64,000 bases of DNA from Gracilariopsis chorda. Lineage: Eukaryota > Rhodophyta > Florideophyceae > Gracilariales > Gracilariaceae. Position 1 is the first letter of the stretch. Each line of letters begins with the position of its first letter. The stretch is taken from the NCBI GenBank assembly GCA_003194525.1, contig NBIV01000011.1, forward strand, positions 372,001-436,000, in the 5' to 3' direction. A model generated the notes under the pieces. It was not told the DNA's origin. It ran no database searches and saw only the letters and a list, made by a program, of their open reading frames with translations. A program made the translations under genes and the position numbers. This document shows, piece by piece, positions 1 through 64,000 of this stretch.

Positions 1-2775
1 CGCATGCACCTTTTCTGACGATTGCGAGGCGAAGGGGTATGACGGTACTCCAGCATTCTAAGGGTACGAAGGGCAACCGTTGAGCCATACGCCCACTCGG
101 ACACAATTCTTGTCTGGCTGAGCTATCGAAGGAGGGTCACGAAAATTCTAAGAAGCTGAGGAAGGATCAACCATTCGCGAGAGAAACTAATTTCGACCAA
201 TGCAGCTTGTCCCCAGGGGAGCCCTGCTGGAAAGGCAGGTTCACGTTGCTCTCAGACGGATTTCTCGGAACATTTACCCGATTGGCCATTTTATACGCAG
301 TTGCGAGGACTCGAAACTATGAAGGTAGAGCTAGAAGGTGCATTGCGAAATCAACAACCCTTGGCCGTGTTCATGTGGTGTCCGCGCCTTTGGACCCAAT
401 CAAGATGTTTGTCAAATTGGTTCATGATTAAGTCTGTTCTGGAGCTTGTACTAGAAGGAAGCTCCGACATGCAGTACAGTATTATTAAATCCATGTGTCC
501 AAGCTGGTTTTTGTGCGAGAAAAACTTTATGTCCTCATCATAAGATGATGATGATGGTGAAGCTGTATCATTCGACATGACAGCGGGTAGAGCGAAATTA
601 ATGGCGCCATGGTTTGAAAGGATTATGTACAGTACACCCTTTTATCCGTACGCCAGCCAACCTCCTGTAACAAGGAGCGCCGCAGCTCTCCCGGTAAAGA
701 CAACAGTTGCTTCTCTTGTTCTGTAACCTTATAGTATGATATCCCTTTGCCTCTTACTTTTGACTCATTTTGCCACGAAATGATAATTCCGTGTGCAGTT
801 GTACCGACGCCCGCTCATGTGTTCGGGTTTTGGTTGGTTGTTGAAAGGAAGGCTCTTCAAACCGGGCAGCTGCACGCTATCGTTGATCCCACGGCCATCG
901 TTGTAGCTTGTCGTAAGCTGATCTACTGAGCCCATTATCTCGGGCTTCATTGAACTTTTGCAGAATCGATATCTGAGCAGCGCTGATTTTCTGTACTGTA
1001 TCTCCGGCACAATGGGTGATTACAAATCGGGGCAAAGAAGATCACAAAGTGGCGTGTCTTCAACCGTCCGATGTGCACGGTAGATACCAGGATGAGAATC
1101 GGCAGATTTGCGGGCCATTCGCGCGGACTTGGTCCCTGGCCCACAGCTCGGGACCGAATTTCGCTCGGTCACGCCCCAAATCTGCACCCAATTGTCAATG
1201 ACATCATCACTAATGCTTTTGTACCGTTTTCAAAGAAATTTCTATAGTTATCCCTCCGACAAGCGAGATTAGAGTTAGCCCTCGGGTGACCCTTAACCCT
1301 TACCTCGCGTGAGCGTGAGGCGTGATTCTATAATAGATACCCTTTCACACACATGTTTGGCTTCGTGCTAAGGGTCAAGCTCTCTCTCTTTCGTTTACGA
1401 ACACGCATACATTAATTCCTCGTAGCGCGGGGGTTTGCTAAGATCCCCAACAACCTATAATTCTTACTCCTATACCATAACCTCGAACTACAAACAAAGA
1501 GGGTCAAGCTATAAGGCTTAAGGCTAGCCTTGCAACAAAAATTGCACGCATTTGAACCGCACCTTCATTTCGTCGACGCTTCACGAATGGTTGCCAGCAT
1601 TTCATTGGGAATGAATCCCCTTCCCTTCCGTATTCGGGATGCTCAATCGCCTAATACTGTGCAACACTCTATCATACCATGATATCTAACTCCGACGAAG
1701 CTGCCTTCGAACAAGACCACTTTCATCGCGATCACGTTCACAAGCAGACTTCTCTCGAGTCGGTTCCAATGGTCTGCGTATCCTTACATCCCTTCGCGTT
1801 AGCAATCAAGCCTTCTCAGCGTAATGGAACAGCGGTAAGCGGTTCGAAGGATTAGCCTTCTACCAGGGGTAGAAGGCTATCCCTATAACCCTTTATTCAT
1901 ACAGCATTAGTCAACCATGCAAGCCTTCGATTGGTGTACAAGCTGCAAACTCTCCTTCTCGCACACACGTACGCTGAAGAGAAGGCTAAGATGGTTAGCG
2001 GTGTGCCTTTGATGCATCCTCACGTTAAAGCAGTTGTAACTCAATATTGTGGACAAATGTTGTCTGTTCCATATCGACGCACTGCTAGTTTCCCCGGTCA
2101 AGGCCCAATACATTCACTTCGTTCCGCTTTCCTCCTGTTGTTTCAGCGGAGATGGTCACGCACTAGAGCTACGACCGCAGAGTAATACTGTCTGCTCTGT
2201 ACCACGCATGGCGCATCCCAAGGTGGTCCCTTAACGCAGCTCTTCAAGGTCACATGCCTAGAAGGATAAACAAAGGTCATTCACTGGAAAGATGTGGTGC
2301 AGATTAAAGCATTCGCCCCCTCCTCTGGGTCGGTCGCCAGTGCATTTGCAATCGGTATCGATTGCAGTCGCCCATCTTGAACTGCGAGGGTATGTCGATT
2401 TGTCTTGGGTAGATTTACTTACCTCGTTGCCGAATACAGAACAAGGGAGAATTGGCATGAAACTGGCATACTGTGCCGTCGTGCTTCAGGTTTTGTTGAA
2501 CAGCTAGCGCTAACCCTTAACCTCAGGAACACAATCACAAGGCAAATAAGGGCAAATAATTCTACACGAAGAGTGCACTCTCTACACTTACATACTCGTG
2601 AAGCTAACGCGGCAACACGTAATACTACTTGAGTTGCTAACCAGCGGCAAATCTCGACTTGCTGCATTCCCTTCGAAAGTGCCCATCCTCGTACCACTGT
2701 TGGGTATCGCTTTCAAATTCGCGTTCCGGACTATGCCAAATCGCCGTGATCCTAATGATATGCGTTTATTAAGTC
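1..2775. other. Intergenic, no gene seen
   Basis: Only short, overlapping open frames of random composition occur on both strands, and no protein family is recognisable. The stretch holds scattered ACCCTTA-like motifs and one 12-bp hairpin, listed separately. The upstream region of the receptor gene that starts at 2776 lies at its right end. I see no tRNA, no rRNA and no terminal repeat structure. Confidence 0.6.
1853..1879. repeat. Perfect 12-bp inverted repeat
   Basis: Arms 1853-1864 and 1868-1879 are exact reverse complements with a 3-nt loop. It lies in non-coding DNA. It could be a small hairpin or a relic of a mobile element. No function can be assigned. Confidence 0.6.
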
Positions 2776-4745
2776 ATGAAGTACATCACAAGCACTGCGA
2801 ATCAACAGCTCGTTTCCAACTCTCTCTTCCACATTCTCCTCGTCCTCTTCACCAGTTTCCTCTTGTGCTGTTCAGCAACCTCTCTGGACAACACCTGCGA
2901 CAGTTACAACCCTGAAGCCAGACTCCGTGAAGCCGGAAAATTAGGAAACTGCCTGAGTGCTCTTAGTGACCCACAGTTCCGGGAGAAGTTTGAAGTTTGT
3001 AAGAAAAGGATTTGTTTCATATACATGTACAACCCAACATTTGTGAGATTTGACCAAAAGCACTTCGAGAGTGCAGAGAATGAGAAGAGAATGCAGCTTC
3101 CCTTCCGATGCAAGTCGTGGCAAAATTGGCACAGGTCGCTGGATGGGATTGCCATTGAACTGATCGAAGAGACGAGCGCTAGGGACGATTACTGCGTGTG
3201 GGCTGGACCGTCTGACTCTTGCACGTGGAACGCCATGGTGGACTACACGGCTGTAGCTGCGAGGCGTGGGTATCAATTCGCAATCGTGGGCCCGTTGCTA
3301 GAGTTTCCACATAGGAAATGCGAACATTTTGCGAGTGGTTCGTGGTTGGATAACACTATGGTCATCATTGGAAAACCCGAGAACATGGCAAGAAGCCCTT
3401 TTGGACAACTTACGGAACCATTTACGAACGGGGCGTGGATTGTTGTTGGAGTGACAGTGGGGATGTTTATAGCTATGTGTCTGCTAATTGTATGGCGGTT
3501 CCATGTGCTTCAAGGCAAGTCGTTGGTGACGGCGTACTTCATTTTTATGGGTGACAGAGCGGCAGCTCTGGCTGCAGGAAAGCAGATCGATGAGAATGAT
3601 CTTCGAAGGGCGGGAAGTATGTTATCGCGGAAGTGCACACAAGATGCGATGAGGTCAAATGATTTGGAGGCAGCAAAATCTACACGCAGTGATGACAGCG
3701 AGGAAAGCGAATCAGCGCAGATGGATAACAAACTGGATCACGTGGTGGGCAACAGCATCGACGAAGAAAGTTGTATCGATGACTCGTTTCTTACCAAGTT
3801 CAGTCTGGCTACGTCGTTGTTTCGAATATCGCTAATTGCGTTCATTGCGATGTTCTCCCTGTTTTACGAGGTAGCAGTGGTGAATTTTCTGTTCCAGCAA
3901 CAACGCATTGAGATCCCGAAGAGCATTGGCCAGCTATCTACATTAGAACTAAGACAATACTGTGTGTTGAAAGATACAGGCTTAGAGAACATCTGGAACA
4001 ATACTGGTAAGTCCTACTGCTTTTTAACACTGTGTAGAGTCGTGTTGAGAGTGACTAACAAGCACATCGGTACTTCACATAGTGAATCCTACTGGAAGGA
4101 AGTTCGACGGATCAGATGAGAAAGAAATTCCATGGAAGCGATGTGTACACGCACAAGAATGTCTAGATTGGGTCCTAGATGATGACAACCCAGTTCAGTT
4201 CTTTGTTTCGTACGAGATGGAAGGAAGATACCTTATGCATTCAAGAACAAATTGCGGTACGTTACCTGACGTCCTACTTCTTTGCTTCAAAGTGACATGG
4301 ATTGCAGCACTTGGGGTTGGAGAACTAACATGCCATTTTGTTTTGGTACAGAGGCTGTAGCGATTTACGAAACGAGAGAAACCCTTCATCAATTTAACAG
4401 TGGGTGGTTATTCAACGAACGAGTTCCTGAGAAACGACGGAGGGAACTGGATCGCGAGTTAATGGCCCTAAGGTTGAATGGGCGGGTATGTATCATTGAT
4501 ATTCTTATGCAACTGATGCCTCCACTGTGAACAGGAGACTGACCTGTGATCTGTTTCTTTTGTGTTGTTCACTGCAGTTGACTCAATTGCATAACGGTGT
4601 TGGGCCGCGTTGTCAGCCGGATGTGATTTCGAGCATTGATTATCTGATCCTTCTACTGCCAGTAATGGTTCTTGTTGTGCCGCCTTTGTTTTTTTCGGCA
4701 TTTGTGGCCTTGTGTGGGAGAAGGAATCGTGTTTCCACAAGCTGA
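2776..4745 (+). CDS. iGluR-like membrane receptor, copy A (4 exons)
   Basis: Predicted exons are 2776-4006, 4083-4256, 4352-4485 and 4578-4745, all with GT/AG borders, giving 568 aa. The layout is: signal peptide (about 1-36); extracellular S1 ligand-binding lobe (about 40-215) with a GIAIEL segment, a WNAMV segment and an Arg before a buried SxW motif; membrane segment M1 (about 219-240); a hydrophilic Ser/Asp/Glu-rich loop (about 262-340); M3 (about 348-372) ending FYEVAVVNFLF; the S2 lobe, with the ELDRELMALRLNG helix typical of iGluR S2; and M4 (about 534-558). This matches S1-M1-M3-S2-M4 of ionotropic glutamate receptors (family knowledge). The N-terminal LIVBP domain is absent, the canonical SYTANLAAF motif of M3 is not kept, and no clear re-entrant pore loop is seen. 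It may be a ligand-binding receptor without channel activity (inference). The paralogue at 24142-26125 supports the exon model. Confidence 0.82.
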
Positions 4746-7571
4746 AATCATGTCGATGTATACCAGTATAGCTGAAGTAAGCGTGATGGGATGTCGCCCG
4801 TTAGCAGAAACTTCTTCACTGGTGCCGCGATTGCCCATAGTGCGATACATCCGTACCCCTGGCTCGAACTTGGTGAGCAAATCGCTTTGTATACCGCACG
4901 CATTTGATAGACCATCGCACTACCAAAGAGCTGTTTCGCTGCTTTGGTTCTGGGCAAATACGGAACATTCCTTTCAATCTGGTACAGCTTCTTGGAGGCT
5001 TTCCTCTTGCCCATCATTATTTACTACAAGGGTTTGAATTCCCTCTTCCGGCATTCAATGCGGAAAGAGGCATTGCATCTCGCATTTTCTCTGATCCGCG
5101 TTTGCAGTCTCGTCATGATCACGTGCTCAAGCTCTTCAGGGTCCTTTATTGCGGGCGCGTGGTGCCTGATCTTGTTCGACACCACATTAAAAATGCCTAC
5201 TGAAAGAGCTCTCTTCTTGGAAAGCCTAGCAATTTTCTTGGCCACTGACGGATCATACCAGATGCCTGTACATTCTTTCCTCCCCTCTCGGAAGATGGCG
5301 GAAGTTCCAATCTCCTCGACTCCTTTTCGAGCATCGAATGACATAATGCTAGACACCTTTTTTTGCGCTTTTCCTGCAGTAATAAGAACACACCTTCATG
5401 TGTCGTGTTCTAGTGCATTGCCACAATATGCAGTTTTTCAATATGCCCCACATACATTTACGCTAACATGACTTCGTATTTGGTTGCTCTTTTGGAGACC
5501 GATTGTCTTTCACATAACGATCAATCATATGCGCTCTGCAAAGACATGTCCTGTTCCCGACGTATACTTTTCCTGAGCCGTTGTTGATGAATGTCAACTT
5601 ACCAGAAGCGCGATTGAGAAAGGGCAGCTGGTGGAATTGTAGTCGGTTTTTTATGTGTGTGTGTTTGAGGCAGCAGTATTAACTTTCTAGAAGAAGTAAA
5701 AGGCTAATCATCTATCCGACGGCTAAATTCCCCTAATAGATCCAATCGCAACTCATGTGCCCGGTCTTTTATATGTTGTACTCTGCTTACTACCGCTGAC
5801 GCAGCTTCTAAACTGACTTAGTGCCACAGGACAATCGTCCCACAAGAAGGCACCTGTACACTAAGGCTTCGCTCCGCACGCTCACAAGGAAAAATGAGGC
5901 GGAGTGCTCATCGCCCATCTTGTCCGTCATTGCGGTACTAACTGCCAACGCTAATTCTGCCCGTACAACTTCTGCAGTCTGTAGCATAACATCAATAAAT
6001 GTGGAACACACTATTGAAACGAAGAATGGTATGCAGATGTAGACCGGGGGTACTGAATAACGTCGACCATTATGTGTGTGTGTGTTTATATGAGCTCGCG
6101 TCTCTAATTCCAAGACTACGGTAGGGGTTAAATTGAGAAGAACCCCTCTCTCTCTAGATATACCAACAGCTTTTCTGGCCATGTCCTTACTATTGATTCG
6201 GCGTCAGAGCCCTGCCTCTCTCGGAGAGGCGGGAGCTCTCGACGCCTGGATGCCGCTCTTCGGCGGCATCTAAGAACGAAATGGTCTACACTATTAAGTA
6301 TGTTGAGCCCAAATCCGAGCGGGCAGAAGCATTTCCTGTTGTTGAGAAAAGTGAAGACTGGATATAGCGTCGGAACGTGACCTCACGGAGACCAACAGCT
6401 TTTCAGTCGACCATTATGTTCTCAGATGTCCTTTTCAGGGTTCGATCTCGCAAAATATGCTTTCCAAGTATGCGGGAACGACACGAACTTGCAGTTAACG
6501 ATATCATCCGAAAATGGCCTGAACGAGTACTGATTTTCCTCGCGAGACAGCGCTACTGTTATTTGAAACGCTCTACGCTATGTAGAAATTAAACTGGTGT
6601 ACCCGTAAAAGAGAGAGAGAGCATAGCATCATCGTAAACGGCATGCATGGCCGCAAAATCATCATGATGCTGAACACGGTGCTTTGTGAGAATACCGAGC
6701 AAAAGAAAAGTGCCGCGGCTGGGACATATCTGATGTAAAGCTTTAGCACGTTCTCAGATTGACAAAACAAAGCACACAAAGCTCCGTGGTTTGAGCTCAA
6801 CTTGTTTTTGCGCGGATCCTTTATGAAACGATCAATCTATGTGTTTATAACACGAATTGTTAGAAACTTCAGTTCCTGCTAGCTTTGTATCGTCTTATTG
6901 TATTATCTGACAGATATCTAAATTGTTCTCTTTAAGCCTACCTGCCCTCTCGCCCTCGTGAGAAAATATTTTCTCCACAAACTCCACAGTGGTGTCCAGA
7001 TCCGTACAAGAGAAGAAATAGAAACGCTTTATGTTCATGTCTTGTCACTATTCTAGTCCATTCTGTCATGGCATGATTTTAACATGACTTGTCGAAACCA
7101 GTGCTCATCCCCGCAATTTCCTTGTCATCAACTTTTCTGGCCACCAAACTGATGATGGTGTAAGTCTTGTGGCTACTGGGATCTTCCATCATGAGCCCTT
7201 GAAGAATGGAAGATATTTTGTTCTGCACCACGATTAGCCGTTCCCACACGCCGAGCTTTCCTTCTGCAAAGTGGATACAAAAGCAACAGCAAGTGTCCTA
7301 AACCTGACAATTTATCGGCTACCGTGCTCAAAGGGATTATTTTCAGAGAGCAAAACTAGTTCTGATGCAAAAGCTGTTCTTAGGTCTTGCAACGGTCAAG
7401 TTTTGTTTCACTTTCCTTCAGAAGCCGTATCATTTGTCAGAACAACCTCACTTTGAAGCATCTCTTAAGATTATTCCATGCTGACCTAAACAAAAACTGC
7501 ATATCCTCATAAAGCACTCTACGGATAAAATCATGGTGTACAATCGACCCAGCGGTACAAAGTTGTTTACA
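4746..7571. other. Intergenic region between receptor A and the 7572 gene
   Basis: No convincing gene is present on the plus strand. The minus strand at 4748-5391 contains two gene-like but overlapping frames, described separately. The rest has short TG-repeat tracts near 5650-5670 and 6070-6085 and is otherwise featureless. Confidence 0.5.
5024..5391 (-). CDS. Doubtful basic ORF, unknown
   Basis: A minus-strand frame is open from a possible splice acceptor (pyrimidine-rich, ending CAG, just above 5391) down to a stop at 5024. It would encode about 120 residues, rich in Lys and Arg, including FDARKGVEEIG and DPEELEHVIMTRLQTRI. A second basic frame follows at 4748-5017. The composition is more protein-like than the neighbouring noise, but there is no clear start, no recognised family and no paralogue in the window. 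It could be one or two exons of a small gene, a decayed gene copy or chance. Confidence 0.2.
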
Positions 7572-9257
7572 ATGTGGCGCTCGATTCGATTCATCATCAG
7601 CTGCGTCGTTTTTGCTCTTGTTTTAGAGGTTTCCCCGGTGGTATTCGCTAAAGACACGCATTGTTTGAAACAAGAATTCCCTATTCACCAAGAGAACCAG
7701 AAGAATATTCGCTTTGTACTCTCTGAAACTGCTCTTACTGCGAAAGTGCTGGAGCGAAACTTAACATTACAGAAAAGAATCAGACCCATGGTATCCTTGT
7801 TGAGGGGTGTTGTCAAGGCTATTGATAGTAGGCGTGACCACAACGACATAAGAAAATGCAACTTGGAGCTGATAATACCGAACTGGGTGTACACCGCTCG
7901 TTTGAATGCAAGGTTCTTCCAAATAGGAGACCTATCCAGGAGTTGCTACTCGCAACTCCATGGCCGTGAAGCCGTAAAGGAAAATCTCTTAACAAATGCT
8001 CAGGTAAAGGACTCAATGAAAGACATCGGCTCTGGAGTACAAGCACTTTACGAAGCCTCGAAGAACGCCGTGGATGGTTCCACATACATGGATAGCAAGC
8101 AGTGGAGAAGAACGTTTCCATTAAGACATTGGAGAAATCAAGACCTTCCAGAGCAGTGCCAGCTAGAAACTTTTTCGGCATATCGGATACGCAATGACGT
8201 CTATATTCGAGCAGCAGTTACTAATCACGATGTGGACGAATATGTACAAGATGGCGACCGCCAGTTCGTTATGGAGTGGGTCAAGCAGGATTATTCGACT
8301 AGTCTCAGAATGGTGCAGCCGAAATTGCGCGAAAAGTGTCTTGTTAACGGAAGCACAATATTGTGGAAGCGAGGCGCAAGAGCCTGGCTTTCATGGCATG
8401 GAGAAATGAAAGAAGATTCAAACCCGGCCATTCAAGAAGTTCTCAGGAGCAACCAGATTGAAATTGAGTTGGCGGAGGACGCCGTTGCGCCTTCGAATAT
8501 CGCGCTCTTGGCGCTTCCATTAGTAATGAGTTTTATTCCGGTTGCTTTTCTCGCTGAATTGAATACATGCGGAGTCTTATGGTATATTGTCTTCACAGAC
8601 ATTATATCAGCGGTGCCTCTTCTGATCAAGGGTATTGAACTTGTCGGAACGACAAACTCTAGACAAGAACTTGTAGCCTACTATGCCGGAGATAAGAATC
8701 TTGCAGACGTTCAGGTTTGGGTGGCAAAGTGCAGTGGAACCAATCGGTTTAGGAACATTGGCATGTCCTTCATAGTCATCGCGTCCGCTTCGATTATAGT
8801 CGGAATGGTACTCGAAGTCTGTGGGATGATTTACATGAGAAGCAAGAGCCAAGAAGGAAAACCAGTCGAGGGGCCTTTCGGAAAAGCCATGTTCGAAATC
8901 ACTGCAAGAAGCGTTCTGGGGACTGGGCACGGGGAAGACTGGGAAAGATACTCAGAAGTTATGGAAGATGCCGAAGATGTGAGACTTTCTGTAGGGGATG
9001 CAGATTATAGTAGGGATGCACCGGAAGCCAAGTACGGACCATGGAAGGATGTGATTCTCAGGATCCTATCGTCGGTATCATTCTCTTCAAACCACGTCAT
9101 ATCAGAGAAGCCAGCAGGTAAGACATCGAGAAAGAGCGAAGAATCAGATGAAGCTGAGGATTACACTGCAGGTGTAGGAGACGATGGAATGTCCAGTGCC
9201 GAACGTGTGGAAATGGGACTTTCTTACGGTAGTCCCAATCATGACTCGATTAGATGA
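7572..9257 (+). CDS. Secretory-pathway membrane protein, unknown
   Basis: I do not recognise this 561-aa protein. The start at 7572 is chosen because it directly precedes a good signal peptide (MWRSIRFIISCVVFALVLE). A Met 13 codons upstream, at 7533, would put a hydrophilic tail before it. A lumenal or extracellular part of about 290 residues with several Cys follows. Next come three hydrophobic segments, near residues 315-338 (LLALPLVMSFIPVAF), 342-368 (WYIVFTDIISAVPLLI) and 412-438 (FIVIASASIIVGMVLEV). An acidic, Ser-rich tail of about 120 residues ends the protein and is probably cytosolic. It stands alone between receptor A and the copia cluster. It shows no visible similarity to the receptor family. 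It may be a lineage-specific cell-surface protein (inference). Confidence 0.7.
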   Translation: MWRSIRFIISCVVFALVLEVSPVVFAKDTHCLKQEFPIHQENQKNIRFVLSETALTAKVLERNLTLQKRIRPMVSLLRGVVKAIDSRRDHNDIRKCNLELIIPNWVYTARLNARFFQIGDLSRSCYSQLHGREAVKENLLTNAQVKDSMKDIGSGVQALYEASKNAVDGSTYMDSKQWRRTFPLRHWRNQDLPEQCQLETFSAYRIRNDVYIRAAVTNHDVDEYVQDGDRQFVMEWVKQDYSTSLRMVQPKLREKCLVNGSTILWKRGARAWLSWHGEMKEDSNPAIQEVLRSNQIEIELAEDAVAPSNIALLALPLVMSFIPVAFLAELNTCGVLWYIVFTDIISAVPLLIKGIELVGTTNSRQELVAYYAGDKNLADVQVWVAKCSGTNRFRNIGMSFIVIASASIIVGMVLEVCGMIYMRSKSQEGKPVEGPFGKAMFEITARSVLGTGHGEDWERYSEVMEDAEDVRLSVGDADYSRDAPEAKYGPWKDVILRILSSVSFSSNHVISEKPAGKTSRKSEESDEAEDYTAGVGDDGMSSAERVEMGLSYGSPNHDSIR

Positions 9258-10285
9258 CACCCACGACTGGAGCACTCTGGAATATCTTTTTGCATTCGAA
9301 GTACTGGTCTTGAGGAGAGATCAACGCGTACAATGTGGTTCAGTGGAACGCTAGAAAGCGTTTACAGATGAGAACTCCCTGAATTGTCGAACTGGGGAAG
9401 AAGTTCACGGAGTACGGCAGTGTGGCTCTACAGAACCAGGTGATATATGCGGTTTTGGTCACAGCCTGAAGAATGAGCATCCTTATACACCTGATACCAG
9501 TGCATAACTCCCAAGTGCAAACATTCTCATAGAATATAAGGAGGACTTAAACAAAAAAAAACAAACCTACATGGAAGAAAGGTTCTTCATTGATATGGTT
9601 GTTAGGACCGCAGAGAGGGATCATGGAAGGCAATGAAATGTGTAACCCCCACGTTTGGTCTCCAAGCAACTGCTTCGATTTATCTTCCAACCACGTAATG
9701 ATGAACATCACGTTAAATCATGATGACCGTAAGGATGCAATAGACGTTCGATGACGAATGATTCCAGGTCCGCAAATGTTTCGTGGCCCACGGTTGAGGA
9801 ATCCAGTGCACGCGGTCCCCAACGTCTTAGTATCTTGGTATCCCCGCGGCCCACCTTTGGCCCTTTCTCTCAGGATCAGTTGTGCACTAAGTGGTATGAT
9901 ACAACTTGTGGTACAAATACAAATACAAGTACATGAATACCAACTGTTGTACTGCTTTGAGATCATTGTCACGTTCACATTGCCTTGTCTGAAAGCGAGT
10001 TGCCGAGTTGACCTCCTCTCCCCCGGGTTCAGTGGGGTGGAACCGCCGGCCGCTTCCGTTTATTATCTACGTGTAACAGCAATGGGTGGACAAGGTGGAC
10101 TGTTCCAATAAACGGTCCAGATAAGCCGTTCATATTGTCACCTTGCTTGGGCGGGTTGTCCTCAATAGCCACGTCGGACAATCGTGTTGTGTATGATGCG
10201 ACAAGTGCTCCACAAAGCTGGGGACAACGCATGTTGCCTGTAGATACTGTGGAAGCTCCCTAACTTAGATAAGGTTATAAACTTC
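9258..10285. other. Intergenic, nothing recognised
   Basis: This is non-coding sequence between the 7572 gene and the left target duplication of the first copia element. Its open frames are short and of random composition. Confidence 0.6.
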
Positions 10286-10290
10286 GCTGG

Positions 10291-10446
10291 TGTAGCTGTG
10301 TCTAGCTTTGTGTCTTCTCCACTGTCTCCCTCCTCCCATCATGCTGGTGAAGGCAGATCAGCGAGGTCATTTATTTGGTGCCTCCAGTCGGGACGAGTGG
10401 ACTGTAAACCACGTCCCATTTGGTGGCCAGCGTGTCTCCATTCACA
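10291..10446 (-). repeat. 3' LTR of copia element 1
   Basis: This is a 156-bp repeat starting TG and ending CA on the plus strand. It differs from the copy at 17045-17200 at about two positions. A purine-rich tract (minus strand) adjoins its inner end, the same tract as in element 2. Confidence 0.93.
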
Positions 10447-11903
10447 CCGTCCCTCGCAAGCAAGTCATTCGGCGCAGATTGCGACTAATCTACTCTATGA
10501 TTATGAAGCATAATAACCACCATTAAAAACCTGTACCACAGCATAACCTTATAGAAAAATTCCGCAGTCTAGGAAAAGGTATGATACTCTTACTACATCC
10601 AGTACTAATCACCATGAAATATAAGAATCTACTTTCAAAACAAAAATTGGTAGTAGAGAAGCAAGGTTAATTAGAAATCAACATATTCAGATAATACTTA
10701 CAAGTAGCAATACTACTTTGTCAAGCCACAAAGTAATGTCAGTCTTCTGAGCTTCTCAAAGACAACAGGCTTAGTAAATATGTCGGCAGCTTGCACATCA
10801 CTCCTCATTGACTTCATGTCAGTTATCTTGGTCTCCAGCAGCTCTTTTATGTAGTGATGTTTTAGAGCAACCTGCTTGTTCCTTTCCGAGACCTTCGGAC
10901 TCTTCACGATCGACAAAGCAGTCGAACTGTCCGTTGCTATGGATATAGGGTACATTTGAGGTTCATCCTCCAGGACTGATTCGTTGCGTAGTTCCCAGAA
11001 TATTCTACGCAACCACATTAGTGTTTTTCCACAATATGACAGTGCAATGTACTCCGCCTCTCCAGACGACAGAGCAACAAGAGTTTGCTTCTTGGTCGTC
11101 CACATTACAGGTGCTTCGTTCACCTTTATTAGTAATCCTGTCGTAGACTTTCTCGTCTCACGACAACCGGCCCAATCTGAGTCACAGTGTGCCTCCATTG
11201 GTGCTGTGTTATTAGCGGGAAAGAACAAGCAAAGACCCTTTGTACCCTTCAAGTATCTCAGTACTCTTTTCGCATGCCCAAAATGCCTCATGCATGGATC
11301 ATGGACATGCCTTGCCAGCATTGAAGCGGCAAACATGATGTCTGGCCTCGATGAGACGGCTAAGTACATCAAACTTCCTACCAGTTTCCGGTAGCGGTCA
11401 TGTACGCCTGATGGAATACGCAGTTCGTCCTCTCGACGAGCTGTGATGTCACATTGTGACGGCAATGGAGTTCGAACAACGTTGGAGTTAACCAGACCAT
11501 TTTTCAGCAGTATCTTGTCAATATACCTGCTTTGTTGTACCTTTATTCCGTTCTTGTCCCTCGTTATGTCAAATCCAACGAAACGTTTCGCCTCTCCAAG
11601 GACCTTAACCTTAAAGAGGTTCTGCATCTCTGTCTTGAAGTCTTCCAGAAGAGACCGGGAGTTACAAGATGTCAGTAAGTCATCAACGACCACTACGATG
11701 GCCAAGGTTCCGCTGTTGGACTTATATATATATAGTCGGCTATCGGTGTTCGACTGCTTGAATCCCAAGCGCAATTGCTCATTGTGCATGAGAGATCCCC
11801 ATATTTGACCGGCTTGTTTTGCGCCGTATATTGACTTTAGAAGCAAGCATACCTTTCCAGGAACAAATGAGGAACCAGATGCGTTTTGGGGTTGTTCCAT
11901 GAT

Positions 11904-12711
11904 GTGGTGCAATGCCCCAAAGGGGAAAAACACCGAAAGACGTCCGGGATCTTCCTCTCACGAGGTGAACCGAGTTGGGTAGAGCCCTCCCAGAGGTGTC
12001 ACGGCGAAGCCGGTTTGTAAGACCAGGGACACCTGTCGCGACTCGCGCAGGGAGGTGAAGGCGAAGAATCGGTATCCGCGTGAGCGGGGTGTGATCCTCA
12101 GTAGAGGTATGTTTCCACGTAAGTGGGGGTGTGTGAGCGGATGCGCACACGAGGGCCACGGATAGCGGGAGGTGCTACCCTAAAAAGGGGAAAGAGGAGG
12201 GACGAAGTGGGTCGCGAGAGCGACGAGTAGATACGGCAATGCCGGTGAACAGGACTCCCTATACAGGGCGAAACACCAATATGATTGGAACAATTAGTAC
12301 TCCCAATGATGGGTCTCCTTTAGATGCGCAAGGGGGGTGAACTTCCGTACACTACGGTGCTTCCCTCCAAAGAGGAGTTGAGAACACGCGGAGGCGGTAA
12401 AGCTCAGAGCCAATTCCCCAGGTTGGGGTCCCTTGTTGGGGAAGGTTTACTGGTGCGACGGCAGTGCGCCGTCGCACTAAGTACTAGCTTCCCAGAAATG
12501 GGTCTGAAAATAATGAATAAAATTAACTAAAATACTCCACATTCCGTGGCAACATCCACTACTGTGGCCAACCGCCAATTGACCCAAAACCGTGTCCCAC
12601 GTGTCCATACCCACCATTGTGGGGCGTAGTTCATATACACACTACACAACCGATAATATCGGGAAAGCGTTCAAGTACCCAGAATCCCTCCCTGAGGGCG
12701 TTGCACTTCAC
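11904..12711. mobile_element. 808-bp hairpin-array insertion with imperfect TIRs
   Basis: Comparison with the matching part of the second copia element shows that this block is extra DNA. It is bounded by a 5-bp direct repeat ATGAT (11899-11903 and 12712-12716; 6 bp if the adjoining C is counted). Its ends are imperfect inverted repeats: GTGGTGCAATGCCC at the left, GTGAAGTGCAACGCCC read inward from the right. It has no coding capacity. It consists of about 25 short hairpins (4-10-bp stems, 1-7-nt loops) one after another, for example 12037-12047, 12211-12224, 12276-12288, 12345-12357, 12453-12477 (10-bp stem), 12610-12623, 12650-12662 and 12686-12698. It is probably a non-autonomous DNA transposon (inference). 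Superfamily is unknown. Confidence 0.75.
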
Positions 12712-15540
12712 ATGATTAGAGGCTCGTCTAGATCACCGTACAGGTATGCATTGCTAATATCCATAGTCTCTAGTATCAGGCCCTGAGATGAGGCCTTTGC
12801 CAACAAAAGAAGAATGGTTTCAAGACGGGCAACCGGGGCGTACAAGTTGTCTGGGTCGTAATCCAAGTACGGGCGTTGCAGGTCGCCCCGTGCTACGCAA
12901 CGCGCCTTTGGAAGGATACGCGGAGGGTCGGAGCTTAATAATTATGCTAAGAACCTCCATAAGAATGGCAATGGTTTCATGCCAGGTTCTCTATCGATCA
13001 GCTTCCAAGTTCCTCTTTCCACCAACGCATGGTACTCTCTGTCGATTGCTTCTGCCCATCCTGGCATCACTCTGGCTTCTTCAAAGCTCTTGGGGACTCT
13101 GCCATCATCCCCGAGGTCTTTGGAGCGTGAGTGTGCGATAAGGCAATGAGCAAGAGAAGCGTCTAGATGGTCTTCATCATCTTCACCCATAATTTTCTCG
13201 GCTTCGTATCGTCTGAGAGACGAGAAGTCCATAAGGTCTTTGATTGAAGGGAGGGACTCCTTGGTAACCTTGAAATCTGCCTCGCGGCACTTTATTACCT
13301 TTCCCATGGATGGGATGTATATCCTATACAGTGTCCGCGGGCTTTGCATCCCCACGAAGTGTCCAGGAATAGCGCGTGGTAGGAACTTCTTATTTGTGAC
13401 GGTTTCAGGCCTGTATATGAACGCGTGGCCTTCTTGCCCGAACTTCCGTAAGTTTGTGAAGTCCGGTTTTCGTCCGAACCATAAGGTGTAAGGAACCTTC
13501 ATTCCTGCTCGATGATTTGGTAGGCGATTTCTCAAGTAGTTTGCGTGTGAAATGGCTTCTTCCCATAGCTCATGCGGTAGCTTGGAGGCGAACAGGAATT
13601 TTCTAGCCATCTTCCACAAGTCTTGGATGACTTTCTCTGCTACACCGTTCGATTGGTGTGCGTACGGTGGGGTAAACTCTAGTACTATGCCATTTTCCAT
13701 CGCGTATGAGACGAAATCGTCTGACCTATTCTCACCCGCTCCGTCAAGGCGAACGCGGTACATTAGGTTGGGAGGTAGTTCGGTGTCCGCGCGAGCCTTG
13801 TACCAGCGGACAGATTCAAAGAATTGTTTCTTCTTACTTAGAAATTATATTGAGCTTGCCCTTGTGTTGTCGTCAATGAGGACTTGCATATACTTCGATC
13901 CTTGTAAAGAGGTTGGGGTTATGGGTCCAGTGAGGTCGGTGTGCGTTAACTCCAAAGGTCTCTGCACTACCGAGTTTGATTGCCGAAGTGGAGCACGCTT
14001 GGTGCCGGCGTCAATGCACGGAGTGCATATGACGTTGTTGACTTCGTCTGGGGAGATTTTAGGTACCCCTTGACACAAATCAATGCATGTCAAGAGTTTC
14101 TCTCTTTCAGGGTGTCCGAGTTTCTCGTGCCAATCCTTGGCTCTGTTGTCAGGTGCATGTGTTGCAGCTTGTACCTGTGGTGGTGATACGGGGCTCGGTA
14201 GGGGATAGAGTCCGTCCTTCGGGGTGGAGTGTTGTATGACTTGGCCCGTTGTGCGGTCTTTAATTACGAATCCGTTTGAGTATTGCACCTCGACGTAATT
14301 CACAAGGACAGATAAGGATACCAAGTTAGAGTCGAAGGTTGGGGTATGTTTGGCGGGTAACATGAGTCCGGTTCCTAAGGGTAGCTTTATTTTTCCACAG
14401 CCTACGATCTCTGACTGGTGGTCGCAAGTTTTTACGGTTTGCGGAGGTGTTTGGTGATATTCCCAGAACAACGATTTGTCCTTGATGAAAACATGACTAG
14501 CCCCAGAGTCCAGCCATGTTGGGGTTATGTTGTCCTGGTGGAGACTGGCATTAGCTAATGCTATGAATCCGCGGTAGTGGTTCCTTTCTCTCTCGCCGTG
14601 GTGGCGGTTAGCGTTTGGTCGCCCTTGGTTGTGGGCGTCGGTGAAGTTGTTAGAGTCCCAAGCTCGATTGTTATTGCGTCTTTCGCCTTTGTTATGTTTA
14701 TTATTATTGGAGTTTTTATTGTTGGGCTGTTGTTGGTTTTTATTTTTCTTGCGCCAACATTCGGCCCTGATGTGGCCTATGCGTCCACAATTCCAACATA
14801 CAACTCCCTTCTTGTTCCCTTTTGCATGCTGCTTGCGTCGGGTTGTAGTCTTCTTCGCAGCGGGGTAAGGGTGAATGCCATCTTTCTTGGCTTCTGTAGC
14901 CTTCGTGGTATATGTCGATGCCCGATGAACACGTTGGTCCATTTCGGATCGCACAAGCGAAACGACTTGATCGTATTCCATGTTGGTTGCGTCCGCCAAT
15001 AATGTGATTGCCATTAGTGAGTCTGGCAAGGTACGGAGCAGAGTCGCAGTTCGCTCCTTTTCCGTGAGTGGGTCACCCAGTCTAGCAAGTTCTAAGTAGG
15101 TTGTCTCCAACTCGAGTAAATGTCTCTGTACGTCGTCGCCATCCTTGAATGTCAAGGTGCTTAGCTTTTGGCGGAGGTTCAATTTGGATTGTATGTTGTC
15201 CTTCTTATATGTAGACTCGAGTTTATTCCATACCTCCAAAGCAGAGCAGTGTTCTCTTTCGAGTAGTTCCGAAACTGCGACGATCGGCTGTGTGTCAAGG
15301 TTTTGGACGATGGCCGATCTTGCCTTTCGATCGGCGTCGTCCCATCTCTTTCGAGCTGCAGCGGGTCCTTCATTTGGACGAGGTTCCGAAAGCACGAATA
15401 ATGATTGGAGGGAGTGTATGAGATCCCTAATGTATATGTGCCAAGTGTAGTAATCGGCGCCCCCTTTTAGACGGGGTATAGGTTTATTTTCTTGGTAAGT
15501 CTCAGAGTCCATCGCGGAGTATCACTCAACGCGAGACTAA

Positions 15541-16080
15541 AGGAGACTGGCAGATAGAATTATTCACCGGTCCCCTACCGGTTGAGGGATCCTTCTACTA
15601 CTCTTGCGTAGCCGGGTCCAATGGCAGGAGATACTATATCCGGTTCCCTAAAGGTCAGACCTCTGGCTCCGAGTAAGACTCTCTCGGTGAGATGCGATTT
15701 CAGCGGCCCGTCCAAGTTCTGCACAATCCAGAACGAGGGTGCGTGCAACCTACGGAATGTCCAGGAGAGGTTACTAACAACGTGATATGTGTTCACCAGT
15801 TGGCCTCCTCTGATTCCTTACGGCTACTTGCGCGGCGATCTTGCTCCTTGAAACGTCCTTGTCTTCACTAAGGTCCGGGCCGAACGACGAGACACCCTGT
15901 CCCCTTACGAACAGCTACACTCACCCCAGCTGAGCCAGTTATACGGCAAGTGCGCTATCCGCAGGCTTAGTTCAAGTCCCCAGTCGATTCCCAACCGGTA
16001 TTCGGCTTGCGAACCTTAGCTCAGCCAAGTGCTAACTTCCCTGAAGGGTTAACAGTGGCGGAGGCCTTATTCAGGACTTT
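15541..16080 (-). other. Conserved structured leader of copia element 1
   Basis: This part of the untranslated leader upstream of gag is clearly similar to 21690-22260 in element 2, although the LTRs differ. It is rich in small hairpins. Two of them change in both arms between the elements while keeping pairing: 15716-15734 versus 21889-21907, and 15652-15662 versus 21825-21835. That pattern favours a selected RNA structure, possibly for packaging, dimerisation or translation (inference). Confidence 0.55.
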
Positions 16081-16360
16081 ATATAATAGTTCCGGTTCAA
16101 CGTCTGTGTTCGTGGTCCAATGATGAAGGCGGTTATGCGGAGCCTGCAGTAACTGCGATGTGTTGCCACTAGAAGCTTCAGGTGATCGGTCCAGACCACA
16201 AGCAAGGGGCAAGGGTTGTTCAACGACACGGTGGCTTTCAAGAAGCTTCTAGTGCGCACGCTCTAACGCAACGCCGGATACGGGGGGGGGGGGGGTTTGG
16301 CAGCGACTCAACAATGGGCGCAGGCGGGGGAAGGTTGTCCAGCGTGTAGAAGGCGGAGTG

Positions 16361-16815
16361 TGCACGGGCTGCCGGGGGGGGGGGAAGATTGTTTGAGAGC
16401 GCCACACCAGTAGGCCCAAGTCTTGCGCGGAGAACGCGGAATGTGCACGGGCTGCCGGGGGGGGGGAGTTGTTTGAGAGGGCCACAACAGTAGGCCCAAG
16501 TCTTGCGCGGAGAACGCGGAATGTGCACGGGCTGCCGGGGGGGAGAAGGTTGTTCGCAGTGTGTGTGGTTGTCCAGAGTGTGCAAGGGCTGCCGGGGGGC
16601 GGAAGATGTTTTGGGAGCGTAGCACGAGTAGGCGCAAGTCCAGCGCGGAGAGGGCGGAGTGTTCACGGGCTGCCGGGGGGCGGAAGACGGTTTGGGAGCG
16701 CAACACGAGTAGGCGCAAGTCCAGCGCGGAGAGGGCGGAGTATGCACGGGCTGCCGAGGGGCGGGAGATGGTCTGGGAGCGCAAAACGAGTAGGCGCAAG
16801 TCCGGGAAAAAGTGG
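16361..16815. repeat. Minisatellite, about 80-bp units, in the copia 1 leader
   Basis: Six units start at about 16361, 16444, 16524, 16581, 16662 and 16743. Each opens with a variant of TGCACGGGCTGCCGGGG, followed by a G-run and a GTAGGCGCAAGTC-like segment. The spacing is 80-83 bp except for one shortened unit of 57 bp. It lies wholly inside the leader of the first copia element and is not shared with element 2. Confidence 0.85.
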
Positions 16816-17044
16816 TTGGGCGCAAGGCGGGCCGAAGGCGCAAGTTTTATAGAGAGTGGAGAACGTTGGCGTTTCTCACTCTTTTGTGCAGATAAGCCTT
16901 GCGTTTGAGAGAAGCCTAAAGCAGGGTTTATTCAGTGTCGGCTTTTGCGCCGGCGGTTGCTGTGTCCCTTACGTTTTCGATATTGTTCTCGATACGTCTT
17001 TCTCACGTCGACGGTGTTATCGATAACCGCATGCGATGCCACAA

Positions 17045-17200
17045 TGTAGCTGTGTCTAGCTTTGTGTCTTCTCCACTGTCTCCCTCCTCCCATCATGCTG
17101 GTGAAGGCAGATCAGCGAGGTCATTTATTTGGTGCCTCCAGTCGGGACGAGTGGACTGTAAACCACGTCCCAACTGGTGGCCAGCGTGTCTCCATTCACA
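17045..17200 (-). repeat. 5' LTR of copia element 1
   Basis: This is the 156-bp partner of 10291-10446, about 1.3% different. Its outer side is followed by the target duplication GCTGG. Its inner side abuts the leader, where a primer-binding site would be expected. Confidence 0.93.
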
Positions 17201-17307
17201 GCTGGGCACGCTCGCGTGAGTGTCTGGCCGGACATTTTGATAGTCCAGTCGTCACAGATGCTTCTGGTTGACCTTGATCCACGAGTATCCGTTCTGCCCA
17301 GGGATAT

Positions 17308-17443
17308 TGTAACTGTTTCTCTCTTCTTGCCCCCTTCCATCCAAAGGGGTAAAGAAGGGGGCCCTTTATTTATACTGTTGGAACGTGTGGCTCGTGCCGC
17401 ACGTTCCAATCAGTGGACCAGAACAATTCTGCGTCCGTCTACA
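17308..17443 (-). repeat. 3' LTR of copia element 2
   Basis: This 136-bp repeat is paired with 22951-23086. Target duplication GATAT lies on its outer side and the polypurine tract on its inner side. Confidence 0.93.
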
Positions 17444-17682
17444 CCGTCCCTCGAAAATAAGATAGCAGCTTAGTTTGCGAAATAAGTCTAACAGCCTAGA
17501 TGTCTTGGTACCCGCCATTAAAAACCTGTACTGCAGCAAAACCGAATAGGCAAAAATCTGCATTCTAGGAAAAGGTACGGGCCCCTTTCGCGACTCTAAT
17601 AAACTAACATATCTGGATTCGAAAACAAAAAGTAAAAACAAAACTCAAACGTTAGCTACCTTGACGATATAGATACACATAC

Positions 17683-20600
17683 TTACTTAATGGATGTTTT
17701 GTTCCTAAGCCCACATAATACTGTGAGAACTTTCAATCGTTCCACCGGGAGTGACTTTGTGAATATATCAGCGGCTTGCGTGTCTGTCCTTATTGGCTTT
17801 ATGTCAATGACTTCAGTCTCAACAAGCTCTTTGATATGGTGATGTTTTAGAGCTATGTGCTTGTTCCTTTCAGAGACTCTCGGATTCTTAGCTATCGACA
17901 GCGCAGTCGAGCTATCCGAATATGTAGATATTGGATACATGTCCGGTTCATCGTCAAGGACCTTTTCAGCGCCCAGCTCCCAGAACAGTCTTCGGAGCCA
18001 GGTCACAATTTTCCCACAGTACGACATGGCCACATATTCAGCTTCACCAGACGACAGGGTAATTAGAGATTGCTTCTTAGTCGTCCACATAATTGGTGCT
18101 TCGTTCACCTTTATTATTACTCCCGTCGTGGACTTCCGCGTTTCGCGGCATCCAGCCCAATCAGCGTCACAATACGCTTCCATTGGAGCCGTAGTGTTAG
18201 AGGGATAGAACAAGCCAAGACCCTTCGTACCTTTGAGGTATCGTAAAACTCTCTTCGCTAGTCCAACATGCCGCAAGCATGGGTCATGGACTTGCCTTGC
18301 CAGCATCGAGGCTGCGAACATGATGTCAGGCCTGGAGTTCACGGCCAAATACATCAAACAACCTACCAACTTCCGGTATCGGTTGTGTGTTCCTGTAGAC
18401 ACTGCGCGTTCTTCATCCTGGCGGCTGGTCAGATCTTCCTTGGTGGGCAGGGGTGTTTGAGAAACGTTACAGTTCTCAAGCCCGTTCTCTTTTATTATCT
18501 TATCGATATAACGAGTCTGGGTGACCATTATGCCCTGGTCGTTTCGCTCGATCTGTAGTCCCACAAATGACTTTGCCTCACCAAGGAGCTTAACCTTGAA
18601 CAGGTTTGTCATCTCAGCCTTGAAGTCCTGGAGTAGACTATATGAGTTGCAGGCCATAAGAATATCGTCCACGACTATGACGAGTATTAGGGTACCACTC
18701 TTGGACGAGTACAGGTATAGCCGACTGTCGGTGGTAGACTGTCTGAATCCCAAGCGAATCAACTCGCTGTGCATCAATGAGCCCCATATGTGTCCGGCTT
18801 GTTTCGCTCCATATATCGATTTTAGGAGTAAGCAGACCTTTCCTGGGACAAAGGAGAATCCAGAGGACTTGGTTGGTTGCTCCATGATAAGAGGCTCATC
18901 TAGATCACCATAGAGATACGCGTTGCTCACATCCATGGTCTCTAAGATCAAGCCTTGTGCTGCGGCTTTTGTGAAGACCATGCAGATGGTTTCGAGTCTC
19001 GCAACCGGTGCGTATAGGGTCTCAGGGTCAAAATCGATGTAGGGGCGTTGCATGTCGCCCCGTGCAACGCAACGTGCCTTAGGTAGAATACGAGGTGGGT
19101 CTTCGCTAAGGAGTTTGGCAATGAACCTCCAAAGGAATGGTAAAGGTTTCATCCCCGGTTTCCTGTCTACAAGCCTCCATGTCCCTCTTTCTACCAAGGC
19201 ATTGTACTCCCTGTCGATAGCTTCGGCCCATCCTCTCATCTTCCGCGCTTCGTCGAAGTTCTTTGGGACTCTGCCGTCATCCCTAAGACCTTCGGAGCGT
19301 GAGAAGGATACGAGACAGTGTGCCAGCGATGCATCGAGGTGTTCCTCGGAATCTTCATCCATGTTCACCTCGGCATGCTGCCTTCGGAGGGAAGAGAAGT
19401 CGATCAGGTCTTTGAAGGATGGTAGTTTGTCCTTGCTTACTTTGAAGTCTGCCTTGCGGCACTTTATTACTTTATCAGTCGATGGGATGTATACCCTGTA
19501 CAAAGTGCGGGGACTTTGTATACCAACAAAGTTACCAGGAAGTGCCCGGGGTAGTAGCTTCTTATTCGGTGCGGTGTCTGATCTGTATATGAACGCATGT
19601 CCTGGCTGTCCAAGCTTTAATAGGTTGGTGAAGTCAGGCTTCTCACCAAACCACAGGGTGTACGGGACTCTCATGTCTACCCGTTGGTTTGGTAGTCGAT
19701 TCCTAAGATATTTTGCGTGAGAGATTGCCTCTTCCCAGAGTTCCTGTGGTAACTTGGACTCAAACAGGAAGATGCGGGCAACTTTCCAAAGATCTTGAAT
19801 GGTCTTCTCCGCGACGCCATTTGATTGATGCGCATATGGTGGGGTGAATTCAAGTATGATGCCATTCTCCATCGCATATGTGACGAAGTCATCGGAGCGA
19901 TTCTCACCCGCCCCGTCAAGGCGAACGCGGTACATTCGATTCGGAGGCACCTCGTTTTCCGCGCGAGCCTTGTACCAACGAATGGATTGGAAGAATTGTG
20001 TCTTTTTACTAAGGAAGTAAATGGCACTCGCCCTTGTCCTGTCGTCGATAAGGACTTGCATATATCGCGATCCTTGCAGCGAAGGTGGCGTGATGGGTCC
20101 GCTGAGATCGGTGTGAGTGAGTTCGAGGTTCCTGCTCACAGTTTTTTCAATTTTTTGCAGTGGAGCCCGTTTTGTTCCTGCTTGTATGCATGGGTTGCAT
20201 ATGATGTTGCGTACCTCCTCAATTGAGAATCGTGGTACCCCGTGAGATGTCTCAACGCACTTGAGTAGTTTGTCTCGGCCAGGGTGGCCGAGTTTCTCAT
20301 GCCAGTCGTGAGGGTTGTCACCAATCTGTCGCATCGCCATGTGAGCCATAGGGGAGGGTAAGGGGTTGGGAAGTGGGTAGAGTCCGTGTCTTGGCCTTGA
20401 TGTGAAGAATACCTCTCCTGTGCTCTTGTGTTTTATAATGAAGCTGGTTTCTGCCTCAGTGGAAAATTCGACGTCTCCTTGTGATGCCAGAGTGGAGAGG
20501 GAGATTAGGTTGGAGTCGAAGCTTGGGGTATGCTTTGCTGATAACATCACACCGTTTGCGCCGAAAGGTAACTTTATTTTCCCAAGTCCCACGCTGTCGG

Positions 20601-21681
20601 ATGTATTATCGCAAGTATTCACGGTTTGTGGTGGGGTTGTGTGATATTCCCAGAACAGGGACTTGTCTTTGATGAAGACGTGACTTGCTCCTGAGTCCAA
20701 CCATGTCGGTGTATGATGCTCGGAATGTACGCTGGCGTTGGCGATCGCTACGAATCCGCGGTGGTTTTGGTTTTGCTTGTTGTGGTTGTTGTTGTTGTTG
20801 CGGTTGGCATCTTGTCGATGGTTTCTTTGTTGGTTAGTCCCGTTTCGGTTTGAATCCCACGAGCGGTTTGTGTTATTGCTCTTGTTTTTACCGTGTTGAG
20901 TGGTTTCCGAGGACTTGTTTTTGGTTTTCCTCCAGCATTCGGAACGAATGTGTCCGATACGCCCGCAGTTCCAACATTCTACGCCTCTTTTCTTTGGCTT
21001 TGTGTGCTGTCTTTTGCCTTGTGAAGACTTCTTTGCGGCCGGGTATGGGTGTGTTCGGTCGTTTGGTTTCGATGCCGTAGTGTTGTTTGGGCGATGAGCC
21101 CTACGGTCCATTTCTGATCGCACTAGGGATACCACCTGGTCGTATTCCATATTTGTAGCGTCAGCCAGTAGTGTGATGGCCATCAGTGACTCTGGAAGGG
21201 AACGAAGTAACGTGGCGGTCCTTTCCTTATCTGTCACTGGGTTGCCTTGGCGTGCGAGTTCTAAGAAAGTGGTTTCAAGGGTAATGAGGTGATTTTGTAT
21301 GTCCTCACCGTCTTTATATGCCATGGTGCTAAGCTTTTGGCGAAGGTTCAACTTTGACTGTATGTTGTCCTTCTTATATGTGGCCTCTAGTTTGGTCCAC
21401 ACTTCCAAAGCGGAGCAGTACTCCCTTCCCAGGAGTTCTGATACAGCGACAATCGGCTCTGTTCCAAGGTTCTGTACGATCGCGGAGCGTGCTTTGCGAT
21501 CGGCATCGTCCCAGCGCTTTCGGGTTGCTGCGCTTCCCTCTGTGGGTCGAGGTTCGGTGAGGACGAAAAGGGATTGCGATGAGTGCATGAGATCCCTTAC
21601 GTAGATGCGCCAAGTGTAGTAGTCGGCGCTTCCCTGTAGTCGGGATATTCTTTTATTGTCGTATTCTCGCTCTGTGTCCAT
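17683..21681 (-). CDS. copia gag-pol polyprotein (element 2)
   Basis: One 1332-residue frame carries all Ty1/copia parts in order: gag, a CCHC knuckle (CWNCGRIGHIRSECW), an aspartic protease (DSGAS), an integrase with the GPI and DDR motifs, a reverse transcriptase with a VVDD core and an RNase H ending with SSGEAEYVAM. Gag and pol share one frame, as in many copia elements. It belongs to the mobile element and not to the host. Confidence 0.93.
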   Translation of the reverse strand: MDTEREYDNKRISRLQGSADYYTWRIYVRDLMHSSQSLFVLTEPRPTEGSAATRKRWDDADRKARSAIVQNLGTEPIVAVSELLGREYCSALEVWTKLEATYKKDNIQSKLNLRQKLSTMAYKDGEDIQNHLITLETTFLELARQGNPVTDKERTATLLRSLPESLMAITLLADATNMEYDQVVSLVRSEMDRRAHRPNNTTASKPNDRTHPYPAAKKSSQGKRQHTKPKKRGVECWNCGRIGHIRSECWRKTKNKSSETTQHGKNKSNNTNRSWDSNRNGTNQQRNHRQDANRNNNNNHNKQNQNHRGFVAIANASVHSEHHTPTWLDSGASHVFIKDKSLFWEYHTTPPQTVNTCDNTSDSVGLGKIKLPFGANGVMLSAKHTPSFDSNLISLSTLASQGDVEFSTEAETSFIIKHKSTGEVFFTSRPRHGLYPLPNPLPSPMAHMAMRQIGDNPHDWHEKLGHPGRDKLLKCVETSHGVPRFSIEEVRNIICNPCIQAGTKRAPLQKIEKTVSRNLELTHTDLSGPITPPSLQGSRYMQVLIDDRTRASAIYFLSKKTQFFQSIRWYKARAENEVPPNRMYRVRLDGAGENRSDDFVTYAMENGIILEFTPPYAHQSNGVAEKTIQDLWKVARIFLFESKLPQELWEEAISHAKYLRNRLPNQRVDMRVPYTLWFGEKPDFTNLLKLGQPGHAFIYRSDTAPNKKLLPRALPGNFVGIQSPRTLYRVYIPSTDKVIKCRKADFKVSKDKLPSFKDLIDFSSLRRQHAEVNMDEDSEEHLDASLAHCLVSFSRSEGLRDDGRVPKNFDEARKMRGWAEAIDREYNALVERGTWRLVDRKPGMKPLPFLWRFIAKLLSEDPPRILPKARCVARGDMQRPYIDFDPETLYAPVARLETICMVFTKAAAQGLILETMDVSNAYLYGDLDEPLIMEQPTKSSGFSFVPGKVCLLLKSIYGAKQAGHIWGSLMHSELIRLGFRQSTTDSRLYLYSSKSGTLILVIVVDDILMACNSYSLLQDFKAEMTNLFKVKLLGEAKSFVGLQIERNDQGIMVTQTRYIDKIIKENGLENCNVSQTPLPTKEDLTSRQDEERAVSTGTHNRYRKLVGCLMYLAVNSRPDIMFAASMLARQVHDPCLRHVGLAKRVLRYLKGTKGLGLFYPSNTTAPMEAYCDADWAGCRETRKSTTGVIIKVNEAPIMWTTKKQSLITLSSGEAEYVAMSYCGKIVTWLRRLFWELGAEKVLDDEPDMYPISTYSDSSTALSIAKNPRVSERNKHIALKHHHIKELVETEVIDIKPIRTDTQAADIFTKSLPVERLKVLTVLCGLRNKTSIK

Positions 21682-21689
21682 CGCGGAGT

Positions 21690-22330
21690 GTTCTCGACGC
21701 GAGGCTTATCCAGAGGGGCAGATAGTTTGTATACTTCACCGGTCCCCTACCGGGCGAGGGATCCTTCTGCCACTCTTTGAGTAGCCGGGCCCACTGACAA
21801 GAGATACTATCTCTGGTACCCTAAGGGTCAGACCCCTGGCTCCGAGTTAGACTCTCTCGGTGAGGTGCGTTTTCAGCTGCCTGTCTATGTCCTGCGCAAT
21901 CCAGGACTAAGGTGCGTGTAACGTACGGATCGTCCAGGGAATGGATAATGACCAGTAGATATGCCTTCACCAATACACTCCCTCTAGATCCTTGCGGCTG
22001 CTTGCGCGGCGAGATGTACTCCGTATAAAGTTCTTGTCCTTACTAAGGTCCGGGCCGAACGACAAGACACCCTGTCCCCGAACGAGCGCAACACTCACCC
22101 CAGCGGAGCCGGTTATACGGCAAATGCGCAACCCGCCGGTTAAGTTCAAGTCCCCAGTCGATTCCCAACCGGTACTCGGCTTGCGAATCTTAGCACGGCC
22201 AAGTGCTAACTTCTCTTCCTGGGTAATAGTGGCGGAGGCCCTGTTCGGGACTTTTGTTCTCTCGTCTTATGTGTCGAACTTCCCTTACGGGGTAATCGGT
22301 GGCGAGGCCTTACTCAGGTCTTACGGTTGG
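21690..22330 (-). other. Conserved structured leader of copia element 2
   Basis: This is the counterpart of 15541-16080. Long stretches are shared, such as the CTAAGGTCCGGGCCGAACGA segment, and the order of small hairpins is the same. See the leader entry for element 1 for the two compensatory stem changes. Further inward (22350-22590) it gives way to G-runs that are not shared. Confidence 0.55.
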
Positions 22331-22950
22331 CTCTTACCCGGTTGTGATAGAGTGCGTGCGGGGGGGTGGGGGGGGTGCACGCTCTTTTTTGTCGGTGTCC
22401 GCGGAGGGGGGGGGAAAGGTGGCAGCGCGGGCGCAGACTTGCCCTTAGTGCCGGGGGGGGGGGGGCACACTTTTCTTTGTCGGCGTCCGCGGGGGGGAAG
22501 GTGGCGGAGCGGGGGGGGGGAAGGGCCGGTTCTTCGTCCTTAGTGCTGCTGGGGGTGATTTGTAGAGCTTCGCCGGGCGGGGGGGAAGGGGGAGCGTTAG
22601 AGCGGTAGGGCTCTGAAGCCAGCGCGGCCGCACGACAGAGGAGGAGAGAAAGAGAACTTTGGCGCAGCGTCGGAGGGGAAGGCTTATAGGTAAAGCGGCG
22701 CGCTGGCGGATATCCGGCGTAGAAGCTCCTAGGCGCGCAGCGTAGACGCCGCGGGCACGAGCAGCGCCGCGGTGAGGGGGTTGAATTCTGCGTCAGGGTA
22801 GCGCGGCGCAGGGATGCACTCGTGAGGCTCTTGATTATATTCGTTCGCGCTGAGGCTGATGGGGCGCTCGGCGGCGGCCGTTATCGATATGTTTTGTATA
22901 TACGGCTCTATAATCGCCTGGGTGTCGGTTCACCCATGGCGATGCTACCA

Positions 22951-23086
22951 TGTAACTGTTTTTCTCTTCTTGCCCCCTTCCATCCAAAGGGGTACAGAAG
23001 GGGGCCCTTTATTTATACTGTTGGAACGTGTGGCTCGTGCCGCACGTTCCAATCAGTGGACCAGAACAATTCTGCGTCCGTCTACA
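22951..23086 (-). repeat. 5' LTR of copia element 2
   Basis: This is the 136-bp partner of 17308-17443, about 1.5% different, with target duplication GATAT immediately outside. Confidence 0.93.
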
Positions 23087-23091
23087 GATAT

Positions 23092-24141
23092 GAGGGGGTT
23101 AACAGTTAATCCTACTGTAATATCACACAATCCTGACCTATAACCCTTACCTTTCACAGCCCCAGCCCCTTTTCGATACCATCGACGAAGTTAGAATTGT
23201 CCCATTTCATCGAGAATGCGTAGAAATCAGATGGGTAAACTGGAGTAGGTACCGTTCGTAATGACTAGGCTAAGGGTTACCCTTGGTACTAAATTACTGT
23301 ACGACCTACGACAGGAACAAGACCTGAAGAGTTTATCGATTAGCTGTGTATGACACTGTTGTGTTTTCTGTTGTTTTGTTGGAACACAGTTGGCCTTGCC
23401 ATTCATCCTTCCCGCATTTGAAATGGGTCATTTCCAATTCTGCAACAATACATGTTTGTTGGCGATTTATCCACTGATGTCTAAGAAGACCGCGGAACTG
23501 GGGATTAAAACAACACCTCCGATCTTGGAGGAGTCTCTTTGGGTAATACAATGGACATCGTTCTTCCATGAAGCATGCCCGTTCGTTTATTGTGAGCTCC
23601 GAAGTCCCTGTTTCAGTATGATACTCTAGAACTACATCATCTTATCACTCACTCTCTCCTCATGAAAGCCAACTGCAAGATGTCGTCTTCCCCAGCATCA
23701 TACTTGACCATTCTCTGACATTCCTCGTGTCTCCTTTCTTTGACTTTGACACTCTTTGCGCCTCGTCCTGCTTCTCTGTTCGCAAAAAAGCTAAATCTTA
23801 CTGGGCCACTGCACTATTATTTCTTTGCATTGTTGAGGAAAAACGCGGGGAGCTGTTTTCAGAAACTTCTCTCGAAGAGGCACACGAGTGGATTGTGTGA
23901 AGCTTTGCATAGAGTGTATGCTACGAATGGTACGTATTCGATGGGTAACCGAAGATGGGAAGTATTACTGATTAGCTTCCTCAGTTTCTCTCTTCTTCTT
24001 CTTCTTCTTCTTTAATGTGGTCTGGTGCAATCAATTAACCCCAGGAAAGCTATCCTACAGATAGTTATCGCTCTTGAGCATGGCCAAAAACTTGGCTAAC
24101 GGCCATCTTCTAATCGACTCTAACAGCGATTTATCCTTTTC
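23092..24141. other. Intergenic, upstream of receptor B
   Basis: No gene is seen. A CTT repeat lies at about 23994-24012. The stretch contains the presumed promoter of the receptor gene starting at about 24142-24211. Confidence 0.6.
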
Positions 24142-26125
24142 ATGTTCTCCTTAATCGACGAAACAAACTACTTCAATGTACCAGTCATGTTGGTTATGTC
24201 GAATGTACAGATGCGCGCTGCCAAACTTCTGATTCCATTGATACTTCTTCAAACCGCATTGGTGCCTCATTATGTTTTGGCACGCTCCGTAGCTCAAGAG
24301 GATCCGTGTGCTTCATACAACTCCACGGAGAGTCTGAAGACATCAAATGTTGGCAGAGGGTGTTTGTCTGCTCTATCTGACCCCGAGTTCGCCCATTACT
24401 TCAACGTTTGCAAGACAAATGTTTGCTTCATCTTTAAATGGGAGGGGCCCATGGTCATGTTCGACAAATCAATTGTCTTCGAGGAAGAGAACAAGACAAG
24501 ATTTCAAATTCCCTTCAAATGTGGACAGCCATCAGATTGGCATCCATCCCTTGCTGGATATGCTATCGAGTTGCATAAACGAACCAGTACCCGAAATGAG
24601 TATTGCGTATGGGCAGGGAATCCATCTGAGTGTACTTGGAATGGTTTGGTTGACTTCACTGGCGCAATGGCTAGACGGGGATATCAATTCGCTATCACTG
24701 GACCCATGTTAGAAACAGCTCAGAGGAAATGCGAACATTATAGTAGCGGACCATGGTTAGACAATCCAATGATTATCATCGGTAGAAATGAACCTCCAGC
24801 GATACGGCTTGGAGACCAAATATCTCAACTCGTCAAGCCGTTCTCCCCTGGGACATGGATCACAATTTGTGTGGTGCTGCTTCTAATTGTCATTCTTTCT
24901 TTCATCCTTGTGAACGTTTTTCATGTTTCCGGTTCAAACTCGCTCTTCACAGCATATATGCTACTAATTGGAGATCGAGAACAGGCTCTGCTATTCGGTA
25001 GATCTCATGGCAAAAGAAAAAAAGGGCGACGCAAATCATGCTTTAACATGTTCTGGCTTTCCAGACGATCAACAAAAAATCCTAATGCATCCGAAATCCG
25101 TCAATCTAACGCTTCCTCGCGAAGTGAAAGTGAAGTGTGTAGCATTGATCTTGTTGCAGAAACGGAACAATACAGAAGTCAGTACAATGTAGCAACGTCT
25201 CTGTTTCGGTTTGCTCTGATTTGTTTTGCAGGGCTTTTCTTTTTGTTCTATGAAGCTGCGGTGGTTCAATTTCTTTTCCATCAGCGAAGAATAGAGATTA
25301 CCAAAAGTGTGACCACTTTGTCGGACGAGGAGCTGCGCAGTTTTGCTGTCATGGGAGATTCAGCTCTAGAAGATATATGGCTGGCAACAGGTAAGACAGA
25401 CGACGACTTCAGGCATTCCAAAAAGAGCGGCAAGAATGAACTAACACTTTTGTAACTGTGAACCACGAAGTGGACCCTGGAGGCTCACGGGTAGACTGGA
25501 AAAACAAGATGAACTTGCCCTGGAAACGATGTTCTAAAACAGAAGACTGTATTCGAATGGTGAAGGATGGAACAGATGGTGTGCGGTTTACAGTTACCTA
25601 CGAAGTAGAAGGAAGCTTCTTGATACATGAATTATCAGATTGCGGTACGAAATTGGGAACAAACTTCTTCTTCTTCAACCGGAGTACACGGTAATCCGAT
25701 CTTACAGAAACACACACTGACCGCTTTGTTCTCTTCACCTTTCGATTTTCTTTGATTCTTGATGTTTAGATCATCTGACAAGGTTTGATACAACTGAGAG
25801 CCTTCACTATTTTAACGGGGGATGGCTCATGAATTCCCTTGTCGACCACGAAAAACGTCGGCAGTTTGATCGTGAACTTGTTGCATTGAGAATCAACGGG
25901 AGTGTAAGTTTGAGTTTCCTTTTGCTTGTCTGTCGACGGTCGGTAACACAAAATGAAACTAACATTCGAAGCGAAATCCAGGTTTCACAATTACTGAACC
26001 AATACGCTGATCATTATTGCAAGAGGGATAACATCGTGAGCATTGGGCCTATCATTCTGGTCATTCCAATCATAGTTCTTGTCTTGCCTCCTCTCATTCT
26101 TTCAGTTGCGGTCGTATTTTGGTAA
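24142..26125 (+). CDS. iGluR-like membrane receptor, copy B (4 exons)
   Basis: Predicted exons are 24142-25390, 25471-25644, 25770-25903 and 25982-26125, giving 566 aa from the first Met. A start at 24187 or 24211 gives a cleaner signal peptide (MRAAKLLIPLILLQTALVP). It shares the architecture of the gene at 2776-4745: signal peptide, S1 lobe (WNGLVDF, GPMLETAQRKCEH), M1 with VVLLLIVILSFILV, a conserved TAY...GDR...AL block just after M1, a basic Ser-rich loop of about 75 residues, M3 ending FYEAAVVQFLF, S2 with FDRELVALRINGS, then M4. Exons 2 and 3 have the same lengths as in copy A (174 and 134 nt) and the same phases. The loop between M1 and M3 is unrelated in sequence to that of copy A. 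It is probably a ligand-binding receptor of unknown ligand. Canonical pore motifs are not apparent. Confidence 0.82.
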
Positions 26126-27540
26126 TGATTTGACTTAACCTTAAGGGCAAATGCGTTCTCTTCTGGGCCTCATTAAACGATCTCTAAGGTTATTTCTTTC
26201 TGAGCATCCGAAACTTTCTTGACTTTCGTTGAACAAGTATCGAAGATTTTGCTCACTTCCCTCCCCGCTATTTGGTGATTGCTTCTGTCTAGAAGAGTTG
26301 CGGAGCACTCCGCAATGCCAAATGCTTCACTACGGAGCATCCTAGGATCTTATTTCGAATTTGTGATTGCAATGAACTAAGTTCTGCTTGCATCAGAGTT
26401 TTTCTGTCACGCTTTGCCCAAGTTTTTCTCGAGCAAACGTAAGCTCCTCCCGATGTGATCTTCATATGCTGGGGCTTCCCAGAATATCACCGTCAATATC
26501 TTTGTGAGCATCGGTATAGCTGATACCGAGCAACCCCGAAGATGCGAAAGGTTGAAGTTGAAGGTATGGACTTCCTCCATTCGGTTTCTTCCAAGTAAAT
26601 ATCATCTGATGGAGAACCTGAGCCTTCCGAGGCACGTGAATAAGCAGCGTTTGCGTGCAAGCGAGCAAAGCCATCCGTCGTTGGTGGCATAATCTACACC
26701 GGTGTCCCGCTGTGGAGGGCCCAATGCTTCGTTGCGCTCGTACATACGTCTGCAAATATTCCTGCTGCTGTGACTTGAAGGATGCTAACGGGACCAGCAA
26801 TGGAATCTATTTGGCAACGACGAGGGCAAGTGCAATACGTCAGTGCACGCATTGCTCTCCTGATGGCATCTTTCCTGGGTTGGCGTTCGCCCACCATCAG
26901 ATCCTTTCAGAATCTGAACTTACATAGCCGCATGCAAGGGTAACCAAGTTCAGTGTTGTTGTCAAGACCCGTTAGCAACTATCCCCTGGGAACCAAGCTA
27001 AATGCTCAGCTCTTTGTGACGTATGCGAGTCAGCAAAACGCTTTTCTAGGCTTCTGCCTTCCTTCCATTTCACGAGGGATGGTCTATGTCCTTACTGCTT
27101 TGTAGCCCACTCACAGCTCGATGGACAAAACATCCTTGCGCTCTTCCTGGGTCTTCCTTATGCAGAGTACTGCACCTGCCTCGGTCCCGCGTGCGTCCTC
27201 GATCACAGATAAATGCTGAGCGGTTACGTCAAAAGCCCCTCTCGACAACGTATTTGAAGGGCAAATATATTCTTGCTTAATGTTTTGTTGATACCAGCCT
27301 GTCGAGACCAAGAAAACATCTCTAGAGGTTGAGAGCAAAACACTGAACATAAGTTTGAATGATACAAGTGGTTTGACATAGACGTTGGTAAATGAAGTCA
27401 AAAGTGATAATATTTGAGCCGCAATTCGTGCATGGCATGAGTGATATCAGAACAAAGGTGGGCTGCGCCGTGTTATGAGAACAAGGTGAAGGCTTTCATG
27501 CTAATGTGCGAAGCTCAACAATCAAAACACGGGCCTACTG
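26126..27540. other. Intergenic, no gene supported
   Basis: Several overlapping frames of 60-110 codons lie on both strands near 26460-26930 and 27110-27400. None has a recognisable domain, a clear start or consistent composition. This is the border between the accessory left part and the gene-dense right part. Confidence 0.5.
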
Positions 27541-30500
27541 CTAAGGCGTTGGTCTCGAAGCCCCGGATAGCAAGGGATTCAACGCATTCTCTAACGGCAA
27601 AAGTAGCTGTTCTAGTGATTTTCGGAACCCAGCCGATGAATAGCGCTTCCAATCTTCCAAAGACTTTGATGCAGAGCAGACACGGGCCTCAGCGACATCA
27701 CCTCGCACCAAAGCTCGGCATCTAGCGAGGATCTTAGGTCCAGCGACCCTGTAATGTTTCTGTGCAATTTCATAACAGTCTCTGGGTGTTTGCCTCTTTT
27801 CAAGTGTAGATATAATATGCTTAACACAAAGCAAGAACACGTTCTCGTTGTATCCTCTAGAGTTGTTTTCGCCAACAGGTGTTCCCCTTTGTTTTCCATA
27901 TCCAGCCTCATTGTAGTAGGGCTCTTCTACGAAGACAAGTGCCTGCAGACTCAGCAAAACGCGTAGTAAATTACTTGTTTTAAGGTGCCAAGATTCAATA
28001 TCATCGCCATCCCATGTACCAAGGATGCTCAAACAAACCTTGCCATCTTCGTACAAATTCGGATTCAGCCGACGTCCGTACGACCAGAACCATACGCTTG
28101 GAGGATCCACAGGGTATCGAACACCCATCAGAATGTCAAAGAAAAAGATGGTGTCTGCATATGGCGTTTCTTCGGAACCAATGATCGCAGCTCGCATGAT
28201 ATTGCTATGCTGCTCGCACACCCGAACCAGAATCCCTGGTGGCAAACTCGTGCGAAGCCTTCGCCATTCCTTAGACACAACAAACAAGAACATTTGCGTT
28301 CGATTTGGCTGCTCGTCGGAACGAGTGAAGTGGAAGTCGTGTATTTCATCCAGTACATCGAATTTTTGTAAAGAGGTATTCGTCCCGTCATCGTGCGATT
28401 TATCTCCCTCCACACAGTCCGTTTCTACTTGTAAATTACTCGGGGAAGCCGGTTTACCTTGTTGTGAGTCAACGTCCATGACTGACATGCTTGATATCGG
28501 AACAGCTCCTTGCCCTCGTTGAGCTGGAACGATCGGTTCGCCGTCGCTTTTCATCAATATATTGAACGCTTCCAAAAGAGAGTCCTGAAGCTCTAACCGA
28601 AGCATCAGCGTCCCACTCTCTTCGTCATGCATTTCCGAATGATCTGAGTCGCCATGCAGCATCGCCCTGGTATGCAATTCAGAAACTGTCCGGGTGACCA
28701 AGATGGCCGCCGATGCAGCGATGTCGTCACGGGTGAGCGTATCCGAACTGAAGCGCATTCGCTTCCTTTCCTGAACGACCTCCAAGGCGTTCTTGAGCGC
28801 GACTTGCACAGATTCGTTGATACTGGCCTTTGTAAGCTTCGGCTTTAGCTTTCGGAAGGACATAAGCGCTTGAAGCTGTGTGAGCAAAGAAAAGCGCCCA
28901 AGTTGAATATCTGACAAGGCATTCATGTCAGGTTCGTCTACCTCACCCCCGTTCTGGCGAACTTCGCCTAATGTTATGCCACCCTCCGCAAAGAATTGCA
29001 CAGCACCAGAATCATTGTCATCTTCACTGTACTCACCTTCAGAGTCGTCGTCGTCTTCGTCGTCGTCGTCGTCGTCATTGTCATTCGTAGCAGTGTTTAC
29101 CAGTATGATATCTGCACAGCTAACATTGGATGTCTCCCCTCCCAGCCACTTGACATTGGCTTCTCCCCGCTGCTGATCGATGATAATTCCGACCCAGTCC
29201 ATTAGCAGATTGGGGGATTTGGGGTTGAAGTTCAAAACAACGTCACCTATGGCATAGTCGTAGTCATCGCGCACTAGTTCGTAGACGGAAACCTCTTCCA
29301 TTTGAGGGTCCCAAGGAGATTTGATGGCTGGGTCAGTGTTGACCCACTGCACAGTTGCAGTTTTCTCGGCGTTATTGACACGGACAATAGCACCACGTCT
29401 GTGGTCCATGCCATTGTCAAGATGAGAGTTGAGGGCGGCGTCCTCTTTGCGCATGACAAGCTCACCCGGTGTGAAATCGTTTTCATCCATATAATCGTTC
29501 CTTCTGAGATCAACAGCCGGAACGTTTTCTTCAATGGTACCGTCCTGCCATCGCAGGGTGACATACGTCTTGGTCGCCACGATCTGGACGACGTCGAGGG
29601 GGTTTACCGTTGAGGTCGGAATCATATCCTCTGCGGTTTCAATATACTCGGCGTTGGTATGCTTGCGACGTGCGCGACGTTGCGCCATAAAAAACCGGCC
29701 AGCAGGCATCTCATGTTGATCGGAAGACGGTGAAGGGTAGAGGTGATGGTCTGCAGGCCAGTCTGATAGAGTTCGAGCAGAGTGATGTTGATGAGGTCGG
29801 TGATCATGATGTGGGGGATGTGTACGACGCGGAGCCTCGTTATGAAAGGGAATAGTGGCATGAAAGACGCCACCATTCTTCCATCTATTATTATGTGAAT
29901 TGACGAGAAAGCCACGGTCGCCGATGCACCATGAAGACTCGCGAAACTCGTTAAGCAAAATGAGTTCAGAATAGGGAACGAGGTCGAGCTGGAATTCGTC
30001 GTGAATGGGGGGGGAAGTGGAGGAGGGGTTCTGCGCGACCCAGTTAACGAGGACGTCGCGCATTCGAACGTGAGTGACGACTGCGGTGTCGATGGAAGCA
30101 TACGCACCGCGAAGCCAGACAGCGGCGTGTGACCATGTTTCCGGAGGCGCTTTGACAGTTTGACCTGGGTAAAAGATGCCCTCCATGTTAGGATCGATGG
30201 GCCTATAAGACGGGGTGAGTCTGTCTGCGGGGACGAGCGGGTATTGTTTATCGTGACTGGGCACGAAGGCAAGCGAGCCATCGGAGAAAACGACATACAC
30301 GTCAGCGCTGTAGGAGTTTACAGTGCCGATACGATCGGAATGAACGACGGTATCACCCTGTCGAATACCGAAGAAGAAACCGAGATGAGATTGAGGCAGC
30401 TCGAAAAGTTCGGGAGCGTCAGCCGGAAGAATTGTGGGATTGGTAATGGATGAGATTCGACGAACGGTAAGTTGCTTGTGCACGTCGATGACGGTGGCGT

Positions 30501-30885
30501 TTTGAAAGGGCCTTGAAGGGTTTGTGACGGCGAGGTTGCGCTGGAGAGCACGGTCGATGAGGGTGAGGTCGGGGAGTTTGTGAAGGACGGGATGGAAGTT
30601 TGTAACCTGTGCAAATCCGTCTGGAACGCCGGAGGAGCCTGGGTGAGACGGACTGAGGGGGCTTTCATGTAGATGCGGGTCTGCGCTGTGAATGTTCTCG
30701 ACGTCCTCGTACGAGGAGATGAGACGTCGTCTGCGGGAGGAGCCGGGCGGGGCGTCGAAGACGTGCTCTTCGTCAGATGAATCGTCCTCCGAGCTGGAGT
30801 CATCGGAGTGCGGTAGACGAGAGATGAGACCCAGCGAGCGGTTAGGCATGCGCACTAGGTCGAATATCTCGAAGTACTCTGCCAT
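27541..30885 (-). CDS. UBE2O-like E2/E3 hybrid ubiquitin-conjugating enzyme
   Basis: This 1114-aa protein is read from the ATG at 30885 (MAEYFEIFDLVRMPNRS). Open frame continues upstream but is low-complexity. The N-terminal half has SH3-like conserved regions as in UBE2O and plant UBC24/PHO2 (blocks such as GDTVVHSDRIGTV and WLRGAYASIDTAVVTHVRMR). A very acidic run lies near residue 600-620 and a UBC fold at about 855-1010. The UBC contains RLNPNLYEDGKVCLSILGTW, whose Cys is the expected catalytic residue, followed by LLSLQALVFVEEPYYNEAGY, typical of the UBE2O class. UBE2O enzymes ubiquitinate substrates without a separate E3, often in quality control (family knowledge). The substrate here is unknown. 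It is transcribed divergently from the gene at 31128. Confidence 0.88.
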   Translation of the reverse strand: MAEYFEIFDLVRMPNRSLGLISRLPHSDDSSSEDDSSDEEHVFDAPPGSSRRRRLISSYEDVENIHSADPHLHESPLSPSHPGSSGVPDGFAQVTNFHPVLHKLPDLTLIDRALQRNLAVTNPSRPFQNATVIDVHKQLTVRRISSITNPTILPADAPELFELPQSHLGFFFGIRQGDTVVHSDRIGTVNSYSADVYVVFSDGSLAFVPSHDKQYPLVPADRLTPSYRPIDPNMEGIFYPGQTVKAPPETWSHAAVWLRGAYASIDTAVVTHVRMRDVLVNWVAQNPSSTSPPIHDEFQLDLVPYSELILLNEFRESSWCIGDRGFLVNSHNNRWKNGGVFHATIPFHNEAPRRTHPPHHDHRPHQHHSARTLSDWPADHHLYPSPSSDQHEMPAGRFFMAQRRARRKHTNAEYIETAEDMIPTSTVNPLDVVQIVATKTYVTLRWQDGTIEENVPAVDLRRNDYMDENDFTPGELVMRKEDAALNSHLDNGMDHRRGAIVRVNNAEKTATVQWVNTDPAIKSPWDPQMEEVSVYELVRDDYDYAIGDVVLNFNPKSPNLLMDWVGIIIDQQRGEANVKWLGGETSNVSCADIILVNTATNDNDDDDDDEDDDDSEGEYSEDDNDSGAVQFFAEGGITLGEVRQNGGEVDEPDMNALSDIQLGRFSLLTQLQALMSFRKLKPKLTKASINESVQVALKNALEVVQERKRMRFSSDTLTRDDIAASAAILVTRTVSELHTRAMLHGDSDHSEMHDEESGTLMLRLELQDSLLEAFNILMKSDGEPIVPAQRGQGAVPISSMSVMDVDSQQGKPASPSNLQVETDCVEGDKSHDDGTNTSLQKFDVLDEIHDFHFTRSDEQPNRTQMFLFVVSKEWRRLRTSLPPGILVRVCEQHSNIMRAAIIGSEETPYADTIFFFDILMGVRYPVDPPSVWFWSYGRRLNPNLYEDGKVCLSILGTWDGDDIESWHLKTSNLLRVLLSLQALVFVEEPYYNEAGYGKQRGTPVGENNSRGYNENVFLLCVKHIISTLEKRQTPRDCYEIAQKHYRVAGPKILARCRALVRGDVAEARVCSASKSLEDWKRYSSAGFRKSLEQLLLPLENALNPLLSGASRPTP

Positions 30886-31127
30886 TGTGGGGGAGCGGGA
30901 GCGGGAGCAAGAGCGGGGGCCGGTACGGAGTGGCGGAAGGCGAGGGGGAAGGATGGGGACCCTCAAGTTGGATAATAGTAGCTACACGTACACGCGCTGA
31001 GAACAGCAGCGGCAGAGGCGTGTCCACGAAGACACGTTTCGCGGCGCGGTGCTCGATTTTGAGTAGGAGGTTTTGGCGGCGCGGCTCAGAGCATCGGCGG
31101 AGGAGACAAGCCGAGTCGGACTCGACG
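30886..31127. promoter_or_regulatory. Divergent promoter region
   Basis: A gap of 242 bp separates the start of the UBE2O-like gene (minus) from that of the small membrane protein (plus). It must contain the 5' leaders and probably a shared promoter. It is purine-rich near 30890-30960. No TATA box is evident. Confidence 0.4.
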
Positions 31128-31739
31128 ATGGCTTTGGTGGCGGCGGCGCTGAACGCGGCATGGCACGTGGTGCGACTCGCGTTAAGCGCGGTGTACTACT
31201 TTCTGCTGGCCGCGCTGCTGCCTGTCACGCTGCTGTGGATCATCGGCAGACTGAGCGAGCAGCGCGAAGAACGCAATACGCCGCGTCGAGCCGCAGCACT
31301 GCTACACGTGCCGTCCGATCCGCATCAACAACAGCAACAACCACAACTAGTCCCGCGAAGGCTTTCATTCTCCGCCGCACTCACCCCAAATTCCGCTGCC
31401 CCCCCGCCCGCGCAATCTGCACGCCGCGTCACCTTCTCCCTCACGCCGGAGCAGCAACGAAATGAGCAATTCAAAACAGCCGTGCGCCGCCGTATGGCGC
31501 GTCCCGCAGCCGCAACATTGGTGCGCGCGCATCTTGATGGTAAGCCGCCTTTGTTGGAGTTGTATCCTTCTCCCTATCCTGCTGCCAGCCGCGATTCCCA
31601 CTCCCGATTGCCGAGTGGGCGACTTGTGCCTGCTGAAAGTGCGCAGCAGATCTGGAACAGTGCCACTGCCATGCCGTTCCGCGTGCCGCGTCCGGTTAGA
31701 CGGAACGCTGTGCCGGTCTACGCGGACGATATGAGGTGA
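31128..31739 (+). CDS. Small single-pass membrane protein, unknown
   Basis: The predicted protein has 203 aa. The ATG at 31128 gives a short N-terminus followed by one strong membrane segment (LALSAVYYFLLAALLPVTLLW, about residues 18-38). The rest is hydrophilic, with a Gln run, basic stretches and PRRLSFSAA and RRVTFSLT segments that look like phosphorylation sites of basophilic kinases (inference). The frame is open upstream, but those codons look like untranslated GC-rich sequence. I do not recognise a family. It could be an ER or endomembrane tail-facing adaptor, or a lineage-specific gene. Confidence 0.55.
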   Translation: MALVAAALNAAWHVVRLALSAVYYFLLAALLPVTLLWIIGRLSEQREERNTPRRAAALLHVPSDPHQQQQQPQLVPRRLSFSAALTPNSAAPPPAQSARRVTFSLTPEQQRNEQFKTAVRRRMARPAAATLVRAHLDGKPPLLELYPSPYPAASRDSHSRLPSGRLVPAESAQQIWNSATAMPFRVPRPVRRNAVPVYADDMR

Positions 31740-31797
31740 AACAAAAAGGCGCTCATTTCGGCATGATGATGGTACAGTTTTTGCATGCTTGCGTGCT

Positions 31798-32685
31798 TTA
31801 CTCCACTTTGACACCCGTCGCCGAATCCGCTTCAACACCATCCTCCGCGCTCGATCGAGAAGGAGACGCCGTCTGCTCCGCGCGCTGAGCATGCCGTTTG
31901 CCCTGTCCACTGGCCAGTTTGTAAATCTTGTTCAACCACGTCATGTTGAGAATGAAGCCCGCCACGATACAGCCCGAGCAGAATATCACCGCCCATCGAG
32001 GAACCGTGCTGGGCACGTAGCGTATAATGTACAGTTGATGTATCAGTCCGATCACGTATACAAACAAGCGAGTCACGATAAACAAAACGCCAAACATGGT
32101 CTCCACAGCCCCAAAGTACCATGAAGAGCCCCTTCCCATCTTGATCAGTAACCACCGCGCATTCAGAAACGGCGTACTGGCTTCTCCTAAAATCAGCCAT
32201 CCAAACATAAACGGGTTCAGACAATACACCCCTGCTATAATCGCACAAGTCAGAAATGCCACGTGATGACATATGGTATCCATCTTACCTAACCGCGGGT
32301 ACTGTTTCACCACGTGCAACAAATCCGTCGTCAGATATCCCGCCAACACCAGGTTGGTCCACAACACCCTCTCACTCTCCGCCACGAACGGCGCTTCCAA
32401 GGGTGCAAGCGGCTCATTTTCGTAAGGATGCAGCAACTTTCTCGCCACTGGAGCGTGTAATAGCCCGTGCAAATGCTCCAATCCTCGTTTCGTCACGTAT
32501 AGCGCGTGGATAGTGGACACCAAATAAGCGGGACCCTGCTCGCTCAGAATGTCGCGTACCTTTGCGTCGGGGATGAATTGACGCGCTTCCTCACGGGAAA
32601 GCAGGTAGCCGAGTAACTTTTTGCACTGAATGTACACCAACTGCCAGCACAGCGCCACGAGAGCCAGCGACAGTGCGGAGAGCAT
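31798..32685 (-). CDS. TLC-domain membrane protein (TLCD/TMEM56-like)
   Basis: The protein has 295 aa from the ATG at 32685, chosen because it immediately precedes the first membrane segment (LSLALVALCWQLVYI). An upstream in-frame Met near 32883 would add about 66 hydrophilic residues. Several membrane helices span residues 1-255. The core GYLTTDLLHVV, the CHHVAFL segment and FGWLILGEASTPFLNARWLL fit the TRAM-LAG1-CLN8 (TLC) fold of the TLCD4/TMEM56 type, which lacks the ceramide synthase His-His motif context. TLC proteins act in the ER or plasma membrane in lipid handling (family knowledge). The C-terminus is hydrophilic. It converges with the gene at 31128, only 58 bp apart. Confidence 0.78.
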   Translation of the reverse strand: MLSALSLALVALCWQLVYIQCKKLLGYLLSREEARQFIPDAKVRDILSEQGPAYLVSTIHALYVTKRGLEHLHGLLHAPVARKLLHPYENEPLAPLEAPFVAESERVLWTNLVLAGYLTTDLLHVVKQYPRLGKMDTICHHVAFLTCAIIAGVYCLNPFMFGWLILGEASTPFLNARWLLIKMGRGSSWYFGAVETMFGVLFIVTRLFVYVIGLIHQLYIIRYVPSTVPRWAVIFCSGCIVAGFILNMTWLNKIYKLASGQGKRHAQRAEQTASPSRSSAEDGVEADSATGVKVE

Positions 32686-33028
32686 CTTCGACGGCGCGAC
32701 CGACGACGGCAACGCTGGTAAAGTTTTACCGAAGGTATAACTTAGTTCACAACGCGTCGCCCACTTCCCGCTTTGCGCTTCTTGTGCACAGGTTGCTTGC
32801 TGTCCATACGAGTCCTCCCCATGGCCCTCCTCCCTCCTCGCTGTGACACGTCTCACACGTTGACACCTCATGAAACTCTCCATTTACCCGCAAACAACTA
32901 TCAAAATAGATACGCTATGTCCTTCGTAGATCCGGGTGGCTGGTGATCCACATTGTGCATTCCACAAACATGCGTCCGCCGTTCAGCTGCGCCTGTTTGT
33001 TCGTTCCTTCCTTCTGAACTCGTTCACG

Positions 33029-33598
33029 ATGAGCCCCGTCTCAATCTTCTCAATCTCACTTCTCTTTTACCATCTCTCTGAGCTCTTCTTCGTCATTTTG
33101 TACACCCCGGAGGAGCTTTCCCCGTCCTCCACCCTAATCTCAGTCCCTTATCTACTGGCTATGACCGTCGGTCTTCTCGAATATAAGCTCACTCTAAATT
33201 TCTTCCCAGCCGCAAAACTTCTTCTACTCCGTGTCCTCCGAATCCCAGCTCTAGTGCTACTCCTCGTTGGTGAGCTGCTTCGCAAAGCCGCATGGCTGAC
33301 CGCTAAACCGTCCTTCACCCACCTCATCAAAGAGAAGCGTCGCCCCTCTCATCAACTCGTCACCCATGGAGTCTACTCTATTTGCAGACACCCCGGCTAT
33401 TTGGGCTGGTTCATCTGGGCTGTAGGCACCCAAGTTTTGTTTGCCAACCTCCTTTGTACGCCCATCTTTGCCTATGTCTCGTGGAGGTTCTTCCGCGAAC
33501 GAATTCCTATCGAAGAGTTTTATCTGCGCCGTATGTTTGGAAGCGGTTATGAACGCTATTGCAAGCATACCCCCACTTATTTCCCGGGAGTTCCTTGA
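33029..33598 (+). CDS. Isoprenylcysteine carboxyl methyltransferase-like
   Basis: The protein has 189 aa from the ATG at 33029. It is a multi-pass membrane protein with the C-terminal ICMT/Ste14 signature: HQLVTHGVYSICRHPGYLGW, then GTQVLFANLLC, then RIPIEEFYLRRMFG and a final YERYCKHTPT. The RHPGY and the E-E/Y-Y region form the S-adenosylmethionine site in the family. It would methylate the C-terminal prenylcysteine of CaaX proteins such as small GTPases, in the ER membrane. The length is close to short eukaryotic ICMTs. It is divergent from the TLC-domain gene, about 340 bp away. Confidence 0.88.
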   Translation: MSPVSIFSISLLFYHLSELFFVILYTPEELSPSSTLISVPYLLAMTVGLLEYKLTLNFFPAAKLLLLRVLRIPALVLLLVGELLRKAAWLTAKPSFTHLIKEKRRPSHQLVTHGVYSICRHPGYLGWFIWAVGTQVLFANLLCTPIFAYVSWRFFRERIPIEEFYLRRMFGSGYERYCKHTPTYFPGVP

Positions 33599-35166
33599 AA
33601 ACCTCATTTCGTGATTGATGGGTTTCTCTTTGTTTGGTTTCCTTCGCTCTTTTGGTTCATCGTGCTTGCAAAGCCTACGTGTTTCGAATCAAACTTTTTT
33701 TTTCTCGGAGATATTCGACTTGGTCCGTGTCCCTAGACAAAGCTACAGACGTATTGTATCCTCTTCATTTTTTTGAATGCACTGCATCTCAAAGTTCTTT
33801 TGCACACATTCCAATGTACATCTCGTGCCATGATGATTAACCAAAGTATGTCACATCCAAACAGCTTGTGTCATAACTCAACTTTTGCATCTCGAGAACA
33901 ACGCTTGGCTGTTTGCTCGCTACAAGGTACCAGCACATGTATCCAAATGCGCAGCTTCGCCCGTTTTGAATTACGATCTGCGAAATGCTTTCAGCCATCT
34001 TATCTCGTCATTTCCTCCTGTCGGTTTTCAGTTTGCATGATGACAATATCTCGCTTTTCCGTCTACTCGTTATCGCCACCGCTGCCGAATCTGTGCTTTG
34101 CCTATCATTCTGCAGATCGACGGTGATTCTGCAATTTCACCCCGGCTTATTCCACAGCAAGCTACAGCGGTGCGCTAAGGTTTGTGTTACGTAACGGCCA
34201 AGCATCTTTGTACCGTACTGTTGCGTAGGAAAGCTCTTGAGTATGTTCTTTTTCGATTCCACGCTCTGCAATACGGATGACTACAAGCTCTTTTTCTCCA
34301 TGGTTAGGAGCTGTTGCAATTCTCACTCACGAGAGTCCCATACAATAAGTGTCTAATGCACACCAGCTACGGTAGGTGTTTTTGCGACGCTCGTTTCATA
34401 GTGTCACTTTTGTCCGTAAGTTTAGCGCAGTACGTACGTAAAATAGCATAAACTGTAAACCTTATCGCTTTGAGAACAAAGTTACATGCTGCACGTGGCT
34501 ACAAACGGTAAGGGTCATCCTTCGAGTCTTAATCCTTTCATGTTGCGAGCAAATGCTCATGTGACAAATCATCGCCTTTTGGAGTATGACATGCTTTGTT
34601 AAGCTAAAGGGATTGCCAGCTAACCTTTTTAACCCTGGCTTACGTTATAGATACTGGGTAGGGAAGTTTAAGGCTGCAGGGTTACAGGGAGGTCCCAAGG
34701 ATAACCTTATCGTTACACCACCCTTCGTAATACTATCCTGTATCCACCACTGGTTTAGTTGCGGAAATATTAACCAAGGTGATATGTGTCGTACTGAGAG
34801 CCGTACTTACAAACACACACACGGTAGGGCTACTCTGTATTGCCTTCTATCTTGCTCAGCTGAGCGATTAAACTAACCCTACTGTCTCAAAGCGAAGTCC
34901 TGCATTTATTCATCCCGGCACGTCTCTCGAAAGAGCATAGTCACCGCAACGTTCTTGTTTATTGAAATTCGATTATTTATCCATAGTTTCTTGTAGATTG
35001 CGCTGCTGCGTCCCGAACAATAAAGGTCGACCTCTCTTGGTGTACGACGTTTGTGCTCGATCCTCATCTATAGTGCTTGAGCTTTTCGGCAATGCAAGCA
35101 AAAGGCGATGGTCGCCAATTCAAGTCCTCAACAAAAATTGTCTCCGAGAATCAGTCTCTGTCAGCA
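33599..35166. other. Intergenic, no gene seen
   Basis: This 1.57-kb stretch has only short chance frames. A T-run at 33692-33702 could belong to the 3' end of the methyltransferase transcript. Nothing else is recognised. Confidence 0.6.
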
Positions 35167-36195
35167 CTAGTCATCCCTAGGCGTCGAAAGGCAAGTTTTG
35201 ATATCTTCTAACGTGAACTTTGCCAAGACTGATCTGTCCTGGTCCAAAATCTCATTTGTCGGGTTGTAGAGATTATGGGTACCAATCTCAGACCTAGTCG
35301 TTTCCACATCGACAGCATTTTTCACACCGGTCATAGACGTCTTCGATGAATTTGATACTTCCGCCTGTCCCGGTTTCCACAACGAAAACTCGTCATCATT
35401 TTCAGGAACAAGATGAGTACCAAGTGGCTCATAGCCTGTAGGCCTTACACCCGAACTGCGACTGATCTGCACCTCAGCTGTAGATGAAGCAGCCTGATTT
35501 TTCGAAAGTTCTTCAAAGTTTGAACTCCCCTTGGGGAATGTGAGAGACGTCGCAGAACATGGTGGTATTGCCAAATGCTCAACGCGTCCAGCTGTAGGAT
35601 GAAAGACGGACGAGAGCCCGGAAGAAGAAAGGAGAATAGTTCTAAAGATCGATATGAGTCGCTCCTCCGGGGGTGGAGCTCTTTTGAGACAATTCACGAG
35701 CTCACGAAGTGTTTTGTTTTCCCTAGCAAGACGTGCGCATGCGGTTTCAAGCGTTTTGATGTGTGCGGCATTTCGGAGACGAGTACGCAAACTGCGTTCA
35801 CGTCCTTTTCGATTCCGCTCGGCTCTTCTCTCTTCCTGAGTCAGGTCGTTTCCCTGGTTGGAATTTTCGAAATCCGAAACTGGACGATGTACAAGTCCAA
35901 GTTCCGGAACTATGTCTTCTTCATAAGACGCTCTCGACAGACAACCCTTCAGTATGTTGCACAATCTCAGTGATAATCCAGTGCTATCCAAAGAGTTGGC
36001 ACTACTATGCTGAAGCTGGTATTTTTGCAGGCCAGGAATATCAACTGCTCTCATTTTCGTTCGTACCAGCTGCGTATCGCGTAACTGTGAAGAAGGTGAC
36101 AGATCACATTGATGCTCTCTCTCCGGTTCCACATTCCTAACAACAAGATTCAACTCCTCTCTCAGAGCACCGACGCTCCAAGGACAGGCTTCCAT
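35167..36195 (-). CDS. bZIP transcription factor
   Basis: The protein has 342 aa from the ATG at 36195. Residues about 120-175 form a basic region (ERRAERNRKGRERSLRTRLR) followed by a leucine zipper with Leu at four successive heptad positions (LETACAR, LARENKT, LRELVNC, L). The spacing Asn-x7-Arg of classical bZIPs is slightly altered: the residue after seven is Leu and the next is Arg. DNA specificity may therefore be non-standard (inference). The flanking parts are hydrophilic and of low similarity to anything I know. It would act in the nucleus as a dimer. Confidence 0.72.
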   Translation of the reverse strand: MEACPWSVGALREELNLVVRNVEPEREHQCDLSPSSQLRDTQLVRTKMRAVDIPGLQKYQLQHSSANSLDSTGLSLRLCNILKGCLSRASYEEDIVPELGLVHRPVSDFENSNQGNDLTQEERRAERNRKGRERSLRTRLRNAAHIKTLETACARLARENKTLRELVNCLKRAPPPEERLISIFRTILLSSSGLSSVFHPTAGRVEHLAIPPCSATSLTFPKGSSNFEELSKNQAASSTAEVQISRSSGVRPTGYEPLGTHLVPENDDEFSLWKPGQAEVSNSSKTSMTGVKNAVDVETTRSEIGTHNLYNPTNEILDQDRSVLAKFTLEDIKTCLSTPRDD

Positions 36196-37075
36196 CTCCG
36201 GCAACTTGAATACCTAAAGTTAGTTACCAGAGTAATGAAAAGCAAGATCCGGCTTCTACTGTCATACCATGTCAACTTCTATTCCGACACAGACAGGATG
36301 TGGTTGTGGTAGTTGAGTAACTTCTTGTAATTAAGGACGATGCTCAGAAGCTGCGTAACGTGTCGTAGATGTCTAAAGAGCGCTTGTGGAAGCAAGACGA
36401 AACTTTGCGAATTATAAAACGGTTCTACACCTGATAGTCTCCTTAACATAGATAGCTCCCCCTTCGATGAAATGTTCCACGTCCGCTTTCCACTCGTCTT
36501 TCAACCTTTTGAGCCTCTCTGTGAGATACTTACCGAAACGTCGCGCCTGACGTCAGTTGCGGGCGATCAAATGCGGTTGTACATTCTGTGAAAATTAAAC
36601 CGAGACGAAAGGGTTACCACTGGAAATCAACCCCGACGTGCTCTACTTCCGTTAAATTGAAAGAAAAAGAGCTGGAGGCATATCGATATGTGAAATTAAC
36701 GTGCAGCAGCAACTCTCGTCATCGAGGTGTGGCCGTGTTTCCTCATCCGTTTGGAGAAGCGATATGAAGCGGCCACTGGAGCTCTAATAACAGTACCTTC
36801 TCGTTCATCAAAGAACCGTTAGAATATCACCGGGTAGACTGCAGAGACTTCTTGACAGAGAGGGATTCTTCTTAGAATGGCACCTCCTATAGCAATCTCG
36901 GAATTAGAAATACGAGCACAAGTAATACGAGATGTTTCCTTTTCTTTTCTTGGGAAGTGCTGCGTGCTTCGACCCACTCTTCACCAGTGGAAAGAGTTGT
37001 GAAAGATAGCATTAGCAAACGCCTCATAGAGCATACCATGGACAAGAAGAAGATACACCTTGTAGAGCGGCGTAT
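36196..37075. other. Intergenic between bZIP and the Pol I subunit gene
   Basis: I see no gene in these 880 bp. They must contain the promoter of the bZIP gene and the 3' end of the RPA12-like transcript. Confidence 0.6.
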
Positions 37076-37514
37076 TCAAGAATGGACAGAAAACTTGTGG
37101 CCACAGTTCTTGTTTAGACAAGTATAGAATATAGTCTGGCCCTCATCTACTCCTCGCAATTGCGCCGTTGTGAAAGAAAGCTTCGAATGACCACATTTGG
37201 GACAATCATCGTCAATGGTAGCATCATCCGCTTTCACCTTTTCGCTTGTTTGACCGTACAGTTGAAGAAGAAGCTCTGAACGCTCCATTTGTAAAACTTC
37301 CACAGACTTCTTCAGCTGCGAAGTAATTTCACTTAAATCGGCTTTCAAAACACAGTTACGTAAACAGTGGAGTTAATATCTGCTGGGGCGCGCCGAAGAA
37401 AGAAAGACCAAACCTACTTCTTGTATCACATTGTGTGCACTTCACTTGTTGCTGTCCGCTATCAATGATTTCTCGAAAGGCGCCGCAGAAAGAACAAAAC
37501 AGAACGTTCTCCAT
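37076..37514 (-). CDS. RNA polymerase I subunit RPA12-like (2 exons)
   Basis: Two exons, 37514-37418 and 37341-37076 on the minus strand with a 76-nt GT/AG intron, give 120 aa, the usual length of RPA12/A12.2. Exon 1 encodes an N-terminal zinc ribbon (MENVLFCSFCGAF, then VKCTQCDT). Exon 2 encodes the TFIIS-like C-terminal ribbon (DCPKCGHSKLSFTTAQLRG, DEGQTIFYTC, NCGHKF). The DE pair of the catalytic hairpin is present, so transcript cleavage by Pol I should be supported (family knowledge). The first ribbon is visible only if the intron is removed, because exon 1 is just 97 nt. RPB9 or RPC11 are alternatives. The short length and the linker favour RPA12. Confidence 0.85.
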
Positions 37515-38649
37515 CGAGGTCGTGGCACATGTACAACGTTAGGATATAGAAACAAACGGAGGCGATTTTGTAGTGCTTGGAGCTTTCTACGTATAGCTTT
37601 ATAGCTTTCCAGGAAGCAAAACTACTTTCTTGGGAAGTAAAAGTAACGAGTACGTTACTTCACAAATGCTGAAGGTGTTATCCGGGCGTCGCTTCCTAGC
37701 TGAGGACGGATCGCTTTAGGATCAACCGAGTCGTTTACGAAGGTAGCAATCTTAACCCCGGGTTGGCTACGACCCAGGAGGGGAAAATTAAAAAAAAAAC
37801 TGCAAGGTGGATTGCTACACGCAGCCCCGGCAATGCCGGGGCTACGTGTAGCAATCCATCGGCTGGCCGACATTCGACCTTCACGCGTCAAAAGGACGGC
37901 GGGATTCTCCCGGCACTGTTCAGCCCTTTCTCCCTAATACCAATGGAATCATACCAGACCTTCAATGCGGGGAGCTCAACAGTCTAGCGTGAACATCTCC
38001 AACTGGCGTATTTCATACAGTTTTTCCTATGGTTCAACAATAAAAGGACAATGAGATGACCATGTTGGGACTGTTGTTTCTTCCTTCACTGCCGCAAGTA
38101 GTGCCATTCCTTCCTCTATCTCACACCAGCTGCACAGAATGGAATTGGACTACATAGCTCTTGAAGCAATGTACAGGATAGCTCAAAATGGGAAAGAAGC
38201 GAGCGTTTGTTTGAAGCGAATGTAATGCTATTTGCGGAATTAATGCCCAGTGTCTGAAGGAGGAGAAGTTCTTCTAGCTTTGCTGACCGGAAGATCAGGC
38301 GAAGTGTTCTGGATACGGCGAATTCTTCAGTCACTGCATGAACTGCAGTGAGTGACACAGCCGAAAGGTTGGGACCATTTAATTAGAAGAACTATTATCA
38401 CAAAGTGTGGAAGTACGGACGGTCTTTGAATTAATTAGAGTTTGAGGCACGCGTTTGTGACCATGAACTTGTCACAGCTTCAATCGAAGCCCATCGCAAG
38501 CCTGTACTGGTTGAGCACGCGGACTTAAGACTGAATTCCGGACCCCCACCCGAAAAGACGGATAGAAGACTTACCCTGCTCACTTGTTACGCATTCACCT
38601 ACATTCTTGACAACTCAGGACCCTATAACTTTTGAAGAAGGATATAAAA
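37515..38649. other. Intergenic, with one long palindrome
   Basis: No gene is supported. Both strands of the palindrome at 37808-37858 give short open frames with the same peptide, which is a consequence of the symmetry and not evidence of coding. An A-run lies at about 37790-37799. Confidence 0.6.
37808..37858. repeat. 25-bp near-perfect palindrome
   Basis: Arms 37808-37832 and 37834-37858 pair with one mismatch around a single central base. The core is GC-rich (AGCCCCGGCA). It could form a cruciform in DNA or a hairpin in RNA. It might be a foldback mobile-element relic. Confidence 0.8.
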
Positions 38650-39285
38650 ATGAAGATCGCGATTGTCGTATACCTCTTGCTGGCCATCGTGTCATCGGGT
38701 TTCGCACAAACAGGAAATAAGAAGATCGTCCTGAAAGTGAATCTGGGCGGAGGACCCGTTAATGATTTCATTGGGGAGGAGCAGCTCATGGATATGGAAG
38801 CCTTTGCGAAGAATGTTGCTCGAGTCCCTATTGCGAACACTGATCAACAACAAGTGTTCCAGTCTCAACGCTTTTCTCGGGAGGGCGACTTTACTATGCG
38901 GGTTCCAGTGCCCGATGGTATTTACTCAGTCACTCTTCTATTTTCTGAAACGTACCAGAAGGCATGTGCGCCGGGAGGCCGCGTTTTCGATGTTTCCTTA
39001 GGAACTCCAGTGTCCGGAGTAAGTCGAGTTATTGAGAACTTTGATGTGTTCCAAGCTGCAGGGTGTGCTTCTGCTTACGGTCAGAAGTTCGACAAAGTTC
39101 CTTCAAAGGAAGGTATTGTCGTGCATCTTACTAGAAAAGCGCAACACCCGGCACTGTGCGGTTTTATTGTTGAGGGCTTCCCCGCACCGAAAGGGGATGG
39201 CTCAGAGTACAAGGCCATTGATCGTTCCACTCCTGACCAGAATGCAGGAGGAATGAACGGTGATGCAGCACCTCTCATGTCTTGA
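38650..39285 (+). CDS. Secreted malectin-like protein
   Basis: The protein has 211 aa. A signal peptide (MKIAIVVYLLLAIVSSGFAQ) is followed by one malectin-type beta-sandwich at about residues 25-175: IVLKVNLGGG at the start, VFQSQRF, FTMRVPVPDGIYSVTLLFSE and GRVFDVSLG. This order is characteristic of malectin domains, which bind glucose-rich disaccharides or cell-wall sugars (family knowledge). There is no membrane anchor after the domain and no ER retention signal, so it is probably extracellular. The tail of about 35 residues is hydrophilic. It may act in cell-wall recognition (inference). Confidence 0.8.
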   Translation: MKIAIVVYLLLAIVSSGFAQTGNKKIVLKVNLGGGPVNDFIGEEQLMDMEAFAKNVARVPIANTDQQQVFQSQRFSREGDFTMRVPVPDGIYSVTLLFSETYQKACAPGGRVFDVSLGTPVSGVSRVIENFDVFQAAGCASAYGQKFDKVPSKEGIVVHLTRKAQHPALCGFIVEGFPAPKGDGSEYKAIDRSTPDQNAGGMNGDAAPLMS

Positions 39286-39821
39286 ATCCCATGGCAAGAT
39301 TTGTTTTGACGCATCACAGAAGCAATCAATCATCAACGCAGATACTGCGAAATGGGTTTCGTTTCAGAATGGAAGTGAGGCTGTGATGTGGTGATAGGCA
39401 GACTTGATACATTTCTGCATGAAAGTCTAGCGAGGGGAAAAAGCCATTCTTACCCACAAATGCTTCCACGTCTTCACCAACCGCAGCAGGTACCAGAGTA
39501 AACAAACACGTATTTATTCATGTTGATTCACGCTTGTACACTTAAAAGTTGTTTATACTTTTCCACCTGACATTCATTTATCCATTGCAGCCTTTCAGGT
39601 AAATTCTCTCTTGAAACACCCGTTTACGAACGGTGGTCGGGAGTAACGCTCCAGTCTGCACTTATTCTTGTGAATACCGCTCAATCTATGTTGAGGACAG
39701 AATTTATGACCTTCGACAGTTGATTTTAAGTGATGAGGAAGTACGTGCTAAACAGTGACGACAGGTATATAGTCAGTGTATGGTGATCATCCCATTCCTT
39801 GGAATTTCGGATTTGACGACT
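39286..39821. other. Intergenic, nothing recognised
   Basis: This is 536 bp of AT-richer sequence between two genes for secreted proteins on the same strand. It presumably holds the terminator of the first and the promoter of the second. Confidence 0.6.
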
Positions 39822-40780
39822 ATGGTACTGAACACCCGAGTCATCTTCTTTGCTTTCGTCCTTCTCTTCGTTGACCAAGCCTTCGCAACTGATGATGCAG
39901 GTTCTTTCATTGACGTTGCGGATATTGGCCAGCTGCCCGAGATATATCACAAGATTGTCAACGATATCCGAACATTAGAACGCCCAGTAGCCCCTGCAAA
40001 GCACTTTGATGTGAACAGTTTCACCCCGTTCTGTAACAATTTCACAGTTCCAAAGGATATTCCTGAGATTGACGCGGAATGCTTGCGATGGGAGGTAAGC
40101 CATCTTTAGAAACTGAGAGCGGGCTTCCACCTGCACCGAAACAGGCGATACACTAACACTACGCATCCGCCTTTTTCGTTTCCTCTTGATGTGTGTAGGA
40201 ACACGAACTTGATATGCTGCTGATGTATATTGACCTCATCGTAACGGGAATGGATGAGACCCTTGCAAAGAAGTTCTATGGAGAAATTCGGTGCCTTTCT
40301 CGTGAAAATATTCAGCGGCTTACCCACTTGAACGCCTGGCAAGTGTGCTTCTCATATGATTACTCTGAGTTAATTGGGAACCTTCTTGCAAAATACATCA
40401 ACGAGGACATTGAATTGACGAACCCAACACTCTTCTTGCCAACATCGTCTCGAACACCGAGTTCGCTTCCCGCGTTTTCAAAGTTTCTATACGGTTATAA
40501 GAGAAGCTACAGCTCATCGTTCTTGTTGAATGTCTTCCACAAAAGCAATACGTTTCACCACTACCGCTCGTCCAGACTTAGGTCACAGACTTCGTGTTGC
40601 AAAGCCTGTGCGCAGGTCAACTACTTTGTGAACCTCGGCGCGAACGAATGTAGGTACAATCCGTTGGGAAGGCATTGCTGTCACCTCGCCTGCAAGTCGT
40701 TATCACATCTGAAAATCGGTGCAGCCAGTTCGATTAACTACTGCTGTTCGCGATCTGCCCCAAAAACGTGCCTACGATAA
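39822..40780 (+). CDS. Secreted Cys-rich protein, unknown (2 exons)
   Basis: Exons 39822-40094 and 40199-40780 with a 104-nt intron (GTAAGC...TAG) give 284 aa. The start at 39822 opens a signal peptide (MVLNTRVIFFAFVLLFVDQA); an in-frame ATG at 39780 is possible. The middle is helical and acidic. The C-terminal 80 residues carry at least 12 Cys with CC pairs (TSCCKACAQ, GRHCCHLACK, NYCCSRSAP), suggesting a disulphide-rich knot. I do not recognise a family. Together with the malectin-like gene just upstream it forms a pair of secreted-protein genes. A lineage-specific extracellular role is likely (inference). Confidence 0.6.
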
Positions 40781-41163
40781 CAGGAGCACTCACGTGCTAT
40801 CGGTGCTGGATAAACAGAACTTCGGAATCCATGTCATACCACTCATACAAACCAAACTGGGAATTCGCGAAATAGGACACTGGGTTGGGAACATGAACAT
40901 AGTAAAAAGACTGTTTTCCGATTGTAGCTATTTCAATTTCATTGATTGTGTATAAGGTTAGTTTTGCACCAGAGCCAGAGTGAGTATTGCACCTCCATCG
41001 CTTCTTGATGCAAATCTCTCAGAAGTATCCTTCCGCGCTATTCGTACGAACGACTGCTACCACATACACCATAAGCCAGAGTCCCAAACCCAAACCTTGC
41101 CATCTAGGGAACTACAGTGCGCAAAACATGCTGAAATCAAATCGAATCTTATCAGTGACTTCC
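40781..41163. other. Short convergent intergenic region
   Basis: This lies between the 3' ends of the Cys-rich protein gene (plus) and the TPS-TPP gene (minus). No feature is recognised. Confidence 0.6.
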
Positions 41164-44100
41164 TCAACGCTCTAACGACTGTGGCAATGATCCTGGCTGA
41201 AGAGAATCTAGGATGCCGGAAGACGAGGCTGGTGCATTGTTTGTTGGCCCGTCCCGGGAATCGCTCCGTGCTGCAAGCGGTCTCATATCTTCCAACGTGG
41301 AGCTCCGTACGTGAGTTGCACTTCCAGGTAAAGCAATCTCTGTAATATTCTCGATCAGCAACGCAACGTCACCCGAACTCCGTAGGTAGTACCTAGCATT
41401 ACTTGGCTTCACACCAACTGTTGTAGTGAAGAGTTTGCTGTCTGTTGCAGCCACCTCCTTTGACAACACCTCAAACATGTCCTCGTCAGTTCTGTCATCT
41501 CCGCAGCACAGAATGAAGTCTGGGGTTTGCCCAAGGTCGTCTAGTATTCTGCGAACCATCGTTCCTTTGTTAACATCCGACAGCCGCACCTGTAACCACC
41601 CTTGCCCATTGACGACTTGAACCTCGAATGGGGTCATCAAGGTCTCAACGTGGTCATGCATTTCTTTAGATTGCCAGTTACCAAATTCTGGATCAGCTGC
41701 TAGGTAGTGCCATACAAGCCCTGCTGACTTCTCCTCAATGTAAGACCCATCTGTTCTCTCTGTGTAAACCTGCATCAAGTTCTTCACAATTTCAATCCAC
41801 GAAAGATCGCAGTCGGGCGCTGTGGTTTCAAACTCTGTAGAACCGGGCTTCTTGTAATAGAAACCGTGTTCCGCAGCTATTCCCAAAGACTGCATTTGTG
41901 GAACATGGAAGCCCTCGGCGTCCACACCACGTCCCGATAAGATTATCACGGTGCAGTTCTCTTGCTGCGCGAGCAGGTTAAGGTTGCGCAGAACGTCATC
42001 CGTCGGACGCGCCCATTTATGCGCCAGATACGACGTTTCAGCGTCAATTGGGGTAAGAGTTCCGTCGTAGTCAAACAAGAACAACTTGCGACGAGACTCT
42101 CTGAAAGCTTTGACTACATCGCGTGAGTTGAGGAGTTTGAAGTCTCGGAATTCCAGTCGTCGGAATCCTCGCCCGCGACTCAATCCTAGACGAACAACTT
42201 CTTGCACTTGCTCTTCAGCTTCACTCAAATCACGTAGGAAAGATTGGCACCACAGCACAGAACTGTGGCCCTCTACGTACTTGCGATCGGCTTCATGCTT
42301 CCGGAAAATCTCCCCTGGTTTCGAGTCGCTGTTCTGAATAACGTTGTCAATAGCATCCCGAACCTCATGTATGTCCCACGGATTCACGCGCACAGCTGAT
42401 GAAAGTGCTCGAGAGCAACCAGTGAACTCAGAGAGGATGAGTTGGCCGTTCGAGTGTGGTGTTGCAACAAGGTACTCATAGGGAATAAGGTTAAGACCAT
42501 CGCGAATTGGAGTAATAAGCATAGCGTTACAAACGGAGTAAATAGCGATACGTTCGTCAAAGCTAATAGATTCTTCAATGTAAACAACAGGCTTATGAGC
42601 TCGCGTTCCGAATTTGGCATTAATTCTGTCAACGAGTTCTCTCACTTCACTTCTGACCGTCTCTTCGACGCGAGCGGCCTTCGGAAGCGCAACTTGAATC
42701 AGTACAACTCTTGATCGCACTCGGTCAGACGCACTCTCCAAGTAGTTCTCGAAGGCAATAAGTTTGAGCGCGATACCTTTTATAACATCCAGATCGTCAA
42801 CGGCACCCAAGACAATCTTCGAATTGTAGCGGGTCTCATACTCTGCAATTCTTTGACGCACGTGCGGCATAGTGAGCGTGTCACTGAAGCGCTGCGGATC
42901 AACGCCAATATGACTGACACGAATAGTAACATGACGACCTTCGTACTCAATACCAAGATTTCCTCGCTTGGCCTCATGCTCAAGGTTGAGCAACCGAACA
43001 CAACAAGACAGAAAATGTCTGGCATAATCAAAGAGATGGAAACCGAGCATAGACGAACTGAGCAGGCCTTTGAGAAGTTCATTTCGAACTGGCAGCATAC
43101 GGAAGATTTCAGAACTAGGCCATGGGATATGCAAATAAAAGCCGACCCGTACTCCACTGATCTTGATTCGCAGGTAATAAGGCAAGAGCATCAAGTGATA
43201 ATCATGAACCCATATGAGATGACCATCATAATGCTCAACAATCTTTTGGCTAAACATTCGATTAACGCGTTGGTACGCATACCAAGTGGTGTCGTCAAAG
43301 CGTTTTGTTTTGCGATTGGTATCGCTGGCATTGTTGATCATATGAAACGCTGGCCACAGCACGTTTTTGCAAAAGCCCTGATAGAATTTACGCATGACAT
43401 CTGCGGTGAGGAAGACAGGGACACAGCTGAATTTTTCGAGCAAGGTAGAAGAGATGTGGTCACGATCGGAGAGTGGGACGGGTTCCGAGGAGTTGAGGAT
43501 GCCAACCCACAAGGGTTTTATGTTACGCTGTTCCAAACCCCTTCTGAGCCCCGTTGAGGTGAGATAAAGTGCGTCATCGTCCCAAGCAAAGGACCAGTGA
43601 CCGTTTGCGTCACGTTCGGCGATGATTGGGAGACGGTAGAGGGCAATGATGACAGAATCAGGTTCCGCGCTCGAGGAACTGATGCTAGCGCTGTACTTGG
43701 CATCATCCAGAGAATCTTCCGGCTTGGGGGATATGGAATGGATAGATCGCGGGGTGGTGCGAATACGGTTTGGATCATCGTTGTTTAAAATGCCAAATTG
43801 GCCCTCATCCACAAGCATGGTTGAGGCGGGGATGGTTTGAATGACGCGACGTTCCTCAAAAGGTTCTGGAATAGGGAGAGTGTCGTTGGGGGGATAGTCT
43901 TCTTGACCGTGTACGGAGAGGTCTCGAACGGCATCTTCTAGGGTGGGATCGGGGGTTGCTCCGGGGACACAATAGTATTTGTAGTTGTAGGTACGGTTTG
44001 CAGGGAGAGTTAGACTGATGCGCCAGGTGGGGAATTCTCGCACGCTGGTTGTGAGTTCAATTCCGCGGACGGGGTCTCCGCCGCCGAGGTCCTCGTGGTC

Positions 44101-44187
44101 TCCGACGAGGCGCAGGCGCTGGCCGAACTGAGTCTCGCAGTGAACGACGAAGGTGACGCGCGTCTCCTCGGCGGAGATACGCACCAT
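41164..44187 (-). CDS. CBM20-TPS-TPP fusion (trehalose- or floridoside-phosphate type)
   Basis: This intronless gene encodes 1007 aa. A CBM20 starch-binding domain (about residues 8-95: RVTFVVHCETQFGQRLRLVG, TWRISLTLP, YNYKYYCV) precedes a GT20 synthase domain (about 190-660, with WVHDYHLMLLPYYLR and GFHLFDYARHFL) and a HAD phosphatase domain (about 695-960, with FDYDGTLTPID and GDDRTDEDMFE). The phosphatase Asp residues are intact, so both activities are plausible. In plants such class II proteins make or sense trehalose-6-phosphate. In red algae related proteins have been assigned to isofloridoside-phosphate synthesis from UDP-galactose and glycerol-3-phosphate (family knowledge), so the sugar donor and acceptor are not settled by sequence alone. 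The CBM20 suggests targeting to floridean starch in the cytosol. Confidence 0.9.
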   Translation of the reverse strand: MVRISAEETRVTFVVHCETQFGQRLRLVGDHEDLGGGDPVRGIELTTSVREFPTWRISLTLPANRTYNYKYYCVPGATPDPTLEDAVRDLSVHGQEDYPPNDTLPIPEPFEERRVIQTIPASTMLVDEGQFGILNNDDPNRIRTTPRSIHSISPKPEDSLDDAKYSASISSSSAEPDSVIIALYRLPIIAERDANGHWSFAWDDDALYLTSTGLRRGLEQRNIKPLWVGILNSSEPVPLSDRDHISSTLLEKFSCVPVFLTADVMRKFYQGFCKNVLWPAFHMINNASDTNRKTKRFDDTTWYAYQRVNRMFSQKIVEHYDGHLIWVHDYHLMLLPYYLRIKISGVRVGFYLHIPWPSSEIFRMLPVRNELLKGLLSSSMLGFHLFDYARHFLSCCVRLLNLEHEAKRGNLGIEYEGRHVTIRVSHIGVDPQRFSDTLTMPHVRQRIAEYETRYNSKIVLGAVDDLDVIKGIALKLIAFENYLESASDRVRSRVVLIQVALPKAARVEETVRSEVRELVDRINAKFGTRAHKPVVYIEESISFDERIAIYSVCNAMLITPIRDGLNLIPYEYLVATPHSNGQLILSEFTGCSRALSSAVRVNPWDIHEVRDAIDNVIQNSDSKPGEIFRKHEADRKYVEGHSSVLWCQSFLRDLSEAEEQVQEVVRLGLSRGRGFRRLEFRDFKLLNSRDVVKAFRESRRKLFLFDYDGTLTPIDAETSYLAHKWARPTDDVLRNLNLLAQQENCTVIILSGRGVDAEGFHVPQMQSLGIAAEHGFYYKKPGSTEFETTAPDCDLSWIEIVKNLMQVYTERTDGSYIEEKSAGLVWHYLAADPEFGNWQSKEMHDHVETLMTPFEVQVVNGQGWLQVRLSDVNKGTMVRRILDDLGQTPDFILCCGDDRTDEDMFEVLSKEVAATDSKLFTTTVGVKPSNARYYLRSSGDVALLIENITEIALPGSATHVRSSTLEDMRPLAARSDSRDGPTNNAPASSSGILDSLQPGSLPQSLER

Positions 44188-44994
44188 GATGGTGGGGGGG
44201 GGGGAAGGGGAGCGAAGAGGAGGAGGGGGCTAAGAGGGGGAAGGGGAGGGGGAGAGAGATAGAGGGAACGAAGGACGAAGGAGGGGAAGAGGGAGGGGAA
44301 ATGGGGGCTAACTGAAAGAAGACTCTTGAGGTTCTGGAGGGGGGGGGTTCCGGGCGGTCGGATGGGAGGTGTGTGATGAGGAATGGCAGGGGAGTTGGGC
44401 AAAGCGGTGCGGCAGACAGCGAATGCGTTTTGCGGGCGAGTGGTGGAGATACGGTATCGGGCGGCGCAACGTGGACGACGTGGCGCAGAGGCGGGCACGC
44501 ATGGCGGCGGCGTGTGTGGAAGATAGCGCGCAGATTACGGAGATATGCGTGAGAGGAGTTACATAGGCGCCACTGAGCGATGCCCACGTTGCGCTGCTCC
44601 CGCCGTTGTGATCTTTGCGTGCAATCGGACGCGCCGCGCCGCTGCTGCCGCTGTGCTTTGCGAATGCGCGCCTTTGGCCGCGCGGCGCGCTCCAACTCGC
44701 CAGTGCGTGCGGTTTGCCTTTCGTGTTGGGGTTGTGTCGGCCGTTCAGCAGGGACGACTGCCGCCTGGAAGGCGGTCTCGCGTTGCCTGCACCCCCTTCG
44801 CGCTTCCGCGGTGGAACCTCAGTGGCGCGCTTTCCCAGCGCGAGACATTCCATGCGCCCTGACCTCTATAAACCACCTCTTCCTTGCACTGCACAAACCC
44901 TTCCGCCATAAGTTGTATACCCTTTACCCTTGTAGTGCGCGCACAGTTCGTTATTATCGCCCGTTTCGCACGTGACTCCAAGGCGTAGTCTACG

Positions 44995-45053
44995 TATGGT
45001 AAAAGAAAGAGATGTACACTACGCCGTAGCGTACATCTCTTTCGTTTACCATA
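44995..45053. repeat. 29-bp near-perfect palindrome
   Basis: Arms 44995-45023 and 45025-45053 are reverse complements with two mismatches around one central base. The arms read TATGGTAAAAGAAAGAGATG and onward to ACACTACG. No direct repeat flanks it. It could extrude as a cruciform or give a perfect short RNA hairpin. Confidence 0.85.
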
Positions 45054-45212
45054 ACACCTTGTCACGCACCTGCTCTGCTTCTTCCTCATTGTCTCGTCCT
45101 TTCTAACCGCGATCATAGCCTGGTCTTGCAAATTTGTTCACATCACGGCGTTGTCCTGATCCAGCGTTCCCCCTTTTTGAGCTTTCGTCAATAACTCCAC
45201 CCGTCCTTTGCC

Positions 45213-45241
45213 TACCGTTGGTACCGTTGGTACCGTTGGTA
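45213..45241. repeat. Tandem repeat of TACCGTTGG
   Basis: Three consecutive 9-bp units lie in non-coding DNA. This is a small minisatellite with no evident role. Confidence 0.8.
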
Positions 45242-46023
45242 CTTGGTTCTCAGAGCAGCGTGTGTGCCGCAGATTGACTTTAAAACGCTGAATCACTTTT
45301 GTGTGCGCGTCGAGCACTACACCTGTATGTCTGCCTCTTGCGCTTCGATGAAATCATCACTGCGTAAACCATTGGTGCCAACCGCTTCGCGCGCCGCGCC
45401 ATCTCGTATCTTGGCAAGTGCATCACGTACAATCCGAGTCTTTTAGTTGTCCAAACACACCAACCCACAGTAAAATCGCCTACGGATATTCATTCATCAG
45501 TTTCTCAACGCCTCGCCATACTCATCGAAACTTTGCACGTATTTCTGCCCAGCGAACACACATGTTTGGTGCCGAATCAGCCGAGGGTGCACACGTATGA
45601 TCGCATTACGCAATCGCTGTTCGACACAGCAGCACAAGGGCGCACTCTGAGAAAAGAGAATACGGGCACACTCTGTATCTGTATTATGTGGTACACATAC
45701 ATTCACCGCAACGGCAATCGCATTTCAAACAGCTGTGGCCGTAGAACATCACATCTCTCTTCGCGCTGTTAGCGACCTACCTAGCACTCTCTCGCTGCAT
45801 TCATAGGTTTACCGCGCATCTTATTGTCGGATCAATCACCGGACGGCACCTTGAGATGAATCCATTATATGAACGGCGATCAAGGAAAGACCGTGAAGAG
45901 CGAACGAAGATCTTCGATGCGCAACGGTATCCCTATAACCCTTCATTGAGACTTCTCCAGACTGCCCCTCTGGATGAGGCAACAGAGCATTGCGGAAGCA
46001 CGGTTTTCTTCTCAAAAGAAAGG

Positions 46024-46031
46024 TATAAATA
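46024..46031 (+). promoter_or_regulatory. TATA box of the 5S rRNA gene
   Basis: TATAAATA lies 31 bp before the first 5S base. This is the position expected of a TATA element that helps Pol III place the start site. Confidence 0.65.
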
Positions 46032-46054
46032 CTCCACAACACGTTGCAGCATTC

Positions 46055-46174
46055 ACATTCGGCCACATCAAGTTGGCATGCGCCGGATCCCATCTCGAAC
46101 TCCGAAGCTAAGTCACTTTGAGCCGGGCTAGTACTGACATGAGGGATCGGTCTGGAATCCCCGGTGCCGAATGT
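46055..46174 (+). rRNA. 5S ribosomal RNA
   Basis: This 120-nt gene has the eukaryotic 5S layout. The ends pair to form helix I (ACATTCGGC at 46055-46063 with GCCGAATGT at 46166-46174). The GATCCCATCTCGAACTCCGA stretch of loops B and C is present, as are AAGCTAAG for the internal promoter box A and a GATCGGTCTGGAATCCC segment near the C box. Transcribed by RNA polymerase III, it enters the large ribosomal subunit. It is a single copy here, not in an rDNA repeat or visible tandem array. Confidence 0.96.
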
Positions 46175-46176
46175 TC

Positions 46177-46180
46177 TTTT
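46177..46180 (+). terminator. Pol III terminator of 5S
   Basis: A run of four T lies two bases after the mature 3' end of the 5S gene, a minimal Pol III stop signal. Confidence 0.65.
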
Positions 46181-47728
46181 GGAACTTTCACTGTGATGTG
46201 TTTGGGGTGAAGAATTTGTGCTCGTCATGCCGAAGGTAGTAGCAGGAGGCCGAAAGTTACGAAGGTTACTGTCAATCCAAGTGTAATGAGATGGCGAGTG
46301 GGGTAAAGGGGCCTTGATTTTATGTCTTTGGCAGATGTAACGTTTTCTGGGCGATCAACAGGTGCATGCAATTAGAGAAGCGTTTTGGACTTTTGCCTGA
46401 TGAAGAACTGAAGGTGTCTGGATAACCTTGAACCGTGCGACTTTCCAGGATTACCGGGTGCTCGAACACGCGAATCCCATATTCTCAAAGTGGGATCGGC
46501 GCTACGCACACAGCAAATGGTCAGAACGAAAATGCATTCGCAGCATAGCCGCCATGGAGGCCTGCAATTATGAAGTCAGCTGGCTTGGTTTCGTTTCTGT
46601 GTCTTTGCGAAAAGAAACGCACTCAAAAGAAGATCCTTTTCTGTGATATTTGTGCGGGCGGTATGCGATGGTGTAAACCCGCAAGCAGCAGCACAAATCA
46701 TGTTATACTACGATGTGCAGAACAATGGCTTCTAGACACATCAGGAACAGAAAGGGAGGCATTCCATGTTGACTCCACATTTGTACAATTAAGAATGAAA
46801 AATTCTCGGCAGCGTGGATCGAAAGGGAGGTCATGAACTTGCAGTTTGGTCCAATGTGCAGGACATACTACATAGCTGAGCATCAAAACTACTCTCTGCA
46901 AGCGAGCGTCGATCAACAACAGACGGCAGGTAAACGGATTGTACCAAAGTACAGCTATTGCTCTGTTTGTCGCTAGTCTGCAGGACTCGCAAAGCAGAGT
47001 TTGGGCATCTTCCCTTCGTCGGTAGGGCCAGCGTGATCTGCAGGCATGCCCTTCAAACTGGAGAGAGTGTTCTCGTTGCAAAACGCATGGAGAGCATTGT
47101 CGCTGCAAATCCACCGTGCAACATGCCGTCCCACGCTCTTCGTATCTCTTTTGAAGGGAACGCCACACTCATCTTCGGGATCATACATGATCGCGTATCA
47201 ACTCCCGTTGACCCGGGTAACGGTGGTCAAGCAAGAGCGCATGTCGGAGCTACGGGGCAGGCAGGTCGATGGTCTGGCGGACATCTCGTTGAACAATTGG
47301 AATGGGCATTGAGCTTCGGGAGACGATTGGCGACTTCAGCAGCACTCAGCGGTCACTAACCTGCAGTTAATCGTAGAATCACATGTGGCATACATGGCAC
47401 GCTGCGATTGGTTGCATGTAAATTTTGCACTGTTTTGGCCCCGAGGGCCACCGTGCGGGCCCAGCGCCGTGTACCCGCTCTCACCGACGCCGACCGTCGT
47501 CTGTGGCGTCCCAAGTCGGGACTCCCAACGCACTGAAGGCTTCGCTGCCCTAGACTTCACAGGTATCTACGCTTGCCAAGGAGGTGGCTCTTTTTCTTCG
47601 GTAGTTAAGTTCTCCGCTAGTTCTTCGCCCCTCTTCGAAGAGAAGACAGACCGCAGCACCCACTGCGTATCTGCAACAAACCTTTGCAAATCCACCTTTC
47701 TTGTCGTTTTGCTAGTTCCACTGTCAAG
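46181..47728. other. Intergenic, upstream of eEF2
   Basis: This holds 1.5 kb of short chance frames on both strands, with no domain recognised. The last 150 bp are pyrimidine-rich and probably contain the eEF2 promoter and 5' leader. Confidence 0.55.
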
Positions 47729-50447
47729 ATGGTACGTATCTTCCTCGCATTGTAGGGATCTTCTGTTTTGCGGTTCTCCGGTCCGCCGATCTTTCACATG
47801 AGCGACATTTATGCTAACCGAGTCACCCGCGCATATGTTTTCTGTTTCGCATGGCACTTTTCTCACTTTTTGCTGCACTTGTCTCTCTGTTACCTGCCGC
47901 GTTTTGTTTCGTCATCATGCTTAGGTTAACTTCACTATTGACCAACTCCGCCAAATCATGGACCGGAAGTACAACATCCGGAACATGTCCGTGATTGCTC
48001 ATGTCGATCATGGCAAATCAACGCTTACCGACTCCCTTGTCGCCGCAGCCGGAATTATCGCTATGGCAAATGCTGGTGATCAGCGTCTTACTGACACACG
48101 TCAAGACGAGCAAGATCGTTGCATTACCATCAAATCCACCGGTATTTCACTCTACTTCAAGTTTCCCGAGGATCTCCCACTTCCGAAGGAAGCCAACGGA
48201 AGAGAGTTTCTGGTCAACCTTATCGACTCCCCCGGACATGTTGATTTCTCTTCTGAGGTTACTGCTGCCCTTCGCGTTACTGATGGTGCTCTCGTTGTGG
48301 TCGACTCCGTCGAGGGTGTGTGTGTTCAAACTGAGACTGTACTTCGTCAGGCTTTGGCAGAACGTATCAAGCCGGTTATGACCATTAACAAGCTTGATCG
48401 TTCTTTCCTTGAACTTCAACTTGAACCGGAGGATATGTACCAGAACTTCTCCCGTATCATTGAGACCGCGAACGTTATCATGTCTACCTACCAGGATGAA
48501 GCGATTGGTGACGTTCAGGTGTACCCAGACGCAGGAACTGTTGCCTTCTCTGCTGGTTTGCATGGATGGGCGTTTACGCTCAATCGCTTTGCCCGCATGT
48601 ACGCCAAGAAGTTCGGGGTAGAACCTGAGAAGATGACTGCTCGCCTATGGGGTGACTCATTCTTCAACCGCAAGGAGAAGAAGTGGACCAAGCGTGAGGG
48701 CAAGGGCGCTGTCCGTGCCTTCTGTGAGTTTGTCATCAAGCCGATTAAGATGATCATCGACCTCTGCATGGCCGATAAGGTTGATGATTTGGAGAAGCAC
48801 TTGTCTCGTTTGGGGATCAAGCTCACTACTGAAGATAAGGAACTTCGCCAGAAGCCGCTCATGAAGCGTGTATTGCAGAAATGGATTCCCGCCGATCAAG
48901 CCTTGCTTGAAATGATGGTTCTGCATTTGCCCGCACCGGCTCACGCTCAGAAATATCGTGCTGAACTTTTGTACGAAGGACCTCCCGATGATGCATGCTG
49001 CACTGGTATTCGAAACTGTGATCCGAACGGACCTCTGATGCTCTACATATCCAAAATGGTTCCATCATCTGATAAGGGCCGTTTCATTGCGTATGGTCGT
49101 GTGTTCTCTGGTACCGTGCGCTCCGGACTGAAGGTGCGTATTATGGGTCCCAACTACGTCCCGGGCACCAAGAAGGATCTTGCTGTCAAGAGCATTCAGC
49201 GTACTCTTCTCATGATGGGCAGAAGAACCGACGCTGTGGATTCTGTTCCTTGTGGAAACACAGTCGGTCTGGTCGGTCTAGATCAGGTTATTGTCAAGTC
49301 CGGTACTATCTCTGATGTGGAGGAGGCCTTCCCGCTCAAGGACATGAAGTACTCCGTGTCTCCCGTTGTGCGTGTTGCCGTGGAGCCCAAGAACCCTTCC
49401 GATTTGCCCAAATTGGTCGAGGGGCTTAAACGCCTTTCCAAGTCAGATCCCCTCGTCCAGACTATGACTGAGGAATCTGGCGAACATGTCATCGCCGGTG
49501 CCGGTGAGCTGCACCTGGAAATCTGTCTGAAGGATCTGCAAGAGGACTTTATGAACGGTGCCGAAATCCGCGTTTCTAATCCGGTCGTATCCTTCCGTGA
49601 GTCTATTGAAGGTGTCGAGGATCCAGACAGCACTGCCGTTTGCCTTTCAAAGAGTCCCAACAAGCATAATCGTCTGTACATCTATGCCACTCCCTTGCCA
49701 GAGAGCTTACCAGTGGCCATTGACGATGGCAAGATTACGCCTCGTGACGAGCCCAAGGCACGAATGAAGCTTCTCCGTGACCAATACGGTATGGAAGAAG
49801 ATGCCGCCCGAAAGATCTGGTGCTTCGGTCCGGACACAACTGGACCAAACTTCTTGGCTGATCGCGCAAAGGCCGTGCAGTATCTGAACGATATTAAGGA
49901 TTCGTGTGTGGCTGCCTTCCAATGGGCTACGAAAGAGGGTGTTCTCTGTGATGAGAACATGCGTGGAATCTTGTTTAACATCCATGACTGCAGTCTTCAC
50001 GCTGATTCTATCCATCGTGGCGGTGGTCAGATCATTCCTACTTGCCGTCGTGCATTGTATGGTGCTCAGCTTATGGCTAATCCGAAGCTTGTTGAACCTT
50101 TCTTCTTGGTCGAGATTCAATGCCCAGAGCAAACGGTTGGCTCTATCTACGGTGTGCTCACACGCAAGCGCGGTCATGTGTTTGAGGAAGTACAGCGCCC
50201 TGGGACACCAATGTTCAACGTTAAGGCTTACCTCCCTGTGCAGGAATCATTCGGTTTCACCGCCGATTTGCGCTCCGCTACCTCTGGTCAGGCATTCCCT
50301 CAATGCGTGTTTGATCATTGGGAAGTGATGGGTGGAAACCCGCTGGACCCCAGCGACACAGTTGGAACCCTGGTGAAGGAGATTCGTAAGCGCAAGGGCC
50401 TGAAGGAAGTGGTACCTGACATTGGTAACTTCTACGATAAGTTGTAA
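47729..50447 (+). CDS. eEF2: Translation elongation factor 2
   Basis: Exon 1 contributes only the ATG at 47729-47731. A 193-nt intron (47732-47924, GTACGT...TTAG) follows and exon 2 runs 47925-50447, giving 841 aa, as expected for eEF2. Exon 2 begins [20 protein letters not shown], the conserved N-terminus. GTPase motifs are [14 protein letters not shown] and NKLDR. Near residue 695 the tip loop [16 protein letters not shown] keeps the His that is modified to diphthamide. The protein drives ribosomal translocation in the cytosol. An in-frame ATG at 47958 would drop the first 12 residues and is not the likely start. It lies about 1.6 kb downstream of the 5S gene on the same strand. Confidence 0.97.
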
Positions 50448-51436
50448 GATTTTACGGGTTTTGTTCTACAATAGAGATGTTATTAATGCACGTTTCAAGT
50501 CCCGCAAACTCCATTCTTTGCTACGTTAATGTAGCTTCGAAGTAAATAGTTGTGCACCGTCCTGCGATGTCGCCTTTCTATCCCATCCTTTACTGCTATT
50601 GAGCGAGAGATCCCAGGACACCCGAGCTTCTCAGGGCCACTGAGGCTATCCTAACAGATGCTACGCACCGGCGAAAATGGGAGAAGTGTGATGCATCTTC
50701 CGCAATCACTGGGTTGCTCTGTTTACCATCTACACTGGTTGTGGTTTCGAAGAGCAGATGAAGGGAGACATGATAGGTTGTTCTATTTCCTGTAGTCCCA
50801 CAAGTTGATTCCTTTTCTCCCACCACAGAAACTCCAGTCTTAAGGACAGTAGAAAAAGCTTATGAAATGGCCCCCCGTCGTAAGGGGTTTCTTCGTTTAA
50901 AGTTTTGACGCGAGGTTGAACTCAACGCGCTCTAATAACGCACAAGCTGAGTCGGGTCTAGGGACTGTCTGTATCCGGACAGGAGATGGTTAGGGTTTAT
51001 AACGAAGAAAAGCGAGGGCGGACAACGGATACAACAACTATATTACATTCTTTGGGGTGAATTGTGAGTTTGACCCAAACAGAATTCTTTGAGACTAACT
51101 CATCTAAATATCACTTCCTTGAAACGGGAGACAATTTCCCCACCCTGGCAGCATGACGCCGATTAGGATTCATGACGGGGATAGACCAGCGAAGGGAACG
51201 ACGCGCCGGCCGGCACAGGCCGACTACGATATCCGCGCATGACGTGCAATTCTGAGTACGAGCTGAGAACCATCTTCATTCGTTACAAAAACAAGGCGCA
51301 CATTGAAGATAGGAAGGACCGTACACTTGGTGAAGGCCCAGACTAACAGGCAAACTGTGTGAAAAGTTATTCGCATTTATTGCTACAAAAGTATCGACAT
51401 TGATAAGACTTTTACCTTGACAAACGACAAAACGAT
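50448..51436. other. Convergent intergenic region
   Basis: This is 989 bp between the 3' ends of eEF2 and calnexin. No gene or repeat was recognised. Confidence 0.6.
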
Positions 51437-53329
51437 CTATTCGGCTTTAGCCGTGCGGCGCTTGCGAATCGTGCTTTCAGGTTCATCTTTTGTCGTTGTG
51501 GTGGTGGTGCTGGCGTCTTCAACTGTATCGTCTGGCGTAGGTTCATCGGTCTTCTTCTTGGCACCAACATCTGCTGTCGTTTCAGATTCGGTAGGCGCAG
51601 CAGGGGCAGGTGCCTTCTTTTTGCCGCCAAGGACAATGAGTATGATAAGAACGAAGAAGATCGGAGTTGCGACCACTACGGTCATTGGTTTCTGGATGCC
51701 AAGGTCGAAGAGCTTATTTAGATACGGCTCAAAGCCAGCCTTAGCAAGCCATGTCTCCACAGGCTCCAACAGACTCTCCAGTGTGTCCATAGCGTCGTTG
51801 ATCTTCTCAAGAACTGGACTAAGCTTCCCATTGTCTGTCGATGCGCTTTCCTTTTCCATCTTAGCGTTCTCCTCTTGCTCGATCTCAATTTCCTGCTTCT
51901 GTTTCAGCTTGAACGTGGAATCAGCGAACTTCGTGGCCTCGTCAAGGCTGGTACCGATCCAGAGGTTATCGAACAAGACACCCTGGTCCATAGTCCAGAT
52001 CTCGAAGCCAACGCCCTTCACTGGAAGCAAGGTAGGCTTGGTAACCTCGTAGTACTCCTCGTTCGGGATTTTACGCGGCTTCCACGGGCCAACATACTTC
52101 GGGTTGTCAATCAAGGGGGCGGTCCACTTGCCCTTGTAATCCGGGTTTTTCTTCATCGGTTTCTTCCACTCACCACATCCAACCGCTTCGCACTTCGGGT
52201 TGGGAACGGGAGAAGCGACCCATTCACCATCTTCGTCTTCATCCCATGCTTCAGGTTTCTTCGCCTCCGGGTCAGGAATGGTAGACGGCTCATCATCAAG
52301 CCATCCTTCCGGTTTGACAGCGTCTTCGTCAACGATCTCCTTGGGGGCGTCCTCATCCCAATCTTCTGGCTTCGTGGCTTCAGGGTCTGGAATCTTAGCG
52401 GTGTCGACCCAGTCAGACGGCTTCTTATCGTCCGGATCGTCGATCTCCTTCGGAGGTTGAACGGGGGGCTCGAAGCTATCAGAAAGGGTTCCCTCCTTCT
52501 TGACATCACCATCGATCATGACCTTGAAAGTACCATTGTTCAAGACAGCGACGGTGTACAGATGTGTCTTACGATCATAGGTATTAGCCACGGAAGGCGG
52601 GCTCTTCAAGTGGTGCTCAGTCATCTTTCCAGTGACTGGGTTCTTCGATTGGAAGATGAAATGAACCTTGTCAGTGGCGCCACACTTGTCCGGACCAAAC
52701 ATAACACTGTAAGTGGTGGATCCGTCAAAGGAAGCGGGGACAAACCCAGTAGTGGGAAGCTTGATATAGGCACCTCCACAGGTCATACCCTGGTCAAGCT
52801 TGACCTCATACTGGGCGACAAAGTGCTTTTCGGAAAGATCGTCCATTCCGGGCACGTTCGCACTGAGTGCATAACGACGGGCTTTCTGCGGGATAATAAG
52901 AGCACGGTCACCTGAGAAAGTAGGCTTCGCACCCTGACCAACCGCAAAGCGTCCATTGTACTCTGGATCGGAGGAGTGGGTCCATTTGGAAAGACCGTCT
53001 TGGAAGGCATCGAAAAAGAGCGGGGAACCGGGATCTGGAACGACGTAGCCGGAGGCCTCCTCCTCACCCTTCGGGTCGATGACGGCAGGCTGGTCTGGCT
53101 CGGGGGCCGAGGCTGCAGTATCGTCATCCGAGTCGGCTAGATCGTCGTCGTGGTCGTCGACGGTCACTCCCAAATCGTCCTCAGTGGCATCATCCTCGAG
53201 CGCGTCGGCGTCGGCGTCGGCGTCGGCAGTAGTCAAGACGAGAGCCTCGGATCGGGATGTACATAACGGGCAGAGAATGACAAGCAGGAAGAGACACAGG
53301 AACGGCAACGCCGCGAACCGAAGTGACAT
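51437..53329 (-). CDS. CNX: Calnexin
   Basis: The 630-aa protein is read from the ATG at 53329, directly before a signal peptide (LRFAALPFLCLFLLVILCPL). An acidic segment precedes the lectin domain (FFDAFQDGLSKWTHS, CGGAYIKLP, YSVMFGPDKCG, KVHFIFQ). A proline-rich P-domain follows with four type-1 repeats (IPDPEATKPEDWDE-like) and three type-2 repeats (GEWKKPMKKNPDYKGKW-like). One membrane helix near residues 543-563 and a cytosolic tail ending RKRRTAKAE, with basic residues suited to ER retention, complete it. Calnexin holds monoglucosylated glycoproteins during ER folding. Its presence fits with the GT13-like and malectin-like genes nearby, but not as an operon. Confidence 0.95.
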   Translation of the reverse strand: MSLRFAALPFLCLFLLVILCPLCTSRSEALVLTTADADADADALEDDATEDDLGVTVDDHDDDLADSDDDTAASAPEPDQPAVIDPKGEEEASGYVVPDPGSPLFFDAFQDGLSKWTHSSDPEYNGRFAVGQGAKPTFSGDRALIIPQKARRYALSANVPGMDDLSEKHFVAQYEVKLDQGMTCGGAYIKLPTTGFVPASFDGSTTYSVMFGPDKCGATDKVHFIFQSKNPVTGKMTEHHLKSPPSVANTYDRKTHLYTVAVLNNGTFKVMIDGDVKKEGTLSDSFEPPVQPPKEIDDPDDKKPSDWVDTAKIPDPEATKPEDWDEDAPKEIVDEDAVKPEGWLDDEPSTIPDPEAKKPEAWDEDEDGEWVASPVPNPKCEAVGCGEWKKPMKKNPDYKGKWTAPLIDNPKYVGPWKPRKIPNEEYYEVTKPTLLPVKGVGFEIWTMDQGVLFDNLWIGTSLDEATKFADSTFKLKQKQEIEIEQEENAKMEKESASTDNGKLSPVLEKINDAMDTLESLLEPVETWLAKAGFEPYLNKLFDLGIQKPMTVVVATPIFFVLIILIVLGGKKKAPAPAAPTESETTADVGAKKKTDEPTPDDTVEDASTTTTTTKDEPESTIRKRRTAKAE

Positions 53330-54092
53330 GATGTGAAGGGGGGGGGGAGAGCGATCGCAGTGAAGCAATCCGAAACAGCACTCCGCAGATAGAGGTCTTT
53401 CGGAGAGTCGGCAGAAGGGAAGGGATCGTAGCGTCTGCCAGGCACGGCGTTTAAGTGGGCGCCGAGCGGGCAGATGGCACGACGTTTCCAGATTCGTTCC
53501 CAACAGCTGGTCCACGAAGCGTAGGATCAAAAGCGCTGTCAACTCTCCTCGGCGGTTGTCAGATCTTTACCCGCTTTCCAACCAATCACATGCGCCATAT
53601 GCTCAATCATTTCAAAGGCTTACACTTGGCTGCATCCAAGTTGACTGAAGCCTATGCAGGATGCTGCCATGTGTTTTGTCATGTTGACTGACCCCGTGCT
53701 TTCGTGTGTGCGTTTGCAACCTGTTCACGCTGTCAGTTCAGCCGCTGAACCGTTTCTTCTCAATCTCCGATTGCGGATGACGCAAGCGGCAGATGAAAGA
53801 AAAGCGGTTGCAAACCAATCAGCGATGCGTGTGCAAATTTGCTTTCTAGCCCATCCGCCCTGCTTCGACCTGTACCCTTATCGCGATGCTTCCTCTTCGA
53901 GCACATTCTCCGCTTTCGTGGCCGACTCTGCAGCGCTCTTCTCTGTCCCCCTGTGCGTCTCCTACCTAACAAGTTGGTGCCGCCCACATCCTCATCAGCA
54001 ACCTAAACAGTCATGCATCCCCCCCACCTTCTCCTTCCCAGTCTCTCCGTCCAACTCCGTCCACCCGACCACGCCAACCAACTCCCTCACAG
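53330..54092. other. Divergent intergenic region, calnexin and kinase
   Basis: A gap of 763 bp separates two divergent genes and probably holds both promoters. A G-run adjoins the calnexin start at about 53339-53348. Chance frames only. Confidence 0.5.
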
Positions 54093-55481
54093 ATGATGAC
54101 CCCACGCTCCAAACGCAGCATTCGTCGTTTAATGCAAAACCCCTCTGAAAATGAACCGCCTTCGTCAAGCACCGATGAAAAGTCAGAGCCCACATACCGC
54201 CAGTCAGTAGAAATGTCTGGATGGGTCCTCAAGTATCAACGTTTGCGGGGAGGACAGGTTAAGCGATACTTTCGCTTAAACAATTCTATTTTGACCAATC
54301 ATCCTCAGCTTACTGCCCCTGCAACCTGGGAAGTATCCGTGTCTAAATGTATTGTTCGAGCCAGTCAACCGAAACGCCTTATCACTCTTCGTATGGTTGA
54401 CAAGCAGATTCGATTTCAACTCTCTACGGATGCTGAAATGTATCGCTGGGCTGAAGCTGTGCGTTCCGCTTCCGTTTGTAATATTGAGGACTTCTATGCG
54501 CTGGATAAGCAAATTGGTGCTGGTAGCTTCGGTGCCGTGCGAATTGGCTTTGATATTTCAACAGGGGCTAAGCGAGCCGTCAAAGTCGTTCAGCGAACTT
54601 CCAATGTCAAGGAACTCGAGTTTGTGCAGAGGGAGATTGACGTCTTGCTATCCATATCACACCCGCACGTCGTTCGCACCCATGACATATTCGATGAGAA
54701 GGACAAGATTTACATGGTTATGGATTTTGTTGAAGGCGGTGATTTGTTTGATTACATGGCAAGGAAGACACATCTCAGCGAGATATCAGCAAAGCTCGTA
54801 ATCTGGCAAATGTTACAGGGCTTGCACTATTTGCATGAGAACAACATTGTCCACAGAGACATCAAGCCTGAAAACGTACTTATGGCCTCCGTCAATCCGC
54901 TTGTCGTACAAATCACCGACTTTGGCTTTGCAAATTTTGTTGACCCTAGCAGCTCTGCTCCCCAGACCGATCTGAAGAGTATGGTTGGTACTGGATGTTA
55001 CATGGCACCCGAAATCATGGACGCTAGAGGTCATGGAAAGCCTGTTGATATCTTTTCGACTGGCGTTGTCATGTTCCGTCTACTTAGTAGCAAGCTCCCT
55101 TTTCGTGGTATGACGATGCGAGAGTGTTATAAACAAGCAATGAATGAAGGGGCTGATTTCTTCACTCGCGAATGGGGCGGCGTTTCCACAGAGGCAAAGC
55201 AGCTTTGTGGAACTATGCTTAGCTCTGATCCGGATAAGAGACCATCTGCGGAGCGCGCTTTGGCTCATGCTTGGTTCTCGGACGACACTGAATTCAAGAC
55301 TGAACTTGATCGCGTTGATAACATTTTGGCGCTTGAGTCCGTCAAATCACTTGATTCTATTAAGTCCAAGGCTTCTTTGAACAGAAAATTTACGCCTCTA
55401 AGCTCAGCTAAAAGAACAGGAAGTGGCGAAAACTCGATGGCAGGTGAAAAGCCACGCACGGCGACGGCGGGCAAGTTTTGA
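54093..55481 (+). CDS. PH-domain Ser/Thr protein kinase, CAMK-like
   Basis: The intronless gene encodes 462 aa. A basic N-terminus is followed by a PH-like domain (about 40-128: SGWVLKYQRLRGGQVKRYF at its start and WAEAVRSA in the final helix) and a complete kinase domain (about 136-400). The kinase shows GAGSFGAV, AVKVV with the ATP Lys, HRDIKPEN, DFGFA and GTGCYMAPE, so it should be active. A serine-rich tail ends the protein. The DFG and APE surroundings and the MVMDFVEGGDLFDYM hinge suggest the CaMK group. The PH domain probably recruits it to phosphoinositides (inference). The substrate is unknown. Confidence 0.88.
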   Translation: MMTPRSKRSIRRLMQNPSENEPPSSSTDEKSEPTYRQSVEMSGWVLKYQRLRGGQVKRYFRLNNSILTNHPQLTAPATWEVSVSKCIVRASQPKRLITLRMVDKQIRFQLSTDAEMYRWAEAVRSASVCNIEDFYALDKQIGAGSFGAVRIGFDISTGAKRAVKVVQRTSNVKELEFVQREIDVLLSISHPHVVRTHDIFDEKDKIYMVMDFVEGGDLFDYMARKTHLSEISAKLVIWQMLQGLHYLHENNIVHRDIKPENVLMASVNPLVVQITDFGFANFVDPSSSAPQTDLKSMVGTGCYMAPEIMDARGHGKPVDIFSTGVVMFRLLSSKLPFRGMTMRECYKQAMNEGADFFTREWGGVSTEAKQLCGTMLSSDPDKRPSAERALAHAWFSDDTEFKTELDRVDNILALESVKSLDSIKSKASLNRKFTPLSSAKRTGSGENSMAGEKPRTATAGKF

Positions 55482-55951
55482 TAGAGCAGCAGAAAGAAGC
55501 GCTGGTAACGTTAGCATCGAGAAAGGTAATCATCGGATCGTCACTAGTTTGTACATACTACTAAGTTTTCAAAACCACTGATTTTGTGAACTTTATTCTG
55601 AGCGCGGCTTTGTTTGTTACGGGACTTGCAACGGCTTCGAAGCAGCCGTCGTGAATAGGCGGAGTGTGGGAAGAAATCGTGACTTTGGTCAACGATGCGA
55701 TGCATAACTTCGCCAAAAAAGATTCTCACACGTCGCATCTTCATTCAGATCGTTTTTTCCGCACATTGCACTATCGATACCGTACAAAAAGTAAAAAGTG
55801 CTTCTTTCCTGCCTTCCTTTCGATCCAAAGCTCAGAACCAAAAGGAGAAAACTTTGCGCTTGTCCCAACTTCCTCAACTAACACGCACAAGGGGGCCTCG
55901 GGATACCCACGACAGCTGTGTCTCAGGATCTGTATCATCTCGCGGTTAGCT
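55482..55951. other. Intergenic between the kinase and GT13 genes
   Basis: No gene is recognised in these 470 bp. They include the end of the kinase transcript and the promoter of the glycosyltransferase gene. Confidence 0.55.
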
Positions 55952-57436
55952 ATGCGAGTTCTGTGTCGCCTTTGGTTTATCACGTTGTTTGCATGCGCCT
56001 TCAGCAACCCCGCCATAGTCATTTTGGCATTTGATCGCACGTCGCACCTCCGCCAGACGATTCGCTCTATACATCGCGTAACCCCTGGCATACTCGCACA
56101 TATTCCTGTGTTTGTATCCATTGACGACAACCCTAAAGCGAAACGGTAATGAACAAAAGAAAAACTTCGTGTACCTTTGGGCCGGAATATCTAACATCTT
56201 CTACTTATCACTGGCAGAGTTATTAGAGCAGTACAACTTGAAGAGGGTGTCACAGGCATCTGGGTGCAACCCGCTCCTGAAGGATCACTCAGTGTCAGAG
56301 CTAGAATATCGCGTCACTACGCGCTCGTGCTCGAGAAGGTATTCTCCAATGAATCAAACACCCACGCCATTCTTCTTGAAGATGATTTGAGGTTTTCCCC
56401 AGACTTCTTAATTTATCTTACAGCAGCGTTACCCAAACTCCAATCTGCAGGGCAAAACGAGATAGTATGCGCATCAGGTTGGAATGATAACGGATTTGCA
56501 TCGGCTTCCGCTTCCGAAGCGATATTGACCTCCTTTTTCCCGGGGCTTGGGTGGGGGCTGCACCGGTCTCTTTGGGAGCTACTCCGCTCTAAATGGCCAG
56601 CGTACGGAACGGATATTGTAGGTATTGGCTGGGACTTCTGGCTGCGAATCTACTTTGAGCGGAACGGATGGACTTGCATCACACCCTTGCTTTCGCGCGT
56701 AAAGCATGCTGGTAGCTCGGGTTCTAACGTCCATGCAGCACAAGCAAATGATGTGTATTCAGAAACGCATACGGCTAATGTACCAATTGGAGAGGTTAGT
56801 TGGCAAGAGGTTTTGAAGAACGTAACCGTGGACAAGCTCAAGGAGCGGACGCAATCAAGACTCTCACATGGAAGCCTAGTTCATTCACTGGAAGATGTTG
56901 TTAGAAGAGGAAGCGAGCAATTTGTTATGCCATACGTCAGAGAAGACTACCGTTCGATCGCTAGCAAGTTGTCCCTTTGGCCGACACCACGCGGTCATTT
57001 TAGATACACCCTACTCGCTCAGATTGATACCGAAACAGACATTCTTTTGTATGACGAACGATGGGCTTCACGGTACTTTTCAGTCCCAGAGTCCTATGCT
57101 GCAAACGTGAAGTTTGTGAAATCTGAGATAAACGAATCTTGTGTGCAGGCTTGCGAACGTAAGGGAGCCACCTGCAGCGCGGAAGCACTAGAGTGGGCTA
57201 ACGACTGCTCGACTATGCTACGAGAATTCGCGGATTGCAAGGGTTGTGCACACGAAACAGGGGCAGACTTGCCTGCAATGGTCTCACCAAGCGCTCCTTT
57301 GGAAACCGCAGGATGGTGTCTCATCACAGATAGTGGAATGGGCGATGTCGGCAAACTGGTATGTTCCGATCAGTTTCGTTGGACGCGACGTCTCTGCGGG
57401 TGTGTACCCGAGAATGCTGCGAAGGATGAACTGTAG
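55952..57436 (+). CDS. GT13-like N-acetylglucosaminyltransferase (2 exons)
   Basis: Exons 55952-56145 and 56218-57436 with a 72-nt intron give 470 aa. The N-terminal hydrophobic stretch (LWFITLFACAFSNPAIVIL) overlaps the first Rossmann strand, so it may be a signal or anchor sequence. The GT13 core follows: AFDRTSHLRQTIRSI, ISRHYALVLEKVF, the DxD-type LLEDDLRFSPDF, ASGWNDNGF and FFPGLGWGL. These match MGAT1 and POMGNT1, which add GlcNAc from UDP-GlcNAc in the Golgi (family knowledge). The C-terminal 180 residues, rich in Cys, are not part of the standard fold and are unassigned. The acceptor, N-glycan or other, cannot be told from sequence. Confidence 0.85.
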
Positions 57437-57613
57437 ATTGCATATGTTGCGAGAGAGTCACGTTGAATCGTTTTCATTCGTCAGCACAATATGACAACAG
57501 CTTCGCTTCAAAGCTCCAAATTGGGGATTGACGAAGTGGAACGTGATCATACATTGAGCGGTAGCCACTTCGAAACGCGTATGGCATCAAGTCTGAAAAT
57601 ATAGTCTGGTCTC

Positions 57614-58501
57614 TTAGAACAAACCTAACACTTTTCGCTTCTGCTTCTTCTCTTCTTCTTCTCGCTCTCGCTTCGCGTCACGTTCCGCACGATCCGCGTC
57701 AGCGATTTGTAATGTTGAGCGATTTGCCTCCTTCATCCAAGTTTTGAGCCTATCATCCAAGTCTTGAGGCCGGACGCATTTAGCGTTGAGATACATAACA
57801 CATTGTCCACGACCATACCAAGACGGACATCTCCCAACACCAGACCAGTTCCACGTACCGCCCCGACGCCCAGCCACAAAGTCAAACTGCTCTACGATGC
57901 CCGGATTGCTGATGCCGTTAAGCCCTTTTACTCTACGGCCAATATAGGACCATCCCGTTTGCAGCAGACCGTTAATCCTGTGAGGCGGATTTGTGATCAT
58001 TGTGAAAAGGCGTGTTTCATCACGACTACGAGACAAAACCATGGATTCATCAGCTGTTCTAGCAATTGTAACACGACCAGCGCGTCCAAGAACCGGAGAC
58101 ACGCGACGAGCCACGCTAGTAGGTCTGAATCGAAACTGTGTCATTCTCTTTCCCTTCTTATCCGTGTAAAAAATGGAGTCCCTGACAACAATCTTAGCAG
58201 AATGAGTTAGCGGGGCATGGGATTGGCGAGTGCTTCCATCAGGCAATGGCAAGCGTTTTGGAGGCGATTCAGAGTTTGTTCTCAGAGGCGTTTCCAGAAG
58301 GGTTTCCTGCACGCCTACGACATGGGAAAGCACGCGGCCGGTATTGAGCGCGATGAGTTGACCATCGAGCTGCCATATCGCGCGTGATCCGCAGACTCGC
58401 GCTTGTACAAAATCGTTAACGTCGCGTGGTTGCCAGCCCGGCATACGGGGTGAAGCAGTTAGAGCCGGATTGGTGGACGAGAAGCTTATCGCGGAGGGCA
58501 T
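57614..58501 (-). CDS. Conserved-looking protein, unknown
   Basis: The protein has 295 aa from the ATG at 58501. The N-terminus is rich in Ser, Ala and Pro without acids (MPSAISFSSTNPALTASPRM), compatible with an organelle transit peptide (inference). The core has aromatic and Gly-rich blocks: IWQLDGQLIALNTGRVLSHV, IFYTDKKGKRMTQFRFRP, LLQTGWSYIGRRV and WNWSGVGRCPSWYGRG. It ends in a charged Arg/Glu/Lys helix (DADRAERDAKREREEEEKKQ). I do not recognise the family. The frame is long and well conserved in composition, so it is very likely real. Confidence 0.62.
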   Translation of the reverse strand: MPSAISFSSTNPALTASPRMPGWQPRDVNDFVQARVCGSRAIWQLDGQLIALNTGRVLSHVVGVQETLLETPLRTNSESPPKRLPLPDGSTRQSHAPLTHSAKIVVRDSIFYTDKKGKRMTQFRFRPTSVARRVSPVLGRAGRVTIARTADESMVLSRSRDETRLFTMITNPPHRINGLLQTGWSYIGRRVKGLNGISNPGIVEQFDFVAGRRGGTWNWSGVGRCPSWYGRGQCVMYLNAKCVRPQDLDDRLKTWMKEANRSTLQIADADRAERDAKREREEEEKKQKRKVLGLF

Positions 58502-59056
58502 GGTCGTACGCTGCAAAGGAAGCGCTGGGAATGGTGGTGCAAGTTAGAGGTGCATAAGATATATGAGGGAGCACACGCTGTTTGCGGATCAAACGTGTGA
58601 GAGATTTTTCGTTGTGAGATTTTACCAAAGGATCAAAACTGTGAACTGAAGCACCTCGTCGGCGACGAGAGGTGAGAGCTAATTTGCGGAGGATTGCCAC
58701 TATCTATCTTATGTACTGTAAAGCTTGCTCTCGCGTGTCACCCAGCAGTCCTGGGCCAGAGGACTCCACACGGGGGATTTTCGTCTCGAGATAAGTTGCT
58801 CCATTCGACCGTAACACGTTGGACCGCGGTTCAGCTGCGCTTTATTCGCTTCGAAGAGGGTAACCACCACTCATCCAGCAGCCAGTTACTAATGCATTCA
58901 CGCTGTTTGAAGTCTTCTCGCAAAACTAGTCAACTGATCTCTCCACCTGAAAACAAAGCGGAAACTGAAGAGACCCACAAGACGTGATCAAAGAGTGTGC
59001 GCAACCTATTGACAAGCAGCACGGCGGCAAAAAAGAACAAAACTGATTTCCGCATT
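58502..59056. other. Intergenic, two minus-strand genes
   Basis: These 555 bp separate the unknown protein from the next minus-strand gene. An additional basic frame at 58416-58700 overlaps the start of the unknown gene and looks like a shadow. Nothing else is recognised. Confidence 0.5.
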
Positions 59057-60511
59057 CTATGTATCAAACTGCCCGGCCGTGAAACCCGGATCGATATCAT
59101 CGGGCAAACATCTAAACCGCGGAAGACGAACAGCCATGAAATACAGGTCCGGTCGTGCACTCAAGCCAAGATGAGGAGACGCAACAAGATCTCCCGTAGC
59201 ACGTGAGCCAGCTTTCTTCTGAAACACAACGGGCAATGCACGAATGCACTCGAACGGGGTGTGAAACTGTCGTACTCGATTGGACACCGACGTCATGAGG
59301 TCCCAATCTGAACGACGCAGCTGACGTATGTACAACGTGCAATCAGCCATCTGTTGCTTATGCTGCGACATGGGACGGAGCGCGGCTTCAAATACGCGCT
59401 GAGCGCTCAATTGCGGTGCTTCTGTATCCAGGGTGGATATCGGTGCAGCATGCATTACAAAACGATTATCCCAGTACACGGGCTGTTGCTCATGCAACGG
59501 GGCGCACGCATAGTTACCTCTCAATCGGGTGGAAAAGAGGCTTGGCGTGTCATGATCCGGTTCCCTGGTGAGCATCATCAAATGGTCATTACCAGTTCGC
59601 AATCGTCTCGCAAAGCGACCAGTGGCCGGACGCAACACGACGCCAGCAGCAGTTCTTCCCTTTGGCAGGGCCCGCATGTCACCGTCGGCTGACGGTTTGA
59701 AGACGGCCTCGCAGAGACGATTGACCTGTGGTTCATCCAACGAAAGCGGTTTTGCGGAGCCTGAAACGTGCAGACACATTCGTTGCATAGCATGGATGAC
59801 GGCCAGTCTTGAAGCGCGTCCGGAGTTGAATTTTTCGTAAAGCATGTCGGTTCGGGCGACGATGTAGCCCCAGTGACTGGTTTCAAGCACGCTATTGCGC
59901 AGCAAGTCATCGGATTGGTGTTGCAGTAATTGGAGGGAAGATTTCTTCTGATCGGCGAGTTGCAAAGCGGCTGGAATGAGTTGAGGAGGCATGAAGGTAG
60001 GATCGGCGGTTCGATTGTATTCGGGTGGGACGTTTTCGTGTACGGTTGAGCAAATTGTGGCGTGATCAACGGTTGAAAGGGGCTCATGGAAGGTGAGCGT
60101 TCCTTTCGGGAGCATTTCAATTCCAGTGGACGCATCTCCGCAGATCGGATTGGCGGAGATTGAAGTGACAGCGGTTACAGCTCGTTCAAGCCGGGTGGTG
60201 CCAACGGCGAGGTGACTGACTTGGTGATGAATAGCAGCGGCTGCATAAGGGCGCAATGGAGCTCGGTTGTCGGGGGTTATGGTGTGAATGAGGGATTGAC
60301 ATGATGGATTGGCCGCGCGAAGCAGGTGCGCTTCTCGTTGTGGGGCGAAGAGAAGCGGCTTGTTGTCCGATCGATGGTGGAGAAGGAGGTTGGCCAGGGC
60401 GACATCGCATGCGCGCCCATCGCGCAGAACGACGGCATATCTGGCGGACTGCGGGAGCGTTTTGAGGAGGAGAGTGAGCGCTTGCGCTGCTCGCAATGCG
60501 GGCGGCTTCAT
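59057..60511 (-). CDS. Unknown protein, weakly TilS-like C-terminal half
   Basis: The protein has 484 aa from the ATG at 60511. The start MKPPALRAAQALTLLLKTLP, basic and hydroxylated after it, could be a targeting peptide. The middle contains GYIVARTDMLYEKFNSGRAS. The C-terminal half has MRALPKGRTAAGVVLRPATG, LMMLTREPD and VYWDNRFVMH in that order. This order loosely recalls the region after the PP-loop in eukaryotic tRNA(Ile)-lysidine synthetase-like proteins, but the catalytic SGGxDS loop is not seen. If related, the protein has lost or never had the ATP site (inference). It may equally be an unrelated lineage-specific protein. Confidence 0.55.
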   Translation of the reverse strand: MKPPALRAAQALTLLLKTLPQSARYAVVLRDGRACDVALANLLLHHRSDNKPLLFAPQREAHLLRAANPSCQSLIHTITPDNRAPLRPYAAAAIHHQVSHLAVGTTRLERAVTAVTSISANPICGDASTGIEMLPKGTLTFHEPLSTVDHATICSTVHENVPPEYNRTADPTFMPPQLIPAALQLADQKKSSLQLLQHQSDDLLRNSVLETSHWGYIVARTDMLYEKFNSGRASRLAVIHAMQRMCLHVSGSAKPLSLDEPQVNRLCEAVFKPSADGDMRALPKGRTAAGVVLRPATGRFARRLRTGNDHLMMLTREPDHDTPSLFSTRLRGNYACAPLHEQQPVYWDNRFVMHAAPISTLDTEAPQLSAQRVFEAALRPMSQHKQQMADCTLYIRQLRRSDWDLMTSVSNRVRQFHTPFECIRALPVVFQKKAGSRATGDLVASPHLGLSARPDLYFMAVRLPRFRCLPDDIDPGFTAGQFDT

Positions 60512-60890
60512 AAGGCAGCGGCAACGGCTCGCACGGCGGCCGCTGCGCTTTGATCGCGTATGATATCTAGCTAGGGGCGTCGGTGGCGCAGGGTGCGGCA
60601 AGTGAGCAGAAGCGTGTTACACGTGCATAATATCGGCACATGCTCATGAACAGCACAGCTGCGCGCTGGCTGCCGCTGACAAAATGGCACACGGTGCACT
60701 GCAAAGCAGTCCGCCTCCTCACCGCTAACTCTACTTACGGCGCATCGCTACCAACGGTAGTGTTACATGTGCACAATCGGCAGCTTCGCGCGCTTCCGCC
60801 ATACATATCATAGCGCCACCACCACAGCCCACATCACTTCAATTACGATTTCGTCGTTTCTAACGCACCGTGCCATTTGTCCGTTGCTCC
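60512..60890. promoter_or_regulatory. Divergent promoter region
   Basis: This 379-bp gap lies between the starts of the minus-strand gene at 59057-60511 and the lipase gene at 60891. Promoters for both must lie here. No TATA box stands out. Confidence 0.4.
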
Positions 60891-62336
60891 ATGGCGCCGT
60901 CCTTTGCTCTCGCCCTTCTGCGCTCCGTTCGCGAAGAAAATAACTCCGAAAACCGCACTAATCTTTCTGCCGCCGAGCAGCCTAGTGATAGCGTCGACTC
61001 CGCGACATCTCCCCGCCAAAAGCCGCGAAAGAAGCTCTCTCAGATCATTGCGCGCCCTTCCAGCCCGCTGCAGGGCATTCGACTGCCTAGACCATCGTCC
61101 CCGCTCCCGTTGCTACGAAGATCGCACACCCAATCGATGGCAGCTACCAAACCGGACGCCCCGTTTTTGGAGCACAAGCACCAGCCGCCGACATCCATCC
61201 TCGTGCTGTCGCACGGCTTGCAGGGCACCGTCGAGGACTTTTCGTACCTGTTGGAGACGTTGGACAGTACGGATGAGGTGTCCTCTGGCAGAATACTGGT
61301 GCATGCTAGTAGAGTCAACACCGACAAGACGCACGACGGAATTGACCTTGGAGGGTTGAGGCTGGCGGAGGACATCCGCCACACCGTCGCCAAGCATAGC
61401 TCCTTACAGTCCATATCTCTCGTTGGCTTCTCGCTGGGTGGGATGTACGTCCGCTACGCCGCTGCACACTTGTACGACCAGCAAACCGGTAAGATAGCCG
61501 GTCTGACCGCTGATAAGATAGTGATGGTAGCCAGTCCCAATTTGGGTGTGCGTCAGTTTGGTGTGTACAGGTTTCTCCAGAGTATGATTCCCATAGCACA
61601 CGGCCTTTTGTTCAACACGGCCAAGCAGCTGCTCCTGCGGGATGAGGACTGTTTATTGGAACTCATGACGCGTAACACGCACGCAAAGGGCGGCGCTTTC
61701 ATGTCCGCCATCATGGCGTTCCGGCAAAAGGTGTTGTACGCCAACTTGCGAAACGACTTCATGGTTAATTACGGCACGGCCGCGCTCGACGAGGACGTAA
61801 AGCAAATATCCGGCGATACGTTGGAGCGCGTTATGAACGGATTTGGCGCTACCACTATCGACGAAGACGCAGACGAAAAGGGATGTCGGGTGTGTTTCGA
61901 GCTCGAATACGCACCCGCGGCAGACGGTGGCGCTCGCGTTCGCGACCAGCGCGCACAGCTGCACGATGGCGACGCGGTGGAACGCGTCATGGCGGCACGC
62001 CTTCGCGCCGCAGGATGGAGCGTGATCGGGGTGGACTTCCCCATGCCGGCGCCGCTGGCACACAACCGCATCGTCGCCATGAGTCGCAACATGATGCATA
62101 CCTGGATGAATGCCAGCGGTCGACGCGTCGTGCATCACCTCGTCGACCAGCTATGCGCACCGACGCCATCGCCCTCGTCATCGCCGCCGTCGTCGTCGTC
62201 GTCGTCGTCGTCCACAGCCCAGGCGCGGCTGTTCAAACGCGTGAGTCGCGTGGAAGAGGAGGACCGAGCGACGCAACCGGCGCTGCTCAGCAAGCTGAGC
62301 CTCAAGCTGTCGCTGCCCGGGAGGGACGCTGATTAA
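60891..62336 (+). CDS. DUF676-type lipase/esterase
   Basis: The intronless gene encodes 481 aa from the ATG at 60891. A Ser/Pro/Arg-rich N-terminus (about 90 residues) precedes an alpha/beta-hydrolase domain: ILVLSHGLQGTVEDF (oxyanion region), then SLVGFSLGGMYVRYAAA with the nucleophile Ser in GFSLGG, then MVASPNLGVRQFG, and RNDFMVNYGTAAL with the likely catalytic Asp. This order is that of the DUF676 family, which includes yeast ROG1 (family knowledge), lipases acting on monoacylglycerols or phospholipids. The C-terminus carries a Ser/Pro repeat tract encoded by TCG/CCG runs. It is probably cytosolic or lipid-droplet associated. Confidence 0.83.
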   Translation: MAPSFALALLRSVREENNSENRTNLSAAEQPSDSVDSATSPRQKPRKKLSQIIARPSSPLQGIRLPRPSSPLPLLRRSHTQSMAATKPDAPFLEHKHQPPTSILVLSHGLQGTVEDFSYLLETLDSTDEVSSGRILVHASRVNTDKTHDGIDLGGLRLAEDIRHTVAKHSSLQSISLVGFSLGGMYVRYAAAHLYDQQTGKIAGLTADKIVMVASPNLGVRQFGVYRFLQSMIPIAHGLLFNTAKQLLLRDEDCLLELMTRNTHAKGGAFMSAIMAFRQKVLYANLRNDFMVNYGTAALDEDVKQISGDTLERVMNGFGATTIDEDADEKGCRVCFELEYAPAADGGARVRDQRAQLHDGDAVERVMAARLRAAGWSVIGVDFPMPAPLAHNRIVAMSRNMMHTWMNASGRRVVHHLVDQLCAPTPSPSSSPPSSSSSSSSTAQARLFKRVSRVEEEDRATQPALLSKLSLKLSLPGRDAD

Positions 62337-62580
62337 TATTTGGTACCGTATTCCGTAAACTCTGCGCGTGTTTTGAAGCGCCACGTGAGAGCCGCCCGTG
62401 CAACCACAGCCACTGCGCGTAGTGGCACCGCTGCACGCACCTCGCTGTCGAAACGGTTCCGCCTCGCCCATCTCTCTCGCACACCCACACGCACGCCAGT
62501 CCACACCATATGCGTCGACCGTCCCTTCTCCCCCTCACCCCTTCTCTTCCCCTCCCCCTCTTTCATCGCCTCTCGCCGCC

Positions 62581-64000
62581 ATGCCCGTCTCCCCCGCCCC
62601 GCCACCGTCCCCTCCCTCTCCCCCCTCTCCCCCCTCCTCCTCCGAGGCCCGCGTACTCCAGTGGTTGCACTCGCTCCCCCATCACCCGCCAGACTCCGTC
62701 TCTGTGCCGCCACCCAATACACCACAATCAGCTCCACCACCCAAGCCACGTAAGCGTGGTCGGGCGCCCTCTTCGGCGCGCTCTCTCACCATCTCCTCTC
62801 CCCTTCCACCACCCCCGCCACGCCCGTTGATACCGCCACCGCCCTTCCCGCCCCCAGAACCAGCCCCGGCACTGCCACCACCACGGCCTCAACCAGCGCC
62901 TCCCCCTCCCCCTCCACCTCCGCCACCACCTCCGCCAACACCTCCGCTCAGTCACTTTGCGCGTTTACACGGCCTGCAGCGACCTCCTCCGCCACCGCCA
63001 CCGCCACCGCCACCCCCAGCTCCAGCTCCAGCTCCAGCTCCAGCGCGACCGCTCAACGGCCGCCCACCACGTCCCAACTACGCCCCACCACCGCCTACGC
63101 GCGCGAGACCTCCGCTATCCGCCCGTTCCAAGCTTGAAGATGCCGCCCGTCTGCAGTCCTCCTTTCGAACAGCCTCTGTGCATCGCGCTGACTCGGACCG
63201 ATTGCCGCCGCCGCCGCGCAACTCCAGTAATGGTGCAATGAGTGCCTTACCGAGCGACTTTGGTTTAGGCATTGAGCGCGTCACCTCCGAACATTTTTCC
63301 AGAGTAGGAAGCACAAATGTTCCCAGAAATGATTCACTTGCGTCTGCAGCTGCCCCACCAGCCGCCGCTCAATTTGGCTTGCGTTTTACTTTTCAGTCAC
63401 TTCAGTCTTACGGTCATACTGAAAAGTCCTCGACGTCGCTTGCGGATGATGCTAATGTAAACGCTAACGGATTTGTGGGAGGGGTTTACGCCAATTATCT
63501 TAGCCCAGTCTTTGATAGAAATACATGGAGTGCAACTCAGTTGCTTTTGCCTTCCCGGGTGGAGGAGGCGGCTGGACCTGCCTTGTATCGTCGCGGCTCC
63601 ATTGATGACTTCTGGAAGCTTGGTACTCGACTCGGTATGGGTGCCTGTTCAGAAGTGCGTCTTGGTGAATCCATTAACGATTCTTCTGTTCGTGCCGCTA
63701 TTAAGATTGTTTCCAAGGGCGCTCCGGATTTGTTCTGCCCACAGTCCGGTGATTGTCGCGAGGTTCTCGCCTTTCGTGCCATGCAGAGCCACTCCAGTCT
63801 TGTTCAGTGTTTGGGAATTTATGAGGATGAACGATTCATTTATATCGTCATGGAATTGCTTACGGGCGGACAAATGCTGCCTAGACTCACTGACAGAGAG
63901 CGATATTATCCCCGATATTGCGAAAATGATATTGTCACTGTTGCGCGCTCGTTGGTGCGCGCACTTGCCCATCTCCATCTTCATGGTATTGCCCATCGCG
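62581..64000 (+). CDS. Proline-rich protein kinase, partial (cut by window end)
   Basis: An open frame runs from the ATG at 62581 (GCCGCC just before it, a good start context) to the end of the window, at least 473 codons. Residues 1-215 are extremely proline-rich, with runs of up to about ten Pro, plus an APAPAPAPAP repeat. A linker of about 130 residues leads to a kinase domain from about residue 340: LGMGACSEVRLG (glycine loop), AAIKIVSKG with the ATP Lys, and YIVMELLTGGQMLPRL (hinge). The sequence stops at HLHLHGIAHR, one residue before the catalytic Asp. The hinge suggests the CAMK group. The polyproline arm may bind SH3, WW or profilin partners (inference). Confidence 0.82.
   Translation, partial: MPVSPAPPPSPPSPPSPPSSSEARVLQWLHSLPHHPPDSVSVPPPNTPQSAPPPKPRKRGRAPSSARSLTISSPLPPPPPRPLIPPPPFPPPEPAPALPPPRPQPAPPPPPPPPPPPPPTPPLSHFARLHGLQRPPPPPPPPPPPPAPAPAPAPARPLNGRPPRPNYAPPPPTRARPPLSARSKLEDAARLQSSFRTASVHRADSDRLPPPPRNSSNGAMSALPSDFGLGIERVTSEHFSRVGSTNVPRNDSLASAAAPPAAAQFGLRFTFQSLQSYGHTEKSSTSLADDANVNANGFVGGVYANYLSPVFDRNTWSATQLLLPSRVEEAAGPALYRRGSIDDFWKLGTRLGMGACSEVRLGESINDSSVRAAIKIVSKGAPDLFCPQSGDCREVLAFRAMQSHSSLVQCLGIYEDERFIYIVMELLTGGQMLPRLTDRERYYPRYCENDIVTVARSLVRALAHLHLHGIAHR

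Follow-up and report, generated by a model that had tools for sequence, protein, structure and literature searches.

A candidate non-autonomous DNA element with an array of CC...GG hairpin units inside a Ty1/copia copy of Gracilariopsis chorda

Introduction

Two Ty1/copia elements adjoin each other, both on the minus strand, in the 64-kb stretch of Gracilariopsis chorda DNA analysed here (hereafter the window). One of them is degenerate, and its reverse-transcriptase region is interrupted by an 808-bp insertion at 11904-12711. A previous reading of this DNA from its letters alone (the sequence-only reading) had described the insertion as a tandem array of small hairpins. What kind of DNA is this insertion, and what accounts for its hairpins?

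The window carries eukaryotic nuclear genes, namely those for a UBE2O-like ubiquitin-conjugating enzyme, calreticulin, a GNT-I glycosyltransferase and an elongation-factor-2-like GTPase. The only Rfam match in the window is a 5S rRNA at 46055-46175. A single open frame of 1007 aa at 41164-44187 combines a CBM20 starch-binding domain, a trehalose-6-phosphate synthase and a trehalose phosphatase. Two further frames, 2776-4119 (447 aa) and 24142-25455 (437 aa), contain a DNA stretch of 66% identity (3187-3371 and 24598-24782). Neither frame has a Pfam match, and they may belong to a dispersed gene family.

The insertion and its empty site

The interrupted element, the insertion and the target-site copies are as follows.

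10713..15512, minus strand: interrupted host element, a Ty1/copia gag-pol copy with in-frame stops (copia-copia alignment)
11904..12711 (11904-12710 for a 6-bp duplication), no strand assigned: whole inserted element (break in the alignment; empty site of the second copia)
11899..11903, no strand assigned: left target-site copy ATGAT (CATGAT with 11898) (flank comparison and copia alignment)
12712..12716, no strand assigned: right target-site copy ATGAT (CATGAT with 12711) (flank comparison and copia alignment)

According to the blastn comparison of the window with itself, 12711-16080 corresponds to 18883-22254 of the second copia with 72.1% identity, and 10770-11903 corresponds to 17755-18888 with 71.8% identity. 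Both aligned pieces end at the insertion (11903 and 12711), and they overlap by 6 bases in the uninterrupted copia. The 6 bases are CATGAT, and CATGAT is also located on each flank of the insertion. The second copia contains the empty site. The alignment break and the empty site indicate that the sequence-only reading had placed the 808-bp insertion correctly.

The target duplication is exact, and its length may be 5 bp, the value given in the sequence-only reading, or 6 bp. With 5 bp (ATGAT), the element covers 11904-12711 and has the ends GTG...CAC; with 6 bp (CATGAT), it covers 11904-12710. Base 12711 is compatible with both. The longest stop-free run in the six frames of the insertion is 90 codons; by open frames, the insertion is non-coding and no transposase gene is seen inside it.

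Other repeats are present around the two copia elements. The second copia has a long open frame (17683-21681, 1332 aa) and is bracketed by direct repeats of 136 bp (17308-17443 and 22951-23086), which are 98.5% identical. These repeats are probably its LTRs. Read in this way, their high identity points to a young copy. A 156-bp stretch is 98.7% identical between 10291-10446 and 17045-17200, as against about 72% for the neighbouring copias, and may be a young repeat in its own right. At 16337-16803, close to the end of the interrupted copia that carries gag, a unit of about 80 bp is repeated in tandem.

Terminal inverted repeats

The ends of the insertion have the following features.

11904..11917, plus strand: left terminal inverted repeat, GTGGTGCAATGCCC (end alignment)
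12696..12711, minus strand: right terminal inverted repeat, GTGAAGTGCAACGCCC (end alignment)
11915..11925, no strand assigned: left terminal hairpin CCCC-AAA-GGGG, overlapping the inverted repeat (hairpin listing)
12686..12698, no strand assigned: right terminal hairpin CCCTC-CCT-GAGGG, overlapping the inverted repeat (hairpin listing)

The two ends are aligned as GTG--GTGCAATGCCC and GTGAAGTGCAACGCCC, and the first 16 positions contain a single mismatch and a single gap of 2 nt. The imperfect inverted repeats described in the sequence-only reading are thus present. The score of this end pair is reached by 14 of 20000 shuffled pairs and by 18 of 20000 window pairs taken at the same distance, so that the inverted repeats taken alone are only moderately beyond chance. 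The exact target duplication together with the inverted repeats indicates that these are the ends of a mobile element. At both ends, the inverted repeat passes directly into a hairpin. The end word GTGCAATGCCC, with one mismatch allowed, is also found at 59231 in the window, and 9 of 100 shuffles match as often.

The hairpin array

Between the ends, the insertion is filled with small hairpins.

11915..12698, no strand assigned: small-hairpin array, with 31 hairpins listed, 25 by a stricter C-first count and 19 of the CC...GG type (hairpin listings and shuffles)
12453..12477, no strand assigned: single long hairpin with a 10-bp stem and a 5-nt loop (hairpin listing)
12503..12536, no strand assigned: AT-rich spacer (5 G/C of 34) without a listed hairpin (sequence reading and hairpin listing)

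The insertion contains 27 hairpins with stems of 4 bp or more and loops of 3-6 nt, compared with 9.3 +/- 2.8 in 100 dinucleotide shuffles (maximum 18) and with 10.1 +/- 3.1 in windows of 808 bp, some few of them overlapping the insertion. With stems of at least 5 bp, 8 hairpins were counted versus 3.7 in the shuffles (maximum 9), and with stems of at least 6 bp, 1 versus 1.2. As the longer stems are much less enriched and the excess lies in 4-bp stems, the hairpin design is narrow. A list filtered on the G+C content of the stem, in which weaker 4-bp stems are dropped and loops of up to 10 nt are allowed, contains 31 hairpins and covers 51% of the insertion. Their stems are 4 bp in 21 cases, 5 bp in nine and 10 bp in one. 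The unit length is 11-13 bp in 23 of the 31, most units having 4-5 bp stems and 3-5 nt loops, and the mean spacing from centre to centre is 25.7 bp.

The sequence-only reading had counted about 25 small hairpins running from end to end, with stems of 4-10 bp. The array is far above chance, and the shuffled control proposed there for the hairpin number came out in its favour. The wording 'end to end' is slightly strong with 12503-12536 empty, and the range of stem lengths was loose.

The units follow a rule that is absent from the sequence-only reading. Separate units of the form CC...GG number 19 in the insertion and 32 in the other 63 kb of the window, the latter corresponding to 0.41 per 808 bp. 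In 2000 shuffles within 60-bp blocks, the mean was 0.65 and the maximum 4. CC-N(7-9)-GG with two further inner pairs was observed 21 times against about 1.1 expected, and the reversed layout GG...CC, with two inner pairs and the same gaps, was not observed in the insertion. The match of the inner bases in all 19 units follows from the way in which the units were chosen. The unbiased evidence for pairing is that 21 of the 50 CC-N(7-9)-GG places in the insertion, some of which are one-base shifts of each other, are fully paired inside, compared with about 1.1 of 18 in 300 shuffles. Nine different inner stem dinucleotides occur among the 19 units, each paired by its own partner. The first base of the hairpin units is C in 25, T in four, A in one and G in none. 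Since a hairpin read from the opposite strand keeps its first base, this holds on both strands. The rule drawn from these results is a strong one: a unit is about 12 bp long, starts with C (mostly CC) and ends with G. No comparable hairpin array was found elsewhere in the window, where the densest 300-bp stretches contain 2 CC units. Dinucleotide shuffles and 60-bp block shuffles rule out chance or base composition as the source of the array.

Most units share no common sequence and the loops are nearly all different, so that pairing is the common feature, in agreement with the sequence-only reading, which called the hairpins unlike in sequence but alike in design. Short internal near-copies do occur: 12301-12316 and 12490-12505 have the same stem and a different loop, and 11906-11928 and 12171-12193 are 74% alike. 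The word GGTGAA, found four times on the plus strand (equalled by 1 of 500 shuffles), was dropped as post hoc, because a 6-mer occurring four times is seen in 196 of 500 shuffles.

Proposed mechanism

We read the insertion, with the target duplication, inverted ends and pairing rule observed here, as a non-autonomous terminal-inverted-repeat DNA element whose interior is under a pairing rule and whose units are read as hairpins. We give this tentative reading a probability of about 0.38. A DDE-type enzyme supplied from elsewhere would insert the element and duplicate 5 or 6 bp of the target. The interior is a string of units of 11-13 bp, pyrimidine-first and mostly CC...GG, foldable as hairpins on either strand. 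Most likely, the units would be recognized as hairpins once the strands separate; the protein that binds them in single-stranded DNA could be the transposase or one involved in replication. The outer CC/GG would be the part read by the protein, and the inner pairs would be needed for pairing alone. The first unit on each side is located inside the inverted repeat, and repeat plus hairpin may form the terminal recognition site.

Hairpin binding on single-stranded DNA is preferred because it explains why the outer bases are fixed, why the inner ones vary but pair, why the units are so uniform in length and why there is a hairpin at each end. On the other side, a single copy would look the same whether its pairing is due to selection or to origin. 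We know of no transposase that reads many such hairpins, and stems of 4 bp should not extrude from a DNA duplex unless its strands are separated. No transposase or partner element was found in the 64-kb window or in the viral, prokaryote, phage and plasmid collections.

Folding and alternative explanations

The insertion folds better than shuffled sequence, and the folding-energy comparison suggested in the sequence-only reading therefore agrees with the hairpin counts. The z value is -5.1 for DNA (20 shuffles), and -5.2 (plus strand) and -4.3 (minus strand) for RNA (40 shuffles each). With pairs limited to 20 nt, the RNA values are -4.6 (plus) and -5.3 (minus) (40 shuffles each), and with a span of 100 the excess is weaker (-1.5 and -2.7). 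Nearly all single units are predicted to fold alone on both strands, with a mean of about -2.7 kcal/mol as DNA and -4.4 kcal/mol as RNA; 2 of the 31 (12317-12333 and 12626-12645) fold weakly or do not fold.

The array is not completely strand-symmetric, which, like the two weakly folding units, counts against the proposed reading. In the 200-nt windows across 12000-12299, folding is stronger on the minus strand (z -4.7 and -4.6) than on the plus strand (-2.8 and -2.5). On the plus strand, loops and linkers are G-rich to the left of the spacer 12503-12536 and C-rich to the right, so that the GC skew changes from positive to negative. This switch at the spacer suggests that two halves of the insertion face each other.

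When G-T pairs are allowed, 27 hairpins are counted against 22.6 +/- 2.6 in shuffles, and when A-C pairs are allowed, the counterpart of G-U in the opposite strand, the count is 32 versus 25.1 +/- 2.7. The excess is weakened in both cases. The excess with A-C is slightly above that with G-T, and wobble pairs of neither strand are clearly favoured. As the excess drops with either tolerance, the signal is of the Watson-Crick type and not that of a single strand. G-U pairs are expected in an RNA that functions on one strand. The weak wobble excess therefore indicates that DNA or both strands are constrained, or that the insertion is young and undiverged.

Alternatively, the structure may be needed in RNA. 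Both strands would be transcribed or copied, the hairpins would prevent the strands from annealing or would shield the RNA, and the product would be integrated in trans, for example by a copia integrase. Pairing on both strands with avoidance of G-U is what such a double constraint requires, both strands fold better than shuffles as RNA, and the left-hand loops are rich in A on the plus strand (41 A, 19 T). A 5-bp target duplication fits copia integration and is compatible with a copia integrase acting in trans. In the passages concerned of a study of diatom elements, a 5-bp target repeat is described beside copia (PMC2806351). Avoidance of a duplex, however, predicts neither the CC-first rule nor the narrow unit length. 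The insertion is not a known structured RNA family, as it has no Rfam match at the gathering score (best 12.3 bits, cut-off 38; 911 bases, E up to 5). We consider the RNA explanation rather unlikely.

It is unlikely, too, that the palindromes are a by-product of growth, with repeated insertion or templated synthesis of palindromic units of about 12 bp and no present function. The internal near-copies are in line with such growth, and perfect stems would still be expected in a young insertion. Nested palindrome arrays are known from the organelle DNA of Volvox carteri, according to the relevant parts of PMC2670323. In those parts, however, the nuclear palindrome copies of Volvox are described as often degenerate, with stem mismatches (PMC2670323). 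Most units here lack a common sequence, unlike a spreading repeat, and by reasoning, snap-back synthesis would not end outermost at CC/GG.

A solo LTR or another remnant of an LTR retrotransposon is very improbable: the 5-bp duplication, the length of 808 bp and a TG...CA one base inside the left end would agree with it, and, in the part of PMC2806351 on LTR ends, 3 of 26 diatom families have LTRs without TG/CA, but on the left the TG...CA does not directly abut the duplication (left end GTG, right end CAC), the inverted repeat is longer than that of a usual LTR, the copia repeats of the window, such as 17308-17443/22951-23086, are short and different, and the best blastn match of the insertion to the rest of the window has an E value of only 0.15. 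An intron was rejected, since the minus (gene) strand begins with GTGAAG but has no AG at the opposite end.

Comparison with known systems

The insertion is short and non-coding, with inverted ends and a target duplication, as are MITEs and other non-autonomous terminal-inverted-repeat transposons. The testable defining features of such transposons (repeats at the exact ends, a duplication with an empty site, and no transposase gene) fit the insertion. In contrast to MITEs, it is made up internally of dissimilar small hairpins that follow the CC...GG rule, and its ends and 5-6 bp duplication are not matched to a named superfamily. Bacterial REP/BIME hairpin arrays are moved by REP-associated transposases. 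They resemble the insertion in the proposed sense that hairpins are read in single-stranded DNA, but REP/BIME hairpins are alike in sequence, have no target duplication and are bacterial.

The short palindromic repeats in Volvox carteri organelles are also many packed small hairpins with 3-5 nt loops in noncoding DNA, as the passages describing them state (PMC2670323). The same passages give common sequence motifs, fixed loops (TAAA/TTTA) and stems of 5-29 nt, whereas the insertion has 4-5 bp stems and differing loops. Moreover, unlike the Volvox palindromes as presented there, the array is enclosed between inverted repeats, with a target duplication outside them. A common palindrome sequence or loop motif of the Volvox type was not found among the units of the insertion, which have short partial internal repeats alone. 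The LIMP palindromes of Lobosphaera incisa mitochondria are likewise proposed to act as hairpins or cruciforms; in the portion of the source that deals with them, they consist of one repeated pentanucleotide with an invariant loop, unlike the insertion (PMC4524435).

Relatives were searched for in several collections. Searched with the copia protein, viral contigs yielded 11 pattern matches but no relative. With patterns of the ends and of three hairpins, 12, 0, 16, 2 and 1 stretches were retrieved from viral contigs and another 3 from prokaryote genomes, which is at chance level. In all 34 returned loci, scanned often as part of a contig, the densest 400 bp contain at most 5 CC units, compared with 11 in the insertion. 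Distant blastn of the insertion gave 4 phage records (about 37 bases, E 0.8) and 1 plasmid record (29 bases, E 0.2), all chance-like. Eukaryotic DNA is scarce in all of these collections, so that they say little on how common this type of insertion is. Searches of open full-text literature, judged mostly from titles and the first lines of abstracts, showed no described element with this layout.

Implications

The insertion might represent a class of mobile DNA in which structure, and not sequence, is inherited and selected. About 25 hairpin sites would be read through their shape and an outer CC/GG clamp, and the stems would drift while both strands still fold. We regard this wider proposal as doubtful. 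If copies show compensatory changes, the insertion would be a eukaryotic DNA transposon with sites defined by folding. A transposase or host factor would then act on hairpins, or selection would act on both transcripts, and such elements would be missed by homology-based annotation.
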